From: Bacteroidia bacterium | GTDB taxonomy: Bacteria > Bacteroidota > Bacteroidia > Flavobacteriales > Flavobacteriaceae | Reading direction: 5' to 3' | Length of the DNA: 64,000 bases | NCBI GenBank assembly: GCA_030427735.1 | Contig: JAUIBP010000005.1 | Coordinates: 186,001-250,000 of the forward strand | In this document: one piece after another, positions 1 to 64,000 of the stretch | Layout of the letters: each line of letters begins with the position of its first letter | How positions within the stretch are numbered: position 1 is the first letter of the stretch | Made by a program: the position numbers and the translations under genes | Notes under the pieces: model-generated | Database searches by the model: none | What the model was told of the DNA's origin: nothing | The model's input: the letters and a program-made list of their open reading frames with translations, nothing else

Positions 1-756
1 AAACGTGGACTGATAGGCCTGCGGATTTTTAAAAAAATCTTTAAGAGGCTTTGTCTTACCATCTATACGCGCATTATAATCTAACGCATCTATATTACAA
101 TACACAGGGGTGCTAAAACGCTCAGTTAAATATGCCTCGACACTCACTTTAGGAATTTTTAAAGCATCTAAAATTTCCATAGCACCATGAGCTACCTTTC
201 CGCCACCTGTTAATAAAATTCGCATATTTGGTACACTAAGTTGCTTGAGTTGCCTATTTAAAGCCTTTTGGTCTGCCAGTGTGTTGGCTTTTGGCAAATC
301 CCAACTCGCATGCTTAAGTCCCCAGGTTCTAAATGCGTTATAAGCTCCAACAATACCTGCATAACGACCAAACCCTATAAGGCGCATCCCCTTTTTATCG
401 ATTATGGTTTCGTGGTCGTATAGCGTTATGTTTTTTTCTAGCACAGCTTGTAACAGCCTTCTATTATAAGGTTGCTTTTTTATGGTATGCGAAAAAAAGA
501 AATACGATTTATTAGGGATTAAAGCTTCTACTGGAACTTCTTTTACTCCTAAAAACACATCGCAATCGGAAACATCTTTAACCACATTAAAACCTGCTAG
601 CTTATAAACTTCGTCTGGAAAAATTCTGATCTTAGATTTCTCGATTTTGAATTTTGCTTCTGGAAATTGCTGTTTTACCTGCAAGAGTGTACGCGGGCCA
701 AATACTACTCGTCTGTCTGGTGGGGTTTTACGTTCTTTAATAATTGCGAATTTCAT
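1..756 (-). CDS. Alanine/saccharopine dehydrogenase-like NAD(P)-dependent oxidoreductase, partial (5' part only)
   Basis: The reading frame opens with ATG at 756 (MKFAIIKERKTPPDRRV) and stays open for 252 codons to the window edge, so the C-terminal part is missing. The N-terminus looks like the alanine dehydrogenase / pyridine nucleotide transhydrogenase N-terminal domain: a KERKTPPDRRV segment, then VKEVP and a stretch FFFSHTIKKQ typical of the lysine-ketoglutarate reductase/saccharopine dehydrogenase branch. A glycine-rich segment near residue 185 (ILLTGGGKVAHGAMEIL) fits the start of a Rossmann NAD(P) fold. The family oxidises or reductively forms amino acids, but substrate cannot be read from this part. 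It is divergent from the tmRNA locus. Confidence is good for the superfamily and low for the substrate. Confidence 0.75.
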   Translation of the reverse strand, partial: MKFAIIKERKTPPDRRVVFGPRTLLQVKQQFPEAKFKIEKSKIRIFPDEVYKLAGFNVVKDVSDCDVFLGVKEVPVEALIPNKSYFFFSHTIKKQPYNRRLLQAVLEKNITLYDHETIIDKKGMRLIGFGRYAGIVGAYNAFRTWGLKHASWDLPKANTLADQKALNRQLKQLSVPNMRILLTGGGKVAHGAMEILDALKIPKVSVEAYLTERFSTPVYCNIDALDYNARIDGKTKPLKDFFKNPQAYQSTF

Positions 757-846
757 ACTGATGTTTTTAAGGTCTGACACGTTAGGGTAATGGCACAACT
801 TTTGTACTAAATTACACGGAAATGTAGGTTAAAACAAATTTTTTAA

Positions 847-854
847 TAGCTTTG
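847..854 (+). promoter_or_regulatory. Possible -7 promoter element for the tmRNA locus
   Basis: TAGCTTTG matches the Bacteroidota TAnnTTTG element exactly and faces the structured RNA and tmRNA. No TTG is found at the ideal 19 bp upstream, so this is tentative. Confidence 0.3.
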
Positions 855-897
855 CATTCCTTATTTTTTCTTATACTATATAAGTTTAAATGGTATT

Positions 898-978
898 GCG
901 TTAAGGATTGCAGCGGCATCCTTTTTAATTGATAAATTAAAAAGATATAGCGAAAAGCCTGCCCCGAAAGGGAACGCC
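898..978 (+). ncRNA. Structured RNA candidate just upstream of tmRNA
   Basis: The segment can fold into a closed multi-branch structure. GCGTT (898-902) pairs with AACGC (973-977). Inside it are GGAT/ATCC (905-908 with 918-921), a perfect 9-bp hairpin TTTTTAATT/AATTAAAAA with a 4-nt loop (922-943), and CCC/GGG with a 4-nt GAAA loop (963-972). There is no open reading frame. From memory, sequences with the same AGCGGCATCC and ATAGCGAAAAGCC blocks recur between genes in Flavobacteriaceae, and the Rfam family Flavo-1 would be the first to test. That identity is not verified here. It ends 17 nt before the tmRNA, so it could be an independent RNA, a terminator-like element, or a processed leader of pre-tmRNA. 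Confidence 0.5.
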
Positions 979-995
979 AAAATACTTACAACAAT

Positions 996-1388
996 GGGGT
1001 CGACTGGTTTTGACAGCGAGATGCATTGAACGGTAAGCACGTCGTGTAATGATTTTGAAACACGTTAAAGGCTAGATCACACTTTTAAACGGCGAGAATA
1101 ACTACGCTTTAGCTGCCTAATCTGAATTATAGTAAGATTGGCCTAGGCACACAAGGTGTGCAAGCTTTATGTCTCCGGTAAGCCTTGATTGGCGGCGTAC
1201 CATTTAGAGGCATCGTAAAAGTCAATATAGAAAGTTTGATGCTTTGGCTTACTTTCGAAATTTAAGAAGCTAAGTTGTAACTAGGTTGTCTTTAACCAGG
1301 TTGCAATCGAAAAAACAAGAAAAGAATAAGCGTGTAGAAAGCCCTTTGATCACTTGTTTGGACCCGAGTTCGATTCTCGGCGACTCCA
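996..1388 (+). ncRNA. ssrA: Transfer-messenger RNA (tmRNA)
   Basis: tmRNA rescues ribosomes stalled on broken mRNAs and tags the nascent protein for proteolysis. The 5' end GGGGTCG (996-1002) pairs over 7 bp, with one G-U, with CGACTCC (1381-1387) to form the tRNA-like acceptor stem, and a T-arm sequence GAGTTCGATTCTC precedes the 3' strand. The tag reading frame at 1091-1120 encodes GENNYALAA and a TAA stop, matching the tag type of Bacteroidota. After the discriminator base at 1388 the genome reads CA, so the terminal CCA is not encoded and must be added by nucleotidyltransferase. It is followed by an intrinsic terminator. An apparent open frame at 1286-1519 is only a shadow of this RNA. 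Confidence 0.96.
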
Positions 1389-1396
1389 CATTAAAC

Positions 1397-1435
1397 AACC
1401 CTAAATTCTTCTCTTTTAAGTGTTTAGGGTTTTAT
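1397..1435 (+). terminator. Intrinsic terminator of tmRNA
   Basis: A perfect 9-bp stem AACCCTAAA (1397-1405) / TTTAGGGTT (1423-1431) is followed by a T-rich run, directly after the mature tmRNA 3' end. Confidence 0.75.
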
Positions 1436-1520
1436 TTAAAAACATCTAGGCAGCTAATTAATTTTCATTCTACTCATACACCTGAATTTGAAGTATTAAA
1501 ACAACTACCTAAAATATGAT

Positions 1521-2213
1521 TCACAATCGCAACAACACATTAGGATCTGGACAATTGGTTTTGTAAAATTCTAAATCGGTTTTACTGGCAACACCAGGGT
1601 AATCGCCAGAATAATCCTGAATATCTTTAATAATTTGAAAATGTAAATGTGGCGGATAATCGCCATTAACAGTAGCATCGCCTAGAGTTCCTAAAACCGC
1701 TCCACCAACAAATTTTTGCCCTACTTTTAAGTTAGTAATAGACGCTAAACTTAAATGGCCATAAAGGGTAAAAAATTCAACACCAAAAAATCGATGCTTC
1801 AAAATAATGGTTGGTCCATAATCGCCATAATTGGTATTGTTCTTAAAGCTATGTACTTCGCCTTCTAAAATCGCACAAACCGGAGTTCCTGCATCGCACC
1901 AAAAATCTATACCTAAATGAATATTCCTTTCGGTAGCAACATCACCCGCATTAAAATAACTACTCCTTTGGTACAATTGGCGCACCTCTAAATAGCCACC
2001 ATAAGCAACATCTGCTTGCGCTGTATCTAGATAAGCCTGAATATAGTTGTTTAAATCTTCGGAAGACGCCAAATTTACATGACTTAAATCTGAATTTTGA
2101 GTAGATAAATCAATAGGAATGAATTTATGTTCCCCTTCCACCCTATCTTTCAAAACTAATAATCTATTTGTGCTTAGCTGTTTTAATAGCTCTAAAAAAG
2201 TACTTGAAGCCAT
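1521..2213 (-). CDS. M23 (LytM-type) peptidase domain protein
   Basis: This 230-residue protein carries a C-terminal M23 zinc metallopeptidase domain. Visible ligands and motifs are HLGIDFW (His99 and Asp103), YGHLS (His153) and PPHLHF (His189, His191), the usual H-x3-D ... H-x-H pattern. The family cleaves peptide cross-links of peptidoglycan or glycine-rich peptides. No clear signal peptide or membrane segment is seen at the N-terminus, so a cytosolic or non-classical location is possible. The roughly 90 N-terminal residues are not a domain I recognise. Related flavobacterial M23 domains occur fused to aminotransferase/kinase modules; here the domain is free-standing. It lies alone on the minus strand, with a -7-like box at 2229-2236. 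Confidence 0.85.
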   Translation of the reverse strand: MASSTFLELLKQLSTNRLLVLKDRVEGEHKFIPIDLSTQNSDLSHVNLASSEDLNNYIQAYLDTAQADVAYGGYLEVRQLYQRSSYFNAGDVATERNIHLGIDFWCDAGTPVCAILEGEVHSFKNNTNYGDYGPTIILKHRFFGVEFFTLYGHLSLASITNLKVGQKFVGGAVLGTLGDATVNGDYPPHLHFQIIKDIQDYSGDYPGVASKTDLEFYKTNCPDPNVLLRL

Positions 2214-2228
2214 ACCTTAATTTTCTTC

Positions 2229-2236
2229 CAAAAATA
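2229..2236 (-). promoter_or_regulatory. Putative -7 element for the M23 peptidase gene
   Basis: Read on the minus strand this is TATTTTTG, an exact TAnnTTTG match 15 nt upstream of the ATG. No TTG is present at the ideal distance. Confidence 0.35.
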
Positions 2237-2324
2237 TAAATTTGAAAAACAGACGCTTACCCTTTAGCAATAAATATTTCGCGAGTAATTGCTCAAAGCA
2301 CATTAAAATCCCCCTTTTAAAGCG

Positions 2325-2332
2325 TATTTTTG
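2325..2332 (+). promoter_or_regulatory. Putative -7 element for the outer-membrane barrel gene
   Basis: TATTTTTG fits TAnnTTTG and ends 24 nt before the ATG at 2357. The upstream -33 position has TTA rather than TTG. Confidence 0.4.
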
Positions 2333-2356
2333 CAAAAACAACTTAATTAATTATAC

Positions 2357-3220
2357 ATGAAAAAGCTAACATTTTTAGGCATTGGCTTGTTATTCAGCGC
2401 CATGTCTTACGGACAATTTCAAATCTCTGCCAGCACAGGTTATGCCATTGGTAGTGCAGAAATGAAATTAGGCGAAAAAGCAAACGCTTCTACTACAGAA
2501 AACTCTTACGGAAGCTATGGTGAAGGTTTAAATTTTCAGTTACGCGGGACTTATTTTTTTAACGATAATTTTGGTGCAGATTTAGGTTTTGGCTACTTAC
2601 ACGGTGCTGACCAAACCGTTTCTAAAGTCGATTTACCAAACCAACAAATAGAAGCTATTGCCCGTGCACGTGCCTATGGCGCATCGCTATCTTTGGTTTA
2701 CAAGTTTACAAACAACCTTTACGGACGCTTTGGAGCTTTAATAAAAGTAGGTGGAAAAACGGAAGCTGTTGTACATCAGACTTCGGTGTTTTCAGATCCT
2801 GAAACAGAAGCTTTAGGCCTACCTTCTGGCTCGTATTCGGAGACCAATTATGTAGAAGATTTCCACGGTAAATTCCCTTTAGGCTTTGTAGGTGCTTTAG
2901 GTTACCGTTTCGAACTAAACTCTAATTTTAGCCTTTTTGCTGAAGCCGAATATTACGGTATAAGTTTAAAACGTAAAGATTCTGAAATTACAGAATTCAA
3001 TACCAATATTGTGCTTCCAAACGGCGATGTGGCTGTTGAAGGTTTTTATAATTTAGATAATCTACCAGAAGGCTATGTAAAAAAATCTACCTATGTAGAC
3101 GAATTACCAAACAACAATACCGATCCGTCTAAAAAGCTATCGCAAAAGGTACCTTACTCCTCATTCGGCATTAATTTTGGTGTCACCTACACCTTCAAAA
3201 AATCAGAAAAAACCATGTAA
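2357..3220 (+). CDS. Outer-membrane beta-barrel protein
   Basis: The 287-residue product starts with a classical signal peptide (MKKLTFLGIGLLFSAMSYGQ) whose cleavage would leave a mature N-terminus of FQISASTGYAIGSAEMK. The rest is a run of alternating hydrophobic/aromatic strands (for example FQLRGTYFFNDNFGADLGFGY, split here as FQLRGTYFF and FGADLGFGYL; SLSLVYKFTNNLYGRFG; GFVGALGYRFELNSNFSLFAEAEY) ending in GVTYTFKKSEKTM, the strand-terminating pattern of small porin-like barrels. It would sit in the outer membrane. Function is unknown; the family includes OmpA/OmpW-like barrels. It is a single gene with its own promoter and terminator. Confidence 0.8.
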   Translation: MKKLTFLGIGLLFSAMSYGQFQISASTGYAIGSAEMKLGEKANASTTENSYGSYGEGLNFQLRGTYFFNDNFGADLGFGYLHGADQTVSKVDLPNQQIEAIARARAYGASLSLVYKFTNNLYGRFGALIKVGGKTEAVVHQTSVFSDPETEALGLPSGSYSETNYVEDFHGKFPLGFVGALGYRFELNSNFSLFAEAEYYGISLKRKDSEITEFNTNIVLPNGDVAVEGFYNLDNLPEGYVKKSTYVDELPNNNTDPSKKLSQKVPYSSFGINFGVTYTFKKSEKTM

Positions 3221-3221
3221 C

Positions 3222-3252
3222 AAAAATGCCTATTTTTAATAGGCATTTTTTT
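3222..3252 (+). terminator. Strong intrinsic terminator after the barrel gene
   Basis: A perfect 13-bp stem AAAAATGCCTATT (3222-3234) / AATAGGCATTTTT (3238-3250) with a 3-nt loop is followed by further T residues. Confidence 0.9.
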
Positions 3253-3270
3253 ATGGATTAAAATTACTAT

Positions 3271-4218
3271 ATGACCGACATTATAGCTCAAACCGAACGA
3301 CTGTATTTAAGACCACTTACAGTAGATGATGCACCACATTTCTACCACATGAATGCAGATGAAGAGGTTTTAAAATACACTGGAGACAACGCTTTTTGCT
3401 CTATTGAAGCGGCAGCAGAATTTTTAAAAAACTACCCAGATTACAAAGTAAACAACATGGGGAGATGGGCCGTTTGCCTTAAAGACAACAACACGTTTTT
3501 AGGTTGGTGCGGATTGAAATTTCATAAAAAGGATAATTATGTTGAAGTAGGCTATCGTTTTTACAAAAAATATTGGAATAAAGGTTACGCCACCGAAAGT
3601 TGCAAAGCAGCAATAAATTATGGGTTTGAAACCCTAAAACTACAAACTATATACGCCCATGCACATCGCGATAACACAAAATCGCAACGGGTGTTACTAA
3701 AATGTGGATTAACAAAAATAGATGAAGCGATTTACGACAACCAGCCAGCTTACCTTTATAAAATAAACAATCCGTTTGTAACTATCACAAACATTTCTGC
3801 TTTAGAAACCTACGCTGTTAGACATCCTGTTTTACGCCCAGGAAGACCGCTTGAAGATTGCGCTTTTGTTGACGATAATGCTCCAAAAACATTTCATTTA
3901 GGTATATATTTTAAACAAAATCTGGTAGGTGTTGTTAGCTTTTTAAAACAAACTCATAAGGATTTTAAAGATCCATCGCAATATCAGCTTCGTGGTATGG
4001 CCATATTAAAATCGTTTCAAAGATTAGATTTCGGAAAATTACTAGTTCAGGAAGGCGAAAAACAAGTTAATAAAAGAACAGGGACTTTCATTTGGCTTAA
4101 CGCACGGGAAATTGCAGTTCCTTTCTATAAAAAACAAGGCTATACCATATATGGTGACGCCTTCGATATTCCTAAAATTGGAGCACATTTTACGATGATA
4201 AAATCAATATCCCTATAA
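3271..4218 (+). CDS. Tandem GNAT-family acetyltransferase (two fused domains)
   Basis: The protein has 315 residues, nearly twice the length of a single GNAT enzyme. Residues 1 to about 165 resemble the RimJ/RimL branch: ERLYLRPLTVDDA at the start, a central VEVGYRFYKKYWNKGYATES acetyl-CoA binding region, and a C-terminal AHRDNTKSQRVLLKCGL. Residues from about 170 to the end form a second GNAT: RHPVLRPGRPLEDC, a core with LRGMAILKSFQRLDFGKLLV, and NAREIAVPFYKKQGYTIYGD. The second half therefore resembles the free-standing GNAT proteins that begin with VLRPG. Substrates are unknown. It follows the barrel gene's terminator and precedes the next gene by 9 bp, so the two are probably co-transcribed. 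Confidence 0.85.
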   Translation: MTDIIAQTERLYLRPLTVDDAPHFYHMNADEEVLKYTGDNAFCSIEAAAEFLKNYPDYKVNNMGRWAVCLKDNNTFLGWCGLKFHKKDNYVEVGYRFYKKYWNKGYATESCKAAINYGFETLKLQTIYAHAHRDNTKSQRVLLKCGLTKIDEAIYDNQPAYLYKINNPFVTITNISALETYAVRHPVLRPGRPLEDCAFVDDNAPKTFHLGIYFKQNLVGVVSFLKQTHKDFKDPSQYQLRGMAILKSFQRLDFGKLLVQEGEKQVNKRTGTFIWLNAREIAVPFYKKQGYTIYGDAFDIPKIGAHFTMIKSISL

Positions 4219-4227
4219 AATTAAATC

Positions 4228-5229
4228 ATGGATTCTTTAACTCAAATTGTATTAGGTGCCGCCGTGGGCGAAGTTGTTTTAGGCAAACATATTGGCAATA
4301 AAGCCATGTTGTATGGTGCAATTGCTGGGACTATTCCTGATTTAGATGTTTTTACATCTCATTTTACCAATACGGCAACTGCCTTATCTATTCATCGAGG
4401 AATCACACATTCGTTACTTTTTGCCTTAATTTTTGGACCTCTTTGCGGCATAATAGTTTCGCATTTCGAAAACTACAAAGATATTGGTAAATGGAGCCTA
4501 CTGTTCTTTTTAGGATTTTTAACTCACGCCCTGTTAGACATACACACCACTTGGGGCACTCAATTCTTTTGGCCGCTGCCTTACAAAATTGCTTTACAAA
4601 CTATTTTTGTTATAGATCCGCTGTATACACTCCCCTTTTTAATTTGTTTGTTGTTGGCCATGTTTCAAAATCGGACATCAAAAAAAAGACGGTTTTATAC
4701 AACTTTAGGACTTAGTTTAAGCTCAGCTTACCTAATACTTACCTATGGTTTAAAATGGCTGGCCTTTCAACAATTTGAACAGGCATTACAAATACAAAAT
4801 ATTACTTATTTAAAACTAGACACTAGACCTGCGCCTTTAAACACCATTTTATGGAATGCCAATGTAGAAACAGAAGATGCTTACTTATTGGGGCAATATT
4901 CATTTTTTGATACGCAACCCATAACGTTTAACCGTTTCCCTAAAAATCATCATCTTATTAAAGCGTATTTAAACGATAAGTCGGTACAAAACATGATTAA
5001 CATTACAAATGGATGGTACACGATAACTAAAGAAAATGGAAGTTTATATTTTAATGATTTAAGATTCGGATTGTACGATATGTCTGAAAATTCAACCAAT
5101 TTTGTATTTAAATATCTTATGGTTCCAAATACAACCAATAATGAAGTCGAATTTATTGAAGCACCAAAAACACCTGTAAATGGCCAAGAGTTACTTACAG
5201 AATTATGGCTTAGAGTTAAAGGCAATTAA
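4228..5229 (+). CDS. Membrane-bound metal-dependent hydrolase, DUF457/YdjM-like
   Basis: The 333-residue protein begins MDSLTQIVLGAAVGE, a signature start of this family, followed by GTIPDLDV (aspartates near 38-40), HRGITHS (His56, His61) and THALLDIHTTWG (His102, Asp106), the conserved metal-binding set. Several hydrophobic segments in the first 180 residues (about 62-80, 92-105, 127-145, 158-175) indicate an inner-membrane protein; the C-terminal 150 residues are soluble. Members have been linked to LexA-regulated or phospholipase-like activities, but the reaction is not established. It lies 9 bp after the tandem acetyltransferase in the same orientation. Confidence 0.8.
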   Translation: MDSLTQIVLGAAVGEVVLGKHIGNKAMLYGAIAGTIPDLDVFTSHFTNTATALSIHRGITHSLLFALIFGPLCGIIVSHFENYKDIGKWSLLFFLGFLTHALLDIHTTWGTQFFWPLPYKIALQTIFVIDPLYTLPFLICLLLAMFQNRTSKKRRFYTTLGLSLSSAYLILTYGLKWLAFQQFEQALQIQNITYLKLDTRPAPLNTILWNANVETEDAYLLGQYSFFDTQPITFNRFPKNHHLIKAYLNDKSVQNMINITNGWYTITKENGSLYFNDLRFGLYDMSENSTNFVFKYLMVPNTTNNEVEFIEAPKTPVNGQELLTELWLRVKGN

Positions 5230-5250
5230 TCTATCCCAAAATACACCAAT

Positions 5251-5285
5251 AAAAAAAGCCTTAGAATGACTTCAAGGCTTTTTTT
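5251..5285 (+). terminator. Intrinsic terminator after the DUF457 gene
   Basis: A 12-bp perfect stem AAAAAAAGCCTT (5251-5262) / AAGGCTTTTTTT (5274-5285). A- and T-runs on both sides mean it could also work on the minus strand. Confidence 0.85.
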
Positions 5286-5321
5286 GTGACACAACATTAA
5301 TAACTAAAGTTAATTGCAACA

Positions 5322-5350
5322 AAAAAGCTTCTCTAATCGAGAAGCTTTTT
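5322..5350 (-). terminator. Intrinsic terminator of rpsT
   Basis: A perfect 12-bp stem AAAAAGCTTCTC (5322-5333) / GAGAAGCTTTTT (5339-5350) with a 5-nt loop lies 25 bp beyond the rpsT stop codon, with T-runs on the outgoing minus strand. Confidence 0.85.
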
Positions 5351-5374
5351 GTTATTATATAACTTGATAAGTTC

Positions 5375-5626
5375 TTATAAAGAAGCTACGTGCTTAGATA
5401 AACCTGATTTTAGGTTTGCTGCTTTATTAGCGTGAATAATATTTTTCTTCGCTAATTTATCAATCATAGAAACTACGTTTGAATATAAAGCTTCTGCTTC
5501 TTCTTTAGTTCCAGCTTCACGTAACTTTTTAATAGCATTACGAGTCGTCTTATGCTGATATCTATTTCTTAAACGCTTAGCTTCGTTGCTTCTGATTCTC
5601 TTTAATGATGACTTATGATTTGCCAT
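5375..5626 (-). CDS. rpsT: 30S ribosomal protein S20
   Basis: The 83-residue basic protein [20 protein letters not shown]... has the full S20 pattern ([49 protein letters not shown]), which binds 16S rRNA early in 30S assembly. Length is normal for the family. It is 26 bp downstream of a tRNA-Glu gene on the same strand, with no terminator between them, so the tRNA and rpsT probably share a transcript driven by the tandem promoters at 5745-5864. A strong terminator follows. Confidence 0.97.
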
Positions 5627-5652
5627 TTTAATTCTTTCTTATTAAATGATTG

Positions 5653-5724
5653 TAGCCCGTAGGGGAATCGAACCCCTCTTACCAGGATGAAAACCTGGCG
5701 TCCTAGCCGATAGACGAACGGGCC
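5653..5724 (-). tRNA. tRNA-Glu (anticodon UUC)
   Basis: On the minus strand the acceptor stem GGCCCGT pairs with ACGGGCT (first pair G-U), the anticodon stem CCAGG/CCTGG encloses TTTTCAT giving anticodon TTC, and the T-arm reads GGGGTTCGATTCCCC. Length is 72 nt including the discriminator A. The genomic bases after the discriminator are CA, so CCA is not fully encoded. It lies 26 bp ahead of rpsT. Confidence 0.96.
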
Positions 5725-5744
5725 ATTGTTTTTTTTTGAGTGTG

Positions 5745-5774
5745 CAAATTTAAAACTTATTTTTTAATCTGCAA
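5745..5774 (-). promoter_or_regulatory. Proximal promoter P2 of the tRNA-Glu/rpsT unit
   Basis: On the minus strand there is TTG (5774-5772), 19 bp, then TAAATTTG (5752-5745). Both elements and the spacing fit the Bacteroidota primary sigma consensus. Transcription would start about 15 nt before the tRNA. Confidence 0.65.
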
Positions 5775-5834
5775 AACATTTTTTCAAAAAACTTCAATGT
5801 GATATTTTTTATTTCTGTTATCGCATTGCGGGTG

Positions 5835-5864
5835 CAAATATACAACCTATTTTTAATCTCGCAA
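5835..5864 (-). promoter_or_regulatory. Distal promoter P1 of the tRNA-Glu/rpsT unit
   Basis: On the minus strand there is TTG (5864-5862), 19 bp, then TATATTTG (5842-5835). The surrounding 35 bp closely resemble the P2 region 90 bp downstream, suggesting a duplicated promoter. It lies between the proS stop and P2. Confidence 0.6.
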
Positions 5865-5897
5865 TAGCTAAATCAACTTTTTTTAAAAAAAATTAAT

Positions 5898-7376
5898 TTA
5901 ATAGGCTTTTGCAAACAACACTCGCTTTAAAGATGGCTTTCCAGAATACACACAAACCCCTTCTTCTTCTACTGCATCTAATGGTATACAACGAATAGTA
6001 GCCTTGGTAATTTCCTTAATTTTATCTTCGGTCTCTGCGGTACCATCCCAGTGTGCCGAAACGAAACCACCTTTATTTTCTATAACTGTTTTAAACTCTT
6101 CAAAAGTATCTACCTTAGTAGTATGCTCTGCCCTATAGTTTAAAGCCTTATTAAACAAAGTATCCTGTATTTCGGTCATCAAACCTTCAACAACATTGGT
6201 AAGTATATCTAAAGACACAATTTCTTTTGTTAAGGTATCTCGTCTTGCTAACTCTACAGTACCATTTTGTAAATCTTTAGGCCCTATTGCAATACGCAAA
6301 GGCACACCTTGCAATTCGTGCTGAGCAAATTTTGCTCCAGGCCTGAATGTCGTTCTATCATCATATTTAACCGAAATATGCTTAGCTCTTAAATCGCTCA
6401 TAATAAGCTTAGCTATTTTAGATATTTCCTCGAACTCTTCGTCGGTTTTGAAAATAGGAACAATTACCACCTGATTTGGTGCTAGATTAGGAGGCAAAAC
6501 CAGACCGTGGTCATCGCTATGCGTCATAATTAAAGCCCCCATCAATCGAGTAGACACTCCCCACGATGTGGCCCACACATAATCTTGCTTACCTTCTTTT
6601 GAAGTATATTTAACATCGAAAGCTTTAGCAAAATTTTGCCCCAAGAAATGAGAAGTTCCTGCTTGCAAGGCTTTTCCGTCCTGCATTAAGGCTTCTATAC
6701 AATAGGTATCCTCGGCACCAGCAAAACGTTCGCTTTCCGTTTTCACCCCTTGTATAACTGGGATAGCCATAAAATTTTCAACAAAATCGGCATAAACCGT
6801 ATTCATTAACTGAGCCTCTTCTAAAGCTTCGGCCTTTGTTTCGTGTGCCGTATGCCCTTCTTGCCATAAAAATTCGGCTGTTCTTAAAAACAAACGCGTA
6901 CGCATTTCCCAACGCACGACATTGGCCCACTGATTAATTTTTAACGGAAGATCTCTATAGGATTGAATCCATCCCTTATAAGTATTCCAAATAATAGCTT
7001 CACTGGTTGGTCTTACCACCAATTCTTCTTCCAGCCTTGCTTCTGGATCTACGCGCAACTTACCAGGCTTATCTGGATCGTTTTGCAATCTATAATGTGT
7101 TACCACAGCACACTCTTTGGCAAAACCTTCGGCATTCTTTTCTTCTGCTTCGAATAAACTTTTGGGAACAAACAATGGGAAATATGCATTCTCATGTCCT
7201 GTTTCTTTAAACATTCTATCCAACTCGGCTCTCATTTTCTCCCAAATAGCAAACCCATATGGTTTGATTACCATACACCCTCTTACAGCTGAGTTCTCTG
7301 CTAAATCTGCCTTGACTACCAGTTCGTTATACCATTTTGAGTAGTCTTCTACTCTACTTGTCAGTTTTTTACTCAT
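5898..7376 (-). CDS. proS: Prolyl-tRNA synthetase
   Basis: The 492-residue enzyme charges tRNA-Pro. It belongs to the shorter archaeal/Thermus-like type ([20 protein letters not shown] start, no editing insertion), with class II motifs visible: [16 protein letters not shown], the RPTSEA motif and [15 protein letters not shown]-like region (here [15 protein letters not shown]), EGHTAH, and [15 protein letters not shown]; a C-terminal anticodon-binding and zinc-like domain ends [17 protein letters not shown] take the ATG at 7376 as start. A TTG six codons upstream is in frame but overlaps promoter-like bases. It faces the divergent lipoprotein gene at 7478. Confidence 0.95.
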
Positions 7377-7440
7377 ATCTTTGTTTTGGCACAAATATTG
7401 CGACTATGTTAAATACACTTAATAGTTCGGCAAAACTAAT

Positions 7441-7448
7441 TATTTTTG
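7441..7448 (+). promoter_or_regulatory. -7 element of the Gly/Trp/Tyr-rich lipoprotein gene
   Basis: TATTTTTG is an exact TAnnTTTG match. An ATG at 7451 sits only 2 nt beyond it and would probably lie at or before the transcription start, which supports the ATG at 7478 as the true start. Confidence 0.5.
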
Positions 7449-7477
7449 TTATGTTCAACAATAAAATTAATCTCGAT

Positions 7478-8440
7478 ATGCAATATCTATATATATTACA
7501 ACGTAAACCAGCACTATTTGTTTTGTTATTATCTTTTTTAGGACTTGCGTCTTGCGGAAGTTCTCAAGATTATGCGCAAAGCAATAGCGATGGTATTTAC
7601 GGCACACCAAACCAAGTTATTGTTCAACACAATCCAGACAATACAAACGACAATTCTTATTACACCACGTATTTTAAAGAGAAGTCTAACGAATACGATT
7701 TATACAACCAACAAGTACAAGATTCTGTTTTTACAGATATAGACTCGTATTCCAGCAATTCGTATACTGCAATTAATAACGACGAAAATAGTTATAGTGG
7801 TAATGGCGGCTGGGGTACACAAAACGAAAGTGTTACCGTAAACATCTACAACGACCCATTTATGTATGGCGGTGGTTGGGGATACCCATATTATGGCTGG
7901 GGCTGGGGTTATCCTGCCTACGGTTGGGGTTGGGGCTGGGGCTTCGGTTGGGGTGGTGGTTTTTATAACCCATACTTCCCTCCTTACTACGGCGGTGGCT
8001 GGTATGGTGGTTGGGGCTACCCAGGATATTGGGGAGGCCACAGACCTCCTGCATATTATGGCAATCGCATGTATTCGCGTAGAGGTTTGGCTTACAACAC
8101 ATCTAACCGTTACTTAAACACGAATAGAAGATATAGTTCTGAAGCTTCTACGAGATATCAGAATTTCACAAGAAATAATTCATCGCGTGCCAATAACGCA
8201 AGAACTTCTAATGCAACAAGAAATTACAATACTAACAGATCTACTAGAAATTATAATACCAATACAAACAGAAGAACACAATCTATAAACCCTACAAAAT
8301 CTAATAACACTAACAGGTCTTATAACAGTACCCGTTCGTCTAGTAACAGAAGCTACTCTACACCTCGATCGTCTGGAAGTATGAGATCTGGCGGAAGTAT
8401 GGGTTCTGGAGGCAGTATGAGATCGTCTAGAGGTAGATAA
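7478..8440 (+). CDS. Lipoprotein with Gly/Trp/Tyr-rich low-complexity region
   Basis: A lipoprotein signal peptide is visible after the chosen start (ALFVLLLSFLGLASCGSS, with the lipobox Cys near residue 25). The mature protein has an acidic/Asn-rich front, then about 70 residues near 130-200 made almost only of Gly, Trp, Tyr and Pro (GWGWGYPAYGWGWGWGFGW), then a long Asn/Ser/Arg/Thr-rich tail ending in repeats of SMRSGGSMGSGGSMRSSRGR. Such proteins are common in Flavobacteriaceae and often carry the misleading name vitellogenin. Function is unknown; a disordered, arginine-rich surface protein is a reasonable reading. The longer open frame from 7337 overlaps proS and is rejected. It is followed by the FadL-type gene 22 bp downstream. 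Confidence 0.8.
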   Translation: MQYLYILQRKPALFVLLLSFLGLASCGSSQDYAQSNSDGIYGTPNQVIVQHNPDNTNDNSYYTTYFKEKSNEYDLYNQQVQDSVFTDIDSYSSNSYTAINNDENSYSGNGGWGTQNESVTVNIYNDPFMYGGGWGYPYYGWGWGYPAYGWGWGWGFGWGGGFYNPYFPPYYGGGWYGGWGYPGYWGGHRPPAYYGNRMYSRRGLAYNTSNRYLNTNRRYSSEASTRYQNFTRNNSSRANNARTSNATRNYNTNRSTRNYNTNTNRRTQSINPTKSNNTNRSYNSTRSSSNRSYSTPRSSGSMRSGGSMGSGGSMRSSRGR

Positions 8441-8462
8441 TTAAAGCACTTTTCCTTATAAA

Positions 8463-9986
8463 ATGAAATTAAAAACATTAGCTTTTTACATCGCAGGCAT
8501 ATTTTGTATGCCTGCTTTTTATGCACAAAACATAACCGATGCCGTAAGGTACTCGGCAGATAATATTGAAGGTACAGCACGGTATCGCGCACTAAGTGGC
8601 GCATTTACAGCTTTAGGAGGCGATTTATCTGCTAGTAGCCTGAACCCAGCTGGTTCAGCCATTTTTAATAGTACATATACCTCGTTTAGCCTTTCGAGTT
8701 TGAACACAAAAAACAAAACAGATTATTTCAATAATCATAATTCTAACTCCAATTCCAATACAGAGTTTACACAAATAGGTGCTGCATTTGTTTTTTACAG
8801 CCCAAACACCACCAATAATTTCAATAAATTCTCGTTTGGTATTTCCTATGATAAAACTCAAGATTTCACTAACGATTGGACCGTTAACGGAATTAATACA
8901 AACTCTATAGATAGTTATTTTTTAGCTAATGCCCAAGGACTTCGGTTAGACGAAATTTCTGCAAGAAGTAACGAAACAATTACACAAGCCTATTCCGAAA
9001 TTGGTAGAATTTACGGTACAAGACATCAACAAGCCTTTTTGGGGTACCAATCGTATATTTTAGAACCAATGGAAGATGTAGATGAGAACACCGAGTACAC
9101 CTCGAATATCGCTCCAGGCACATTCAATCAACAATATGCTTATGCAGCTACAGGCTACAATGGTAAGATTGCCGTTAATTTTGCTAGCGAGGTTAACAGC
9201 AAATTATATTTAGGAGTCAATTTAAACACCCATTTTATAAGCTACGACAAATACACCTATTTAAACGAAAGAAACAGCAATACAAACACGCTAGTTAACC
9301 ATGTTATATTCGAAAATACATTATCTACTATCGGTGGCGGTTTCTCGTTTCAACTTGGCGGAATTTACAAAGCTACGGAAAATTTAAGGCTAGGACTTAC
9401 TTATAATTCGCCTACTTGGTACACCATTAGCGAAGAAACTACACAAGGAGTTACAACTGTTAGAAACGAAAATAGTACTGCAGTAACCCAAATTGTAGAA
9501 CCAAGAGTTGCCAATATTTACCCTGATTACAAACTGCAAACACCAGGGAAAATTAATGCTGGCATAGCTTATATTTTTGGGTACTCTGGGCTTATTAGTC
9601 TTGATTATTCTTATAAAGATTACAGTAACGCGAAGTTTAAACCTACCAACGACATCTATTTCTCTGAACAAAACAACATTATAAACAACAACTTAAAAGG
9701 AGCTTCAGCCATTGCCATTGGCGGAGAATACCGATTAAAACAATTAAGTTTAAGAGGCGGTTACAGGTTTGAAGAAAGTCCGTATAAAAACGGAAATACC
9801 ATCGGCGATTTATCGGGGTATTCTGTTGGTTTGGGTTACAGTTTTGGCGTTACTAAAATCGACATCACTTTCGATCAGTCCCAACGCGATAATAATTATC
9901 AACTATACAGCGTAGGCTTAACCGATACCGCTTCAATACAAACACGAAATTCTAACGTAACTTGCTCTTTAAGTTTCGCTTTATAA
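8463..9986 (+). CDS. Outer-membrane transport protein, OmpP1/FadL/TodX family
   Basis: The 507-residue protein has a signal peptide (MKLKTLAFYIAGIFCMPAFYAQ) and the N-terminal plug-like sequence of FadL porins, ALSGAFTALGGDLSASSLNPAG, followed by many amphipathic strands and a C-terminal SYKDY/GLGYSFGVTKIDITF barrel end. The family moves hydrophobic compounds such as long-chain fatty acids across the outer membrane. In flavobacteria it is sometimes mislabelled hemin receptor. It sits 22 bp after the Gly/Trp/Tyr-rich lipoprotein, probably in one operon, so the two may act together at the outer membrane. Confidence 0.85.
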   Translation: MKLKTLAFYIAGIFCMPAFYAQNITDAVRYSADNIEGTARYRALSGAFTALGGDLSASSLNPAGSAIFNSTYTSFSLSSLNTKNKTDYFNNHNSNSNSNTEFTQIGAAFVFYSPNTTNNFNKFSFGISYDKTQDFTNDWTVNGINTNSIDSYFLANAQGLRLDEISARSNETITQAYSEIGRIYGTRHQQAFLGYQSYILEPMEDVDENTEYTSNIAPGTFNQQYAYAATGYNGKIAVNFASEVNSKLYLGVNLNTHFISYDKYTYLNERNSNTNTLVNHVIFENTLSTIGGGFSFQLGGIYKATENLRLGLTYNSPTWYTISEETTQGVTTVRNENSTAVTQIVEPRVANIYPDYKLQTPGKINAGIAYIFGYSGLISLDYSYKDYSNAKFKPTNDIYFSEQNNIINNNLKGASAIAIGGEYRLKQLSLRGGYRFEESPYKNGNTIGDLSGYSVGLGYSFGVTKIDITFDQSQRDNNYQLYSVGLTDTASIQTRNSNVTCSLSFAL

Positions 9987-10081
9987 AATAACAGCTTTTG
10001 CATCAACACCATTAAAAAGACGCTTCATTCACCTATCCTGTAAATGTTTAACAATTCAGACCTATTCAATAGGGAATTACT

Positions 10082-10089
10082 TATCTTTG
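10082..10089 (+). promoter_or_regulatory. -7 element of folE
   Basis: TATCTTTG is an exact TAnnTTTG match 29 nt before the ATG at 10119. No TTG is seen at the ideal -33 position. Confidence 0.45.
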
Positions 10090-10118
10090 CAGATTAATAC
10101 AGAATTATTTTTTTGATA

Positions 10119-10796
10119 ATGAAATTGGATAATAAATTAGAAGAATTTGAATCTTTAGGCGACGACCACATTGGCACTTCGGCAGATACACCAATGCGAG
10201 ACGATGCTTTTAAACTTTCTAACGAAGAAAAAATCGAAATCATAAAAGACGACGTACGACATATTATGGAAACCTTAGGCCTAGATCTTACAGACGACAG
10301 CCTTAAAGGAACGCCTAATCGCGTGGCTAAAATGTTTGTAAAAGAAATTTTTGGAGGTTTAGACCCTAGCAGAAAACCTAGCGCTTCAACTTTCGACAAT
10401 AAATACAAATACGGCGAAATGTTAGTCGAAAAAAACATTACCGTATATTCTACCTGCGAACACCACCTTTTACCTATTGTTGGTCGTGCACACGTAGCTT
10501 ACATTTCTAACGGCAATGTTGTTGGTTTATCTAAAATGAATCGTATTGTAGATTACTACGCCAAGCGTCCGCAAGTACAAGAACGCCTAACAATACAAAT
10601 CGTTAAAGAATTACAAGAAGTACTAAACACAGAAGATGTAGCTTGTGTAATAGATGCTAAACATTTGTGCGTTAACTCCAGAGGTATACGAGACATCGAG
10701 AGCAGCACAGTAACATCGGAATTTGGTGGTAAATTTAAAGATGCCGAAACCCGTAAAGAATTCTTAAATTATATTAATTTAGACACTCAATTTTAA
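10119..10796 (+). CDS. folE: GTP cyclohydrolase I
   Basis: The enzyme converts GTP to 7,8-dihydroneopterin triphosphate, the entry to folate and other pterins. From the ATG at 10119 the protein has 225 residues. Zinc ligands are visible in STCEHHLLP (Cys113, His115/116) and KHLCVNSRG (His182, Cys184). GTPNRVAKMF and KMNRIVDYYAKRPQVQERLT are family hallmarks. An in-frame TTG at 10113 would add only two residues and is unlikely. It is followed 12 bp later by cysS, so the two are likely co-transcribed. Confidence 0.96.
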   Translation: MKLDNKLEEFESLGDDHIGTSADTPMRDDAFKLSNEEKIEIIKDDVRHIMETLGLDLTDDSLKGTPNRVAKMFVKEIFGGLDPSRKPSASTFDNKYKYGEMLVEKNITVYSTCEHHLLPIVGRAHVAYISNGNVVGLSKMNRIVDYYAKRPQVQERLTIQIVKELQEVLNTEDVACVIDAKHLCVNSRGIRDIESSTVTSEFGGKFKDAETRKEFLNYINLDTQF

Positions 10797-10808
10797 ATTA
10801 CAAGCATC

Positions 10809-12293
10809 ATGCCGCAGCTGTACAAGCAACAAAGCATTAAAATTTACAATTCACTTTCCGGGCAAAAAGAAGCTTTTACACCCATAAACGACGGTTACGT
10901 TGGCATGTATGTTTGCGGCCCAACGGTTTATAGCAATGTGCATTTAGGAAATGTAAGAACCTTTATGTCTTTCGATACTATTTTTAGGTACCTTAAACAT
11001 TTAGGTTACAAAGTACGCTATGTACGTAATATTACAGATGCGGGACATTTAGAAAACGATGCCGATGAAGGCGAAGACCGCATTGCAAAAAAAGCGCGTT
11101 TAGAGCAAATAGAACCTATGGAAGTCGTACAACGTTACACTGTAGATTTTCATAATATTTTAAATAAGTTCAATTTTTTACCGCCAAGCATAGAACCTAC
11201 TGCTACCGGACACATTATTGAACAAATAGAACTCATTAAAACCATAATAGACAACGGTTTTGCTTACGAAGTAAATGGCTCTGTGTATTTTGATGTTTTA
11301 AAGTTTAACAAAACCAACAATTACGGGAAGCTAAGCAAACGTAATGTAGAAGACTTAATACACAACACCCGAGAATTAGACGGACAGAGCGATAAAAAAA
11401 ATCCGCAAGATTTTGCGCTTTGGAAAAAAGCCGAACCTCAACACATTATGCGTTGGCCATCGCCTTGGAGCGACGGTTTTCCTGGTTGGCATTTAGAGTG
11501 TACAGCCATGAGCACAAAATATTTGGGCGAACATTTTGATATACACGGTGGCGGAATGGATTTAAAATTCCCGCACCACGAATGCGAAATCGCGCAGGCA
11601 GAAGCTTGCAACCACCAATCGCCAGTTAACTATTGGATGCACGCCAATATGTTAATTATGAATGGTAAAAAAATGGCCAAGTCTACGGGTAATTTTATTC
11701 TTCCCGAAGAAATATTTACAGGAGATAATCCGCATATCACACAAGCTTACAGTGCTGGCGTTGCAAGATTTTTTATGCTACAAGCCCACTACAGAAGCGT
11801 TTTAGACTTTACCAATAACGGTTTATTGGCAAGCGAAAAAGGGTTTAATCGTCTTATGGATGCTATTGCAGATTTAGACAACTTAAAAACCAACGAAACA
11901 TCGTCTGTTAACATTACCGATTGGAAACAAAAGTGTTACGACGCCATGAACGACGATTTTAACACGCCTATTTTAATTGCAAATTTATTCGAGGCTGTTA
12001 AAGTCATCAATCAAATAAAAGACAATAAAGCTACTATTTCTAAAACGGATTTAGATCTACTTAAAACCACAATAAACACATTTACTTTTGACGTTTTAGG
12101 TTTGGTATCTGGCAGTGCAAATGAAGCAGGAGAAGGCAAACTATCTGGAGCTGTAGAATTATTAATACAACTCCGCCAAGAAGCTAGAGCCAACAAAGAC
12201 TTTGCATTATCTGATAAAATTAGAGACGAACTTGCCGCTGTTGGCATTCAATTAAACGACGGTAAAGACGGCACTACTTTTTCTACAAACTAA
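10809..12293 (+). CDS. cysS: Cysteinyl-tRNA synthetase
   Basis: The 494-residue class I synthetase shows CGPTVY (Cys36, zinc ligand) and the HIGH-type motif HLGN at 45-48, [10 protein letters not shown] and [11 protein letters not shown] for zinc and cysteine recognition, and KMAKSTGNF (near 290) as the KMSKS loop. A C-terminal helical anticodon-binding part follows. Length is normal. It lies 12 bp after folE and ends at a clear terminator hairpin that abuts yidD. Confidence 0.97.
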
Positions 12294-12309
12294 ACAATAA
12301 TAATACACA

Positions 12310-12340
12310 ACGGACAAGCAAAACACTTGTCCGTTTTTTT
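12310..12340 (+). terminator. Intrinsic terminator after cysS, abutting yidD
   Basis: A 9-bp stem ACGGACAAG (12310-12318) / CTTGTCCGT (12326-12334) is followed by seven more T residues. The run ends only 4 nt before the yidD ATG, so it can also act as a leader structure for yidD. Confidence 0.8.
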
Positions 12341-12344
12341 TGCC

Positions 12345-12566
12345 ATGAAACGTATTTTAATCGCACCCTTTTTATTCATTATCAAAATATATCAAACGGC
12401 GATATCTCCCCTATTTCCTGCTTCGTGCAGATATGCGCCAACATGCTCGCAATACACCAAAGAAGCATTATTAAAGCATGGATTATTTAAAGGTGGATGG
12501 CTTGGTATTAAACGCATTTTAAGCTGTCACCCTTGGGGAGGCTCTGGTTACGACCCTGTACCTTAA
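12345..12566 (+). CDS. yidD: Membrane protein insertion efficiency factor YidD
   Basis: The 73-residue protein has the YidD pattern: an N-terminal amphipathic helix ([21 protein letters not shown]), the cysteine-containing core [44 protein letters not shown]. The family assists YidC-dependent insertion of inner-membrane proteins. The start is ambiguous. ATG 12345 gives the standard length, while an in-frame TTG at 12327 lies inside the terminator stem. It may depend on read-through from cysS. Confidence 0.93.
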
Positions 12567-12596
12567 AAATTAAGATGTGTTAACAGCCTAAACTTT

Positions 12597-12625
12597 TTGT
12601 ATACCTAATCAAATGTCTATATTTA
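12597..12625 (+). promoter_or_regulatory. Promoter of lgt
   Basis: TTG (12597-12599), 18 bp, then TATATTTA (12618-12625), which is one base off TAnnTTTG. The ATG is 20 nt further on. Confidence 0.45.
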
Positions 12626-12645
12626 CGCATTGAAAAAATAAATCT

Positions 12646-13572
12646 ATGCACGTTTTAAAATTCGATTGGAATCCGACCACAGGAATTGATATTATTGGAA
12701 ATTTTCAGCTTCATTTTTACAGTTTAATGTGGGTAACCGCCTTTTTATTGGGTTTTTACGTTATGAAGCGTATTTACGAAAAAGAACACGTATCGTTAGA
12801 GTATTTAGATCCGCTTTTTATTTACACAGTATTAGCAACCATGATAGGTGCTCGTTTAGGACATGTATTTTTTTACCAGCCAGAATTAATACAACAAGAC
12901 TTTTTAAGCATCTTTTTACCAATTCGCACCAAACCAGAACTTGAATTCACAGGTTTTCAAGGATTGGCAAGTCATGGTGCCGCTATTGGCATAATTATAG
13001 GCATGTATTTATACCGACGTAAATACAAGTACAAATCGCTTATCTGGATTTTAGATCGTATAGTTATTCCGGTATCTTTAGGTGCTATTTTTATTAGAAT
13101 TGGAAATTTCATCAACTCAGAAATTATAGGAAAAGTTACAGATTCTAATCTGGGTGTACGCTTTATTCAAGACGAATACAGCAAGCGAGAGGCCGTACAA
13201 TTAACAGGCATAAAAAACCCAAAGGACGCTTATAACGCCATTGCCAACAATCCGCAGTTTCAAAATTTATTAGATGCTGTTCCTTACAGACATGCGGCTC
13301 AATTATACGAATCGGCCTGTTATCTTGTCGTGTTTATTATACTATCGACATTATATAGCAAAACAACTAAAAAAGACAATCCTGGCTTTTTGTTTGGGCT
13401 GTTTCTAGTGCTCCTTTGGACTATTAGATTTTTTGTAGAGTTTGTTAAAGAAGCCCAAGTAGACGATCGTGCCTCGTGGGCACTTAACACAGGACAATGG
13501 TTAAGCATTCCATTTATATTGATAGGCTTATATTTTATGTTTATTTACAAAGGGAAAGAAAAGTTAGCCTAA
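12646..13572 (+). CDS. lgt: Prolipoprotein diacylglyceryl transferase
   Basis: This inner-membrane enzyme transfers diacylglycerol to the lipobox cysteine of prelipoproteins. The 308-residue protein has about seven hydrophobic segments and the key motifs GARLGHVFFY, GLASHGAAIG, RIGNFINSEIIG (the Lgt signature) and HAAQLYES. A middle insertion of about 40 residues (near 175-215, KREAVQLTGIKNPKDAY...) is typical of the Bacteroidota form. The next gene is itself a lipoprotein 20 bp downstream, so the pair probably forms an operon. Confidence 0.95.
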   Translation: MHVLKFDWNPTTGIDIIGNFQLHFYSLMWVTAFLLGFYVMKRIYEKEHVSLEYLDPLFIYTVLATMIGARLGHVFFYQPELIQQDFLSIFLPIRTKPELEFTGFQGLASHGAAIGIIIGMYLYRRKYKYKSLIWILDRIVIPVSLGAIFIRIGNFINSEIIGKVTDSNLGVRFIQDEYSKREAVQLTGIKNPKDAYNAIANNPQFQNLLDAVPYRHAAQLYESACYLVVFIILSTLYSKTTKKDNPGFLFGLFLVLLWTIRFFVEFVKEAQVDDRASWALNTGQWLSIPFILIGLYFMFIYKGKEKLA

Positions 13573-13592
13573 TCTTTAGTAACTTGTGTAGC

Positions 13593-14102
13593 ATGAAAAC
13601 AAAAACACTTACAAACACCTTTTTAACTTCGGCCGTTATAAGTGTGTTATGTTGCGCTAGTTGTAAAGAAACTTCTAAATCTGCCCCTATTAAACCGGTA
13701 GAAGTGCATTTTACCAAAGAAGCAGAACTATCTATTTTTAAAGCGAAAACCGATTCGGTAATACAAACTTTAGACATAGAAATTGCCGATACCGATTACG
13801 ACAGAGAAACTGGCTTAATGTACAGAACGAGTATGCTGGATAGTCAAGGTATGCTTTTTGTTTTTCCTGACGAAACGCGCCGTTCGTTTTACATGAAAAA
13901 CACCCAATTTGCATTAGATTTAATTTACATTAAAGCTGACAGGACTATAGATAGTTTTCAAAAATACGCGAAACCTATGGATGAAGCCTCGTTACTTTCT
14001 GAAGGTGGCGCGATGTATGTGTTGGAAGTAAATGCCGGACTTTCGGATGCATGGAATTTAAAAGCAGGCGATTCTATTTCGTTTTCAGAATTCAACAATT
14101 AA
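13593..14102 (+). CDS. DUF192 family lipoprotein
   Basis: From the ATG at 13593 the protein has 169 residues with a lipobox-like signal (VISVLCCASCKETS). The rest is a DUF192 domain: IEIADTDYDRETGLMYRTSM, GMLFVFPDE, RSFYMKNTQFALDLIYI and MYVLEVNAG, which are the conserved blocks of this family. Its biochemical role is not known. A longer open frame from 13497 overlaps lgt and lacks a signal peptide at its start, so it is rejected. It likely shares the lgt promoter. Confidence 0.85.
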   Translation: MKTKTLTNTFLTSAVISVLCCASCKETSKSAPIKPVEVHFTKEAELSIFKAKTDSVIQTLDIEIADTDYDRETGLMYRTSMLDSQGMLFVFPDETRRSFYMKNTQFALDLIYIKADRTIDSFQKYAKPMDEASLLSEGGAMYVLEVNAGLSDAWNLKAGDSISFSEFNN

Positions 14103-14259
14103 ATTGCAAAATATCGCCTAGAGGGACTTGACAAACTACTAGGCATAAAAATTGAATTTCCGTCAATCTAAACTTATTTAACTTCATCGATTCTTCAATT
14201 TCAAATTCTCATAATTATTGATTTTCAACTTTATGAAACTCTGAATAAATTCTAAAATG

Positions 14260-14295
14260 ACAGACTACTTTACTTTTTAAACAGTCTGTTTCATT
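14260..14295 (+). terminator. Possible terminator after the lgt-DUF192 unit
   Basis: A 7-bp stem ACAGACT (14260-14266) / AGTCTGT (14283-14289) is followed by TTTCATT. The stem is moderate and 157 bp from the stop codon, so this is tentative. The rest of 14103-14326 holds no gene that I can see. Confidence 0.35.
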
Positions 14296-14320
14296 TATTA
14301 AATCCTAAAAAAATCAACTA

Positions 14321-14359
14321 TAAAAAAACCCCATCAAAAGATATGCTTTTGATGGGGTT
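14321..14359 (-). terminator. Intrinsic terminator of secDF
   Basis: A perfect 14-bp stem AACCCCATCAAAAG (14327-14340) / CTTTTGATGGGGTT (14346-14359) with a 5-nt loop. On the minus strand it is followed by a run of T residues. Confidence 0.9.
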
Positions 14360-14382
14360 AATTATTTTAAAGCGATTAAACC

Positions 14383-17352
14383 TTAAGCTACAGGAACTTC
14401 TTCTGCGCTAGTGTTTAATTTCTTCTTCTTTTCAGATCTATCTAAACTATCGTACATAATAGGTGTTGCAATAAATAATGACGAGTAGGTACCTACAATT
14501 ACACCAACTATTAAGGCAAACATAAATCCTCTAATAGAGTCGCCTCCAAAAATGAAAATGGCCAATAACACCACTAAAGTTGTTAACGAGGTATTTAAGG
14601 TTCTACTGAGTGTACTGCTTAAAGATACGTTTACAACTTTATTTAAGTTCCATCCTGTATGCTCGTGGAAATACTCACGAATTCTATCGAATACAACCAC
14701 TGTATCGTTTAACGAGTAACCAATTACAGTTAAGATAGCCGCAATGAAAGCCTGATCGATTTCCATGTTAAATGGCATAAACTTGTACGTTAAAGAGAAT
14801 ACCCCTAAAACGATAATAACATCGTGGAATACCGCAGCAACAGCACCTAAAGAGTATTGCCATTTTTTGAAACGGAATAAGATGTATAAGAACACTACAA
14901 TTAAAGATCCTAATACTGCCCAGAACGATTCTTTCTTAATGTCGTCTGCAATAGTTGGACTTACTTTGTAAGATTTCATTAACCCTACTGTTTTATGAGC
15001 ATCATCGCTGATAAATTCATCGTAAGAAATACCTTCTAAATGCGGTTGTAACGTATTGTAAAGTGATTGTCTTATTTCTTCATCTACTTCGGCACTCGTT
15101 TCGTTTACTTTATACTTTGTAGTAATTTTTACTTGGTTAGCATTACCAAAAGTTTTAGCATCGGCGCTACCAAAAGCTTCAGATAAACTTGGCACTAATT
15201 CTGATGGACTTACAGCTTGCGAGAAACGTACTTGATAATTTCTACCTCCTACAAAATCTACACCTTGATCTAATCCGTTTGTTAATAAAGATCCAATACT
15301 AATTACTAATAAAGTACCCGATATAATGTAAGCTACTTTACGCTTTTTAAGGAATTCTATATTAATATTTCTAAATAAATTTTTAGTAATACCTGTAGAG
15401 AAATTTAACTGACCGCCTCTGTTTACATACCAGTCTATTAATAATCTTGTTATAAAAATAGCAGTAAATAACGACGTTACAATACCTATTAATAAAGTAG
15501 TTGCAAAACCTTTAATTGGTCCTGTACCAAAAACAAATAATATAATAGCCGTTAAACCTGTTGTAATGTTAGCATCTAAAATTGAAGATAAAGCGTTGCT
15601 AAAACCATCTTGGATAGCTTCTCGCTGCCCTTTACCGTTACCAATCTCTTCACGAATACGCTCGTAAATCAGTACGTTCGCATCTACCGACATACCAATT
15701 GTTAATACAATACCGGCAATACCAGGTAAAGTTAATACGGCTCCTAAACCAGATAGTACTCCAAAAATTAAAACAATGTTTAAAAGCATTGCTATGTCTG
15801 CAAAAGCACCTGCTTTACCATAATAGAAAACCATCCATAATAATACTAAGGCTAATGCGATAAGGAACGATATTTTACCACTATCTATAGCTTCTTGACC
15901 TAAAGAAGGCCCAACAACTTCACTCTGGATAATATCAGCCGAAGCTGGTAATTTACCCGCACGTAAAACGTTAGCTAAATCTACCGCTTCGTTTAAAGTA
16001 AAGTTTCCTGAAATTTCTGAGCTACCACCGGCAATAGGACCAGTATGCACTCCTGGAGCTGAATACACAATGTCATCTAAAGCGATGGCAATTTGGCTCC
16101 CTTGCGAATACGCTTTACTTGTCATTTCTTCCCAAATCTTAGCACCTTTACCATTCATTTGCATAGATACTGCTGGCTTACCTAATTGATCGTATTGTTG
16201 GGTAGCATTAGTAATAACAGCTCCACTTAAAGGTGGAACATTCTCTCTGTTACCAATTAAAGCGTATAAGTCTACCAACTCGCTGTTTTTTTCTGGCATA
16301 CCAAATGCAAACTTAGCATAACGCTGCTCTGCTGGTAATAATGCTCTTACCGACGGACGGTTTAAATAATCTAAAACAGTTTGTTTGTCTTGCTCGCGGA
16401 ATTTTGCAATTACAGGACCTCCTTGGTATCCTTGCCCAGCAATTAAATCTAATAACGGGTTTGCAGCAACGCTCGTAGAGTCTGTTTCTGCTTCACCTAA
16501 TAACTCATCAATTTGAGAATCGCTATCTGCGTTTTCTGCATCGGCTACTTCGGTAGTATCAGTATCAGCTTTTACTTCTTCCTTCAACACATTATTAGCC
16601 TGAACAATAAAAGGAATCATTTGCTCTCCTTTGTAAGCATCCCAGAATTCTAACTGAGCTGTACTTTGTAATAATTTTTTAGCACGCTCTACGTCTTTTA
16701 CACCTGGTAATTCCACTAAAATACGACCAGACTCTCCTAAACGCTGAATGTTTGGCGATGTTACCCCAAACTCATCAATACGCTTACGTAATACTTCGAA
16801 AGCAGAAACGATAGACTCGTCTATTTTTCTTGAAATGATAGGCTTTACCTGATCATCGCTCATATCGAAAGTAATTTCTTCGCTTAAGGTTCTGTTCGCA
16901 AAAATGTCTGGTGACGCTAATTTAGTATCACCTTTAATTTTATCGAAAGCAATAAAAAAGTCCTCTAAATATGTATTCTGACTGTTTTTTTGTAATTCTG
17001 AAGCATCGTCTAAAGCCTTGTTGAATACAGGATCGTTAGTGTGGTCTGCCAAACCTTTTAAGATGTCTTTTACAGATACCTGAAGAATAACGTTAATTCC
17101 CCCTTTAAGGTCAAGCCCTAAATTCATCGCCTTATCCTTAACCTCGTTATAGGTGTAATCTGCGATTCCTAAATTAAATACTTTTTCGTTTGCAAGCGAA
17201 TCTAAATACTTGCGTTCTTTAACAGCATCGCCATTAGCAAATTCTTTAGCATTGTTTTCTACACTATTAGCTTTAAATGTAAACGACAATTGATAAATAC
17301 TTACTAATCCAAACAAAATGGCGAATAGTTTTACTAATCCTTTGTTTTGCAT
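14383..17352 (-). CDS. secDF: Protein translocase subunit SecDF (fused)
   Basis: SecDF uses the proton gradient to help complete Sec-dependent export. This 989-residue protein is a SecD-SecF fusion, as usual in Bacteroidota. The SecD part (about 1-670) has an N-terminal membrane helix, LGLDLKGGINVILQV (D1 motif), the periplasmic P1 domain (VLRKRIDEFGVTSPNIQR, LVELPGV), an acidic low-complexity insert near 260-295 (many D/E/S/T), and the SIGMSVDANVLIYERIREE motif. The SecF part (about 675-989) has GLDQGVDFVGGRNYQVRF, VIGYSLNDTVVVFDRIREY and a charged tail. It has its own promoter and terminator. Confidence 0.97.
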   Translation of the reverse strand: MQNKGLVKLFAILFGLVSIYQLSFTFKANSVENNAKEFANGDAVKERKYLDSLANEKVFNLGIADYTYNEVKDKAMNLGLDLKGGINVILQVSVKDILKGLADHTNDPVFNKALDDASELQKNSQNTYLEDFFIAFDKIKGDTKLASPDIFANRTLSEEITFDMSDDQVKPIISRKIDESIVSAFEVLRKRIDEFGVTSPNIQRLGESGRILVELPGVKDVERAKKLLQSTAQLEFWDAYKGEQMIPFIVQANNVLKEEVKADTDTTEVADAENADSDSQIDELLGEAETDSTSVAANPLLDLIAGQGYQGGPVIAKFREQDKQTVLDYLNRPSVRALLPAEQRYAKFAFGMPEKNSELVDLYALIGNRENVPPLSGAVITNATQQYDQLGKPAVSMQMNGKGAKIWEEMTSKAYSQGSQIAIALDDIVYSAPGVHTGPIAGGSSEISGNFTLNEAVDLANVLRAGKLPASADIIQSEVVGPSLGQEAIDSGKISFLIALALVLLWMVFYYGKAGAFADIAMLLNIVLIFGVLSGLGAVLTLPGIAGIVLTIGMSVDANVLIYERIREEIGNGKGQREAIQDGFSNALSSILDANITTGLTAIILFVFGTGPIKGFATTLLIGIVTSLFTAIFITRLLIDWYVNRGGQLNFSTGITKNLFRNINIEFLKKRKVAYIISGTLLVISIGSLLTNGLDQGVDFVGGRNYQVRFSQAVSPSELVPSLSEAFGSADAKTFGNANQVKITTKYKVNETSAEVDEEIRQSLYNTLQPHLEGISYDEFISDDAHKTVGLMKSYKVSPTIADDIKKESFWAVLGSLIVVFLYILFRFKKWQYSLGAVAAVFHDVIIVLGVFSLTYKFMPFNMEIDQAFIAAILTVIGYSLNDTVVVFDRIREYFHEHTGWNLNKVVNVSLSSTLSRTLNTSLTTLVVLLAIFIFGGDSIRGFMFALIVGVIVGTYSSLFIATPIMYDSLDRSEKKKKLNTSAEEVPVA

Positions 17353-17386
17353 TATTTTATATTTTAGTCTAATTTTTTAAATCGGG

Positions 17387-17416
17387 CAAATATAAAATTT
17401 ACCTGTAACTAGACAA
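17387..17416 (-). promoter_or_regulatory. Promoter of secDF
   Basis: On the minus strand there is TTG (17416-17414), 19 bp, then TATATTTG (17394-17387), a full consensus match. The ATG is 34 nt downstream. Confidence 0.65.
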
Positions 17417-17562
17417 TTTAATTTTTAGTTTATTGTATTTTAAGTTGTTTTGGCCGCATGTAGAGTCGACCACCGGTTTAGAACCCAAATTACCTTGATG
17501 GGTAAATTTGTCATAATTTTAAACCGTTTTTCAGGAAGTTATTTGCGTTAAGCGTTTTGCTA

Positions 17563-18210
17563 TTACACAAACATTTTAAAAGAAGGGCCTGCCCTTACCT
17601 CTGGAATGGTTCTATACAGATTATCGATTCCAAACGCTACAGTTTGGTAATATTTATAGGCCACTAAAACCTGAAGATTTACCGCACTGAAATCTATTAA
17701 ATTAGGAAAAACACATTCGTTAGCAGTAAATAATCTATTGTAAGCAGACTTAAATTCTACAGCAACTTTACCACTTTTTTCGAACGAAAAATCATGAGAG
17801 GCATGAATTTCATTAACATCTAAGTTATACGATACTGTTTTAGATGATGAAGGGAATTCTGGGATTTGCGTCTCGCTATCTTCTAAAGTAAGTGTTTCGT
17901 TATCGGATAGTATTTGTTTTATACTATTGACATCGTTATGACTGAAATAGGTTATTTTTACTTCGCCACTATCGGCCTTATTAACCTGAATACAGTCTAC
18001 GCCAATTTCTTCTAACTGAGCTTTTACAGTTTCAATAGCCAAATTAGCTTGATCCTGAGAAACGATGCGACTGGTAAATTGAAAAACGATTTCCTGATTA
18101 GGTACAACCTCCTGTGTACTGCTCGACACCGTGCCAAAGGCAAACAATGCTATTACAAATACACTAAGGTACCATCTGGAATACAAACTTATATTTATGC
18201 TGTTCTTCAA
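17563..18210 (-). CDS. Secreted protein of unknown function with a SecD-P1-like pattern, non-AUG start
   Basis: I do not recognise this 215-residue protein as a named family. It has an N-terminal signal-peptide-like segment (RWYLSVFVIALFAFGTVSSS) and no internal methionine until the C-terminal KMFV, so it must start at a non-AUG codon; TTG at 18210 is the best candidate. Residues about 50-105 (IVSQDQANLAIETVKAQLEE, then IGVDCIQ and VKITYF) follow the order seen in the SecD periplasmic P1 head (helix, EfGV, strand), which may be chance. Its gene lies directly upstream of secDF on the same strand, 210 bp away, separated by the secDF promoter. The protein is probably periplasmic. Confidence 0.6.
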   Translation of the reverse strand: MKNSINISLYSRWYLSVFVIALFAFGTVSSSTQEVVPNQEIVFQFTSRIVSQDQANLAIETVKAQLEEIGVDCIQVNKADSGEVKITYFSHNDVNSIKQILSDNETLTLEDSETQIPEFPSSSKTVSYNLDVNEIHASHDFSFEKSGKVAVEFKSAYNRLFTANECVFPNLIDFSAVNLQVLVAYKYYQTVAFGIDNLYRTIPEVRAGPSFKMFV

Positions 18211-18356
18211 TTTACTTGTATTGCTGCTTAAATATGAAAATTTAGTCCTTTAAAGCTAAAAATTTAAGCGCGTCAAATATATAAAATTTTATAAAGTATC
18301 CCGTATCTACTAATGCTTTATTTATGAGAAGCTTCGCATAACTGCATTATAAATAT

Positions 18357-18403
18357 AAAAAACGAAATCGCCCGATTAGATTGTTAAACCTAATCGGACG
18401 ATT
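18357..18403 (-). terminator. Intrinsic terminator of mdh
   Basis: A stem AATCG-C-CCGATTAG (18366-18379) / CTAATCGG-A-CGATT (18390-18403) has one mismatch and a 10-nt loop. A T-rich run follows on the minus strand. Confidence 0.8.
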
Positions 18404-18426
18404 ATTGTATAAACTTTAGCTTATTA

Positions 18427-19353
18427 CTATACTTCTAATAAACCATTAGTCTTTTTAACACCTTCTGCACTCGATTGAAGATGCGCTTTTTCAGCATCGC
18501 TTAAAGGAATATCAACAATACGCTCTATTCCATTTTTTCCTAAAACAACAGGAACACCAATACAAATGTCGCTTAAACCATATTCTCCATCTAACAAAGT
18601 AGAACATGGGAAAATCTTTTTAGTATCGCAAGCAATAGCTTGTACCATTCCAGATACAGCTGCACCTGGCGCGTACCAAGCCGATGTACCTAATAATTTA
18701 GTTAAAGTAGCTCCACCAACTTTAGTATCGGCAGCAACTTGCTCTAAACGCTCTTCGCTTAAAAATTCAGACACTCTAATGCTGTTTCTTGTAGCATGGC
18801 TAGTTAATGGCACCATACCAGTATCGCTATGTCCACCAATAACCATTCCGTCTATATCGCTAATTGGCGCTTCTAAGGCCTCGGCTAATCTGTATTTAAA
18901 ACGAGCAGAATCTAAAGCTCCACCCATACCAATAATACGGTTTTTAGGTAAACCTGTAGCTTTGTGCGCTAAGTATGTCATGGTATCCATAGGGTTACTT
19001 ACCACGATTAAAATCATGTTTGGAGAATGCTCTAACAAACTAGACGATACGTTTTTTACAATACCTGCGTTAATCCCGATTAATTCTTCACGAGTCATAC
19101 CTGGTTTACGTGGTATTCCAGAAGTAATTACACAAATATCACTATCGGCTGTTTTACTGTAATCGTTAGTTACACCTGTAATTTTAGTATCGAATCCGTT
19201 TAACGAGGCTGTTTGCATTAAATCCATAGCTTTACCTTCAGCAAAACCTTCTTTAATGTCTAATAAAACAACTTCTGAAGCAAAGTTTTTAATAGCAATA
19301 TATTCTGCACAACTTGCACCTACTGCTCCTGCTCCAACTACTGTTACTTTCAT
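18427..19353 (-). CDS. mdh: Malate dehydrogenase
   Basis: The 308-residue enzyme oxidises malate to oxaloacetate in the TCA cycle. It belongs to the lactate-dehydrogenase-like malate dehydrogenases: GAGAVGASCAEYIA for NAD binding, DIKEGFAEGKAMDLMQ with the Asp that selects NAD, the substrate arginines in GIPRKPGMTREELIGIN, and IGGHSDTGMVPL with the catalytic His. Length is typical. The -7 box at 19394-19401 lies 40 nt before the ATG. It is a single gene with its own terminator. Confidence 0.96.
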   Translation of the reverse strand: MKVTVVGAGAVGASCAEYIAIKNFASEVVLLDIKEGFAEGKAMDLMQTASLNGFDTKITGVTNDYSKTADSDICVITSGIPRKPGMTREELIGINAGIVKNVSSSLLEHSPNMILIVVSNPMDTMTYLAHKATGLPKNRIIGMGGALDSARFKYRLAEALEAPISDIDGMVIGGHSDTGMVPLTSHATRNSIRVSEFLSEERLEQVAADTKVGGATLTKLLGTSAWYAPGAAVSGMVQAIACDTKKIFPCSTLLDGEYGLSDICIGVPVVLGKNGIERIVDIPLSDAEKAHLQSSAEGVKKTNGLLEV

Positions 19354-19393
19354 TTATATTAAATTTTTAAGATTGAAAATTATTTATTACTAG

Positions 19394-19401
19394 CAAATTT
19401 A
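19394..19401 (-). promoter_or_regulatory. -7 element of mdh
   Basis: On the minus strand this is TAAATTTG, an exact TAnnTTTG match. No TTG stands at the ideal -33 position. Confidence 0.4.
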
Positions 19402-19511
19402 ACACTTTTAATATAACTAATGCCGATGTTTAATGACTATATACCAGCAATTAACAATTACTTTAAATATGTTAAATATGTGTACTTTATATGTATTTAT
19501 GTTATTTAATT

Positions 19512-19548
19512 AAAAAACACCTTGAGATTAATCTGAAGGTGTTTTTTT
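19512..19548 (-). terminator. Intrinsic terminator of gyrB
   Basis: A 12-bp stem AAAAAACACCTT (19512-19523) / AAGGTGTTTTTT (19537-19548) lies 2 bp past the gyrB stop. A- and T-runs make it usable on either strand. Confidence 0.85.
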
Positions 19549-19550
19549 TG

Positions 19551-21503
<1,953 letters not shown>

Positions 21504-21523
21504 TTATTTTTTTGAAATATCAT

Positions 21524-21555
21524 GCATAAAAAAATGATGCAGGGCGCATCATTTT
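21524..21555 (-). promoter_or_regulatory. Terminator-like hairpin in the gyrB 5' leader (candidate attenuator)
   Basis: AAAATGATGC (21531-21540) / GCATCATTTT (21546-21555) is a perfect 10-bp stem with a 5-nt loop. On the minus strand it is followed by further T residues. It lies between the gyrB -7 element and the ATG, so it is inside the predicted mRNA leader, starting about 10 nt from the 5' end. Confidence 0.6.
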
Positions 21556-21564
21556 GGATACATA

Positions 21565-21572
21565 CAAATATA
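21565..21572 (-). promoter_or_regulatory. -7 element of gyrB
   Basis: On the minus strand this is TATATTTG, an exact match. The predicted leader is about 70 nt. No TTG is seen at 19 bp. Confidence 0.45.
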
Positions 21573-21718
21573 CGAATTTTGAACGTGTTTTAAAAGTATA
21601 TAACGTACTCACCTTTATTTTTATCAACATTTGTTAATTACTACAAACGCGCTTAAAAGGGCTAAAAACGACCTTAAAACAAATTTAAACTCATTTTCTA
21701 CAAGTGTTAAAAACCAAA

Positions 21719-21757
21719 AAACCTCAACAGCTCTAAAAACAGAGCTATTGAGGTTTT
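21719..21757 (-). terminator. Intrinsic terminator of asnB
   Basis: A two-part stem CCTCAA/TTGAGG (21722-21727 with 21748-21753) and AGCTCT/AGAGCT (21729-21734 with 21741-21746) has one mismatch between them, flanked by A and T runs. It separates asnB from the gyrB promoter. Confidence 0.85.
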
Positions 21758-21781
21758 GCAACACTAAAAAATTATATACGT

Positions 21782-23455
21782 TTACGCTATTTGATAAGCA
21801 TCGGTATGTACTTTTGCCACTGCTCTACCACTTGGGTCGTTCATGTTTTTAAAGGCCTCGTCCCACTCTAAAGCAATTTTTGTACTACAAGCTACACTGG
21901 CTTCTTGTGGCACACTTAAAGCTGCGGCATCGCTTGGGAAATGCTCTTCGAAAATTGAACGGTAATAAAACTCTTCTTTATTTTGCGGTGTTTGTATTGG
22001 AAACCTGAAATGTGCGTTGGCCAATTGCTCGTCTGACACTTCTTCGTTTACAATTTCTTTAAGCGTATCAATCCAACTATAACCTACACCGTCGCTAAAT
22101 TGTTCTTTTTGTCGCCATGCCACACTTTCTGGTAACATGTCTTCAAAAGCTTTACGCACCACCCATTTCTCCATTCGCTCGCCATTAATCATTTTATCTT
22201 GAGGGTTTATGCTCATAGCTACATCTATAAATTCTTTATCTAAAAATGGCACACGTCCTTCTATACCCCAAGCCGCTAAACTTTTATTGGCACGTAAACA
22301 ATCGTACATATGTAGTTTACTTAATTTACGTACAGTTTCTTCGTGAAACTCTTTAGCGTTTGGCGCTTTATGAAAGTAAAGATAACCCCCAAAAAGTTCA
22401 TCGGCACCTTCGCCAGACAACACCATTTTAATACCCATAGATTTAATAACTCGCGCCATTAAATACATAGGCGTACTCGCACGAATGGTGGTAATATCGT
22501 AGGTTTCTAGGTTATAAATTACATCGCGAATAGCATCTAAGCCTTCTTGGATAGTGAATTTAATTTCGTGATGCACGGTACCAATATGGTCGGCAACTTT
22601 TTGAGCCGCAGCCAAATCTGGCGATCCTTCTAAACCAACAGAAAATGAATGCAATTGCGGCCACCAAGCATCAGAAGTATCGTCGCTTTCTATACGTTTT
22701 TGCGCATATTTTTTAGCAATAGCAGACGTTACCGAAGAATCTAACCCTCCAGACAGCAACACCCCGTAAGGCACATCGCTCATTAATTGTCTGTGAACCG
22801 CTGCTTCTAAAGCTTCTTTTATAGCTTTAATACTGGTCTCGTTTTCCTTTACTGCATCAAACTCTGTCCAATCACGAACATACCATTTAACAAATTTACC
22901 ATCTTTACTAGACATGTAATGTCCAGGAGGAAACAGCTCTATTTTTGTACAATAGCCCTCAAGCGCTTTTAATTCGGAAGCCACATAAAAGGTTCCGTTT
23001 TGATCCCATCCTATGTATAACGGAATAATACCCATGTGGTCGCGAGCAATAAAATACTCGTCTTTATCGACATCATAAATAGCAAATCCAAAAATTCCGT
23101 TTAATTCATCAACAAAATCTACACCCTTTTCTTTGTAAAGCGCTAAAATAACTTCGCAATCAGACTGGGTTTGAAATTCGTATGTTCCATCAAATTGCTT
23201 ACGTAACTCACGGTGATTATAAATTTCTCCATTGGCCGCTAAAACCAACTTTTTATCTGGACTAAACAACGGTTGCTTTCCCGAAGCTGGATCTACAATA
23301 GCTAAACGTTCGTGTGCTAAAATCGCTTTATCATTACTATAAATCCCACTCCAATCTGGTCCACGATGACGCACTTTTTTTGACATTTCTAAAATTTGAG
23401 GACGTAAATCTTCAGCCCCTTGTTTTAAGTCGAATGCACATACTATTCCACACAT
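21782..23455 (-). CDS. asnB: Asparagine synthase B, glutamine-hydrolysing
   Basis: The 557-residue enzyme makes asparagine from aspartate, ATP and glutamine. It starts MCGIVCAFD, leaving Cys2 as the N-terminal nucleophile of the class II glutaminase domain, with RHRGPDWSGIY and ANGEIYNHRELR. The synthetase domain has the PP-loop VLLSGGLDSSVTSAIAKKYA near 230 and SGEGADELFGGY. Length is that of the E. coli AsnB type. It is a single gene, with no clear promoter match in the AT-rich 242 bp up to the next divergent gene (23456-23697). Confidence 0.96.
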   Translation of the reverse strand: MCGIVCAFDLKQGAEDLRPQILEMSKKVRHRGPDWSGIYSNDKAILAHERLAIVDPASGKQPLFSPDKKLVLAANGEIYNHRELRKQFDGTYEFQTQSDCEVILALYKEKGVDFVDELNGIFGFAIYDVDKDEYFIARDHMGIIPLYIGWDQNGTFYVASELKALEGYCTKIELFPPGHYMSSKDGKFVKWYVRDWTEFDAVKENETSIKAIKEALEAAVHRQLMSDVPYGVLLSGGLDSSVTSAIAKKYAQKRIESDDTSDAWWPQLHSFSVGLEGSPDLAAAQKVADHIGTVHHEIKFTIQEGLDAIRDVIYNLETYDITTIRASTPMYLMARVIKSMGIKMVLSGEGADELFGGYLYFHKAPNAKEFHEETVRKLSKLHMYDCLRANKSLAAWGIEGRVPFLDKEFIDVAMSINPQDKMINGERMEKWVVRKAFEDMLPESVAWRQKEQFSDGVGYSWIDTLKEIVNEEVSDEQLANAHFRFPIQTPQNKEEFYYRSIFEEHFPSDAAALSVPQEASVACSTKIALEWDEAFKNMNDPSGRAVAKVHTDAYQIA

Positions 23456-23697
23456 AATCTATATATTTTAATTTCTTTTTTTATTTTAATTACAAAGCAA
23501 ATATGAAACTATAACTCATACAATGAAACAATAAACATAAAATTAATTACAATTTAAAACTAAAAAATCAATTTTAAATAAAATTAAAAACCAAACACAC
23601 AATATATATTTCATTCTCATTAAATATGTAAACTTAAACAGATTTTACCGACCTTTACACCTACATACCTTATTAATCATTATTAAAACAAAACATT

Positions 23698-24240
23698 ATG
23701 AAATTATTTAAAGTCTCTACATTTTTCGTTGCTTTAGCATTTAGCCTTTGTACCGCAGTACAAGCCCAAGAATTTAAAGGTTTAGACAAAAGCCCAATGG
23801 ATGCGGCTGCTTACCCAGCAAGTTACAAAGAAGCAAACAAAGCCATTAAAGTGGTATACAGCAGACCTCAATTAAACGAAAGAAGTTTAGAGCAACTAGC
23901 GCCACAAGGCAAAGTTTGGAGAACAGGAGCAAACGAAATTCCTGAAATCACATTTTACAAACCAGTTGTTTTTGGAGACAAGACCATTAAACCTGGATCT
24001 TACGCTTTATTTACTATTCCTGGAGAAAAAACTTGGACGGTTATTTTAAGTTCGGATGTTAATGCTTGGGGCGCTTACTCGTATAACGAAGCTAACGATG
24101 TGGCTCGTGCCAACGGTATCGTTTCTACAGACAGCGAACCGATTGAAGCATTTTCTATTGCTTTTACAGGAGACGATAAAAATGCCACCATGCACCTAGC
24201 TTGGGGAACTACACGTGTACAGGTTCCTTTTAAATTATAA
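23698..24240 (+). CDS. DUF2911 family secreted protein
   Basis: The 180-residue protein has a signal peptide (KVSTFFVALAFSLCTAVQAQ) and the DUF2911 core: IKVVYSRPQLNERSLE, GKVWRTGANEIPEITF, IKPGSYALFTIPGEKTWTVIL and MHLAWGTTRVQVPF. The family is widespread in Bacteroidota; its function is not known. It should be periplasmic or at the cell surface. It has its own strong terminator, facing queE. Confidence 0.85.
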   Translation: MKLFKVSTFFVALAFSLCTAVQAQEFKGLDKSPMDAAAYPASYKEANKAIKVVYSRPQLNERSLEQLAPQGKVWRTGANEIPEITFYKPVVFGDKTIKPGSYALFTIPGEKTWTVILSSDVNAWGAYSYNEANDVARANGIVSTDSEPIEAFSIAFTGDDKNATMHLAWGTTRVQVPFKL

Positions 24241-24264
24241 TCTATTTATAGTTTAAAACAACAT

Positions 24265-24298
24265 AAAAAAGCCGCTTTTATTAAAAAGCGGCTTTTTT
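24265..24298. terminator. Bidirectional terminator between the DUF2911 gene and queE
   Basis: A perfect 15-bp stem AAAAAAGCCGCTTTT (24265-24279) / AAAAGCGGCTTTTTT (24284-24298) with a 4-nt loop. A- and T-runs on both sides suit two convergent genes. Confidence 0.9.
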
Positions 24299-24316
24299 AT
24301 GCTTTGGTTCCTCTTT

Positions 24317-24946
24317 TTAAGGAATATTTAAATATTTATGAGTTTGTAAAGACACTTTCCATTTAGGATTTGCCATTACGTAATCTACAATTTCAGGAAT
24401 TATCTTATCGCGCTTGCTCCATTCTGGTTGTAAATATAGGATACAATTTTCGCCAACTTTGGCCGCCTGTTCTTCGGCAAACTTAAAATCGTCTTTATTG
24501 TAAACAATAACTTTTAATTCGTTTGCTTTCGCTGATACTTCTGCAGTAGGCAATTTCAGTTTTTTGGGCGATAAACAAATCCAATCCCATGTTCCTGTTA
24601 ACGGATAAGCCCCAGAAGTTTCTATATGCGTTTGAAGCCCTTTTGCTTTTAATTGCGTTGTTAGCTCTGTCATATCCCAAGTTAAAGGCTCACCGCCAGT
24701 AACTACAATAGTATTACTATGCAAAGCGGCTTTTTCAACTATTTTTTCCGTTTCTGTAGGCGGATGTAATTCGGCATCCCAGCTCTCCTTCACATCGCAC
24801 CAATGGCAACCGACATCGCAACCACCAACACGAATAAAATAAGCTGCCGTACCTTTGTGATAGCCTTCGCCTTGTATGGTATAAAACTCTTCCATTAAAG
24901 GAAGCATAACACCTTTATTAACCAACTCTTGAATCTCTTGCTTCAT
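24317..24946 (-). CDS. queE: 7-carboxy-7-deazaguanine synthase
   Basis: QueE is the radical-SAM step of queuosine/7-deazaguanine synthesis (6-carboxytetrahydropterin to CDG). The 209-residue protein has EEFYTIQGEG, then the cluster motif CDVGCHWCD (Cys-x3-Cys-x2-Cys) and VTGGEPLTWDM for SAM binding. An open frame extends three codons upstream to a TTG, but that TTG is part of the promoter box, so ATG 24946 is the start. The -7 element TATCTTTG (24960-24953) ends 6 nt before the ATG, implying an almost leaderless mRNA. No other queuosine gene is in the window; folE makes a shared precursor. Confidence 0.94.
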   Translation of the reverse strand: MKQEIQELVNKGVMLPLMEEFYTIQGEGYHKGTAAYFIRVGGCDVGCHWCDVKESWDAELHPPTETEKIVEKAALHSNTIVVTGGEPLTWDMTELTTQLKAKGLQTHIETSGAYPLTGTWDWICLSPKKLKLPTAEVSAKANELKVIVYNKDDFKFAEEQAAKVGENCILYLQPEWSKRDKIIPEIVDYVMANPKWKVSLQTHKYLNIP

Positions 24947-24952
24947 AGGGTG

Positions 24953-24960
24953 CAAAGATA
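24953..24960 (-). promoter_or_regulatory. -7 element of queE, 6 nt from the start codon
   Basis: On the minus strand this is TATCTTTG, an exact TAnnTTTG match, leaving only CACCCT before ATG. Confidence 0.55.
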
Positions 24961-25050
24961 GTTTACAGTTTCAAGTTTGCCCATAAAATCTTAAAAAGAT
25001 TTGGAGCGGATTACTTCAAGATTAGTATTTTTATAGAAAAATTAAGACTT

Positions 25051-26559
25051 ATGGCTCAAAACGATGCTTTTTTATCCGAAATTAAAGAAGGAAACACTTT
25101 TAAAGGCGACTATATTACCTTAGGTGCAGCCATGTTAAACGAACAGGCTATAAAAAATGCTTTTGTAAACATCCCTTTAAAAACGTTAAACCGCCATGGT
25201 TTAATTGCAGGAGCCACAGGAACAGGAAAAACCAAAACACTACAAGTTATGGCCGAAAACTTATCGGAGCACGGCATACCGGTTTTACTTATGGATATTA
25301 AGGGCGACTTGAGCGGATTGGCTAAATCTGGCGATGCAAACAGTAAAATTACCGAACGCCACGACAAAATTGGCTTTCCATACGCACCAAAAGCATTTCC
25401 TGTAGAATTGCTAAGCCTATCGGAACAAGATGGTGTAAGACTTAGAGCCACAGTAAGTGAATTTGGCCCTGTTTTATTATCGCGTATTTTAGATTTATCA
25501 GACACCCAATCTGGTATTGTATCGGTTATTTTTAAATATTGCGATGACCATGCGCTCCCTTTATTGGACTTAAAAGATTTCAAAAAAATATTACAATACG
25601 CCACCCAAGAAGGCAAAAAAGAATTCGAAGAGGCTTACGGACGCATATCCACAGCCTCTACCGGAGCTATTTTAAGAAAAATTGTAGAATTGGAACAACA
25701 AGGCGCCGACTTGTTTTTTGGAGAAACCTCTTTCGATGTTCAAGATTTATTACGTTTAGATGATAACGGAAGAGGCTATATTAATATTTTAAGATTAACC
25801 GATATTCAAGACCGTCCAAAACTTTTCTCTACATTCATGCTTAGCCTTTTGGCTGAAATTTACACAACCTTCCCCGAGCAAGGTGATACTGGCAGACCTG
25901 AATTAGTAATATTTATAGACGAGGCCCACTTAATTTTTGATGAAGCATCTAAAGCGCTTCATGACCAAATAGAAAGTATTGTAAAGCTTATTCGCAGTAA
26001 AGGGGTTGGACTATATTTTGTAACGCAAAACCCAACCGATGTTCCCGAAGCCGTACTGAGTCAATTAGGGCTTAAAGTACAACACGCCCTTAGAGCCTTT
26101 ACTGCAAAAGACAGAAAAGCTATTAAACTAACAGCACAGAACTATCCTATTTCTGAGTATTACGATACCGAAACGGTATTAACATCGCTTGGCACAGGAG
26201 AAGCTCTTGTTTCTGCCCTAGACGAAAAAGGCAGGCCTACGCCATTAGCCGCAACTATGATGCGCGCACCTATGAGCCGCATGGACATATTAACAGCGAC
26301 TGAATTAGAAGCACTTGTAACAGCGTCTAAACTGGTAAAAAAATATAACGATACTATAGACAGAGAGAGTGCTTACGAAATGTTAAACGCTAAAATAAAA
26401 CAAGCCGAGGCCGAACAGGAACGCGCCAAAACAACCCGAAAAAGCACCACTACAAGCTCTAGAAAAAGTACAGCCATGAATCCTGTTATAAAAGTACTAA
26501 CCAGCGCCACTTTTATTAGAAGTGTATTTGGAATATTAAACAAAGTGATAAAAAAATAA
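25051..26559 (+). CDS. HerA-like helicase/ATPase, DUF853 (YjgR) family
   Basis: The 502-residue protein shows Walker A GATGTGKTKTLQ (near 55), the DIKGDLSGLA block, and Walker B ELVIFIDEAHLIFDEA (near 285), followed by LIRSKGVGLYFVTQNPTDVP, the typical DUF853 order. Members belong to the FtsK/HerA class of P-loop ATPases; a motor role on DNA or protein is inferred from the class but not known for this branch. The C-terminal segment is basic and Thr/Ser/Lys-rich. It is preceded by a TATTTTTA box (25026-25033) and followed 48 bp later by a small lipoprotein gene. Confidence 0.85.
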   Translation: MAQNDAFLSEIKEGNTFKGDYITLGAAMLNEQAIKNAFVNIPLKTLNRHGLIAGATGTGKTKTLQVMAENLSEHGIPVLLMDIKGDLSGLAKSGDANSKITERHDKIGFPYAPKAFPVELLSLSEQDGVRLRATVSEFGPVLLSRILDLSDTQSGIVSVIFKYCDDHALPLLDLKDFKKILQYATQEGKKEFEEAYGRISTASTGAILRKIVELEQQGADLFFGETSFDVQDLLRLDDNGRGYINILRLTDIQDRPKLFSTFMLSLLAEIYTTFPEQGDTGRPELVIFIDEAHLIFDEASKALHDQIESIVKLIRSKGVGLYFVTQNPTDVPEAVLSQLGLKVQHALRAFTAKDRKAIKLTAQNYPISEYYDTETVLTSLGTGEALVSALDEKGRPTPLAATMMRAPMSRMDILTATELEALVTASKLVKKYNDTIDRESAYEMLNAKIKQAEAEQERAKTTRKSTTTSSRKSTAMNPVIKVLTSATFIRSVFGILNKVIKK

Positions 26560-26607
26560 CTATTTTCACGCCCTCAAAACAAAATACTAAAACAATTATT
26601 TTCTATA

Positions 26608-27159
26608 ATGAAAAACTCTATTTTAAGCTTAACCGCTCTAAGTTTACTTTTTTTCAACTGTAATTCAGAATCAGATCCTTTTTTAATCCAGAAGAATAGC
26701 ATTGGGGCATTAACGGCAACCTCGCAAGTTAAAGACCTAGAAACTATTTTTAAAAACGATTCTGTTGTAAAGTTCGAGCCAGGCACACCATTTACAGGCA
26801 GTATCAACGAAATTGAAGTCTTTGAAAAAGGAGGAAAAAAACTTCTCACTTTATCGCCAAGTGCACTTCAAGACTCGACTGCAGTTATAAAAACTGTTCA
26901 AGTTTTAGATCCGCGTTATAAAACCAATACCGAGCTGTCTACATTGAGCACCTTTAAAGATATTGCAGATCACTATAAAATTTCCAGCATCGATAATTTA
27001 ATAAATTCGATTGTGGTTTCTGTAGACGAACTTAACGCCTCGTTTACTATAGATAAAATGGAATTACCTTCAAACTTACGCTTCGATATGACCTTACACA
27101 TTGAAGCTTCACAAATTCCAGACAACGCAAACATTAAATACTTTTTCTTAAATTGGTAA
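26608..27159 (+). CDS. Lipoprotein of unknown function
   Basis: The 183-residue protein starts MKNSILSLTALSLLFFNCNS, where FFNCN is a lipobox-like site with Cys18. I do not recognise a family for the rest, which is a soluble, mostly beta-looking domain with KVLTLS-like strands (GGKKLLTLSPSAL), VVSVDELNASFTIDKM and LHIEASQIPDNANIKYFFL. It lies between the DUF853 ATPase and a YitT-type membrane protein, 13 bp before the latter. Similar lipoproteins occur in other flavobacteria, as I recall. The function cannot be inferred. Confidence 0.65.
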   Translation: MKNSILSLTALSLLFFNCNSESDPFLIQKNSIGALTATSQVKDLETIFKNDSVVKFEPGTPFTGSINEIEVFEKGGKKLLTLSPSALQDSTAVIKTVQVLDPRYKTNTELSTLSTFKDIADHYKISSIDNLINSIVVSVDELNASFTIDKMELPSNLRFDMTLHIEASQIPDNANIKYFFLNW

Positions 27160-27172
27160 TTTATAAAAGCCT

Positions 27173-28144
27173 ATGAAAAATTCACTTGTCTCCAAACTGC
27201 TCGTTTTTATTGCTCGAAAAAGACTCGAAACAAGTGAAACTGCTACAGCACCTTCTCTAAAAGAAGTTGTTCCTATTGTTAGATCGCTACAGGTAGAACT
27301 CAGCCACGCCATAAAAGAATACATTTATATTATTATAGGCGTATTCTCGGCAGGTTTTGGCCTTAAAGGTTTTTTACTTCCTAACCGATTTATCGATGGA
27401 GGCGCAACAGGTATCTCTCTGTTACTAGAGCACCTCACCAACATTCCGTTAGGGTATCTATTAATAATGGTTAACCTACCATTTTTAATTCTAGGAGCCA
27501 AAACGTACAGTCTAAAATTTGCCTTAAAAAGCATCGCTGCTATTACCCTGCTTGCTTTTGTAGTCCATAACGTTGACTACCCTACCATTACCGAAGACAA
27601 ACTTTTAATTTCTGTTTTTGGAGGATTCTTTCTTGGTCTGGGAATAGGAATGGCCATGCGTGGTGGCAGCGTTATAGATGGCACCGAAGTATTAGCCTTG
27701 TTTTTAAGTCGGAAATTATCGATAACCGTTGGGGATGTTCTATTTTTAATAAATATTGTTATTTTCTCTTTTGGCGCATATATTTTATCTATAGGAACAG
27801 CCTTGTACGCCATTTTAACTTATTTATCGGCTGCAAAAACAGTCGATTTTGTAATAGACGGTGTCGAAGAATATGTAGGCGTTACCATTATTTCAGACAA
27901 ACATGAAGACATCCGTATTATGGTAACCGAAAAACTACGCCGCGCCTGTACCATTTACAGCGGAAAAGGAGGTTACCAAAATGGGCAGATTCACGAAAAA
28001 GACATCATTTACACTGTAGTTACCCGTTTAGAACTTGCTAAATTAGAAACCGAAATAGACAAAATAGACCGGAATGCCTTTATAATAATGGGTCTTGTTA
28101 AAGATTTAAGAGGCGGAATGATTAAAAGAAAACCTCTAAAATAA
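27173..28144 (+). CDS. YitT family membrane protein (DUF161 and DUF2179)
   Basis: This 323-residue protein has an N-terminal extension of about 45 residues, five to six hydrophobic segments (IIIGVFSAGFGLKGFLLP, LGYLLIMVNLPFLILGAK, GGFFLGLGIGMAMRGGSVIDG and more), and a C-terminal soluble DUF2179 domain (GVTIISDKHEDIRIMVTEKL, YTVVTRLELAKLETEI). The fold suggests an inner-membrane transporter or sensor of unknown substrate. It starts 13 bp after the lipoprotein gene, and a cupin gene follows after 5 bp, so the run 26.6-29.3 kb looks like one operon. Confidence 0.88.
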   Translation: MKNSLVSKLLVFIARKRLETSETATAPSLKEVVPIVRSLQVELSHAIKEYIYIIIGVFSAGFGLKGFLLPNRFIDGGATGISLLLEHLTNIPLGYLLIMVNLPFLILGAKTYSLKFALKSIAAITLLAFVVHNVDYPTITEDKLLISVFGGFFLGLGIGMAMRGGSVIDGTEVLALFLSRKLSITVGDVLFLINIVIFSFGAYILSIGTALYAILTYLSAAKTVDFVIDGVEEYVGVTIISDKHEDIRIMVTEKLRRACTIYSGKGGYQNGQIHEKDIIYTVVTRLELAKLETEIDKIDRNAFIIMGLVKDLRGGMIKRKPLK

Positions 28145-28149
28145 CACCT

Positions 28150-28515
28150 ATGAAAGCTTATCAAATTCAGAAAACGCCTTTTGAAGTGCCAACTACAGAC
28201 GGTAAAATTATAAAAGAACATTTTGGATTGGCTTCAACTGGAGATTCCGAAATAAGTATTGCACACATGGTGGCTCCTCCGGGTTGGAGCGAACCTTTCC
28301 AAACGCCAGAATTTGATGAATATACCTTTATTATTAAAGGCAAAAAACAGTTTATTATCAACAACGAAACTATAGTACTAGAAGCAGGTCAATCTATTAA
28401 AATAAATAAACACACCCGTGTACAATATTCTAATCCATTTACGGAACCTTGCATATATCTAGCCATTTGTACGCCTGCATTTTCTATTAATACCGTTAAT
28501 AGAGAAAGTGAATGA
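28150..28515 (+). CDS. Cupin-domain protein
   Basis: The 121-residue protein is a single small beta-barrel cupin. The metal-binding motifs are partly visible: PEFDEYTFIIKGKKQFIIN (conserved motif 1 lacking the usual pair of histidines) and EAGQSIKINKHTRVQYSNP (motif 2). Because the His pair of motif 1 is absent or replaced, metal binding is uncertain. The family ranges from enzymes to regulators, so no reaction is assigned. It overlaps the next gene by 4 bp (ATGA), which indicates translational coupling with the alpha/beta hydrolase. Confidence 0.75.
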   Translation: MKAYQIQKTPFEVPTTDGKIIKEHFGLASTGDSEISIAHMVAPPGWSEPFQTPEFDEYTFIIKGKKQFIINNETIVLEAGQSIKINKHTRVQYSNPFTEPCIYLAICTPAFSINTVNRESE

Positions 28516-29339
28516 AAAACATTATTATAAAATCGGTCGGGAATTACCTCAACCTGTTAAGTTATATTTCTAAACAATATGCTGCCAATAAAGCTTTAAA
28601 CCTTTTTACAAAACCAAGAAAAGGTAAAATAACCAGTGCTCAAGCCGATTTTTTAAATACAGCCTATAAGGAAGAATTTAACTATAACGGTAAAAATATT
28701 ATGAGTTACAGGTGGCTTGGTAAAAAACAAACCATTTTACTCGTACACGGATGGGAAAGCAATGCCTCCAGATGGCAACAACTAATCGCCTACCTGAATA
28801 AGCACGATTACAGCATAATTGCCTTAGATGCTCCTGCACACGGAAATTCTGGCAGCACGTATTTCAACGCTTTACTCTATGCCGAATATATTAATATTAT
28901 TGCCCAGCGTTTTAAGCCCCAAATTATTATCGGACATTCTGTTGGAGGCATGGCAACAACTATTTTTCAAAACAAATACCAAATTAAAAGTATCGAAAAA
29001 TTGATACTACTTGGCGCGCCTTCAGAATTTAAAGACATGGTAAATCGCTATGTTAACCTACTAGGCTACAACACCAGGGTTTCGCTTCAACTAAACAAAA
29101 CAATAAAAAAACGTTTTGGAGCTGAACCACAACGCTTTTCTACTGCGCAATTTTTAAAAGAGGTAAACACTAAAGGGCTTATCATTCACGATAAAAACGA
29201 TCCCGTTATTCCCTACGAAGATGCGTTATTGATTAAAGATGAATTTAAAAACAGTACCCTAATTACAACTGAAGGCTTAGGACACTCGTTAAAAGACCAT
29301 TCTGTAATTGAACATATTTATAACTTTATCGCTACTTAA
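28512..29339 (+). CDS. Alpha/beta hydrolase
   Basis: The 275-residue protein has the alpha/beta-hydrolase fold: LLVHGWESNASRWQ (oxyanion region), nucleophile elbow GHSVGGMA, an acidic residue in HDKNDPVIPYEDA, and the catalytic His in GLGHSLKDH. Substrate is unknown. It is translationally coupled to the cupin gene, and its end lies 20 bp before the RluF-type gene, whose promoter overlaps the intergenic space. Confidence 0.88.
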   Translation: MKNIIIKSVGNYLNLLSYISKQYAANKALNLFTKPRKGKITSAQADFLNTAYKEEFNYNGKNIMSYRWLGKKQTILLVHGWESNASRWQQLIAYLNKHDYSIIALDAPAHGNSGSTYFNALLYAEYINIIAQRFKPQIIIGHSVGGMATTIFQNKYQIKSIEKLILLGAPSEFKDMVNRYVNLLGYNTRVSLQLNKTIKKRFGAEPQRFSTAQFLKEVNTKGLIIHDKNDPVIPYEDALLIKDEFKNSTLITTEGLGHSLKDHSVIEHIYNFIAT

Positions 29340-29347
29340 CTTATCGC

Positions 29348-29355
29348 TATATTTG
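29348..29355 (+). promoter_or_regulatory. -7 element of the RluF-type gene, 4 nt from the start codon
   Basis: TATATTTG is an exact TAnnTTTG match. Only CACT separates it from ATG 29360. The -33 position has TTTA. Confidence 0.5.
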
Positions 29356-29359
29356 CACT

Positions 29360-30121
29360 ATGGAAACAGAGTTAAAACGCATAAACAAATACTTAAGCGA
29401 AGCTGGTTATTGTTCTAGAAGGGAAGCAGACAAACTTATAGATGCTGGTCGTGTTACCATTAACGGCATTGTACCAGAAATGGGCACCAAAGTTGGCCCC
29501 AACGACACTGTTGCTGTAGATGGTAAAACCGTTAGCAACAGTAACAGCAATTTTGTTTATTTGGCATTTAACAAACCAGTAGGTATTGTTTGCACTACAG
29601 ATACGCGTGTAGAAAAAGATAATATTATAGATTTTATTAATTATCCTAAACGCATCTTCCCTATTGGTCGTTTAGACAAGCCCAGCGAAGGACTTATTTT
29701 TTTAACAGACGATGGCGATATTGTAAACAAAATTTTACGCGCCAGTAACAATCATGAAAAGGAATATATTGTTACGGTAGACAAACCCATTTCGCAAACT
29801 TTTATAGAACGAATGTCTAACGGCGTGCCTATTTTAGACCGTGTAACTAAAAAGTGTAAAGTAGAAAAAATAGATTCCTATACGTTTAGAATTGTTCTCA
29901 CCCAAGGTCTTAATAGGCAAATTAGACGAATGTGTGAGTATTTAAATTATGAAGTTTTAACTTTAAAACGCATCCGGATTATGAATATAAAACTGGATGT
30001 TCCTGTTGGAGAATATCGCGAATTTACTAAAGAAGAACTTAAAACCCTTCAACATTTAATTGAAGACTCTAAAAAAACATTTACGCCACCAACACGAGCT
30101 TCAAGACATCGAAAATCTTAG
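29360..30121 (+). CDS. rluF: RluF/RsuA-type 23S rRNA pseudouridine synthase
   Basis: The 253-residue enzyme has an N-terminal S4 RNA-binding domain (RINKYLSEAGYCSRREADKL) and a RsuA/RluB/E/F-type catalytic domain with GRLDKPSEGLIFLTDDG, where the Asp is the nucleophile, and LNRQIRRMCEYLNYEVLTLKRIR. The KPSEGL variant and the short length favour RluF. E. coli RluF acts on 23S rRNA position 2604. The gene has a basic tail (TPPTRASRHRKS). Its stop overlaps the convergent response-regulator stop in a TTAG tetranucleotide. Confidence 0.9.
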   Translation: METELKRINKYLSEAGYCSRREADKLIDAGRVTINGIVPEMGTKVGPNDTVAVDGKTVSNSNSNFVYLAFNKPVGIVCTTDTRVEKDNIIDFINYPKRIFPIGRLDKPSEGLIFLTDDGDIVNKILRASNNHEKEYIVTVDKPISQTFIERMSNGVPILDRVTKKCKVEKIDSYTFRIVLTQGLNRQIRRMCEYLNYEVLTLKRIRIMNIKLDVPVGEYREFTKEELKTLQHLIEDSKKTFTPPTRASRHRKS

Positions 30122-30732
30122 TTTAACGTTTTTAAATTGGTAGAATATGCAAATTTCACCAATTCGCCTATGGTATTTAAACCCAGTTTCTTTTTAATAT
30201 TTTTTTTATGTTTATCTACCGTATGCTGAGAGATGTTTAAAGTATCGGCAATCTCTTTGCTCGTTTTTCCCGTAGCCAACACTATAAGCACTTCTTTTTC
30301 GCGTAATGTTAAATCTTTTAATTTATTTTGATTTTCTGCTTTAACCACTAATTTCTTTTCCTGTCTTTTAAAATTTAAGTGTGCCAAATCGAGGGTTAAT
30401 ACGAGTTGCGATTCGTTAAAAGGTTTCAATAAATAGGCGTAAGGCAAGGTCTTTTTTGCACGTTCTAAAATTTCGGGGTTATCGTATGCTGTTAAGTACA
30501 CCACAGGTACAGGCTTAATTAAAGAAAAAGCTTCTATAACCTCTATACCATCTTTATCGGTATTTAAATTGACATCGCACACCACAACATCAATAAGCTT
30601 ATTATTATAAATCTTTAAAGCTTCGGTATAATTTCTGGCAGTAGAAACCACAAATCCGTTTTTCTTTTCTAAAGACATTTTTATATCCATTGCTACTATA
30701 AGTTCGTCTTCTATTAGTAAAACATGTTTCAT
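30118..30732 (-). CDS. Response regulator with LuxR-type HTH
   Basis: The 204-residue protein has a receiver domain with acidic pair ED (8-9), phosphoacceptor Asp53 in VVVCDVNLN, Thr in YLTAYD and Lys103 in LLKPF, then a LuxR-type helix-turn-helix (about 142-190, LTLREKEVLIVLATGKTSKEIA, written in two parts: LTLREKEVLIVLATG and KTSKEIADTLNISQHTVDKH). It would be a DNA-binding output. It is coupled to the kinase gene by an ATGA overlap (30729-30732), which selects the ATG at 30732 over one two codons upstream. The two most likely form a two-component system. Confidence 0.93.
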   Translation of the reverse strand: MKHVLLIEDELIVAMDIKMSLEKKNGFVVSTARNYTEALKIYNNKLIDVVVCDVNLNTDKDGIEVIEAFSLIKPVPVVYLTAYDNPEILERAKKTLPYAYLLKPFNESQLVLTLDLAHLNFKRQEKKLVVKAENQNKLKDLTLREKEVLIVLATGKTSKEIADTLNISQHTVDKHKKNIKKKLGLNTIGELVKFAYSTNLKTLN

Positions 30733-33700
30733 GAGCATTGTATTATAATTGTGTTTTTTACTCCGTTTTGTAGCGTTGTTTTTAACTCTGCATTCATTTG
30801 ATTTGCCATAACCCGAACCAATTCTAAGCCCAAAGCATTGGGCCGCACCTGATCTGCTTGATACCCTTTACCATTATCGGAAATACTTACAAGTAAACTA
30901 CTGTCATGCTTAACACATGCCACCTCCAACACATTACTTTCGGAAAAAGTAGTAAAGGCATATTTATAAGTATTCGTTATCAATTCGTTTACAATTAAGC
31001 CCAAAAGCGTCGTGTTTAAATCGCAAATACAATTGGGCTCTATATTGAATTTTACTTTAAATTTAACCGATTGCTCATCAGAGAGCAAGGCAACCACTTG
31101 TAACGTAAACTCTTCTAAAAACTTCGAAATATCGATTTTTCCTTCTTGAGCATTCAAGTCGTTTTGAATGTAAGATATAGTTAAAATTCTATTTTTAGCA
31201 ATATTTAAAGTGTCTTTTACAGCCTTATCTGAAACATTTTGAGCTTGCATACTCAACAAACTGGAAATGATTTGAAGGTTATTTTTCACTCTATGATTCA
31301 GCTCTTTCATTAAAAACTCTATATTTTCCTTTTGAGTTTTTGTTGTGATATTAGAACGTTTTAATTCGCTGTTCTTTTCGATTAAATCTTTAGTACGACT
31401 CGCCACCAAACGCTCTAACTTCAACTTATCACGTTTTAATTTAGAGGTCTTAAATCTATAAAACCAAACTCCAGAAAGCACCAACAGCATACCGATAAGA
31501 ATTTTAAACCACGAGGTTTGATACCAAGGCGGCACTATAATAAGATGTAAAGATTTGATATTAGGATTCCACTCGCCAACATCGTTCGATGCTTTTATTT
31601 TAAGTGTATAATCTCCAGGATTCAAGTTAGTATAAGTAACATTATTTTTTTTAGTCACCGGACTCCATTGGTCATCAAAATTATCTAATTTATATTGGTA
31701 CGAGCACTTGGCTGGATTTAAATAATTTAATGCCGAAAAATTAAAAGTCAGAACATTTTCTCTGCTTTTAAACACTAGTGTATCTTTAAACATTTCGTTT
31801 AAAGCAATAGGTTTATTAAACAATTCTACCGACTCGATATATATATTTGGCAAATGCGGATTGTCTATTATTTTTTTGGGGTTTATAATATTAAATCCGT
31901 TAATCCCTCCAAAATAAAGTTGTCCTTCATCATCTTTATAAAAAGACTTACCATTAAATTCGTTATCCTGTAAACCATCATCGGCGGTATAATTTTTAAA
32001 TGTTCTGGTTATCGGGTTAAATACAGACAAACCGTAATTTGTACTCATCCATACATTTTCATTATCATCTAATAACAAACCGTAAACAAAGTCGTTAGGA
32101 AAGCCTTTTTGTTTAAAAAACAACTCTGTTTGCTGGGTACTAGAGTCTAAAAAAGTAAGCCCTGAACTAGTGCCTATCCAAATATTACCATTACAATCTT
32201 CGGCTAAAGAAAACACTCTATCATTAGTTAAATTGATATTTGCATCGGAGTTTGTTGTATAATGATGCACTTTATTTGCCGAAGTTATTTTATACAATCC
32301 CTGGTCTGTACCTATCCATATATTGTGATTGGAATCGATTAAAGAGGTCCTTGCCCTATTTATCTGTTTATTATTTAACAATACCGGTGTAAAGGTTTCC
32401 TTTTTGGTATCGAACTCTGTAATACCTCCGGCCCATGTGCACACCCACAATTTATCGTTAGATACTGGTATTATCTCCAACACTTCATTATCAGGCAAAC
32501 TGTTTGCTTCATTTTCCCGATGCAACCATTGTCTAAAACTATCTGTGCTATCTACATATTTCATTAAACCATCGGTAATACCTCCAGCCCATAAATTTCC
32601 AGTAGCATCTTTACAAAATGTATAAGTAATTCCCTTTTTACCCTTTTCATACAAGGCGTAAGAATTGTTTAAAACATTGTATTTTACCGTTCCTGCATAA
32701 GTACCAAGCCATAACAACGAGTCGTTTTCTCTGTAGATAGGAAAAATACTAATCCGCTGGTCTTCGTATAATTTGGGAAAGTGAATACTATGACTCTTAA
32801 ATTTATTTTGAAATTTATTATAGTGAAACAGTCCTTCGCCTTCGGTACCAAACCAAACATTACCATTATCATCTCCCAAAAACTCAGTTAAGCTCACCGC
32901 AGCATAATGCTTGTTTTCTTTATTATTTTTAAATACCACAGGCTGATACAAGTTGGTAACAGAATTATATTTTAAAATACCTTTTGTAGTGCTAATTAAA
33001 TATTCAAATTCATTCAGTTTGTAGCCACCAGTTACGTCATGACTAATACTACTTTTAATAAACGTTTGCTGTAATTTGTTATAAATATAAACTCCGTGAT
33101 TGGTACCTATATACACTTGATCTTTACTATTAATAAAACATGAAATTGTTTCTGGCTTAAAAGTTTCATGCTGTCGAAATTCATGAGTTTGAAAATTAAA
33201 CTCTAATAAACCAGACTGGCTAGTTGCTAACCAATACCTATTAAAGCCAACCGAAATAACATCTTCAACTTTATTTTCGGCATACTTTTCTGGAAGATGA
33301 TAAATACGATGCGATTTATCGTCTCGATTAAAAAGTACAAAATTATTTTTAACAGAAAACAATACATGTTTAGTATTAAACGGAAGAATTTTGTACGCTA
33401 CATTAAAATCGTCTTGATTTTTACTTTTAGGACGAAAAGTAAAAAAACGGTTTTCGCTTCTCTTATACCCTACAATCCCCTTAGAATTAGTAGCAATCCA
33501 TAAGGTATCGTTCACCGAGAAAAGTCCACGAATATGGTCGTCTGGAATAGAAATGGAATCTTTAGGGTTAGCTACATAACTTTTAAATTCGTAACCGTTA
33601 AACCGATGTAAGCCATCCTCTGTGCCCACCCATACATAACCCATATCATCTAAAGCTAAAGCCTTGGTATTAAGCTGCAACAAGCCGTGCTCCTGCCCTA

Positions 33701-33788
33701 AATAATTTATTTGAATAACTTCTGTTGTTTGTGCGTAACTGAAACTACAACACAACAGAACAAAACAAATTAGTTTTATGTTTTTCAA
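30729..33788 (-). CDS. Sensor histidine kinase with Reg_prop beta-propellers
   Basis: The 1019-residue protein has a signal peptide (1-19), a large periplasmic part with repeated WVGTEDGL / IWIGTDQGLY / IWIGTSSGL / VWMSTNYGL motifs typical of two seven-bladed Reg_prop propellers, a Y_Y_Y domain near 675-750, one membrane helix at about 760-779, a coiled-coil linker, a HisKA_2 dimerisation domain with ELNHRVKNNLQIISSLL (His832), and an ATPase domain with NELITNTYKYAF and ISDNGKGYQ. Unlike classical hybrid two-component systems of Bacteroidetes, no receiver or AraC-type HTH is fused. The regulator is encoded by the next gene. The ligand is unknown. Confidence 0.92.
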   Translation of the reverse strand: MKNIKLICFVLLCCSFSYAQTTEVIQINYLGQEHGLLQLNTKALALDDMGYVWVGTEDGLHRFNGYEFKSYVANPKDSISIPDDHIRGLFSVNDTLWIATNSKGIVGYKRSENRFFTFRPKSKNQDDFNVAYKILPFNTKHVLFSVKNNFVLFNRDDKSHRIYHLPEKYAENKVEDVISVGFNRYWLATSQSGLLEFNFQTHEFRQHETFKPETISCFINSKDQVYIGTNHGVYIYNKLQQTFIKSSISHDVTGGYKLNEFEYLISTTKGILKYNSVTNLYQPVVFKNNKENKHYAAVSLTEFLGDDNGNVWFGTEGEGLFHYNKFQNKFKSHSIHFPKLYEDQRISIFPIYRENDSLLWLGTYAGTVKYNVLNNSYALYEKGKKGITYTFCKDATGNLWAGGITDGLMKYVDSTDSFRQWLHRENEANSLPDNEVLEIIPVSNDKLWVCTWAGGITEFDTKKETFTPVLLNNKQINRARTSLIDSNHNIWIGTDQGLYKITSANKVHHYTTNSDANINLTNDRVFSLAEDCNGNIWIGTSSGLTFLDSSTQQTELFFKQKGFPNDFVYGLLLDDNENVWMSTNYGLSVFNPITRTFKNYTADDGLQDNEFNGKSFYKDDEGQLYFGGINGFNIINPKKIIDNPHLPNIYIESVELFNKPIALNEMFKDTLVFKSRENVLTFNFSALNYLNPAKCSYQYKLDNFDDQWSPVTKKNNVTYTNLNPGDYTLKIKASNDVGEWNPNIKSLHLIIVPPWYQTSWFKILIGMLLVLSGVWFYRFKTSKLKRDKLKLERLVASRTKDLIEKNSELKRSNITTKTQKENIEFLMKELNHRVKNNLQIISSLLSMQAQNVSDKAVKDTLNIAKNRILTISYIQNDLNAQEGKIDISKFLEEFTLQVVALLSDEQSVKFKVKFNIEPNCICDLNTTLLGLIVNELITNTYKYAFTTFSESNVLEVACVKHDSSLLVSISDNGKGYQADQVRPNALGLELVRVMANQMNAELKTTLQNGVKNTIIIQCS

Positions 33789-33829
33789 AAGTGGTTAGTT
33801 AGATTAGATTGCATTAAGCTAACCCTTTT

Positions 33830-33878
33830 TTTTGAATAAAAAAATAAGCATAGTTACTTATAATTATAACTATGCTTA
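33830..33878 (-). terminator. Intrinsic terminator of folD
   Basis: A perfect 12-bp stem TAAGCATAGTTA (33845-33856) / TAACTATGCTTA (33867-33878), followed on the minus strand by a T-rich run. It lies 25 bp past the folD stop. Confidence 0.85.
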
Positions 33879-33902
33879 CAATAATGTTTTATGTAGTAAA
33901 TT

Positions 33903-34787
33903 TTAGACGTTTTTTCTGTGTCGCTCGCAAGCTAACAAGGTGTTTTTTAACAGCATGGCAATTGTCATTGGCCCCACACCACCTGGAACAGGTGTTATGT
34001 AACTTGCTTTTTTGCTTACATTTACAAAATCCACATCACCAGTAATTTTATAACCTTTTTCGGTAGAATCATCAGGCACGCGTGTAATTCCAACGTCGAT
34101 AATAACCGCATCATCTTTTACCATTTCAGCTTTTAAGAAATTAGGCACGCCCAAAGCAGAAATGATAATATCCGCTTGCGATGTAATTTGTGTAATATTT
34201 TTAGTGTGACTATGGGTTAAGGTTACAGTAGAATTCCCAGGAAAACCTTTACGTCCCATTAAAATACTCATTGGGCGCCCAACAATGTGAGAACGACCAA
34301 TTACTACAGTATGCTTTCCTTTGGTTTCTACGCCATAACGATCTAACAATTCTAAAATTCCGAAAGGTGTTGCCGGGATAAAGGTTGTCATATCCAAAGC
34401 CATTTTACCAAAGTTTGCTGGATGAAAACCATCTACATCTTTATCTGGATTTACAGCCAACAATACTTTTTGCTCATTAATTTGCTCCGGTAAAGGCAAT
34501 TGTACGATAAACCCATCGATATTAGGATCTTCGTTAAGCTCGTGAATTTTGTCTAACAACTCGACTTCACTTGTCGTATTGGACATTTTTACTAAAGTCG
34601 ATTCAAAACCTACGCGCTCGCAAGCCTTTACTTTACTACCAACATAAGTTAAACTAGCACCATCGTTACCCACCAAAATAGCAGCTAAATGTGGTACTTT
34701 TTCACCTTTAGCTTTCATTTTTTTGACTTGCTCGGTGATTTCGTCTTTAATATCGTTACTAACTTTTTTTCCGTCTAGTATAGTCAT
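33903..34787 (-). CDS. folD: Bifunctional methylenetetrahydrofolate dehydrogenase/cyclohydrolase
   Basis: FolD interconverts methylene- and formyl-tetrahydrofolate. The 294-residue protein has the characteristic YVGSKVKACERVGFES (Lys in the YxxxK active site), GFIVQLPLPEQIN, and the NADP-binding VIGRSHIVGRPMSILM, ending PVPGGVGPMTIAMLLKNTL. Length is normal. It lies 77 bp downstream of ffh on the same strand; the gap has a short imperfect repeat (AGTATTGAGTATTGAG) but no clear terminator, so co-transcription with ffh is possible. Confidence 0.96.
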   Translation of the reverse strand: MTILDGKKVSNDIKDEITEQVKKMKAKGEKVPHLAAILVGNDGASLTYVGSKVKACERVGFESTLVKMSNTTSEVELLDKIHELNEDPNIDGFIVQLPLPEQINEQKVLLAVNPDKDVDGFHPANFGKMALDMTTFIPATPFGILELLDRYGVETKGKHTVVIGRSHIVGRPMSILMGRKGFPGNSTVTLTHSHTKNITQITSQADIIISALGVPNFLKAEMVKDDAVIIDVGITRVPDDSTEKGYKITGDVDFVNVSKKASYITPVPGGVGPMTIAMLLKNTLLACERHRKNV

Positions 34788-34864
34788 ATTTTTTAGTATT
34801 GAGTATTGAGTAAACAGTATGCAGTTTTAGTTCTCGGTTGATTTGAAATTTAATAGAACGAAAA

Positions 34865-36193
34865 CTACCTCATATTCTTCATTGCTTGCATCATGCGTTT
34901 TCCGCCACCGCCTTGCATCATTTTCATCATTTTGCTCATTTGGTCGAACTGCTTTAACAGTTGATTCACCTGCTGAACAGAGGTTCCTGAGCCTTTACCA
35001 ATACGCTTTTTACGACTAGCATTAATGATGGCTGGTTTAGTGCGCTCTTCTGGTGTCATAGAATGGATAATAGCTTCTATATGTTTAAAGGCATCGTCGT
35101 CAATATCGATATCTTTCATCATTTTTCCAGCACCAGGAATCATACCAATCAGGTCTTTCATATTCCCCATTTTCTTGATTTGCTGAATCTGATTTAAGAA
35201 ATCGTCGAAACCAAACTGATTCTTGGCAATTTTCTTTTGAAGTTTTCTAGCTTCTTCTTCGTCAAATTGCTCTTGAGCACGCTCTACAAGCGACACCACG
35301 TCTCCCATACCTAAAATACGGTCGGCCATACGAGAAGGATAGAACACATCTATAGCTTCCATTTTTTCACCAGTACCAATAAATTTAATTGGTTTATCTA
35401 CTACCGATTTAATGGTTATGGCAGCACCACCACGGGTATCACCATCTAGTTTGGTTAAGATAACTCCGTCGAAATTCAAGACATCGTTAAAGGCTTTTGC
35501 CGTGTTTACTGCATCTTGACCTGTCATGGAGTCTACAACAAATAAGGTCTCTTGTGGCTTGATGGCGTTATGAATATTCGATATTTCGGTCATCATGGCT
35601 TCATCTACGGCCAAACGTCCTGCGGTATCTATAATCACCACATTATGGCCGTTTGCTTTGGCATGTGCAATACCAGCTTGTGCTATAGCCACTGGATCGC
35701 TATTGCCCTTATCGCTATAAACATCTACTTTTATTTGTTCGCCCACCACGTGTAACTGATCGATCGCTGCTGGACGATACACATCACAAGCTACCAATAA
35801 TGGTTTCTTTGTTTTTTTGGTTTTAAGGTAATTGGCTAATTTACCAGAGAAAGTTGTTTTACCAGACCCTTGTAAACCCGACATTAAAATAACGCTTGGT
35901 GTGCCCGATAAATTAATACCAGCGGCATCGCCTCCCATTAATTCGGTTAATTCGTCTTTCACGATTTTAACCATCAACTGCCCTGGCTGTAAAGCTGTTA
36001 ATACGTTTTGACCTAAAGCTTTTTCCTTTACTCTATTGGTAAAATCTTTAGCAATTTTAAAGTTAACATCGGCATCCAATAAGGCACGACGCACTTCTTT
36101 TAAGGTCTCTGCAACATTTACTTCGGTTATACTTCCGTGTCCTTTAAGAACGTGTAACGCTTTATCTAACTTTTCGCTTAAATTATTAAACAT
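34865..36193 (-). CDS. ffh: Signal recognition particle protein
   Basis: Ffh binds signal sequences and SRP RNA to target membrane proteins. The 442-residue protein has the N domain, the G domain with GLQGSGKTTFSGKLA, DVYRPAAIDQL and IIDTAGRLAVDEA, and a methionine-rich M domain (MSKMMKMMQGGGGKRMMQAMKNMR) at the C-terminus. Length is normal. A -7 box TAAATTTG (36228-36221) precedes the ATG by 27 nt. Confidence 0.97.
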   Translation of the reverse strand: MFNNLSEKLDKALHVLKGHGSITEVNVAETLKEVRRALLDADVNFKIAKDFTNRVKEKALGQNVLTALQPGQLMVKIVKDELTELMGGDAAGINLSGTPSVILMSGLQGSGKTTFSGKLANYLKTKKTKKPLLVACDVYRPAAIDQLHVVGEQIKVDVYSDKGNSDPVAIAQAGIAHAKANGHNVVIIDTAGRLAVDEAMMTEISNIHNAIKPQETLFVVDSMTGQDAVNTAKAFNDVLNFDGVILTKLDGDTRGGAAITIKSVVDKPIKFIGTGEKMEAIDVFYPSRMADRILGMGDVVSLVERAQEQFDEEEARKLQKKIAKNQFGFDDFLNQIQQIKKMGNMKDLIGMIPGAGKMMKDIDIDDDAFKHIEAIIHSMTPEERTKPAIINASRKKRIGKGSGTSVQQVNQLLKQFDQMSKMMKMMQGGGGKRMMQAMKNMR

Positions 36194-36220
36194 ATACTTT
36201 CATCAAAATTTTAAGAAGTG

Positions 36221-36228
36221 CAAATTTA
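36221..36228 (-). promoter_or_regulatory. -7 element of ffh
   Basis: On the minus strand this is TAAATTTG, an exact match. No TTG is found at 19 bp. Confidence 0.4.
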
Positions 36229-36332
36229 ATGATTTGAAGCGTATTAAAGAAGTATTACAAAAAAAAGTGAAGCGTTTTTAAATTTTCACTCTTTTTAAAA
36301 TAATATTCGTGAATTCGAGGCATAAAACCTAA

Positions 36333-36986
36333 CTAAAAAAACTCACGGTATTGCATCACGCGAAAATCGATAGTATTGAATTCTGGATTTCGTTGCTTTA
36401 ATTGTTTGTACAGTGGCATACTACCAACAGCGCGATTGGCTGCTCCCGATGGCGCGGTTAAGGATACGGTTTTTATGATTCTTTCTTCTAATTGAAATTC
36501 ATGAATTCGCGGCACCTCAACTTCTACTTTCCGCAACGCGATGTTATATGTTTTTAAATGTTTTCTGAAGAAATATTCAGGACCGTTTTTACTATTTCCT
36601 CCTGTAAATAACAAGGTGTCAATCTTCGGAAATTGCTTCAAATAATAGATTAGATCGCGCAATTGAATGTTTTGCATCCCTAAATCGGAGGCATCTATTT
36701 TGTCTCGTTCTGCAGAAGCTACGATATCACAAATACCAATTCCTCTTGATTTCAAAAAAGTTTTACGTTGAAGAATTGCTGCTTCTGAATTTTCAAAAAC
36801 CAAATTCAAATTGAATATTTTATCTAAAATCGGCCATAATTGTCCATCGATACTGCCATAACAAAAATTGACATCGCCGGGTTTCAAATCACCTGTAGAA
36901 AATCGCGGCGGCGGCAAGGTTCCGACAATTAATTTCGTTGCATTTTCAGGAATATAAGGTGGATACGGGTGTTCGTGAACAAACAT
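36333..36986 (-). CDS. Uracil-DNA glycosylase-superfamily protein
   Basis: The 217-residue protein fits the uracil-DNA-glycosylase fold: LIVGTLPPPRF (motif with the catalytic-side loop), YGSIDGQLWPILDKIF, RGIGICDIVASAERDKIDASD, LLFTGGNS and LTAPSGAANR, which take the place of the GQDPYH-like and HPSP-like segments. It may excise uracil or another base from DNA, but substrate is not predictable. It belongs to the MUG/UDG-like family often labelled DUF4918 or uracil-DNA glycosylase family. It is a single gene, divergent from the THX gene. Confidence 0.7.
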   Translation of the reverse strand: MFVHEHPYPPYIPENATKLIVGTLPPPRFSTGDLKPGDVNFCYGSIDGQLWPILDKIFNLNLVFENSEAAILQRKTFLKSRGIGICDIVASAERDKIDASDLGMQNIQLRDLIYYLKQFPKIDTLLFTGGNSKNGPEYFFRKHLKTYNIALRKVEVEVPRIHEFQLEERIIKTVSLTAPSGAANRAVGSMPLYKQLKQRNPEFNTIDFRVMQYREFF

Positions 36987-36990
36987 GAAT

Positions 36991-37021
36991 TTTGTGGTTT
37001 AGGCTAAAATTAGTATTTTAT
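36991..37021 (+). promoter_or_regulatory. Promoter of the THX gene
   Basis: TTTG (36991-36994), 19 bp, then TATTTTAT (37014-37021), two bases off TAnnTTTG. The ATG is 35 nt further on. Confidence 0.4.
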
Positions 37022-37056
37022 CTGTACGTTTCATTCATTCAAAAAAACAAAAAAAC

Positions 37057-37194
37057 ATGGGCAAAGGCGATAAAAAAACAAAACGCGGCAAAATTTACCG
37101 AGGCACATACGGTGTAACGCGACCACGAATTAAGAAAAAAGTAAAACCTGAAACTAAGATAAACGTCGATAAAGGCACTGTTGTTAGCAAGTAG
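37057..37194 (+). CDS. Small ribosomal protein THX
   Basis: The 45-residue very basic protein reads [20 protein letters not shown], then [10 protein letters not shown] and an acidic-lysine tail ending TVVSK. The start MGKGDKKxKRGKI...G.YGV.RPR is the pattern of 30S protein THX of Bacteroidota and Thermus. It would bind 16S rRNA in the small subunit head. It is easily missed because of its length. Start is supported by the purine-rich run before ATG 37057. Its stop codon (37192-37194) directly abuts the stop of the convergent membrane protein gene (37195-37197), with no spacer. Confidence 0.9.
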
Positions 37195-37533
37195 CTATTG
37201 CTTGTATTTGCTCCCAATTTTCTTTCCTAACATATACGCCGAAATAATGGCGAATACAATTATAAACAAAGTTGCAAATACATACAGCGTGTACAATACA
37301 GGTTGTTCTTTAGAGTTAAAACACCTGCCAAAAAACATACAGGCTTCAAGTTTTTTTTCGGATGTTAATGTCAAAACAGCACTAATTAACAACATTAATG
37401 CCAATCCAGACAAAATGTAGGTCGACGTATAATTTCGGGGTTGTTTGCCTGTGGCTTTAAATCGTTCGCGCTGATCTTCTGTGCGTTTATTATCTTGTAA
37501 AGACCAACTCTTCTGCGGTCGAGAGCTGTTCAT
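37195..37533 (-). CDS. Small membrane protein of unknown function
   Basis: The 112-residue protein has a basic N-terminal segment (MNSSRPQKSWSLQDNKRTED) and two hydrophobic segments (about 40-58 STYILSGLALMLLISAVLTL and 82-102 LYTLYVFATLFIIVFAIISA), ending in a basic tail GKKIGSKYKQ. A cysteine pair (CMFFGRC) lies between them. I recognise no family. The start region overlaps yaaA by 44 bp on the same strand, so it may be translationally coupled to yaaA. No better internal methionine is available. Confidence 0.6.
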   Translation of the reverse strand: MNSSRPQKSWSLQDNKRTEDQRERFKATGKQPRNYTSTYILSGLALMLLISAVLTLTSEKKLEACMFFGRCFNSKEQPVLYTLYVFATLFIIVFAIISAYMLGKKIGSKYKQ

Positions 37534-38248
37534 CGTAACGGTAATTTTCGTAATTAAATCCTTTTAAATCGTCTATGGTTTTAGCATTGGTATCGACTAC
37601 GTAACGTGCCATATAACCGCGAGCCAGTTTAGCATAAGTCATAATCACCTTATATTCGCCATTTTTAAAGTCTTTAAATGTGGCATTTACAACTGGCACT
37701 TTTAAAGCTTTTTTATCGATCGCTTTAAAGTATTCGTTACTCGCTAAATTCAAGAATAATTCATTGTCTTCCAAATCATTGTTTAAGGCTTCTACTATCG
37801 ATTTTTTCCAGAATTCGTACAAGTTTTTTTTAGTACCGATTGGCATTTTTGTCCCCATCTCTAAACGATACGGCTGAATAAGGTCTAATGGTTTTAAAAT
37901 ACCGTACAGTCCAGAAATAATACGCACTGTATTTTGAAGTGTTCCTAATTTATCTTCAGGAATGGTATATGCATCAAAGCCACGATACACGTCGCCACTA
38001 AACGCATAAATAGCCTGCCTGGCATTGTCTTTGGTAAATGGCAAGCTCCATTGCTGATTTCGTTCGTAATTTAATTGCCCTAAAGCATCCGAAATATGCA
38101 TTAATTTAGATAAACTCTTGGCCGATTTCTTTTTCACCACTTTATTAATACGCTCGGCTTCTTTTAAAAAAACGGCCTCGGTAGTAACTTCGGTTGGCAA
38201 TTCGCTTTCGAAATCTAAAGATTTAGCTGGAGATAAAACTAATTTCAT
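37490..38248 (-). CDS. yaaA: Peroxide stress protein YaaA (DUF328)
   Basis: The 252-residue protein matches the YaaA family throughout: LVLSPAKSLDFES at the start, MHISDALGQLNYER, QAIYAFSGDVYRGFDA, RIISGLYGILKPLDLIQPYRLEMGT and MTYAKLARGYMARYVV. E. coli YaaA reduces intracellular free iron during hydrogen peroxide stress. Length is normal. The -7 box TAGTTTTG (38304-38297) lies 48 nt upstream. The downstream small membrane protein gene overlaps its 3' end. Confidence 0.94.
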   Translation of the reverse strand: MKLVLSPAKSLDFESELPTEVTTEAVFLKEAERINKVVKKKSAKSLSKLMHISDALGQLNYERNQQWSLPFTKDNARQAIYAFSGDVYRGFDAYTIPEDKLGTLQNTVRIISGLYGILKPLDLIQPYRLEMGTKMPIGTKKNLYEFWKKSIVEALNNDLEDNELFLNLASNEYFKAIDKKALKVPVVNATFKDFKNGEYKVIMTYAKLARGYMARYVVDTNAKTIDDLKGFNYENYRYDEQLSTAEELVFTR

Positions 38249-38296
38249 AATAAGGTTTGATGGAATTAAACTTGATTTGTCTGATATTTTCTAAAA

Positions 38297-38304
38297 CAAA
38301 ACTA
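38297..38304 (-). promoter_or_regulatory. -7 element of yaaA
   Basis: On the minus strand this is TAGTTTTG, an exact match. No TTG is present at 19 bp. Confidence 0.35.
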
Positions 38305-38368
38305 CAAACTAAACAGCTGGATTACTATTGCTAAATACTGTTGTTTTTTATTACAGTATAATTAAAAT

Positions 38369-39421
38369 TTATTCTTCTGCTGCATCCACATCTTGATGCT
38401 TCACATAGTTCCGCCACTTTTCGATACACAACTGCATATCGTCTGGAATTTCGGAATTAAAGCGCATGAATTCTTTAGTTTTCGGGTGCTCGAACCCTAA
38501 AGTTTTGGCATGTAGCGCTTGTCTTGGCAAAACTTTAAAACAGTTGTCTACAAACTGTTTGTACTTGGTAAAGGTGGTACCTTTTAAAATTTTCTCGCCA
38601 CCATAACGCTCGTCGTTAAATAAAGTATGCCCAATATGCTTCATATGCACACGAATTTGGTGTGTACGTCCGGTTTCCAGTTTACAAGACACTAAAGTTA
38701 CATAGCCTAAACGCTCGATAACTTTGTAATGGGTTACAGCTGGTTTTCCTTTATCGGCTTCGTCGTCTAAAAACACCGTGTTTTGCAAGCGATTTTTAGG
38801 GTGCCTTCCTATATTACCTTCAACAGTACCTTCGTCGTCCTCCATATTACCCCAAACAATGGCCACATATTCGCGCTCCGATGTTTTCTCGGCAAACTGA
38901 AACGATAAATTTGCCATAGCTTCTTCGGTTTTTGCAACCACTAAAAGTCCGCTAGTATCTTTATCTATGCGATGCACCAAACCGGGTCTTCCCGATGAAT
39001 TTTCTGGCAGATTATCGAAATGATATATTAACGCATTTATTAAGGTTCCGGAATAATTACCATGTCCAGGGTGCACTACCATGCCAGCTGGTTTATTCAC
39101 CACCAAAACATCGTCGTCTTCGTATACAATATCGATAGGAATATTTTCTCCTACTAGTAGATTTTCGTACGGCGGATGGGCAAACAATACCTTTATAACA
39201 TCGTTACCTTTTACTTTGTAATTAGATTTTACAGGCACGCCATTCACATAAATATTACCCGATTTTGCAGCTGCCTGAATTTTATTTCGGGTTGCATTTT
39301 CTACAAAATTCATTAAATATTTATCTATACGTAAAGGCGATTGCCCTTTTTCGGCAATAAAAGCATAGTGCTCGTAAAGTTCGTCTTCTGCCTCATCGGT
39401 CTCTGGTGTGTAGTCGCTCAT
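38369..39421 (-). CDS. rluD: RluD-type 23S rRNA pseudouridine synthase
   Basis: The 350-residue protein has an S4 domain (RIDKYLMNFVENATRNKIQAAAKSG, split as RIDKYLMNF and TRNKIQAAAKSGNIYVNG) and an RluA-family domain with VVNKPAGMVVHPGHG, HRIDKDTSGLLVVAK (catalytic Asp) and LETGRTHQIRVHMKHIGH. The S4 domain favours RluD (E. coli positions 1911, 1915 and 1917 of 23S rRNA) over RluA or RluC. An acidic N-terminal extension (about 20 residues, DYTPETDEAEDELYEHY) is not usual in E. coli. It starts 3 bp after the PASTA gene, so the two form an operon. Confidence 0.92.
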   Translation of the reverse strand: MSDYTPETDEAEDELYEHYAFIAEKGQSPLRIDKYLMNFVENATRNKIQAAAKSGNIYVNGVPVKSNYKVKGNDVIKVLFAHPPYENLLVGENIPIDIVYEDDDVLVVNKPAGMVVHPGHGNYSGTLINALIYHFDNLPENSSGRPGLVHRIDKDTSGLLVVAKTEEAMANLSFQFAEKTSEREYVAIVWGNMEDDEGTVEGNIGRHPKNRLQNTVFLDDEADKGKPAVTHYKVIERLGYVTLVSCKLETGRTHQIRVHMKHIGHTLFNDERYGGEKILKGTTFTKYKQFVDNCFKVLPRQALHAKTLGFEHPKTKEFMRFNSEIPDDMQLCIEKWRNYVKHQDVDAAEE

Positions 39422-39424
39422 AAT

Positions 39425-39982
39425 TTACTGTGGTCTGTTTCCATTACCCAATACCAAATCTATTTTAGAAGTTTTTGGCAACTTATCGCCTGACTGGATA
39501 TCTTTTCCTTCAAAAGTCATTTTTAAAACCATGTCTTTACCTATATTATCTACATAGGTAATGTTACCTACAGCAAAACCTAAAGCTTCTAAAGTAGGTT
39601 TTGCTTGTCTAAAAGTACGCTCCTCTAGTTCTGGAACCAATACTTTTCTGTATCCTGACGGATTGAGTGTAATATAAATTTTACGGTCTTCTTTTACTTT
39701 AAATCCTGGTTTTGGGTCTTGCTCTATTACCGAAAACTTTGGATAATCGGGATTAAAATTAGCCGAATCTTGAATTTGCATGACCAAATGGTTGTGCTCT
39801 AACTCCATTTTTGCCATATCTATAGACTTACCTGTTAAATCTGGTACGGTTTCGAACTCACCATGATTGGTAGTCGCATCTAGCCAACGTAGCATAAGAT
39901 AACACACTACAAAAATGGCTACTACCGCCAACAATACATTTAGAAAAAAAGTTTTACTGGTAAGAAATTTAATAACGCTCAT
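39425..39982 (-). CDS. PASTA-domain membrane protein
   Basis: From the ATG at 39982 the 185-residue protein has an N-terminal membrane helix (FFLNVLLAVVAIFVVCYLML) followed by two to three PASTA units (VPDLTGKSIDMAKMELEHN, VIEQDPKPGFKVKEDRKI, VPELEERTFRQAKPTLEALGF). PASTA domains bind peptidoglycan or muropeptides; here no kinase or transpeptidase domain is attached. The upstream TTG extension is rejected because the ATG fits the family start. It lies between rluD and the divergent ddl; ddl makes the D-Ala-D-Ala of peptidoglycan, so a cell-wall role is a reasonable inference. Confidence 0.85.
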   Translation of the reverse strand: MSVIKFLTSKTFFLNVLLAVVAIFVVCYLMLRWLDATTNHGEFETVPDLTGKSIDMAKMELEHNHLVMQIQDSANFNPDYPKFSVIEQDPKPGFKVKEDRKIYITLNPSGYRKVLVPELEERTFRQAKPTLEALGFAVGNITYVDNIGKDMVLKMTFEGKDIQSGDKLPKTSKIDLVLGNGNRPQ

Positions 39983-40000
39983 GAATGGAAATTTGATAAG

Positions 40001-40008
40001 CAAATATA
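40001..40008 (-). promoter_or_regulatory. -7 element of the PASTA-rluD operon
   Basis: On the minus strand this is TATATTTG, an exact match 18 nt from the ATG. No TTG lies at 19 bp. Confidence 0.45.
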
Positions 40009-40086
40009 TAAAAACCGTTCTGTTTTTACTTTTGATTAATAAATGATATTTTAGCTAAACGATTTTTTCCATCGTTTGTTATTGTT

Positions 40087-41061
40087 ATGAAAAAAAATAT
40101 CGCCATCATTATGGGTGGGTATTCCAGCGAATACGAAATCTCTTTAAAAAGCGGTAATGTAGTTTACCAATCGTTAGACGCCTCGAAATACAACAGTTAC
40201 AGAGTTCATATTTTTAAAGAAAAATGGGTTTATGTAAACGATCAAGACGAAGAATTTCCAATAGACAAAAACGACTTTTCCACAATGGTTAACGGCACAA
40301 AAATCAGTTTCGACTGTGTGTTTAATGCCATTCATGGCTCACCAGGCGAAGACGGATTTATACAAGGGTATTTTCAACTATTAAATATACCGCATACCAG
40401 TTGCAACATGTACCAGGCTAATATTACTTTTAATAAGCGTGATCTGCTAAGTATTTTAAAACCTTATGCCATAAAAACAGCCGAATCGTACTTTTTAAAT
40501 CTCGGTGATGATATTAACGAAGATGCCATTGTTGCCAAAGTAGGTTTACCTTGTTTTGTAAAGGCCAATAAGGCCGGAAGCAGTTTTGGGGTAACGAAAG
40601 TTTACAAAAAAGAAGATTTAAAAAATGCTATAGACATTGCTTTTAAAGAAGACGACGAAATTATTATCGAATCGTTTTTAGAAGGCACCGAAGTATCGGT
40701 AGGTGTTATTACCTATAAAGGCGAAACCAAAGTGTTGCCCATAACCGAGATTGTAAGCAAGAATGATTTTTTTGACTATAACGCCAAATATTTAGGTCAG
40801 TCCGAAGAAATTACCCCCGCCAGATTAACACCAGATCAAGAACAAAAAGTAACCCAATTAGCAAAAAAAGTCTACGAGGTTCTCAAAATGAAAGGCTTCT
40901 CCCGAAGTGAATATATCTTTAAAGATGGTGAACCCCATTTATTAGAAATGAATACTATACCAGGAATGACCAAAGAAAGCATTTTACCCCAACAAGCCGC
41001 TGTTGCTGGCATATCGCTTACCGATTTATTTGACAGTGCTATTGAAGAAGCTTTAAAATAA
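40087..41061 (+). CDS. ddl: D-alanine--D-alanine ligase
   Basis: This ATP-grasp enzyme makes the D-Ala-D-Ala dipeptide of peptidoglycan. The 324-residue protein has the N-terminal IIMGGYSSEYEISLKSG (glycine-rich loop and Glu), FNAIHGSPGEDGFIQGYF, the ATP-grasp core CFVKANKAGSSFGVTKVY, and the C-terminal LLEMNTIPGMT with the metal-binding acids and Asn. Length is in the DdlB range. coaD follows 18 bp later and is probably co-transcribed. Confidence 0.94.
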   Translation: MKKNIAIIMGGYSSEYEISLKSGNVVYQSLDASKYNSYRVHIFKEKWVYVNDQDEEFPIDKNDFSTMVNGTKISFDCVFNAIHGSPGEDGFIQGYFQLLNIPHTSCNMYQANITFNKRDLLSILKPYAIKTAESYFLNLGDDINEDAIVAKVGLPCFVKANKAGSSFGVTKVYKKEDLKNAIDIAFKEDDEIIIESFLEGTEVSVGVITYKGETKVLPITEIVSKNDFFDYNAKYLGQSEEITPARLTPDQEQKVTQLAKKVYEVLKMKGFSRSEYIFKDGEPHLLEMNTIPGMTKESILPQQAAVAGISLTDLFDSAIEEALK

Positions 41062-41079
41062 AAACTGTAATTTTATACC

Positions 41080-41541
41080 ATGAGACGAGCTATTTTTCCT
41101 GGATCTTTCGACCCCATTACTTTAGGCCATTACGACATTATTAAAAGAGGCGTAAAACTTTTTGATGAAGTAGTAGTTGCTATTGGTGTTAACTCCGAAA
41201 AAAAATACATGTTCGATCTCGAGGTCCGCAAACAGTTTATAGAAGAAGCGTTTAAAAAAGAACCAAAAGTAAAAGTAGTTACCTACGAAGGTCTAACAGT
41301 AGATTTCTGTAAAGAAATTGATGCCCAGTTTATTTTACGCGGACTAAGAAATCCAGCCGACTTTGAATTTGAAAAAGCCATTGCCCACACCAACAGAAAA
41401 CTCTCTAAAATAGAAACTGTGTTTTTACTTACTGCTGCCAGAACTTCATTTATAAGCTCTAGCATTGTTAGAGATGTTATTAGAAACAAAGGCGATTACA
41501 AAGTATTGGTCCCTAAAAGTGTTAATTTAAATAGCCTGTAA
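41080..41541 (+). CDS. coaD: Phosphopantetheine adenylyltransferase
   Basis: The enzyme forms dephospho-CoA from phosphopantetheine and ATP. The 153-residue protein has the nucleotidyltransferase signature FPGSFDPITLGHYDII (T/HxGH), RGLRNPADFEFE and the C-terminal ISSSIVRDVIRNKGDY. Length is normal. It follows ddl closely. The 146-bp gap to the convergent SulP gene holds no gene that I can see. Confidence 0.96.
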   Translation: MRRAIFPGSFDPITLGHYDIIKRGVKLFDEVVVAIGVNSEKKYMFDLEVRKQFIEEAFKKEPKVKVVTYEGLTVDFCKEIDAQFILRGLRNPADFEFEKAIAHTNRKLSKIETVFLLTAARTSFISSSIVRDVIRNKGDYKVLVPKSVNLNSL

Positions 41542-41687
41542 TTCCACTAAACATCTTTTAAAAAAATCCCTGCTGCGTGTACCATCAGCCAAGTAACACA
41601 GCATATTATTTAACAGGCAACCGACTCTTTAAAAAAACCAAGAACCGAAGCAAACCAAAGCTTCTATTCAAGATACCGATATCAATA

Positions 41688-43352
41688 TTAAAACTGATAC
41701 TCAGATAATGGCTTCGGGAACTTCTCAGGATCGGCAGCCAAGTGGTAACGCGGATCGTGAACATCTTCCACAATCACCTCTCTAAACTTCGGATTCGCCT
41801 TATACATTAAAGTTTTACAATCTTCGCTTAAATGCTTCAACTTAATCGTCTTGCCTTGCTCTTCGTATTTATTTACAATATTCGTGATGGCTTCTAAAGC
41901 TGAATGATCGCTTACGCGAGATTCAACAAAATCGATAATCACCTCATCGGGATCGTTTTTCACATCGAACTTTTCATTAAAAGCAGTAATCGACCCAAAG
42001 AATAAAGGCCCCCAGATTTCGTAGGTCTTCACTTTACCGTCTTCGGAATAACGCTTTCTGGCACGAATCTTTTTAGCATTTTCCCAAGCGAAAGCCAAAG
42101 CCGAAATAATCACTCCAACAAAAACCGCAATAGCTAAATCGTAAATTACCGTTACCGCCGAAACGATTACCAACACCACAGCATCTGCCACAGGTATTTT
42201 TCTAATAATTCGGAAACTCGACCAAGCAAAGGTTTCAATCACCATCATAAACATCACACCAACTAACGCCGCAATAGGCACTTGCTCTATATATTTATCT
42301 GTAAATAAAATGAAAGTTAATAAAGTTACAGCCATCATTACTCCCGACAATCTACCACGACCACCAGCATTTATATTAATAACAGTTTGCCCAATCATAC
42401 CACAACCACCAGTGCCACCAAACAAGCCACTAACCATATTTCCTGCACCTTGTGCTATACATTCTCTATTACTATTACCACGGGTTTCGGTCAATTCATC
42501 TACTAAATTCATAGTCATTAAAGACTCTATTAACCCAACCGAAGCCGCTAAGAAAGCATACGGCAAAATAAATTGAAGCGTATCGAGATTAAATGGTAAA
42601 TACTGCCATAATTCTAAGTTTGGAGTTGGGAACTCGCCTTTCAGTCCGGTACCTCCACCTTCAACTATATAAGATCCTACGGTACTCACATCCAAACCTC
42701 CAAAAATAGTCACCGCCGTAGTAACCAAAATAGCTGTTAAGGCCGCTGGAATTTTAGTTGTAATTCTGGGTAACAACCAGATAATGCCCATGGTTAAGGC
42801 CACAAGACCAATCATGGTATAAAGTTCTGTACCTTCCATCGGGATATTAATATATTGCTTAACACCCTCGGCAGTAATTTCTAATTTTTTATGAGAAAAC
42901 ATACGCACTTGCGCCAGAAAAATAACAATAGCCAGACCGTTTACAAAACCCAACATAACAGGATGTGGAATTAACCTAACAAAACGCCCTAATTTAAACA
43001 CACCTGCTGCAATCTGAAAAATTCCCATTAAAATTACGGCTGCTAAAAGATAAAAGTATCCCATATTTTCCACAGGCGTTTCAAACAACATGCCTTTAGT
43101 ATGCCCTTCGGAGATAAGATGCACAAAAATAACAGCAACCGCACCTGCCGCACCAGAAATTAACCCTGGGCGACCACCAAAAATAGCTGTAATTAGCCCC
43201 ACTATGAAGGCTCCGGAAAGTGCCACCAACGGATCTATTTGAGCCACGAAAGCAAAGGCTACTACTTCGGGAATCATGGCTAACGATACAGTAACTCCTG
43301 CTAAAACATCATCTTTTGGGTTAGGTGTTATTTTCCTAATAAAATCGGTCAT
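41688..43352 (-). CDS. SulP-family anion transporter with STAS domain
   Basis: The 554-residue protein has the SulP pattern: a membrane part of about ten helices with SGAAGAVAVIFVHLI, LLAAVILMGIFQIAAGVFKLG, VMLGFVNGLAIVIFLAQ, and GGTGGCGMIGQTVININAGGRGRLSG (split at GMIG), then a C-terminal STAS domain (about 450-554, EVIIDFVESRVSDHSALEAI) of the type that regulates transport. Substrate could be sulfate, bicarbonate or another anion. A consensus promoter lies 23 nt upstream of the ATG. Confidence 0.93.
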   Translation of the reverse strand: MTDFIRKITPNPKDDVLAGVTVSLAMIPEVVAFAFVAQIDPLVALSGAFIVGLITAIFGGRPGLISGAAGAVAVIFVHLISEGHTKGMLFETPVENMGYFYLLAAVILMGIFQIAAGVFKLGRFVRLIPHPVMLGFVNGLAIVIFLAQVRMFSHKKLEITAEGVKQYINIPMEGTELYTMIGLVALTMGIIWLLPRITTKIPAALTAILVTTAVTIFGGLDVSTVGSYIVEGGGTGLKGEFPTPNLELWQYLPFNLDTLQFILPYAFLAASVGLIESLMTMNLVDELTETRGNSNRECIAQGAGNMVSGLFGGTGGCGMIGQTVININAGGRGRLSGVMMAVTLLTFILFTDKYIEQVPIAALVGVMFMMVIETFAWSSFRIIRKIPVADAVVLVIVSAVTVIYDLAIAVFVGVIISALAFAWENAKKIRARKRYSEDGKVKTYEIWGPLFFGSITAFNEKFDVKNDPDEVIIDFVESRVSDHSALEAITNIVNKYEEQGKTIKLKHLSEDCKTLMYKANPKFREVIVEDVHDPRYHLAADPEKFPKPLSEYQF

Positions 43353-43374
43353 GTTTCTGTTTTTTTTTAAGCGG

Positions 43375-43404
43375 CAAAAATACAGTTAAAATAGCGTCCT
43401 GCAA
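43375..43404 (-). promoter_or_regulatory. Promoter of the SulP gene
   Basis: On the minus strand there is TTG (43404-43402), 19 bp, then TATTTTTG (43382-43375), a full consensus match. Confidence 0.65.
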
Positions 43405-43426
43405 GTTCTTACTGTAATAATTTCAT

Positions 43427-43434
43427 TAAGTTTG
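43427..43434 (+). promoter_or_regulatory. -7 element of the M14 peptidase gene
   Basis: TAAGTTTG is an exact TAnnTTTG match 17 nt before the ATG at 43452. The -33 position has TTC rather than TTG. It lies close to the divergent SulP promoter. Confidence 0.45.
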
Positions 43435-43451
43435 AACCAAATTTACAAAAA

Positions 43452-45188
43452 ATGAAATCCCTAAAGTCTGTTTTACTTAGTCTTGTAATAACCACTGGTT
43501 TACACGCCCAAATTAACAATACGTTTTTAACACATTTCGAAAAAAGTAACGGTACCGAAACCGCAACGTATCAGGAAGTGATTCAGTTTTACGAAACTTT
43601 AGCTAAATCGTTTCCTGAAATTCACATAGAAACTGTTGGACAAACCGATTCTGGCAAACCGCTTCACCTTATCACTTTAAATCCCGATAAGGATTTCAAT
43701 TTTTCTGAAATCGGAGAAGATAAACGTATTTTACTCATCAATAACGGCATTCATCCAGGTGAAAGCGATGGTATAGATGCCACCATGATGCTGTTTCGCG
43801 ATCTTGCTCAAGGTAAAATTAAAATGCCCAAACACACGGTGTTAACCACCATTCCTATATATAATATTGGTGGAAGTCTAAACCGAAACTCAAGTTCCAG
43901 AACCAATCAAAACGGTCCTAAAGATTACGGGTTTAGAGGCAATGCCAGAAATTACGATTTAAATCGCGACTTTATTAAAAGCGACACCAAAAACAGTAAA
44001 GCGTTTGCCGAAATTTTTCATAAAGTAAATCCCGATGTGTTTATAGACAACCACGTAAGCAATGGTGCCGATTACCAATATACACTCACCCATTTATTTA
44101 CCCAACACAATAAATTAGGTGGCGATTTAGGTAACTACCTACACACCCAAATGATGCCTGAATTAGAACAACAACTTGCCGCTAAAAACTGGGACATTAC
44201 CCCTTACGTAAACGTTTTTAATCAGGTTCCTGAAATTGGATTTAGCCAGTTTATAGATCACCCAAGATATTCCACCGGATATACAACCTTGTTTAACACG
44301 TTGGGTATGATGGTTGAAACCCACATGCTGAAACCTTATAAACAACGTGTTGAAGGCACTTACGAACTGATGATAAGCATGATTGATTTAATTGAAAAAG
44401 ATTACAAAACAATAAAAGTATTACGCGACCAAGCCAATCGCACTTTTGCAAATACTAAAACCTATCCGCTAAATTGGGTTGTAGACACCACTAAAAGCTC
44501 GACGCTTCAATTTAAGGGTTTTGAAGGCAGTTACACGACTAGCAAAATTACAGGCTTAAAACGTTTACAATACGACCGCAACAAACCGTTTACCAAATCT
44601 GTAACCTATCAAAATTACTTTAAATCCACTACAAGTATAAATATCCCGAAAGCTTACATAATTCCGCAAGGCTGGTATCCTATAATCGCGTTATTTGAAT
44701 TGAATCAGGTAAAAATGAAACCGCTAGAAACCGATCAAACATTTTTGGTTGAAGCTTATAAAATTGAAGATTTTGAAACTTCGGAAACTCCTTACGAAGG
44801 CCATTATCTACACAAAAACACCAAAATATCTTCAAAAACCGTATCTAAAACCTTCCGAACTGGCGACATTTACATCGAAACCAACCAACCTGCCATTCGC
44901 TACTTATTAGAAACTTTAGAGCCTCAAGCCGTCGATTCGTTTTTCAACTGGAATTTCTTCGACAGTATTCTTCAGCAAAAAGAACATTTTTCGCCGTATG
45001 TCTGGGAAGATTTAGCTTTAGAGCTCTTAAACAACAATCCCGAACTCAAAGCCGAATTTGAAGCAAAACAACAAACAGATTCCGATTTTTCAAAAAATTG
45101 GTATGCGCAATTAGACTGGCTTCACAAACACAGCAAATATTACGAAACGACACATTTACAATATCCTGTATACCGACTCAATCATTAA
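43452..45188 (+). CDS. M14-family zinc carboxypeptidase
   Basis: The 578-residue protein has a signal peptide (LKSVLLSLVITTGLHAQ) and an M14 domain: NNGIHPGESDGIDATMM (zinc ligands His and Glu), NYDLNRDFIKSDTKNSKAF, FIDNHVSNGADYQYTL (third ligand His), and the catalytic Glu in LGMMVETHMLKPY. The C-terminal half (about 330-578) is not part of the peptidase and holds beta-rich sequence. The substrate cannot be read, but it should act on periplasmic or extracellular peptides or carbohydrate-peptide linkages. The next gene, the ATP-grasp RimK-like gene, starts 117 bp downstream with its own -7 box. Confidence 0.87.
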   Translation: MKSLKSVLLSLVITTGLHAQINNTFLTHFEKSNGTETATYQEVIQFYETLAKSFPEIHIETVGQTDSGKPLHLITLNPDKDFNFSEIGEDKRILLINNGIHPGESDGIDATMMLFRDLAQGKIKMPKHTVLTTIPIYNIGGSLNRNSSSRTNQNGPKDYGFRGNARNYDLNRDFIKSDTKNSKAFAEIFHKVNPDVFIDNHVSNGADYQYTLTHLFTQHNKLGGDLGNYLHTQMMPELEQQLAAKNWDITPYVNVFNQVPEIGFSQFIDHPRYSTGYTTLFNTLGMMVETHMLKPYKQRVEGTYELMISMIDLIEKDYKTIKVLRDQANRTFANTKTYPLNWVVDTTKSSTLQFKGFEGSYTTSKITGLKRLQYDRNKPFTKSVTYQNYFKSTTSINIPKAYIIPQGWYPIIALFELNQVKMKPLETDQTFLVEAYKIEDFETSETPYEGHYLHKNTKISSKTVSKTFRTGDIYIETNQPAIRYLLETLEPQAVDSFFNWNFFDSILQQKEHFSPYVWEDLALELLNNNPELKAEFEAKQQTDSDFSKNWYAQLDWLHKHSKYYETTHLQYPVYRLNH

Positions 45189-45265
45189 AAAAACACATTG
45201 ATTTACAAGCAATTATTTAACATTAAAAATTTTATTGAAAATGTAAATGATATTCAAAAATGATA

Positions 45266-45273
45266 TACTTTTG
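45266..45273 (+). promoter_or_regulatory. -7 element of the amidoligase cluster
   Basis: TACTTTTG is an exact TAnnTTTG match 32 nt before the ATG of the first cluster gene. No TTG is found at 19 bp. Confidence 0.5.
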
Positions 45274-45305
45274 ATTAAAATTACTACCGCTATGAAGCGC
45301 CTTTA

Positions 45306-46751
45306 ATGAACAAATACATTGTTGTCAATCAACCTGAAAAATGGAATTTTTCGATTGAGAATATTACAGTAATCTCTGCCCAAGATTACCTTACCAATCC
45401 AGAATACGCCTTAGTAAAAAAAGCAAGAATTTTCAATTTATGTAAAGATTATTCGTACCAATCTAAAGGGTATTACGTATCGCTTTTAGCAGAAGCTCGC
45501 GGGCATTTACCTATACCAACGGTAAAAAACATTGTCGATTTAAAAGCTTTAAAACTGGTTAGAATTGTATCGGATGAGTTTGACGATATCATTCAGCACA
45601 GCTTAAAAAACATAAAATCACAAGACTTTACCCTTAGCATTTATTTTGGACAAAATGTAGCGCAAAAATATAAAGAACTAAGCCTGTTGTTTTACAAACA
45701 TTTTCAGGTACCTTTTTTACGTGTTAAATTTAACCACACCACAAAGTGGCACATACAAAGTATAAAGGCCATTTCGGAATCCGAAATACCATCGGAACAC
45801 ATCGAAAGCGTTCAGGAATTCGCTAATCAGTACTTTTCTAAAAAACGTTACGATATCCCGAAATTGAACAAAAGCGATTTCGATTTAGCCATATTAGTTA
45901 ATCCAAAAGATCCGGCACCACCAAGCAACACGAAAGCCTTAAAAAAGTTTATCGATCTTGCTGAAAAAATGAATATTTACGCCGAATTGATAGAACCTAA
46001 AGACTTATCGCGTCTATCATCTTTCGATGCTTTATTCATTCGCCAAAGTACCGAAGTTAATAACGAAGCTTACGCCTTTGCCCGAAAAGCACAACAAGAA
46101 GGTATTGCCATTGTAGACTATCCTGATGCCATTTTAAAATGCTGCAACAAAGTCTATATGGCAGAAGCTTTGCAAAATGCGAACATTCCAACACCAAAAA
46201 CACTTATTGTGCATAAGGACAATAAACATTTGGTTTTAGACACTGTTGGTTTGCCTTGCGTGTTAAAAGCACCCGATTCTACATTTTCGTTTGGCGTAAA
46301 AAAAGCAAAAACAGAACGCGAGTATCAGGATTTGGTCAATAACATGTTAAAAGAATCAGATCTCATTATCGCGCAAGAATTTTGTCCGTCAGATTACGAT
46401 TGGCGTATTGGCATTTTAGATCACAAACCTTTTTTCGCCTGTAAATATTATATGGCAAAAGGCCATTGGCAAATTTACAACTGGAATGCTAAAAAGAAAA
46501 CCGACCAAGATGGCGACGCCGAATGTGTCCCTATAGAGTCTGTACCAAAAAACGTTTTGAAGATGGCTATAAAATCGGCGAAACTTATCGGTTCAGGACT
46601 GTATGGCATCGACATTAAAGTGGTTAACAACACCCCAATGGTAATTGAAATTAACGACAACCCCAACATCGATTTTGGTGTAGAAGACGCCTATTATGGC
46701 GACACGGTTTACACTGAAATTTTAACAGCTTTAAAAACACGCTTAGACTAA
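45306..46751 (+). CDS. RimK-like ATP-grasp amidoligase with RLAN-type N-terminal domain
   Basis: The 481-residue protein has an N-terminal region of about 190 residues (YIVVNQPEKWNFSIENITVI, split as YIVVNQPEKW; YSYQSKGYYVSLLAEARGH), matching the RimK-like N-terminal domain, and a C-terminal ATP-grasp domain: CNKVYMAEALQNANIPTPKT, GLPCVLKAPDSTFSFGVKKA, LIIAQEFCPSDYDWRIGILD and VIEINDNPNIDFGVED for metal and ATP binding. The RimK/ATP-grasp class joins a carboxylate to an amine with ATP. RimK itself is about 300 residues and acts on ribosomal protein S6; the extended N-terminus places this in the predicted amidoligase branch. The stop is 2 bp before the next gene's start. Confidence 0.88.
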   Translation: MNKYIVVNQPEKWNFSIENITVISAQDYLTNPEYALVKKARIFNLCKDYSYQSKGYYVSLLAEARGHLPIPTVKNIVDLKALKLVRIVSDEFDDIIQHSLKNIKSQDFTLSIYFGQNVAQKYKELSLLFYKHFQVPFLRVKFNHTTKWHIQSIKAISESEIPSEHIESVQEFANQYFSKKRYDIPKLNKSDFDLAILVNPKDPAPPSNTKALKKFIDLAEKMNIYAELIEPKDLSRLSSFDALFIRQSTEVNNEAYAFARKAQQEGIAIVDYPDAILKCCNKVYMAEALQNANIPTPKTLIVHKDNKHLVLDTVGLPCVLKAPDSTFSFGVKKAKTEREYQDLVNNMLKESDLIIAQEFCPSDYDWRIGILDHKPFFACKYYMAKGHWQIYNWNAKKKTDQDGDAECVPIESVPKNVLKMAIKSAKLIGSGLYGIDIKVVNNTPMVIEINDNPNIDFGVEDAYYGDTVYTEILTALKTRLD

Positions 46752-46753
46752 CA

Positions 46754-47977
46754 ATGCATAAAAAATATCATCTTTTCGACGTGTATGGCATCGAGCTAGA
46801 ATATATGCTCGTGCAACCTTCTAATTTAAAAATAGCACCTATAGTTGATGCCCTTTTCACCAAAAAGAAAGGCAAATTAACCTCGGATATTTCCAACGGA
46901 AAAATTGCCTGGAGCAACGAATTAGTGGCGCATGTAGTAGAACTTAAAACCAATGGGCCGACTAAAGATTTAAACGGATTATCGAAACTGTTCCATGAAA
47001 ATATAACCGAAATTAATACGCTTTTAAAACCCCTACAAGCACAATTATTACCAAGCGCAGCGCACCCATTTATGAATCCCGTAACCGAAACCCAACTTTG
47101 GCAACACAGTTACAGCGAGGTTTACGAGCTTTATAACCGTATATTTAATTGCAAAAACCATGGTTGGAGCAATGTACAAAGTGCACACATTAATCTGCCT
47201 TTTTTTGATGACAAAGAATTTGAAAGACTACACGCCGCAATTCGTTTAATATTGCCGCTTATTCCAGGTTTAGCTGCGAGTTCGCCAATACTAGAAGGTA
47301 AAATTACAGGCTTTAAAGACACCCGTTTAGAATATTACAAAACCAACCAAAAGGAAATTCCTGAACTGGCCGGACTTATTATTCCTGAGCGCGCATTCAC
47401 AAAATTAGATTATTACGCCACGATTTTCGAACCGATTAAAAAAGCTATAAAACCTTTTGACACGCACCATATTCTCGATCATTACTTTTTAAATTCACGA
47501 GGCGCTATTGCGCGATTTGACAGGAATGCGATAGAAATTAGATTAATCGATATTCAAGAATGTCCAAAAGCAGACTTAGCCATTTGCGCTTTAATTATTG
47601 AAGTATTAAAATTATTGGTCAATAAAAAACTAGCACCTTTAGCCATGCAAAAACGCTGGGTCAAAGAAGATTTATTCGCTATTTTAAATGATGCTATTAA
47701 ATATGGCGAAACTACTATAATTACAAACTTAGATTACCTTAATGTATTTGATATTGAAAACGCCTGCACCATACAAAGCGTGTGGAAACACCTTTATGAA
47801 TTAGCAAAACCCAACATTCATAAATCGCATTACATCACCATCGAAACGCTTTTAAATGAAGGGACTTTGGCAACAAGAATAACTCAAGCTCTCGCCAATG
47901 ACAATTCTGAAAAGCATATAAAAAAGGTGTATTCTAAACTTGCAGAATGTCTTCAAAATAACACAATGTTTTTATAA
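46754..47977 (+). CDS. GCS2-type carboxylate-amine ligase (glutamate-cysteine ligase family)
   Basis: The 407-residue protein starts FDVYGIELEYMLV, the Glu-containing start of the GCS2 / glutamine-synthetase-fold ligases, with LPSAAHPFMNP, HGWSNVQSAHINLPF, LRLILPLIPGLAASSP and FDRNAIEIRLIDIQECPKADLA (split here) giving metal-binding acids. The family condenses an amino acid with another amine using ATP. It is not the E. coli GshA type, so glutathione is unlikely. It starts 2 bp after the ATP-grasp gene and its stop overlaps the next start (TAATG), so the three genes are translationally coupled. Confidence 0.87.
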   Translation: MHKKYHLFDVYGIELEYMLVQPSNLKIAPIVDALFTKKKGKLTSDISNGKIAWSNELVAHVVELKTNGPTKDLNGLSKLFHENITEINTLLKPLQAQLLPSAAHPFMNPVTETQLWQHSYSEVYELYNRIFNCKNHGWSNVQSAHINLPFFDDKEFERLHAAIRLILPLIPGLAASSPILEGKITGFKDTRLEYYKTNQKEIPELAGLIIPERAFTKLDYYATIFEPIKKAIKPFDTHHILDHYFLNSRGAIARFDRNAIEIRLIDIQECPKADLAICALIIEVLKLLVNKKLAPLAMQKRWVKEDLFAILNDAIKYGETTIITNLDYLNVFDIENACTIQSVWKHLYELAKPNIHKSHYITIETLLNEGTLATRITQALANDNSEKHIKKVYSKLAECLQNNTMFL

Positions 47978-48663
47978 TGAAATTCGTTTTAACTTGCGAA
48001 CATGGCGGGAATGACATTCCGAAACAGTATCAGTTTCTCTTTGAGAATTCAGAAGAAATTCTGGATTCTCATCGCGGTTACGATTTGGGCGCTCTCGATG
48101 TTTTCAAATATTTAAAACCACAGGCAGACTTTTCAAATTTTAGCGAAACAAGTCGCTTAGTCATAGAATTAAACCGATCGTTGCATCATAAAAATCTATT
48201 TTCAGAATTCACAAAAACGGCATCAAAACCCATAAAACAACAGCTTATTGAAAGCTATTACACGATTTACAGACAAGCTGTTGAAAATTACATAACACAA
48301 GCACTCAACAAAGGAGAAACCGTTATACATTTATCGGTTCATAGCTTTACCCCTATTTTAAACACCGTAGAGCGCCATTGCGATGTAGGTTTGTTGTACG
48401 ACAGTTCTATACAAGCAGAAAAAATATTTTGCCATAAATTTAAAACGGAATTAACAAGACAAAACAAAGCCTTACACATTCGTTACAATTACCCATATCT
48501 AGGCAAAGCAGATGGTTTTACAAGTTATTTGCGAAAAAAATTCCCTGAGAATTATGTCGGTATCGAGTTAGAAATCAATCAAAAGTTCGCTAAAAACAAT
48601 GCTATGCCCGTACCATTAAAGCAAACGCTATATAACAGCTTAAAAAATATCCTTCTTAAATAA
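47977..48663 (+). CDS. N-formylglutamate amidohydrolase-like protein
   Basis: The 228-residue protein fits the N-formylglutamate amidohydrolase family: FVLTCEHGGNDIPKQY (His and Glu), DSHRGYDLGALDVFKYL, SRLVIELNRSLHH and LSVHSFTPILN. The family is zinc-dependent and hydrolyses N-formylglutamate or related N-acyl amides. Here it is coupled by a TAATG overlap to the GCS2 ligase, so it more probably trims or edits the amide product of the two ligases than degrades histidine intermediates. Its 3' end overlaps the convergent Nudix gene by 8 bp (48656-48663). Confidence 0.87.
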   Translation: MKFVLTCEHGGNDIPKQYQFLFENSEEILDSHRGYDLGALDVFKYLKPQADFSNFSETSRLVIELNRSLHHKNLFSEFTKTASKPIKQQLIESYYTIYRQAVENYITQALNKGETVIHLSVHSFTPILNTVERHCDVGLLYDSSIQAEKIFCHKFKTELTRQNKALHIRYNYPYLGKADGFTSYLRKKFPENYVGIELEINQKFAKNNAMPVPLKQTLYNSLKNILLK

Positions 48664-49237
48664 GCAACCGAATATTAGCATACGAATTTTCTAAAGCTTG
48701 GGCAGCTTCCATTTCGCTTAACCATTCTACTTTAGTAATACCCTCGTTAATTTGCGGCCACAAATTACCCGTAAATGTAGTGGTCATCTCAAACCAGTGG
48801 GTAACCTTAATTTTATACTTCCCGTTGCGTTTAAATATATGATAGGTCGTTTCTAAAGGTTTTGTTATTTTTAATCCTTTAACTCCTGTTTCTTCCTCGA
48901 CCTCACGTATAGACGTTTCTTCTATACTTTCTTTTGCCTCTGCTTTACCTTTAGGCAAATCCCATTTATCGTTTCTATAAATAAATAAAATTTGTCCTTC
49001 TTTATTATATACCTTACCTCCCCCGGCTTCAACTACAGGTAATTTTTTTAAAAACTTTTTTAAAAGTTTATCTTCATTTTTATGAATTAACCGCACCTCT
49101 TTTAAGTTAGTGTTGTTTAATTCTTTAATAACTTTCCCGAGTTGCACCGTATCTAGCAAATAATTTTTAAAATAGGTTTCTTGCTCAACCTTTGTCGTTA
49201 AAATAATAGGCTTATCGTTAACAAAAACTTTATACAT
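48656..49237 (-). CDS. Nudix hydrolase
   Basis: The 193-residue protein has a Nudix box G-x5-E-x7-REVEEETGV (GKAEAKESIEETSIREVEEE, ending TGV) near residue 100, preceded by LFIYRNDKWDLPKG. It hydrolyses nucleoside diphosphates linked to another moiety. The N-terminal 65 residues are an extra domain (YKVFVNDKPIILTTKVEQET; LIHKNEDKLLKKF). It is convergent with and overlaps the amidohydrolase gene by 8 bp. Its upstream region contains a near-perfect palindrome (49245-49266). Confidence 0.85.
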   Translation of the reverse strand: MYKVFVNDKPIILTTKVEQETYFKNYLLDTVQLGKVIKELNNTNLKEVRLIHKNEDKLLKKFLKKLPVVEAGGGKVYNKEGQILFIYRNDKWDLPKGKAEAKESIEETSIREVEEETGVKGLKITKPLETTYHIFKRNGKYKIKVTHWFEMTTTFTGNLWPQINEGITKVEWLSEMEAAQALENSYANIRLLI

Positions 49238-49244
49238 AGTAAAA

Positions 49245-49266
49245 TTTACTGTATTAATACGGTAAA
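49245..49266. promoter_or_regulatory. Palindrome between the Nudix gene and pyrE (operator candidate)
   Basis: The 22-bp sequence has arms TTTACTGTATT and AATACGGTAAA, which pair except for one position per arm. It begins 7 bp upstream of the Nudix ATG and is 85 bp from the pyrE -7 box, so it more probably controls the Nudix gene. Confidence 0.4.
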
Positions 49267-49350
49267 AATATCAATTTTTAAAAGAAACGTATTAACTTTA
49301 AAAAAATAATTTTAATACTTTTAACTGCTACATAAATTTAAATTTATGTG

Positions 49351-49358
49351 TAGTTTTG
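49351..49358 (+). promoter_or_regulatory. -7 element of pyrE, 5 nt from the start codon
   Basis: TAGTTTTG is an exact TAnnTTTG match. Only CAACT separates it from ATG 49364, implying an almost leaderless mRNA. Confidence 0.55.
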
Positions 49359-49363
49359 CAACT

Positions 49364-50008
49364 ATGATTTTTAATAAACATACCGCTCGAAAAACTGCTG
49401 AAGTTTTATTGCAAGTAAACGCTATAAAACTAAGCCCAAGTGCTCCTTTTACATGGGCATCTGGATGGAAATCACCTATTTACTGCGACAACAGAATAGT
49501 GCTTTCTTTTCCTCCTATCCGAAATTATATTCGCGAAACTATGGCCAAACAAATTGAAAAACAGTACGGAAAACCAGACGTAATTGCTGGTGTTGCTACT
49601 GGCGCAATTGGTATTGGTATGCTTGTTGCCGAATACTTAGGAGTTCCTTTTATTTATGTTAGACCAGAACCAAAAGGCCATGGTCGTAAAAACCAGATAG
49701 AAGGTTTTATACAAAAAGGGCAAAATGTAGTTGTTGTTGAAGATTTAATAAGTACTGGTAAAAGCAGTTTAAATGCTGTAAAAGCCCTACGCGAAGAACA
49801 ATTGAACGTAAAGGGCATGATCGCCATTTTTTCGTATGGTTTTAGCGTGGCCCACGACAATTTCAAAAAGGAAAATGTAACACTACACACTTTAAGTAAC
49901 TACGACAGTCTTCTAGAACAAGCTGTAGAAACCAACTACATATCGCAGTCTGAAGTGCAAACCTTAACAGATTGGAATGCCAACCCTAGCGAATGGAACG
50001 TTATTTGA
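49364..50008 (+). CDS. pyrE: Orotate phosphoribosyltransferase
   Basis: PyrE converts orotate and PRPP to orotidine monophosphate in pyrimidine synthesis. From the ATG at 49364 the protein has 214 residues with FTWASGWKSPIYCDNR at the start, VIAGVATGAIGIGMLVA, and the PRPP loop VVVVEDLISTGKSS. The longer reading frame to 49346 includes the promoter box and is rejected. The mRNA should be nearly leaderless. A small SRPBCC-domain gene follows 27 bp later. Confidence 0.95.
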   Translation: MIFNKHTARKTAEVLLQVNAIKLSPSAPFTWASGWKSPIYCDNRIVLSFPPIRNYIRETMAKQIEKQYGKPDVIAGVATGAIGIGMLVAEYLGVPFIYVRPEPKGHGRKNQIEGFIQKGQNVVVVEDLISTGKSSLNAVKALREEQLNVKGMIAIFSYGFSVAHDNFKKENVTLHTLSNYDSLLEQAVETNYISQSEVQTLTDWNANPSEWNVI

Positions 50009-50035
50009 TATCCTTAAGATTTAAAACAAACATTC

Positions 50036-50431
50036 ATGAAATTAGAATCACCTAAAGTTACAGTAAACAAATCGTCTCAAGATATTTTTGATTTTTTATC
50101 AGATATTAAAAATTTCGAAAAATTAATGCCAGAAAACATCAACAAGTTTGAAGTTTTAGAAGACGATAAATTTTTGTTTGCTTTACAAGGCATGCCAGAA
50201 ATTGTACTTAAAAAGAAAGAAGTAATACCACCAAATAAAATCGTTTTAGGTGCTGCGGGCGGCAAATTAGATTTCGCTTTAACAGGTCATATTAACGAAA
50301 CTAGCGAAGGCAACAGCGATGTACACCTTCAATTTGAAGGCGACTTTAACCCAATGATGGCCATGATGGTAAAAGGTCCAATTTCTAAATTTATAGAAAC
50401 ATTGGTTACTAAAATGCCACAAGCACTTTAA
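50036..50431 (+). CDS. SRPBCC (START-like) domain protein
   Basis: The 131-residue protein reads LESPKVTVNKSSQDIFDFLSDI, then EFEGDF-like LQFEGDFNPMMAMMVKGPISKFIETLVTKMP, typical of the small lipid- or hydrophobic-ligand-binding SRPBCC fold. Its ligand is not known. It is probably co-transcribed with pyrE, 27 bp upstream. Its TAA stop overlaps the birA stop in a TTAA tetranucleotide. Confidence 0.75.
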   Translation: MKLESPKVTVNKSSQDIFDFLSDIKNFEKLMPENINKFEVLEDDKFLFALQGMPEIVLKKKEVIPPNKIVLGAAGGKLDFALTGHINETSEGNSDVHLQFEGDFNPMMAMMVKGPISKFIETLVTKMPQAL

Positions 50432-51159
50432 TACAACAAACTTATTTCTTTTAAATCGAACGGTTTTATAAGCTGATCTTCAACAAGCACCTGTAAACAG
50501 CCTTGTTCTGTAACACCTCTTATAATACCAGAAAACATACGACCTTCGGCATCTAAAAATGTTGAAGGTTTATTTTTTTTAAACAGTACACTTTCGTACT
50601 CCAATTTTAAAGACTCGTATTGTTGGTCTTCCAGTTTGGCAAAACCCGCTTTCAATTCAACTAACACATAATCTAACACTTCGTCTAACCCATAAGCAAT
50701 ACAGGTTTTATTTAAAATAGAATCGGCTTTAGGCAAATTCGAGAAATCGGTTTGATTCACATTAATTCCTATTCCCAAAACACTGTCACGCAATTCGCCG
50801 TTTCTAATAATATTCTCTATTAAAATGCCACAAATCTTCTTGTTATCTGACAAAATGTCGTTTGGCCATTTAATAAAAACTTTAGGCAGCGACATCTTTT
50901 TAAAAGCTTTATAAACGGCAATAGCAGTAACCATACTAATATAAAACTGCTTTTCGGTAGGCAAGAAATCTATAGCCTTAAACACACTAAACATAAGGTT
51001 TTTAGCCGGTTCAGACTCCCACTGCGTTCCCATTTGTCCGCGCCCTAGCGTTTGCACTTCAGCAGTAACCACGGTATAATCTTCTAACAGCTCGCAACTA
51101 CTTAATTGTTTTAAAAAAGTATTTGTAGAATCGATGGCATCAAGTTTGATTATACGCAT
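50428..51159 (-). CDS. birA: Biotin--[acetyl-CoA-carboxylase] ligase
   Basis: The enzyme attaches biotin to carrier proteins. The 243-residue protein has the biotin ligase core: LDAIDSTNTFLKQ, VTAEVQTLGRGQMGTQWES with the GRG motif, KWPNDILSDNKKICGILIE and GIGINVNQTDF. The N-terminal HTH of the E. coli repressor is absent, so it is catalytic only. It is a single gene, convergent with the SRPBCC gene, with a TTAA stop overlap. Confidence 0.95.
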   Translation of the reverse strand: MRIIKLDAIDSTNTFLKQLSSCELLEDYTVVTAEVQTLGRGQMGTQWESEPAKNLMFSVFKAIDFLPTEKQFYISMVTAIAVYKAFKKMSLPKVFIKWPNDILSDNKKICGILIENIIRNGELRDSVLGIGINVNQTDFSNLPKADSILNKTCIAYGLDEVLDYVLVELKAGFAKLEDQQYESLKLEYESVLFKKNKPSTFLDAEGRMFSGIIRGVTEQGCLQVLVEDQLIKPFDLKEISLLY

Positions 51160-51226
51160 TTATATTATTTATATTAGCAGGAAAAAAACTTCTGTAAAAT
51201 TTAAAGTATAAAGAACTAAAAAATAA

Positions 51227-51234
51227 TAACTTTG
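51227..51234 (+). promoter_or_regulatory. -7 element of the rsfS-ftsH operon
   Basis: TAACTTTG is an exact TAnnTTTG match 19 nt before the ATG at 51254. No TTG lies at 19 bp. Confidence 0.45.
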
Positions 51235-51253
51235 TACAAATTAAATCAAATTA

Positions 51254-51625
51254 ATGGCGAAAGACAATACAAACGCAGACCTACTCATAGCAACCATTCT
51301 TAGTGGGATTGAAGATGTTAAAGGTAAAGAAATCAATCTTCTAGATTTACGCGAAATTGAAAATACGGTGTGCGACTATTTTATAGTTTGTGAAGGAACT
51401 TCTAACACCCAAGTTAATGCCATTGTAAACGCAGTTCAAAAAAAAGTAAGCAAAGAACTTAAGGACAAACCTTGGCACATAGAAGGTCAAGATAATGCCG
51501 AATGGGTGCTTATGGATTACGTAAATGTTGTGGTGCATGTATTTCAAAAACACATACGCGAATATTACGATATCGAGAGCTTGTGGGGCGATGCAAAAAC
51601 AACTATAATTGAAACAAATTATTAA
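51254..51625 (+). CDS. rsfS: Ribosome silencing factor RsfS
   Basis: RsfS binds ribosomal protein uL14 and blocks subunit joining in starvation. The 123-residue protein has the RsfS core LLDLREIENTVCDYFIVCEGTS (split at NTVC), VEGQDNAEWVLMDYVNVVVHVF-like region (IEGQDNAEWVLMDY, VNVVVHVFQK) and EYYDIESLWGDA. Length is normal. ftsH begins 6 bp downstream, so the two are co-transcribed, a common arrangement in Bacteroidota. Confidence 0.95.
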   Translation: MAKDNTNADLLIATILSGIEDVKGKEINLLDLREIENTVCDYFIVCEGTSNTQVNAIVNAVQKKVSKELKDKPWHIEGQDNAEWVLMDYVNVVVHVFQKHIREYYDIESLWGDAKTTIIETNY

Positions 51626-51631
51626 AATTTA

Positions 51632-53569
51632 ATGGCTAAAGACAACAAAAATTCAAATAAAAAACCCAAGTTAAATCCGTATTGGATTTATGGGGCTATT
51701 ATCGCATTCTTTATTGCAATGCAACTTTTTAACACGAGCAGTTTACAAAATGCTAATAGCACGACACCGTCTCAATTCATGACATATCTTGAGGAAGGCG
51801 ATGTAGAATCTGTAGAAATTGTAAATAAACGCGAAGCCCAGGTATATTTAACAGACGAGGCATTAAAGAAAGATGTACATAAAAAATCTAAACCATCTAC
51901 TTTGTTGCCTACCGCAACACGTTTACCTAATTACACTTTCGAATTCGGGGATTTACAAAACTTCGAAAACCAATTACACGATACTATTCGCGATAAAAAT
52001 TTAAAAACCACAATTAATTATAAAACCGAACAAAACCTTTGGGGCGATTTCTTAATAGGTATACTGCCGTTTATTTTATTAATTGGGGTATGGATTTTCA
52101 TTATGCGCAGAATGTCTGGTGGCGCTGGCGGAGGTGCTGGCGGACAAATATTTAACATCGGAAAATCGAAAGCTAAGCTTTTCGACCAGAATACAGATGT
52201 TAAAACGTCGTTTAAAGATGTTGCAGGTTTAGAAGGTGCTAAAGAAGAAATACAGGAGATTGTAGATTTCCTTAAAAATCCAGAAAAATACACCTCTTTA
52301 GGAGGTAAAATTCCTAAGGGTGCATTGCTTGTAGGCCCTCCAGGAACTGGTAAAACGCTTTTAGCAAAAGCTGTAGCAGGCGAAGCCAAAGTACCATTCT
52401 TTTCACTATCTGGTTCAGACTTCGTAGAAATGTTTGTTGGTGTTGGTGCTTCTCGAGTTAGAGACTTATTTAAACAGGCTAAAGAAAAATCACCGTCTAT
52501 TATATTTATAGATGAAATTGATGCTATTGGTCGTGCCAGAGGAAAAAGTAATTTCTCGGGATCTAATGACGAGCGTGAAAACACCTTAAACCAGTTGTTA
52601 ACAGAAATGGACGGTTTTGGCACAAATACCAATGTTATTGTATTGGCTGCAACAAACCGTGCCGATGTTTTAGATAGTGCTTTAATGCGTGCTGGTAGAT
52701 TTGACCGCCAGATATTTGTAGATCTTCCAGACATTAGAGAACGTAAAGAAATTTTTGAAGTTCACCTAAGACCTATCAAGAAGTCTGAAAATTTAGATAC
52801 CGATTTCTTAGCAAAACAAACCCCTGGATTTTCGGGAGCAGATATAGCTAATGTTTGTAACGAAGCTGCTTTAATTGCTGCCAGACAAGGCAAAAAAGCG
52901 GTAGACAGGCAAGACTTTTTAGATGCTGTAGACCGTATTGTGGGAGGTTTAGAAAAGAAAAATAAAATCATTACACCTAGCGAAAAGAAAGCCGTTGCTT
53001 ATCACGAAGCTGGCCACGCCACAGTTAGCTGGATGCTTGAGCATGCTGCGCCTTTAGTTAAGGTAACTATAGTACCTAGAGGCCGTTCGTTAGGTGCCGC
53101 TTGGTATTTACCAGAAGAACGCTTAATTGTTAGACCAGAACAAATGCTAGACGAAATGTGTGCTGCATTAGGTGGTCGTGCTGCCGAGCAAGTCATTTTT
53201 AATAAAATATCTACTGGTGCTCTAAGCGATTTAGAAAAAGTTACTAAACAAGCACGTGCCATGGTAACCGTTTATGGGTTAAGCGACAAAGTTGGCAACC
53301 TTACCTATTACGATTCGCAAGGTCAAAACGAATATGGTTTTAGTAAACCTTATAGCGAAAAAACTGCCGAATTAATAGATAAAGAAATTTCAGATATTAT
53401 AGAAGAACAATATGCAAGAGCCGTTAAGTTGTTAGAAGACAATAAAGACAAACTTACAGAGCTTGCCGAAGTGCTTTTAGAAAAAGAAGTTATTTTTAAA
53501 GATAATCTCGAAAAAATATTTGGAAAACGTGCCTTCGGAAACACCGAAAAACCTTTACTAGATAAATAA
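51632..53569 (+). CDS. ftsH: ATP-dependent zinc metalloprotease FtsH
   Basis: FtsH degrades membrane and regulatory proteins. The 645-residue protein has two membrane segments (about 18-35 and 138-155), followed by a glycine-rich stretch (MSGGAGGGAGGQ), the AAA module with Walker A VGPPGTGKTLLAKAVAG near 234 and Walker B SIIFIDEIDAIG, the second region of homology (AATNRADVLDSALMRAGRFDR), and the metalloprotease motif HEAGH near 457. Length is normal. It is followed by a hairpin that ends transcription and overlaps the next promoter. Confidence 0.97.
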   Translation: MAKDNKNSNKKPKLNPYWIYGAIIAFFIAMQLFNTSSLQNANSTTPSQFMTYLEEGDVESVEIVNKREAQVYLTDEALKKDVHKKSKPSTLLPTATRLPNYTFEFGDLQNFENQLHDTIRDKNLKTTINYKTEQNLWGDFLIGILPFILLIGVWIFIMRRMSGGAGGGAGGQIFNIGKSKAKLFDQNTDVKTSFKDVAGLEGAKEEIQEIVDFLKNPEKYTSLGGKIPKGALLVGPPGTGKTLLAKAVAGEAKVPFFSLSGSDFVEMFVGVGASRVRDLFKQAKEKSPSIIFIDEIDAIGRARGKSNFSGSNDERENTLNQLLTEMDGFGTNTNVIVLAATNRADVLDSALMRAGRFDRQIFVDLPDIRERKEIFEVHLRPIKKSENLDTDFLAKQTPGFSGADIANVCNEAALIAARQGKKAVDRQDFLDAVDRIVGGLEKKNKIITPSEKKAVAYHEAGHATVSWMLEHAAPLVKVTIVPRGRSLGAAWYLPEERLIVRPEQMLDEMCAALGGRAAEQVIFNKISTGALSDLEKVTKQARAMVTVYGLSDKVGNLTYYDSQGQNEYGFSKPYSEKTAELIDKEISDIIEEQYARAVKLLEDNKDKLTELAEVLLEKEVIFKDNLEKIFGKRAFGNTEKPLLDK

Positions 53570-53604
53570 TATTTTTTTCGAACTTATATTAGCTTACTAA
53601 TTGT

Positions 53605-53646
53605 AAAAATCTTAAATTAACCATTTGGGTTAGTTTAAGATTTTTT
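53605..53646 (+). terminator. Intrinsic terminator of ftsH
   Basis: An 18-bp stem with one mismatch (AAAAATCTTAAA at 53605-53616 pairs with TTTAAGATTTTT at 53634-53645, continued by TAACC/GGTTA) ends in a T-run. The next promoter starts inside its loop. Confidence 0.75.
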
Positions 53647-53653
53647 ATCTTTG
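53624..53653 (+). promoter_or_regulatory. Promoter of the LUD-cdsA-psd-ACBP operon
   Basis: TTTG (53624-53627), 18 bp, then TATCTTTG (53646-53653). The -33 element is in the loop region and the spacer in the descending arm of the ftsH terminator. The ATG is at 53697. Confidence 0.6.
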
Positions 53654-53696
53654 AACAACCTGATATAATAAAGATTAATAGCGAATAAATGTCTTA

Positions 53697-54308
53697 ATGA
53701 GTCTATTTAGAAAACTTTTTGGATCCAAATCTAACAAAGAAGCAGAGGAAATACAATCTGAAGACAGAGGCAAATACATGCCAGAAGTAAAGTTACCTAT
53801 TGATGAAAAGTTTACCATAAACTTTAAAGCCAATGGCGGTAAGTTTTTGTATTGCGAAAATATAGATGAAGTTTTTGAAACTTTAGATCATATTATTGAA
53901 GAAAATAGTTGGGAAGATAAAAAAATCCTGATCTTAGAACAAGAACTACAAAAACGCTTTGCATCTTCTAGTTTAACAATTGCCAAACCAAACGATACAG
54001 ATGCCACTTACTTTTTAACAAGTTGCGAAAACTTAATTGCAGACGATGGTTCGCTACTTATTACCTCCAAACAAATTGCCGAGAAAAAGTTAATCGATTT
54101 ACCCGATAATTTTATTGTATTTGCTACAACCAGTCAAATTGTTGAAAACATCAGTGAGGGCTTACGAGGCATTAAATCTAAAAACACGCAAAAAATACCT
54201 ACCAACATCACCACAATTAAACACTTTAAATCTGTTGATGAAAAAAACTTTATGACCTATGGTAGTAGTTCAAAAAACTTATATTTGCTGCTTTTAGAAG
54301 ACCTCTAG
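53697..54308 (+). CDS. LUD-domain protein
   Basis: The 203-residue protein has the LUD (lactate utilisation) fold near its C-terminal half: DATYFLTSCENLIADDGSLLI, LIDLPDNFIVFATTSQIVENI, DEKNFMTYGSSSKNLYLLLLEDL. Unlike LutB/LutC it has no iron-sulfur cluster motifs and no partner genes here. It leads an operon with cdsA, psd and ACBP, so a role in lipid metabolism or redox control is possible but not shown. cdsA starts 1 bp after its stop. Confidence 0.75.
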   Translation: MSLFRKLFGSKSNKEAEEIQSEDRGKYMPEVKLPIDEKFTINFKANGGKFLYCENIDEVFETLDHIIEENSWEDKKILILEQELQKRFASSSLTIAKPNDTDATYFLTSCENLIADDGSLLITSKQIAEKKLIDLPDNFIVFATTSQIVENISEGLRGIKSKNTQKIPTNITTIKHFKSVDEKNFMTYGSSSKNLYLLLLEDL

Positions 54309-54309
54309 C

Positions 54310-55131
54310 ATGAAAGAAATTCTTACCAGATCTATTTTTGGTTTAATATATATTACACTTCTTATTGTTTCGTTATTTAACGAACAGGCACTCACCATTT
54401 TATTTTTTATTTTCGGACTTATTTGTGTTGCCGAATTCAAAAAACTAATCGATTTTAGAGGATTTACTGCCTACCTTATCTTTATAATAATCTACCTGAT
54501 TTTTGGCTTTTGGCACTTAGTTTATCCAGATTTAAGTGGCCTTAACGAAGCCTCGCAAATTTTATTGGTACTTTCTGTTTTTATAGAATTGTTTCTAATT
54601 AAAGATTTATTTTCTAAAAAGGGTATTCAAATTTTTAAGTTTAAACGTTTCTTACTAACCAGTTTTTACTTATCGAGCGCCTTTGTGTTTTTAATTTTAA
54701 TTGCACGATTCGAAAACGCTTATCATCCATCCATCTTATTAGGATCGTTTATTTTAGTCTGGGTTAACGATACGTTCGCCTTTTTAGTTGGCAAAAATTT
54801 TGGCAGACAAAAACTCTTCGAAAAAATATCACCCAAAAAAACAGTCGAAGGTTTTATTGGCGGGCTCTTTTTTTCGTGTATTGCTAGTTATTTTATTGCT
54901 ACCTTTACGCACACCTTAAACTTTAACCATTGGCTTATTTTGGCTATAATTGTTAGCGTTTTTGGTACACTTGGCGATTTAGTTGAATCTAAATTTAAAC
55001 GCCAAGTTAATGTTAAAGATAGCGGTATTATTATGCCTGGCCATGGTGGTTTATTAGATCGATTAGACAGCATAATTTTTGCAGCTCCTTTTATTTATTT
55101 GTTTTTAAGAATTTTGAATTATGTTTCATAA
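54310..55131 (+). CDS. cdsA: Phosphatidate cytidylyltransferase
   Basis: CdsA makes CDP-diacylglycerol from phosphatidate and CTP in the inner membrane. The 273-residue protein has about eight hydrophobic segments and the CDP signature near the C-terminus: ISPKKTVEGFIGG, then KDSGIIMPGHGGLLDRLDS with the conserved aspartates. Length is normal. It is 1 bp after the LUD gene and overlaps psd by 11 bp, so the unit is translationally coupled. Confidence 0.95.
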   Translation: MKEILTRSIFGLIYITLLIVSLFNEQALTILFFIFGLICVAEFKKLIDFRGFTAYLIFIIIYLIFGFWHLVYPDLSGLNEASQILLVLSVFIELFLIKDLFSKKGIQIFKFKRFLLTSFYLSSAFVFLILIARFENAYHPSILLGSFILVWVNDTFAFLVGKNFGRQKLFEKISPKKTVEGFIGGLFFSCIASYFIATFTHTLNFNHWLILAIIVSVFGTLGDLVESKFKRQVNVKDSGIIMPGHGGLLDRLDSIIFAAPFIYLFLRILNYVS

Positions 55132-55771
55132 AGAAGGTTTTAAAATTATACTAATTACATTTGTATTAGTAATTGCTTCATTTTTAATTATAGATAATGT
55201 AGTATCGTTAACATGGTTAAGAAACATACTGTTTTTTACACTTTTTGTGTTTCTGGTACTAATTCTTCAATTTTTCAGAAACCCAAAACGTAAAGGCCAA
55301 TTAAACGACGCCCAAGTATTATCGCCTGTAGATGGCAAAGTAGTTGTTATTGAAGAAGTTTTCGAAAAAGAATATTTTAACGACAAACGCATTCAGGTTA
55401 GTGTATTTATGTCGCCAATTAATGTACACGTAACGCGCTACCCTATTGGTGGCGAGGTTGTATTTAGTAAATACCACCCTGGAAAATATTTAGTGGCTTG
55501 GCACCCTAAAGCTTCCGAAGAAAACGAACGTACTACTGTAGTTGTAGAAAATGCATCGTTTGGTAAAGTTTTACATCGCCAAATTGCAGGTGCTCTTGCT
55601 AAACGTATTGTAAACTATGCCAAAGTTGGCGATAAAGTTGTGCAAGCATCAGACTCTGGGTTTATAAAATTTGGTTCTAGAGTAGATTTATTTTTACCTT
55701 TAGGTACCGACATTAAAGTTAATCTTAACGACAAGGTTAAAGGCGGAGAAAGTATTATAGCGCAATTATAA
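55121..55771 (+). CDS. psd: Phosphatidylserine decarboxylase
   Basis: The 216-residue protein is the short, Psd-A type that makes phosphatidylethanolamine. Hydrophobic segments lie at about 8-25 and 30-48. It has LSPVDGKVVVIEEVFEKEYF, MSPINVHVTRYPIGGEV, and FIKFGSRVDLFLPLGT, where Gly-Ser is the self-cleavage site that yields the pyruvoyl group. It overlaps cdsA by 11 bp and lies 10 bp before the ACBP gene. Together the genes convert phosphatidate toward phosphatidylethanolamine. Confidence 0.93.
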   Translation: MFHKEGFKIILITFVLVIASFLIIDNVVSLTWLRNILFFTLFVFLVLILQFFRNPKRKGQLNDAQVLSPVDGKVVVIEEVFEKEYFNDKRIQVSVFMSPINVHVTRYPIGGEVVFSKYHPGKYLVAWHPKASEENERTTVVVENASFGKVLHRQIAGALAKRIVNYAKVGDKVVQASDSGFIKFGSRVDLFLPLGTDIKVNLNDKVKGGESIIAQL

Positions 55772-55781
55772 AGTAGCTATT

Positions 55782-56048
55782 ATGGCTTCAAAACAATTAG
55801 ATGAAGAATTTAAAGATGCTGTAGATCGCATCAATAATTTCCAGGGACCGTTTCCTGCCGATTTTCTTTTGCGTCTTTATGCCTATTACAAAAAAGCCAC
55901 TAACGATTACGGCAGACCTAGCAGTAGCAAACCCATCATTAATGCCTTCAAAACAAATGCCTTATTTCAGGTGCAAAATATTTCTGAAGACGAGGCTAAA
56001 CGCATTTACATAGACTTAGTAAACAATTATTTCTTGTACAGAAAGTAA
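55782..56048 (+). CDS. Acyl-CoA-binding protein (ACBP)
   Basis: The 88-residue protein has the ACBP fold pattern: FKDAVDRINNF, LRLYAYYKKATNDYG, and ending DEAKRIYIDLVNNYFLYRK. The classic YKQAT motif is YKKAT. The usual KGKAKWDAW segment is replaced by RPSSSKPIINAFKTNAL, so the family match is good but diverged in that loop. ACBPs bind long-chain acyl-CoA esters and are rare in most bacteria but occur in Bacteroidota. Co-location with cdsA and psd suggests supply of acyl groups to phospholipid synthesis. Its end encodes the 5' arm of a hairpin. Confidence 0.85.
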   Translation: MASKQLDEEFKDAVDRINNFQGPFPADFLLRLYAYYKKATNDYGRPSSSKPIINAFKTNALFQVQNISEDEAKRIYIDLVNNYFLYRK

Positions 56049-56066
56049 ACTGCACAAGAAATAATT
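56025..56066. terminator. Terminator hairpin overlapping the ACBP stop
   Basis: AATTATTTCTTGTACAG (56025-56041) pairs with CTGCACAAGAAATAATT (56050-56066), a 17-bp stem with one mismatch. The 5' arm is the last ACBP codons and the stop lies in the loop region. It may stop both the ACBP operon and the convergent pafA. Confidence 0.6.
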
Positions 56067-56082
56067 ATTATCCTCTTCTATT

Positions 56083-57738
56083 TTATTTTAAAACGAATTC
56101 TAAAGGCTGACCAGTTGCCCCGTTAGGAAAGCTAATACCCAATAAACCAGAAATTGTTGGTGCGATATCTATAATTCGAGTTTTTTGAAGCGTACTTCCG
56201 TGCTTCACACCTTTTCCGAAAAACAATAACGGCACATGGGTATCGTAATTTAAACCTGTACTATGCGCTGATCCCTTTTTGCCAGAAGACGTTACACCAG
56301 GTTCGAATTCGTATAATATATCGCCAGATCGCTTTTGGTTATAGCCATTTTCTAATAATTCCTCTATACCAGAAGTAAATGCTTGGTGCACCAATGTAGA
56401 AGCTGCATAGACTTTATAAATGTAATTATAACCTTCTAATTCCTTAACTATTTTGTCTTGCACCATACTCAAATCCAATTTCATGGCTTTCAATTTAGCA
56501 CGATCTAAAAATATCTGATTGTTACTGATATTTTCGATTAAATCTGAAGCACCAAATGTAGACGACATGAATTCATTTAACTGGGTTTTAAATTCTTTTT
56601 TATTAAAATAACCCGCTGGTATGTGCTGAGATTCTAAATATGCAGGAACCTCTACAGCACCGTGGTCTGCGGTTAAAAATAAAGTATACTGGCCTTCGCC
56701 TACTGTCTTGTCTAAGTATTTCAAAAACCGTTCTAACTCTTTGTCTAACCTCAGGTATGTGTCTTGCACTTCTTTAGAATTTACTCCAAAATTATGTCCA
56801 ACATAATCTGTACTGGAATAACTTACAGTTAAAACATCTGTAATATCGTCCTTACCTAAATCCTCTCCTTCAATAGCTTCCATAGCAAAATCTGTTACTA
56901 TGCTGTTTCCGTAAGGAGTCGTTTTTAAAATATCGAAACCATCGTTAGTTTTACTTAAGCGTTTTAAATCGTAAGGAAAAGTAGCCGTTTCTTTACCATC
57001 AAAACCATGTTCAAAGTCATTTAAATCGTCGCCACTTTCTGTGTATGTTTTTATATTATACAAGGTATTCCAATCTTTTAAATACGATTTTACAGTTTTA
57101 GATGCATTAAAACGTTCTACCCATTTTGGTAACTCTTGTTGATAATACGTACTAGAAATAAAAACGCCCTCATCTTTACCGTGAAACCAATAAGCAGCAT
57201 TTGCGGTATGCCCTGCAGGTAAAATAGCGCCTCTGTCTTTTATAGAAATACCTATCGTTTTGCCTTGGTTTTGGGTAAATAATCTGTTTTCGTCTGAAAA
57301 CGTTGTTGTAAGCATGCGGTGCGGAGACATTTTACCAGCATCGGATGTTGTTCCAACAGCATTCACACTGTCATCGCCGGCACAATACACGCTACTTTTT
57401 GTAGTTTTATCGTACCAATCGTTGCCAATTATACCATGACCCTTTGGTGTTGTTCCTGTATAAATTGAAGCATGGCCTGGCGCCGTTTTGGTTGGTATAT
57501 AATTAAAATGATTGTTTTTACAATTAAAACCTTCATTCATTAAGCGTTTAAAACCACCATCTCCATATTTAGTATAAAATCGGGTTAAATAATCGTAGCG
57601 CATTTGGTCTACTACTACACCCACTACCAATTTCGGTTTAACATAAATATCGTCCTGCGAACTAAATTGATTACTATTTTGTGAAAATCCTTTAAAACTA
57701 ATTAAAGCTAAAATTATGCTGTATTTTAAATATTTCAT
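56083..57738 (-). CDS. Alkaline phosphatase PafA-like (type I phosphodiesterase fold)
   Basis: The 551-residue protein has a signal peptide (YLKYSIILALISFKGFSQ) and an alkaline-phosphatase-superfamily domain: KLVVGVVVDQMRYDYLTRF (metal-binding Asp), YIPTKTAPGHASIYTGT with the nucleophile Thr, FLTADHGAVEVP, and SAHSTGLNYDTHVPLLFFG. This matches PafA, the secreted phosphate-releasing enzyme of flavobacteria. A -7 box TACTTTTG (57768-57761) lies 22 nt upstream, but no TTG at 19 bp is seen. Confidence 0.9.
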   Translation of the reverse strand: MKYLKYSIILALISFKGFSQNSNQFSSQDDIYVKPKLVVGVVVDQMRYDYLTRFYTKYGDGGFKRLMNEGFNCKNNHFNYIPTKTAPGHASIYTGTTPKGHGIIGNDWYDKTTKSSVYCAGDDSVNAVGTTSDAGKMSPHRMLTTTFSDENRLFTQNQGKTIGISIKDRGAILPAGHTANAAYWFHGKDEGVFISSTYYQQELPKWVERFNASKTVKSYLKDWNTLYNIKTYTESGDDLNDFEHGFDGKETATFPYDLKRLSKTNDGFDILKTTPYGNSIVTDFAMEAIEGEDLGKDDITDVLTVSYSSTDYVGHNFGVNSKEVQDTYLRLDKELERFLKYLDKTVGEGQYTLFLTADHGAVEVPAYLESQHIPAGYFNKKEFKTQLNEFMSSTFGASDLIENISNNQIFLDRAKLKAMKLDLSMVQDKIVKELEGYNYIYKVYAASTLVHQAFTSGIEELLENGYNQKRSGDILYEFEPGVTSSGKKGSAHSTGLNYDTHVPLLFFGKGVKHGSTLQKTRIIDIAPTISGLLGISFPNGATGQPLEFVLK

Positions 57739-57760
57739 TTTTAATTTTTATTTAGAACAG

Positions 57761-57768
57761 CAAAAGTA
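57761..57768 (-). promoter_or_regulatory. -7 element of the PafA-like phosphatase gene
   Basis: On the minus strand this is TACTTTTG, an exact match. There is no obvious pho-box in the 112-bp divergent space. Confidence 0.4.
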
Positions 57769-57850
57769 CAATTTTTAAAAGCCCTCTTAATTTAAATAAT
57801 CATTAAATAAGTTATAGTATTTTTTTACTTTAGCAGTTATAATTTACTGT

Positions 57851-58588
57851 ATGAATTATCTTCACTATATAGGCGCTTATGCCTTAATGATTATTGAGAT
57901 TTTTAAAAAGCCTACCAAGTGGTCGGTAATGAAAAAACTCATTCTTAAAGATATAGACGATTTAATTATAGGGTCGTTAGGTATTGTTGCCTTTATTTCA
58001 TTTTTTGTTGGAAGCGTAGTTACCATACAAACGGCATTGAATATGGACAACCCGCTTGTACCAAAATCTTTAATTGGCTTTGCAACCAGACAATCTGTAA
58101 TTTTAGAATTTGCGCCCACATTTATGTCGGTTATTATGGCTGGTAAAGTAGGATCGTTTATAACATCTAGCATTGGTACCATGCGCGTTACCGAACAAAT
58201 AGATGCCCTAGAAGTTATGGGGATTAACGCTTTAAATTATCTCGTGTTCCCAAAGCTAATTGCTCTTTTATTATATCCGTTTTTAATATCTATTTCTATG
58301 TTTTTAGGTATTATGGGAGGCCTTGCAGCTTGTTATTTTGGAGAGTTCGCCACTATTAACGATTATGTAACTGGTTTAAAAGAAGATTTTATTCCTTACC
58401 ACATTATATATGCCTTTATTAAAACCTTTGGTTTTGCCTTCTTATTAGCTACTATACCATCGTATCATGGATTTTACATGAAAGGAGGCGCCTTAGATGT
58501 TGGTAAAGCGAGTACGGTGTCGTTTGTATGGACCAGTGTTGCCATTATTACGCTAAACTTTATTTTAACCCAAATTCTTTTAAGCTAA
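57851..58588 (+). CDS. mlaE: ABC transporter permease, MlaE type
   Basis: The 245-residue protein has five hydrophobic segments and the MlaE signature: RQSVILEFAPTFMSVIMAGKVGS, TMRVTEQIDALEVMGINALNYLVFPK (split) and an amphipathic N-terminus. It forms the permease of the Mla system for lipid transport between the inner and outer membranes. The stop TAA overlaps the next start (TAATG 58586-58590), so it is coupled to mlaF. MlaD and the other partners are not in the window. Confidence 0.93.
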   Translation: MNYLHYIGAYALMIIEIFKKPTKWSVMKKLILKDIDDLIIGSLGIVAFISFFVGSVVTIQTALNMDNPLVPKSLIGFATRQSVILEFAPTFMSVIMAGKVGSFITSSIGTMRVTEQIDALEVMGINALNYLVFPKLIALLLYPFLISISMFLGIMGGLAACYFGEFATINDYVTGLKEDFIPYHIIYAFIKTFGFAFLLATIPSYHGFYMKGGALDVGKASTVSFVWTSVAIITLNFILTQILLS

Positions 58589-59358
58589 TGATAGAAGTTA
58601 AAGATTTACATAAATCGTTTGGAGACACCCATGTTTTAAAAGGCATAAGTACAACTTTCGAAAAAGGAAAAACTAACTTAATTATTGGGCAAAGTGGCTC
58701 TGGTAAAACCGTATTTTTAAAATGCTTGTTAGGTTTATTTGATTACGAGCAAGGCAGCATTTCGTACGAGGGCCGTATATTTTCTAAATTAACAGAAGAC
58801 CAAAAACGTGAATTGCGTTCAGAAATCGGCATGGTTTTTCAAGGTAGCGCCTTGTTTGATTCTATGACTATAGCCGAAAATGTTAAATTCCCGTTGCGAA
58901 TGTTTACCAAACAAAGTAATTCTGAAATGGACGACCGTGTAAACTTTGTTTTAAAACGTGTAAATCTTGAAGGCGCCCACAACAAACTACCTTCTGAAGC
59001 TTCAGGAGGAATGCAAAAACGTGTCGCTATAGCCCGTGCCATAGTAAACAAACCTAAATACTTGTTTTGCGACGAACCCAATTCTGGATTAGATCCTAAA
59101 ACAGCTATTGTAATAGATAACCTAATACAAGAGATCACAAACGAATACGATATTACAACAGTAATTAACACCCACGACATGAATTCGGTTATGGAAATAG
59201 GAGAAAAAATCGTATTTCTTAAAGATGGTCTAAAGGCTTGGGAAGGTTCTCACGAAACCATTTTTAAAACCGATAACGAAACCGTTACAGACTTCGTCTA
59301 TTCTTCGGAATTATTTAAAAAAGTTCGCAAAATGTACATTGAAGAAAACAATCTTTAA
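58588..59358 (+). CDS. mlaF: ABC transporter ATP-binding protein, MlaF type
   Basis: From ATG 58588 (TAATG overlap) the 256-residue ATPase has Walker A IIGQSGSGKTVFLKCLLG, the signature ASGGMQKRVAIARAI and Walker B YLFCDEPNSGLDPKTA. It powers the Mla lipid transporter with mlaE. A longer frame from 58528 overlaps mlaE and is rejected. Its TAA stop overlaps the stop of the convergent DUF389 gene in TTAA. Confidence 0.95.
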   Translation: MIEVKDLHKSFGDTHVLKGISTTFEKGKTNLIIGQSGSGKTVFLKCLLGLFDYEQGSISYEGRIFSKLTEDQKRELRSEIGMVFQGSALFDSMTIAENVKFPLRMFTKQSNSEMDDRVNFVLKRVNLEGAHNKLPSEASGGMQKRVAIARAIVNKPKYLFCDEPNSGLDPKTAIVIDNLIQEITNEYDITTVINTHDMNSVMEIGEKIVFLKDGLKAWEGSHETIFKTDNETVTDFVYSSELFKKVRKMYIEENNL

Positions 59359-60869
59359 TGTTTCGATTCACTTACCACTAAGGTATCTAAATTAAGTTTA
59401 TACTTAAGCCACTCTTGCAGTTCTGAATTTTTAGATGCTCGTTCTGTCTCCTTTAATTTACTGTCTTTTTTCCATCGCACTACAAAAACAGGCACCGTAT
59501 CTGTTTTTTTGAAATCAGACGTAATTACAGGTGAGTAACTAAATCGATCTAAATCGCCATACAGAATATGAACTTCTTTAATTATGGCTTCAAACGGAAT
59601 AGTTTTATTCTCTAAATATTGTAATTGCGATAATCTTTTTTCTAGAAAAGCTATTTTTTGACTTTGAGATAGTAAATCCAACGAATCCCTAGATCGTAAT
59701 TGTTCCATGTATTTTACATGGTCGAAATTAGATCGTCTTTGGTTTATTACTAAATTAGTTCCTTTTAATGCCGGATAATCTTGTAATCTTGCTTTCAATA
59801 AATCTACCGTTTCTTCTGGTATGTAACTTAACCCATAAGTATTAAGTTGTATTACAGAGCCCTCCTCTTTATTAGAATAGCTGTAAACTACATTCTTTTT
59901 TACATACTCGTATTGTGGTAAACCTCTTAATTCTACATCTAAATACGACTGTACTTCTCTGTTAAATCTGCTCTCTTTAAGTACATCTATAAAAGTCCAA
60001 ATAGCCGGAATCATAACAACAATCGCTAGTACAGAAGCAATTTGCGAGATACGCTTACGTTTTTTAGAGTTTACGTATTTAATCATAGGAAAACGTAAAA
60101 TCTTTAAAGCAATAAACGTAGCCAACGCTATAAAAATCGTATTGATAATAAACAGGTAAAAAGCTCCTGAAGCATAGCGAATACCCTTAGAAAAGTCTTC
60201 CCAAGCCACAGCAAGACCATAACCTACTGTACATAAGGGAGGCATTAAAGCGGTTGCAATGGCTACACCAAAAATAACCGAAGCAATTGTACCGCGTTTG
60301 GTTCGCGCTATAATTAAAGCAGCTCCCCCAAAAAAAGCGATCAATACATCGCGTATATCGGGTTTTGTTCGCGCCAATAATTCTGAAGACTCAATTTGTA
60401 AGGGAAAGAATTTATAAAAGAAAAATGCGGTTAAAACACTTAAAAAAATCATAACCCCAAAATTGACTAGTGATTTCTTTAAAGTATCGATATCGTTTAT
60501 AGCCACGGAAAGTCCGATACCCAAAATTGGCCCCATTAAGGGAGAAATTAACATGGCACCTATAACTACGGCTGTAGAGTTTGCATTTAACCCTATGGAG
60601 GCTACAAATATGGAACAAATTAAAATCCAAGCCGTTGCGCCTTTAAAAGGAATATCGCCTTTTATCGCTTCTATTGTGGCTTGTTGATCGGTATCTTGCC
60701 TAAAATCTAATAAATCGGACAGAAAGGTTTTTATGCTTACAAATAAACCTTTAGCTTCCTTTTTTATAGCTTCTTTAGACTCTTCTACTGCTGCGTCCTG
60801 AGCTTCATTAGCAGCTTGTTGTTCCTTCTTTTCTTCTTCTTCAGAAAAATTAAACTTATTTTTGGTCAT
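59355..60869 (-). CDS. DUF389 membrane protein
   Basis: The 504-residue protein has a charged N-terminus, then six hydrophobic segments (WILICSIFVASIGLN, AVVIGAMLISPLMGPILGIG, SVLTAFFFYKFFPL, FFGGAALIIARTKRGT, SVIFGVAIATALMPPL, NTIFIALATFIALKIL) carrying the DUF389 motifs ISPLMGPILGIGLS and ATALMPPLCTVGYG. The C-terminal 200 residues are soluble and cytosolic-looking. Its function is not known. It starts 2 bp after the mannose-1-phosphate guanylyltransferase gene, in one operon. Confidence 0.85.
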   Translation of the reverse strand: MTKNKFNFSEEEEKKEQQAANEAQDAAVEESKEAIKKEAKGLFVSIKTFLSDLLDFRQDTDQQATIEAIKGDIPFKGATAWILICSIFVASIGLNANSTAVVIGAMLISPLMGPILGIGLSVAINDIDTLKKSLVNFGVMIFLSVLTAFFFYKFFPLQIESSELLARTKPDIRDVLIAFFGGAALIIARTKRGTIASVIFGVAIATALMPPLCTVGYGLAVAWEDFSKGIRYASGAFYLFIINTIFIALATFIALKILRFPMIKYVNSKKRKRISQIASVLAIVVMIPAIWTFIDVLKESRFNREVQSYLDVELRGLPQYEYVKKNVVYSYSNKEEGSVIQLNTYGLSYIPEETVDLLKARLQDYPALKGTNLVINQRRSNFDHVKYMEQLRSRDSLDLLSQSQKIAFLEKRLSQLQYLENKTIPFEAIIKEVHILYGDLDRFSYSPVITSDFKKTDTVPVFVVRWKKDSKLKETERASKNSELQEWLKYKLNLDTLVVSESKH

Positions 60870-60871
60870 AT

Positions 60872-61951
60872 TTAACTGTACTGCTCACCAAAAGCATTCG
60901 CTACTTTTGTGCGAACTTGCTTAATGTCTTGTTCTTTTTCTTTTGGAAAGATAAGCAAAACTTCGTCTTTATCAATAATTATGTAATCGTTTAATCCTTC
61001 TACAACTACAATTTTATTGTCTTTAGTTCTAATCATATTACCAGAAGCATCCTCTACAAGGGTTCTAGCATTAATAACAGCATTATTATCGGTATCTTTA
61101 TCGAGCTTATCGTACAAACTTCCCCAAGTTCCTAAATCATTCCAATCGAACTCTGCTGGCAACACAAATACGTTTTTTGAGCTTTCCATGATAGCGTAAT
61201 CTACAGATATGTTCTCTGCTTTACCATAATTTTCTTTAATAAAATCGGCCTCTAAATTGGTGTTGTACGCAGGAATTCCGTCTTGAAAAAGAGTAAATAA
61301 TTCGGGTTGATTATTTTGGAAAGCTTTAAGCACACTCTGTACACTCCACATAAAAATACCAGCATTCCACACAAAATTCCCTTGTTGAATAAAGGATTTA
61401 GCTGTTTCGTAATCTGGTTTTTCTCTAAATTGCGCTACGGGCTTAACCGCTGCTTGGGTGTTGGTATCGTACTCTATGTAACCATAGCCAGTATTAGGAA
61501 AAGTTGGCTGTATACCAAGAGTCATTAACGCATCGTTTTTCTCGCAAAAATCGAAAGCGGTTAACACATTTTTAGAAAAAGCAGTTTCATCCTCAATCCA
61601 ATGATCGCTTGGCGCTACTAGCATTAAAGCGTTAGGATTCTCTTTTTGAATTTTAAGAGCCGCATATAATATACATGGCGCTGTGTTACGCATGGCTGGC
61701 TCTAAAACCACCTGACCTTGAGATATCTCTGGTAATTGTTCAAGAACAATATCGTTATAACATTCGTTGGTTAATATATATATATTTTGTTCTGGAATAA
61801 ACTTCGTTAAGCGTCTAAATGTTTTTTGGATAAGTGTTTCACCTGTACCCAACATATCGTGAAATTGCTTTGGAAAGCTATTCGTGCTTACTGGCCAAAA
61901 TCTCGATCCTACTCCACCGGCCATAATTATGGCATAATAATTTGAATTCAT
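60872..61951 (-). CDS. manC: Mannose-1-phosphate guanylyltransferase
   Basis: This enzyme makes GDP-mannose for surface glycans. The 359-residue protein has the nucleotidyltransferase start YYAIIMAGGVGSRFWPVSTNS with the conserved PKQF (FPKQFHDMLG), EPAMRNTAPCILYAAL, VAPSDHWIEDE, FREKPDYETA (the EKP motif) and NAGIFMWS, DWNDLGTWGSLYDKL. It lacks the C-terminal isomerase domain of bifunctional AlgA/WbpW enzymes. It sits between a SprT-like gene (16 bp upstream) and the DUF389 gene (2 bp downstream), an operon of unrelated-looking functions. Confidence 0.92.
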   Translation of the reverse strand: MNSNYYAIIMAGGVGSRFWPVSTNSFPKQFHDMLGTGETLIQKTFRRLTKFIPEQNIYILTNECYNDIVLEQLPEISQGQVVLEPAMRNTAPCILYAALKIQKENPNALMLVAPSDHWIEDETAFSKNVLTAFDFCEKNDALMTLGIQPTFPNTGYGYIEYDTNTQAAVKPVAQFREKPDYETAKSFIQQGNFVWNAGIFMWSVQSVLKAFQNNQPELFTLFQDGIPAYNTNLEADFIKENYGKAENISVDYAIMESSKNVFVLPAEFDWNDLGTWGSLYDKLDKDTDNNAVINARTLVEDASGNMIRTKDNKIVVVEGLNDYIIIDKDEVLLIFPKEKEQDIKQVRTKVANAFGEQYS

Positions 61952-61967
61952 ACTATCAATTTTTCTC

Positions 61968-62561
61968 TTAAAGGATTTCTATTTCTACGTTGGGATTAAA
62001 AAGGTATAACTTTCCTGTTTTAAGCTCTACGCATTCATAACGTTTTACGCGTTTTTTACCTTTTTTAAAACGTCTACCATTATATATCTGGAATAAACTC
62101 CCTATGGGTACTTCAAAAATATACGTTTTATCTGAATTTTCATCATATTGTTTTAAAGCTAAAGCTAAAACTGCATCGGTATCGCTAGTCGCTTTTGGAT
62201 TTTTAAAATGCTTTGCCAATAAAGGTAATAGCTGATTCGGAAAAACATCGGGGTTTAAAAAAGGTAACATTAAATGCTGAAACGTAATCTTCCATTCCTT
62301 ACCATGGGGTTTGATATGTCTTCCATAGTTTTTAAAAGCTTCAAAATGTGCTATTTCATGAATTAAGGTAATTAAAAACCGATACGGGTTTAAATTAGAA
62401 TTTACCGTAATTTGATGGGTTCCATTAGGTAATCGCCTATAATCGCCATGCCTTGTTTTACGCTCTTGCTTAACAAAAACACTTAAATTGTCGTGTTGCA
62501 ACAATGTTAAAACTCTTGGGTAAGCATGTTCTGGAATGTAAGGTTTTAAAGTTTCCTGCAT
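61968..62561 (-). CDS. SprT-like metalloprotease-domain protein
   Basis: The 197-residue protein has the SprT zinc motif TLIHEIAHFEAFKNYG (His68, Glu69, His72) and a third ligand candidate near RHIKPHGKEWK (His86). The C-terminal part is basic (FKKGKKRVKRYECVEL) and lacks the four cysteines of a SprT zinc ribbon. SprT-like proteins include the eukaryotic DNA-protein crosslink protease SPRTN, but bacterial ones are not well studied. It is the first gene of the manC operon, with a consensus promoter 6 nt from the ATG. Confidence 0.85.
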   Translation of the reverse strand: MQETLKPYIPEHAYPRVLTLLQHDNLSVFVKQERKTRHGDYRRLPNGTHQITVNSNLNPYRFLITLIHEIAHFEAFKNYGRHIKPHGKEWKITFQHLMLPFLNPDVFPNQLLPLLAKHFKNPKATSDTDAVLALALKQYDENSDKTYIFEVPIGSLFQIYNGRRFKKGKKRVKRYECVELKTGKLYLFNPNVEIEIL

Positions 62562-62567
62562 TACTTA

Positions 62568-62597
62568 CAAAAGTAAAATTTTATAGAATATGGGCAA
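62568..62597 (-). promoter_or_regulatory. Promoter of the sprT-manC-DUF389 operon
   Basis: On the minus strand there is TTG (62597-62595), 19 bp, then TACTTTTG (62575-62568), a full consensus match. Only 6 nt separate it from the ATG, implying a near-leaderless mRNA. Confidence 0.7.
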
Positions 62598-62637
62598 TAT
62601 TAATTTACCTTTATAAAAACAAAAAACCAATGTAAAC

Positions 62638-63552
62638 TTAATCTCTAACTAAAGGCATTGTAGAGCACCTTAGCAAACCTTCTTGCTTAGAAATTTCGGA
62701 ATAAGGCACCTCTTCTACCACAAAACCATTGGCACGTAACCAAGCATTAAGACGAGTAAAGTTTCGCTCTGAAATGACTACATTTTCATCGATAGAAAAC
62801 ACATTACTATTCATGTGGTACATTTCTTCTCTGGTAATCTGAAATACATTATCTGCCCCAAATAAATTCAGCAAATACTCATATTCCTCTTTAACTCTAA
62901 ATCCGTCTTTATACATTATCGCTTTGTTTTTTCCTACAGGCTGAAAACAACAATCTAAATGCAATGCATTATCCCTTGGCTCTGTTTTAGATTTTACTAA
63001 ATCGAAATCTTTAACTATTTTATCTGGGAATAACTGTTTTATAAACTCTACACCATAATGGTTTGTTCTGGCCGTAATGTAATCGGCATAATCTTCGCCA
63101 CGATAAGTGCCTATAAAAATGTAATCGTTCCATAGCATAACATCACCACCTTCAATATGAACTTCCTCTGGTGGTTTCACAATTTTAGAGGAATCTATTT
63201 GCGCTAAAACATGGTTTAAAGCTTCTAGTTCCTGCTCTCTATCTGGTAATATATTGGCTTTAATAAAAATATCATCTATAACAAAAGCGATATCTCTAGC
63301 AAAAATCTGATTGTAATTTGGAATAATTGTAGGACGGAAAACCTGCACATTATATTTTTCAAAAACCCGATTAACAGCCTCCATTTCTTTTACCATATCG
63401 CTCTCTACAGGATATGTTCCTGCTTTAATATGCTCTAAAGATTTAGGGTCGTAAGCCTCTTCTACACTAGGCGTTGGCCCGTTACTAACGGCTGTACCTA
63501 ACACTACAGCTCTTAGTCTTGACGTTTCATTTTTTACGTGTAATGATAACAT
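62638..63552 (-). CDS. Amidinotransferase/arginine-deiminase-fold hydrolase
   Basis: The 304-residue protein belongs to the guanidine-modifying enzyme fold: YNQIFARDIAFVIDD (Asp near 110), EVHIEGGDVMLWND, LHLDCCFQPVGK (the catalytic His), and a C-terminal LLRCSTMPLVRD with the catalytic Cys near 296. This set fits enzymes that hydrolyse or transfer amidino groups (arginine deiminase, dimethylarginine hydrolase, glycine amidinotransferase). The exact substrate is not clear. It stands alone between gltA and the manC operon. Confidence 0.85.
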   Translation of the reverse strand: MLSLHVKNETSRLRAVVLGTAVSNGPTPSVEEAYDPKSLEHIKAGTYPVESDMVKEMEAVNRVFEKYNVQVFRPTIIPNYNQIFARDIAFVIDDIFIKANILPDREQELEALNHVLAQIDSSKIVKPPEEVHIEGGDVMLWNDYIFIGTYRGEDYADYITARTNHYGVEFIKQLFPDKIVKDFDLVKSKTEPRDNALHLDCCFQPVGKNKAIMYKDGFRVKEEYEYLLNLFGADNVFQITREEMYHMNSNVFSIDENVVISERNFTRLNAWLRANGFVVEEVPYSEISKQEGLLRCSTMPLVRD

Positions 63553-63561
63553 AATCTATAT

Positions 63562-63623
63562 ATAAAAAATGTCATTTTAATCTCGATAAACGAAAAATTC
63601 GCAACTAGATTAAAATGACATTT
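63562..63623 (-). terminator. Intrinsic terminator of gltA
   Basis: A perfect 17-bp inverted repeat AAATGTCATTTTAATCT (63567-63583) / AGATTAAAATGACATTT (63607-63623) with a 23-nt loop, followed by a T-rich run on the minus strand. Confidence 0.8.
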
Positions 63624-63642
63624 ATATTTTATTAGTACTTAA

Positions 63643-64000
63643 TTAGCGTTTGTCTATATCTACAAACGGTCTTAAGGTTGCTCCTGTATAAAGCTGGCGA
63701 GGACGTCCAATTGGCTCTTTACGTAAACGCATTTCTCTCCATTGTGCAATCCAACCTGGCAATCTACCTAAAGCAAACATTACGGTAAACATATCTGTTG
63801 GTATACCCATACCTCTGTAAATAATACCTGAATAAAAATCTACATTAGGATATAACTTTCTATCTACAAAATACTGATCTTCTAACGCTTCTTTTTCTAA
63901 ACCTTTAGCGATATCTAAAATTGGATCTTCAATACCTAAATCGCCTAAAACTTCATCTGCAGCTTTTTTAATGATTCTAGCACGCGGATCGAAATTTTTG
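63643..64000 (-). CDS. gltA: Citrate synthase, C-terminal part (partial)
   Basis: The reading frame ends TAA at 63643 and is open to the window edge, giving the last 118 residues. These match the citrate synthase C-terminus: [40 protein letters not shown] (split here), [20 protein letters not shown] and [21 protein letters not shown], which hold the Asp and Arg of the active site. The rest of the gene and its start lie outside the window. It is followed by a strong terminator. Confidence 0.95.

Follow-up and report, generated by a model that had tools for sequence, protein, structure and literature searches.

Neighbourhoods in which an RLAN domain and a RimK-like ATP-grasp ligase stand with a GCS2 ligase were reportedly predicted by Iyer et al. 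in 2009 to make small peptides, and C39-like, GNAT and FGase partners are said to have been predicted in the same work. Glutathione synthesis likewise joins a gamma-glutamyl ligase of the GCL fold (a GCS2-type GshA) with an ATP-grasp ligase (GshB), and in the N-acetylglutaminylglutamine amide (NAGGN) osmolyte system a fusion of a GNAT with an ATP-grasp ligase is accompanied by a linked peptidase. RLAN amidoligase neighbourhoods are not undescribed as a class, RLAN being a Pfam family, and in this respect the preliminary description, which held the locus to be the strongest candidate for an undescribed pathway, went too far. The titles and abstracts listed from the literature, in a collection that takes in a minority of subscription journals, gave no study of an RLAN cassette and no experimental product.

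The locus analysed here lies in a flavobacterial window of 64,000 nucleotides and consists of three genes on the + strand: an RLAN and RimK-like ATP-grasp amidoligase (45306..46751, 481 aa), a GCS2-type carboxylate-amine (gamma-glutamyl) ligase (46754..47977, 407 aa), and an FGase, an N-formylglutamate amidohydrolase-like hydrolase (47977..48663, 228 aa). The first two open reading frames are separated by a 2-bp gap, and the second and third share one base in a TAATG junction. Both the three families and the translational coupling had been noted from the sequence, and Pfam matches and the coordinates of the frames bear them out. Comparison with four relatives indicates purifying selection on the trio, with dN of 0.09–0.12 for the RLAN gene, 0.20–0.26 for GCS2 and 0.31–0.39 for FGase, at dS values that are saturated or 1.9–2.9. 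When the three proteins and one C39 were searched against PADLOC and PHROG, neither gave a family at E 0.001, and a defence or phage origin of the trio was rejected on this ground.

The N-terminal RLAN domain (PF14401, E 9e-49, 165.4 bits against a cut-off of 25) occupies 45378..45815 on the + strand, residues 25–170 by the Pfam limits. It carries a conserved FNLCxxYxYQSxGYYVSLLAEAR block, and Asn44, Tyr51, Gln52, Gly55–Leu60, Ala64, and Arg65 are invariant in an alignment of 67 rows (locus L031 was left out of alignments A5–A8). Three ATP-grasp models exceed their cut-offs in the same protein, among the matches RimK (9.7e-9) and Dala_Dala_lig_C (4.2e-10), which identifies it as a fusion of RLAN with a RimK-like ATP-grasp ligase. 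In the catalytic part (46140..46688, + strand, residues 279–461), Lys282, Lys321, Arg367, Asp436, Glu448, and Asn450 are invariant in the 67 rows and align with RimK (PDB code 7qyr); we take these residues to have the catalytic roles. The AlphaFold model (pLDDT 90.6, pTM 0.63) is closest in fold to LysX and RimK. The 50 Foldseek matches listed, which extend over about 300 alignment columns for a protein of 481 residues, are to RimK, LysX/ArgX, and D-Ala ligases; among these 50, given without aligned ranges, no match to the RLAN domain by itself was seen. As for the RimK/LysX ligases (ArgX, MptN, CofF), the fold and the ATP-grasp residues are thus shared, but the trio's ligase has the RLAN domain in addition, and it scores 71 bits against the NCBIfam RimK family model, where the cut-off is 143.4.

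The GCS2 protein matches PF04107 (E 7.1e-25), is the only one of its kind in its genome, and is modelled by AlphaFold with a pLDDT of 95.5. The best PDB folds are YbdK (1r8g) and plant glutamate-cysteine ligase (2gwc). Although YbdK is the best fold match, identity is 15–17%, and the protein reaches 49.5 bits with the NCBIfam YbdK model against a cut-off of 176.4. It is also a distant fold relative of PafA/Dop (4bjr, E 2.1e-5).

In FGase (PF05013, E 1.8e-16), Cys7-Glu8-His9, His32, Asp36, Arg60, Asn66-Arg67, His118, and His122 are invariant in an alignment of 39 rows. Among solved structures the match to Atu2144 (2odf, 1.1e-34) is far better than that to N-formylglutamate amidohydrolase (2q7s, 0.0057). 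The Pfam family is common to FGase and the N-formylglutamate amidohydrolase HutG, but unlike HutG the trio's protein is coupled to two ligases, and at E 0.01 none of the NCBIfam models matches it. A gene of 578 aa that ends at 45188, 117 bp before the trio, had been labelled an M14 carboxypeptidase, a label that rests on motifs. At E 0.01 it matches a family in neither Pfam nor NCBIfam, and the solved structure that fits it best, an M14 peptidase, does so at an E of only 0.098. Among 24 loci (the window and 23 named Flavobacteriaceae loci, one of which duplicates a sampled genome), M14 is directly upstream in five and separated by one to three genes in four more, and no M14 match was seen in the contexts outside Flavobacteriaceae. 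As it is adjacent or near in only part of the Flavobacteriaceae loci, we reject it as a fourth member of the cassette and regard it as local synteny.

The order of the trio is conserved far outside close relatives, as the preliminary description had suggested should be checked. Cassette orders were counted by six-frame HMM search at 121 RLAN loci, 117 of them distinct (four duplicates); out of at least 585 relatives, the 80 named loci are the closest ones, and the set is biased towards the window's type. The commonest order (46 of the 121 loci) runs from a C39-like cysteine peptidase through RLAN/ATP-grasp and GCS2 to FGase and is represented in at least six phyla, while 27 loci have RLAN-GCS2-FGase without C39 and 21 have C39-RLAN-GCS2 without FGase. 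An upstream C39 and a downstream FGase are thus common in these cassettes but not universal. Genes are tightly spaced in the named loci and the window, with median gaps of −4 bp for RLAN-GCS2 (n=66), −4 bp for GCS2-FGase (n=47), and 2 bp for C39-RLAN (n=42). RLAN occurs in 44 of 395 sampled genomes of Bacteroidota and 72 of 398 of Pseudomonadota; all 30 of the 395 Bacteroidota genomes with this GCS2 are among the 44 with RLAN. Evolutionary distances of the partners correlate (r 0.65–0.75, and 0.61–0.68 when Flavobacteriaceae are removed, with permutation maxima of 0.09–0.21). The recurrence of the order across phyla, together with the purifying selection on the genes, confirms that the trio is not a chance arrangement. 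Of the strong FGase matches, 21 of 24 are in genomes with both RLAN and GCS2. Because FGase is absent at the 21 C39-GCS2 loci and present without RLAN in three genomes, it may not be tied to the GCS2 product. The idea that C39 and FGase substitute for one another was dropped because three GCS2 loci (L099, L110, L148) have neither. One locus (L108) has RLAN and FGase without GCS2, and an apparent C39-RLAN fusion at L150 was rejected, since the two parts are in different frames.

In the window, RLAN is fused to the ATP-grasp ligase and followed by GCS2 and FGase, with no C39 upstream. In this the locus differs from the neighbourhoods attributed to Iyer et al., a difference common to all of the 26 Flavobacteriaceae loci examined, which together make up a single clade. 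The trio is accordingly a cut-down version of the cassette, which usually starts with the C39-like cysteine peptidase. In the peptidase itself, Cys15, His171, and Asp189 are invariant in an alignment of 21 rows. No C39 match was obtained when the window's own genome was searched whole at E 0.01, with G179 as positive control, and C39 is absent from the four Flavobacteriaceae genomes searched whole. These observations are most simply read as a single loss of C39 in Flavobacteriaceae, with FGase retained.

At 157 loci at which the cap enzymes were counted, GCS2 and GNAT are nearly exclusive: GCS2 is present at 99, GNAT alone at 52, both at one (L124), and neither at six. FGase accompanies GCS2 at 70 of the 99 loci and is found at none of the 52 GNAT-only loci. 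The exclusion rests on only three switches between GNAT and GCS2 on a quick tree, where supported branches force at least two; FGase changes 20 times on the same tree, and an independent-pairs test for FGase had few pairs. The GNAT-RLAN fusions resemble the fusion of the NAGGN system, a likeness by description; in the window system, GCS2 and FGase are present and the vicinity has no GNAT. At eight of the 157 loci, three of GCS2 type and five of GNAT type, RLAN has a DUF155 (RMND1-like) gene close by, and the presence of this gene in both branches fits one shared pathway.

The earlier idea of a pathway for both forming and breaking amide bonds holds, and we infer that the trio is a chromosomal operon of amidoligases by which a small peptide with an N-cap, or a modified amino acid, is made and turned over with a glutathione-like logic, a reading to which we assign a probability of slightly under one half. 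GCS2 would phosphorylate the gamma-carboxyl group of glutamate and couple this group to an amine, either of an amino acid or of a short peptide. A carboxylate of this product would then be activated by the RLAN/ATP-grasp ligase, which would add a further amino acid, with the acceptor probably held in the RLAN domain. FGase, which is probably an amidase dependent on a metal, would hydrolyse the glutamyl (N-acyl) amide and recycle the product, and in most relatives the C39-like cysteine peptidase would act alongside the ligases. At loci of the GNAT type, an acetyl cap would take the place of the gamma-glutamyl group. More tentatively, RLAN cassettes in many phyla might make a new family of low-molecular-weight peptides with swappable N-caps, either gamma-glutamyl (GCS2, cleared by FGase) or acetyl (GNAT), of which the Flavobacteriaceae would have the minimal version with two ligases and one hydrolase and without C39. 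The exchange of GNAT and GCS2 predicts an exchangeable N-cap that can be tested by mass spectrometry, and the three-gene flavobacterial form is compact, which makes it a practical starting point for finding the product.

Judged by the names of their families (RimK, glutamate-cysteine ligase, N-formylglutamate amidohydrolase), the three proteins would have housekeeping roles in S6 modification, glutathione synthesis, or histidine degradation, but such roles are hardly credible here. The genome has its own rimK elsewhere (at C13, 219 bits), beside RimB (PF05618), and the trio ligase is not the RimK equivalog (NF007764, 31.4 bits against a cut-off of 331). A C-terminal glutamate of S6 is needed as acceptor, as known from E. 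coli, whereas S6 in this genome ends in KLKQKA, with no Glu tail. Glutathione synthesis is disfavoured by 45.1 bits of 249 for cyanobacterial gshA and 26.1 of 408 for glutathione synthetase, and the trio also differs from it in the attached hydrolases; neither ligase comes near the NCBIfam cut-offs for RimK, glutathione synthetase, and GshA/YbdK. These roles, like an order confined to close relatives, had been named beforehand as what would overturn the interpretation, which withstood the checks on the order and on S6. Protein tagging, in which the RimK-like ligase would add residues to a protein C terminus or side chain, GCS2 would cap or branch the tag, and FGase and C39 would remove it, is unlikely but carries some weight. 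The closest folds are RimK, which acts on S6, and LysX, which acts on the carrier LysW, and the relationship of GCS2 to PafA/Dop points the same way. Hydrolases are linked to the ligases, as RimB is to RimK (PMC12239564). Against tagging, no conserved small ORF that could be a carrier, target, or precursor stands beside the cassette in 23 Flavobacteriaceae loci, the RimB-RimK operon is separate in the genome, and the swap between GCS2 and an acetyltransferase fits the capping of a small molecule at least as well.

Maturation of a ribosomal precursor by the ATP-grasp ligase and C39, as for graspetides, is very improbable. RiPP loci do include both ATP-grasp ligases and C39 peptidases (PMC8939145). 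The 123 small flanking ORFs at the 23 Flavobacteriaceae loci, however, form a largest similarity cluster that spans three loci, and C39 is absent from the four Flavobacteriaceae genomes searched whole. To our knowledge, GCS2 and FGase are not parts of RiPP systems. GCS2 and FGase both belong to families that act on glutamate amides, which would suit amine detoxification or scavenging, where GCS2 would gamma-glutamylate an amine, the ATP-grasp ligase extend it, and FGase free the glutamate, like the gamma-glutamyl-polyamine pathways. At one GNAT-type locus (L138), an Orn/Arg/DAP decarboxylase adjoins RLAN, but this is a single locus, and no recurrent amine-degrading family is among the most widespread neighbour clusters, so that we consider an amine pathway improbable.

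Clustering of 1249 neighbouring ORFs at the 157 loci gave, among the most widespread clusters looked at, no family that names a substrate. Beyond close synteny, recurrence is limited to DUF155 and to kinase-like proteins of mixed length that cluster as a chain. Ten loci share the widest cross-group cluster (352–926 aa, one histidine kinase), which is read as chance linkage. Transporters are present at single loci, namely an MFS protein at L040 and L149, a Na/Ala symporter at L035, and CitMHS at L124.

The trio lies on the + strand of the window as open reading frames at 45306–46751, 46754–47977 and 47977–48663, with the first two genes 2 bp apart and the last two joined by a TAATG overlap. Pfam identifies an RLAN domain (PF14401) N-terminal to a RimK-like ATP-grasp ligase, a GCS2 carboxylate-amine ligase (PF04107) and an N-formylglutamate amidohydrolase-like hydrolase (FGase; PF05013). 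Positions, spacing and families all agree with the preliminary description. The structure model of the RLAN/ATP-grasp protein (pLDDT 90.6, pTM 0.63) matches LysX and RimK, and the ATP-grasp residues K282, K321, R367, D436, E448 and N450, invariant in 67 aligned rows, align with RimK, but the protein scores 71 bits against a cut-off of 143.4 in the NCBIfam rimK family. Similarly, the GCS2 model (pLDDT 95.5) matches YbdK and plant glutamate-cysteine ligase, whereas the NCBIfam YbdK score is 49.5 bits (cut-off 176.4); among sequences of solved structures, the GCS2 profile finds none at E 0.01. An NCBIfam glutathione synthetase match in the trio reaches 26.1 bits (cut-off 408), and the FGase, which matches the solved structure of Atu2144 (2odf, hypothetical protein; 1.1e-34), has no NCBIfam match at E 0.01. 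Because these scores are far under the cut-offs or absent, the trio proteins are none of the named equivalogs. RLAN was reportedly defined by Iyer et al. in 2009, who are said to have predicted such neighbourhoods, and no experimental study of an RLAN cassette was seen among the papers listed in literature searches; the trio is therefore a reduced form within a predicted, uncharacterised kind of cassette.

The preliminary description had made its reading depend on gene order outside close relatives, and a search across phyla finds that the order recurs far beyond Flavobacteriaceae. The full cassette, with a C39-like cysteine peptidase (PF13529) upstream of RLAN, is present among others in Pontibacter, Marivirga, Balneolaceae, Fibrobacter, Desulfobulbaceae, Thiobacillus, Nitrosomonas, one Nitrospiraceae bacterium and Planctomycetota. 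PF14401 occurs in 44 of 395 sampled genomes of the window's phylum (43 over the curated cut-off), 40 of which supplied contexts, with the window representing its own genome; relatives from named genomes were the best 80 of at least 585. When 121 loci, one of them the window (117 distinct, 4 being duplicates), are counted with six-frame HMM searches, C39-RLAN-GCS2-FGase is found at 46, RLAN-GCS2-FGase without C39 at 27, and C39-RLAN-GCS2 without FGase at 21, plus 4 truncated by a contig edge. RLAN stands alone at 14 loci (plus 2 at a contig edge), and the others are RLAN-GCS2 only (3, plus 1 at an edge), C39-RLAN only (1, plus 1 at an edge) and RLAN-FGase only (1). The cassette genes are coupled by short gaps, which at the named loci and the window are ≤30 bp for 61/66 RLAN-GCS2, 43/47 GCS2-FGase and 38/42 C39-RLAN pairs. 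Within the window's family RLAN is patchy (4 genomes with it, at least 20 without among the genomes listed). A Pseudomonas aeruginosa plasmid record (NZ_CP133752.1) also encodes an RLAN-type protein, with 38% identity.

Where GCS2 is present, RLAN and GCS2 form a core pair, since all 30 of the 395 phylum genomes with a GCS2 match at E 1e-20 carry RLAN, and 16 genomes whose RLAN locus lacks GCS2 have no copy elsewhere. FGase is tied to this pair less closely: a 157-row tree shows 20 changes in its presence, and of 24 strong matches in the phylum genomes (2 more are weak, near 1e-6), 21 come from genomes with both RLAN and GCS2 and the other 3 from a single genus that lacks RLAN. No FGase was found elsewhere in the 23 genomes that lack it at the locus, 12 of them GCS2-type; the FGase and GCS2 profiles were both positive in the phylum-wide searches. 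The genus without RLAN (contexts L188, L189 and L190; family code f24) has a strong FGase homologue and no RLAN or GCS2 match, possibly a relic or a protein with an independent role; in L188 its neighbours are an aminotransferase and a dehydrogenase to one side and a Vut_1 transporter to the other. The pairwise distances between cassette partners correlate (r 0.65–0.75), but at one locus (L095) a Flavobacteriaceae-like RLAN has no matching GCS2; cassette parts therefore recombine.

The C39-like peptidase, whose Cys, His and Asp are invariant across 21 rows, is missing at all 26 distinct Flavobacteriaceae loci examined, including the window and 3 same-family genomes assigned to the family because they group with it. 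A C39 profile search of the window's genome and the 3 same-family genomes gave nothing at E 0.01, with the positive control (genome G179) at 6e-99. In a quick, unrooted maximum-likelihood tree of 117 RLAN proteins, a single branch, fully supported by SH-aLRT, sets the 26 apart from all other sequences, amid C39-bearing relatives, and the C39 label changes 10 times over the whole tree. The simplest reading, on an unrooted tree, is a single loss in Flavobacteriaceae. In 19 other genomes without C39 at the locus, a search run without positive control found none elsewhere at E 0.001.

A role in ribosomal S6 modification, which the preliminary description had named as a refutation, is disfavoured: the genome has a separate operon (G000:C13:241743-242309; context L152) for a PF05618 protease (RimB-like), RimK and an AstE/AspA-type hydrolase, and its S6 (L156) ends in KLKQKA, with no Glu tail; the trio is very unlikely to be the S6 system. 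A RimK operon and an S6 without C-terminal Glu coexist in this genome. Its GCS2 is present in 1 copy. At 23 Flavobacteriaceae loci the flanks of the cassette contain no conserved small ORF, and PHROG and PADLOC gave no match for the three proteins and one C39 at E 0.001. The 578-aa M14-like protein at 43452–45188, which matches neither Pfam nor NCBIfam families at E 0.01, is by its HPGE and RNYDLNRDF motifs a putative member of a divergent zinc-peptidase family. It does lie directly upstream of the trio, as described earlier, and likewise at 4 of the 23 loci from named Flavobacteriaceae, and at 4 further loci other genes lie in between; because adjacency is restricted to part of the loci, we regard it as local synteny and not as a cassette member.

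RLAN also occurs in 72 of 398 genomes of a Pseudomonadota sample. Among the 40 contexts fetched from 75 RLAN matches (L192–L231), not one shows a GCS2 or an FGase within 3 kb, and 39 have a GNAT acetyltransferase nearby, 28 of these with a C39 domain. This GNAT frequently precedes a DUF3335 C39-like domain and is often divergently transcribed, and three long proteins scanned in this sample contain GNAT plus DUF3335. The GCS2 form is also present in named Pseudomonadota, e.g., Thiobacillus, and GNAT accompanies RLAN in 11 Bacteroidota-sample contexts, being fused to it in the sole case scanned by Pfam (L059). Over 157 loci, 99 have GCS2 (98 without GNAT), 52 GNAT only and 6 neither, with a single locus (L124) carrying both; FGase is present at 70 of the 99 GCS2 loci vs none of the 52 GNAT-only loci. 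This exclusion is striking by count, but the tree needs only 3 switches, at least 2 of them forced by supported branches, and we consider it a lead, not statistical proof.

GCS2 enzymes transfer a gamma-glutamyl group and GNAT enzymes an acetyl group onto an amine, and the ATP-grasp partner forms an amide from a carboxylate. By analogy with these families, we predict that GCS2 or GNAT would cap an amine with a gamma-glutamyl or acetyl group, after which RLAN/ATP-grasp would extend the capped compound by forming an amide at a carboxylate; capping first and extending second would resemble glutathione synthesis. FGase may hydrolyse a glutamyl-type product, a role suggested because it tracks GCS2 and none was seen with GNAT.

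A DUF155 (RMND1/Sif2-like) gene, identified by Pfam scan at 2 of the loci, is found near RLAN at 8 of the 157 loci, 3 GCS2-type and 5 GNAT-type and none in Flavobacteriaceae (L060:5635-6417, L063, L065, L129, L206, L208, L229:4027-4821 and L230). Its occurrence in both locus types links the GCS2 and GNAT branches, and the gene may be an additional component of the pathway. In a Verrucomicrobia locus (L138:2080-6270), a GNAT-like ORF, RLAN, an Orn/Arg/DAP decarboxylase and a DHDPS-family protein stand in a tight row, a possible hint at the substrate.
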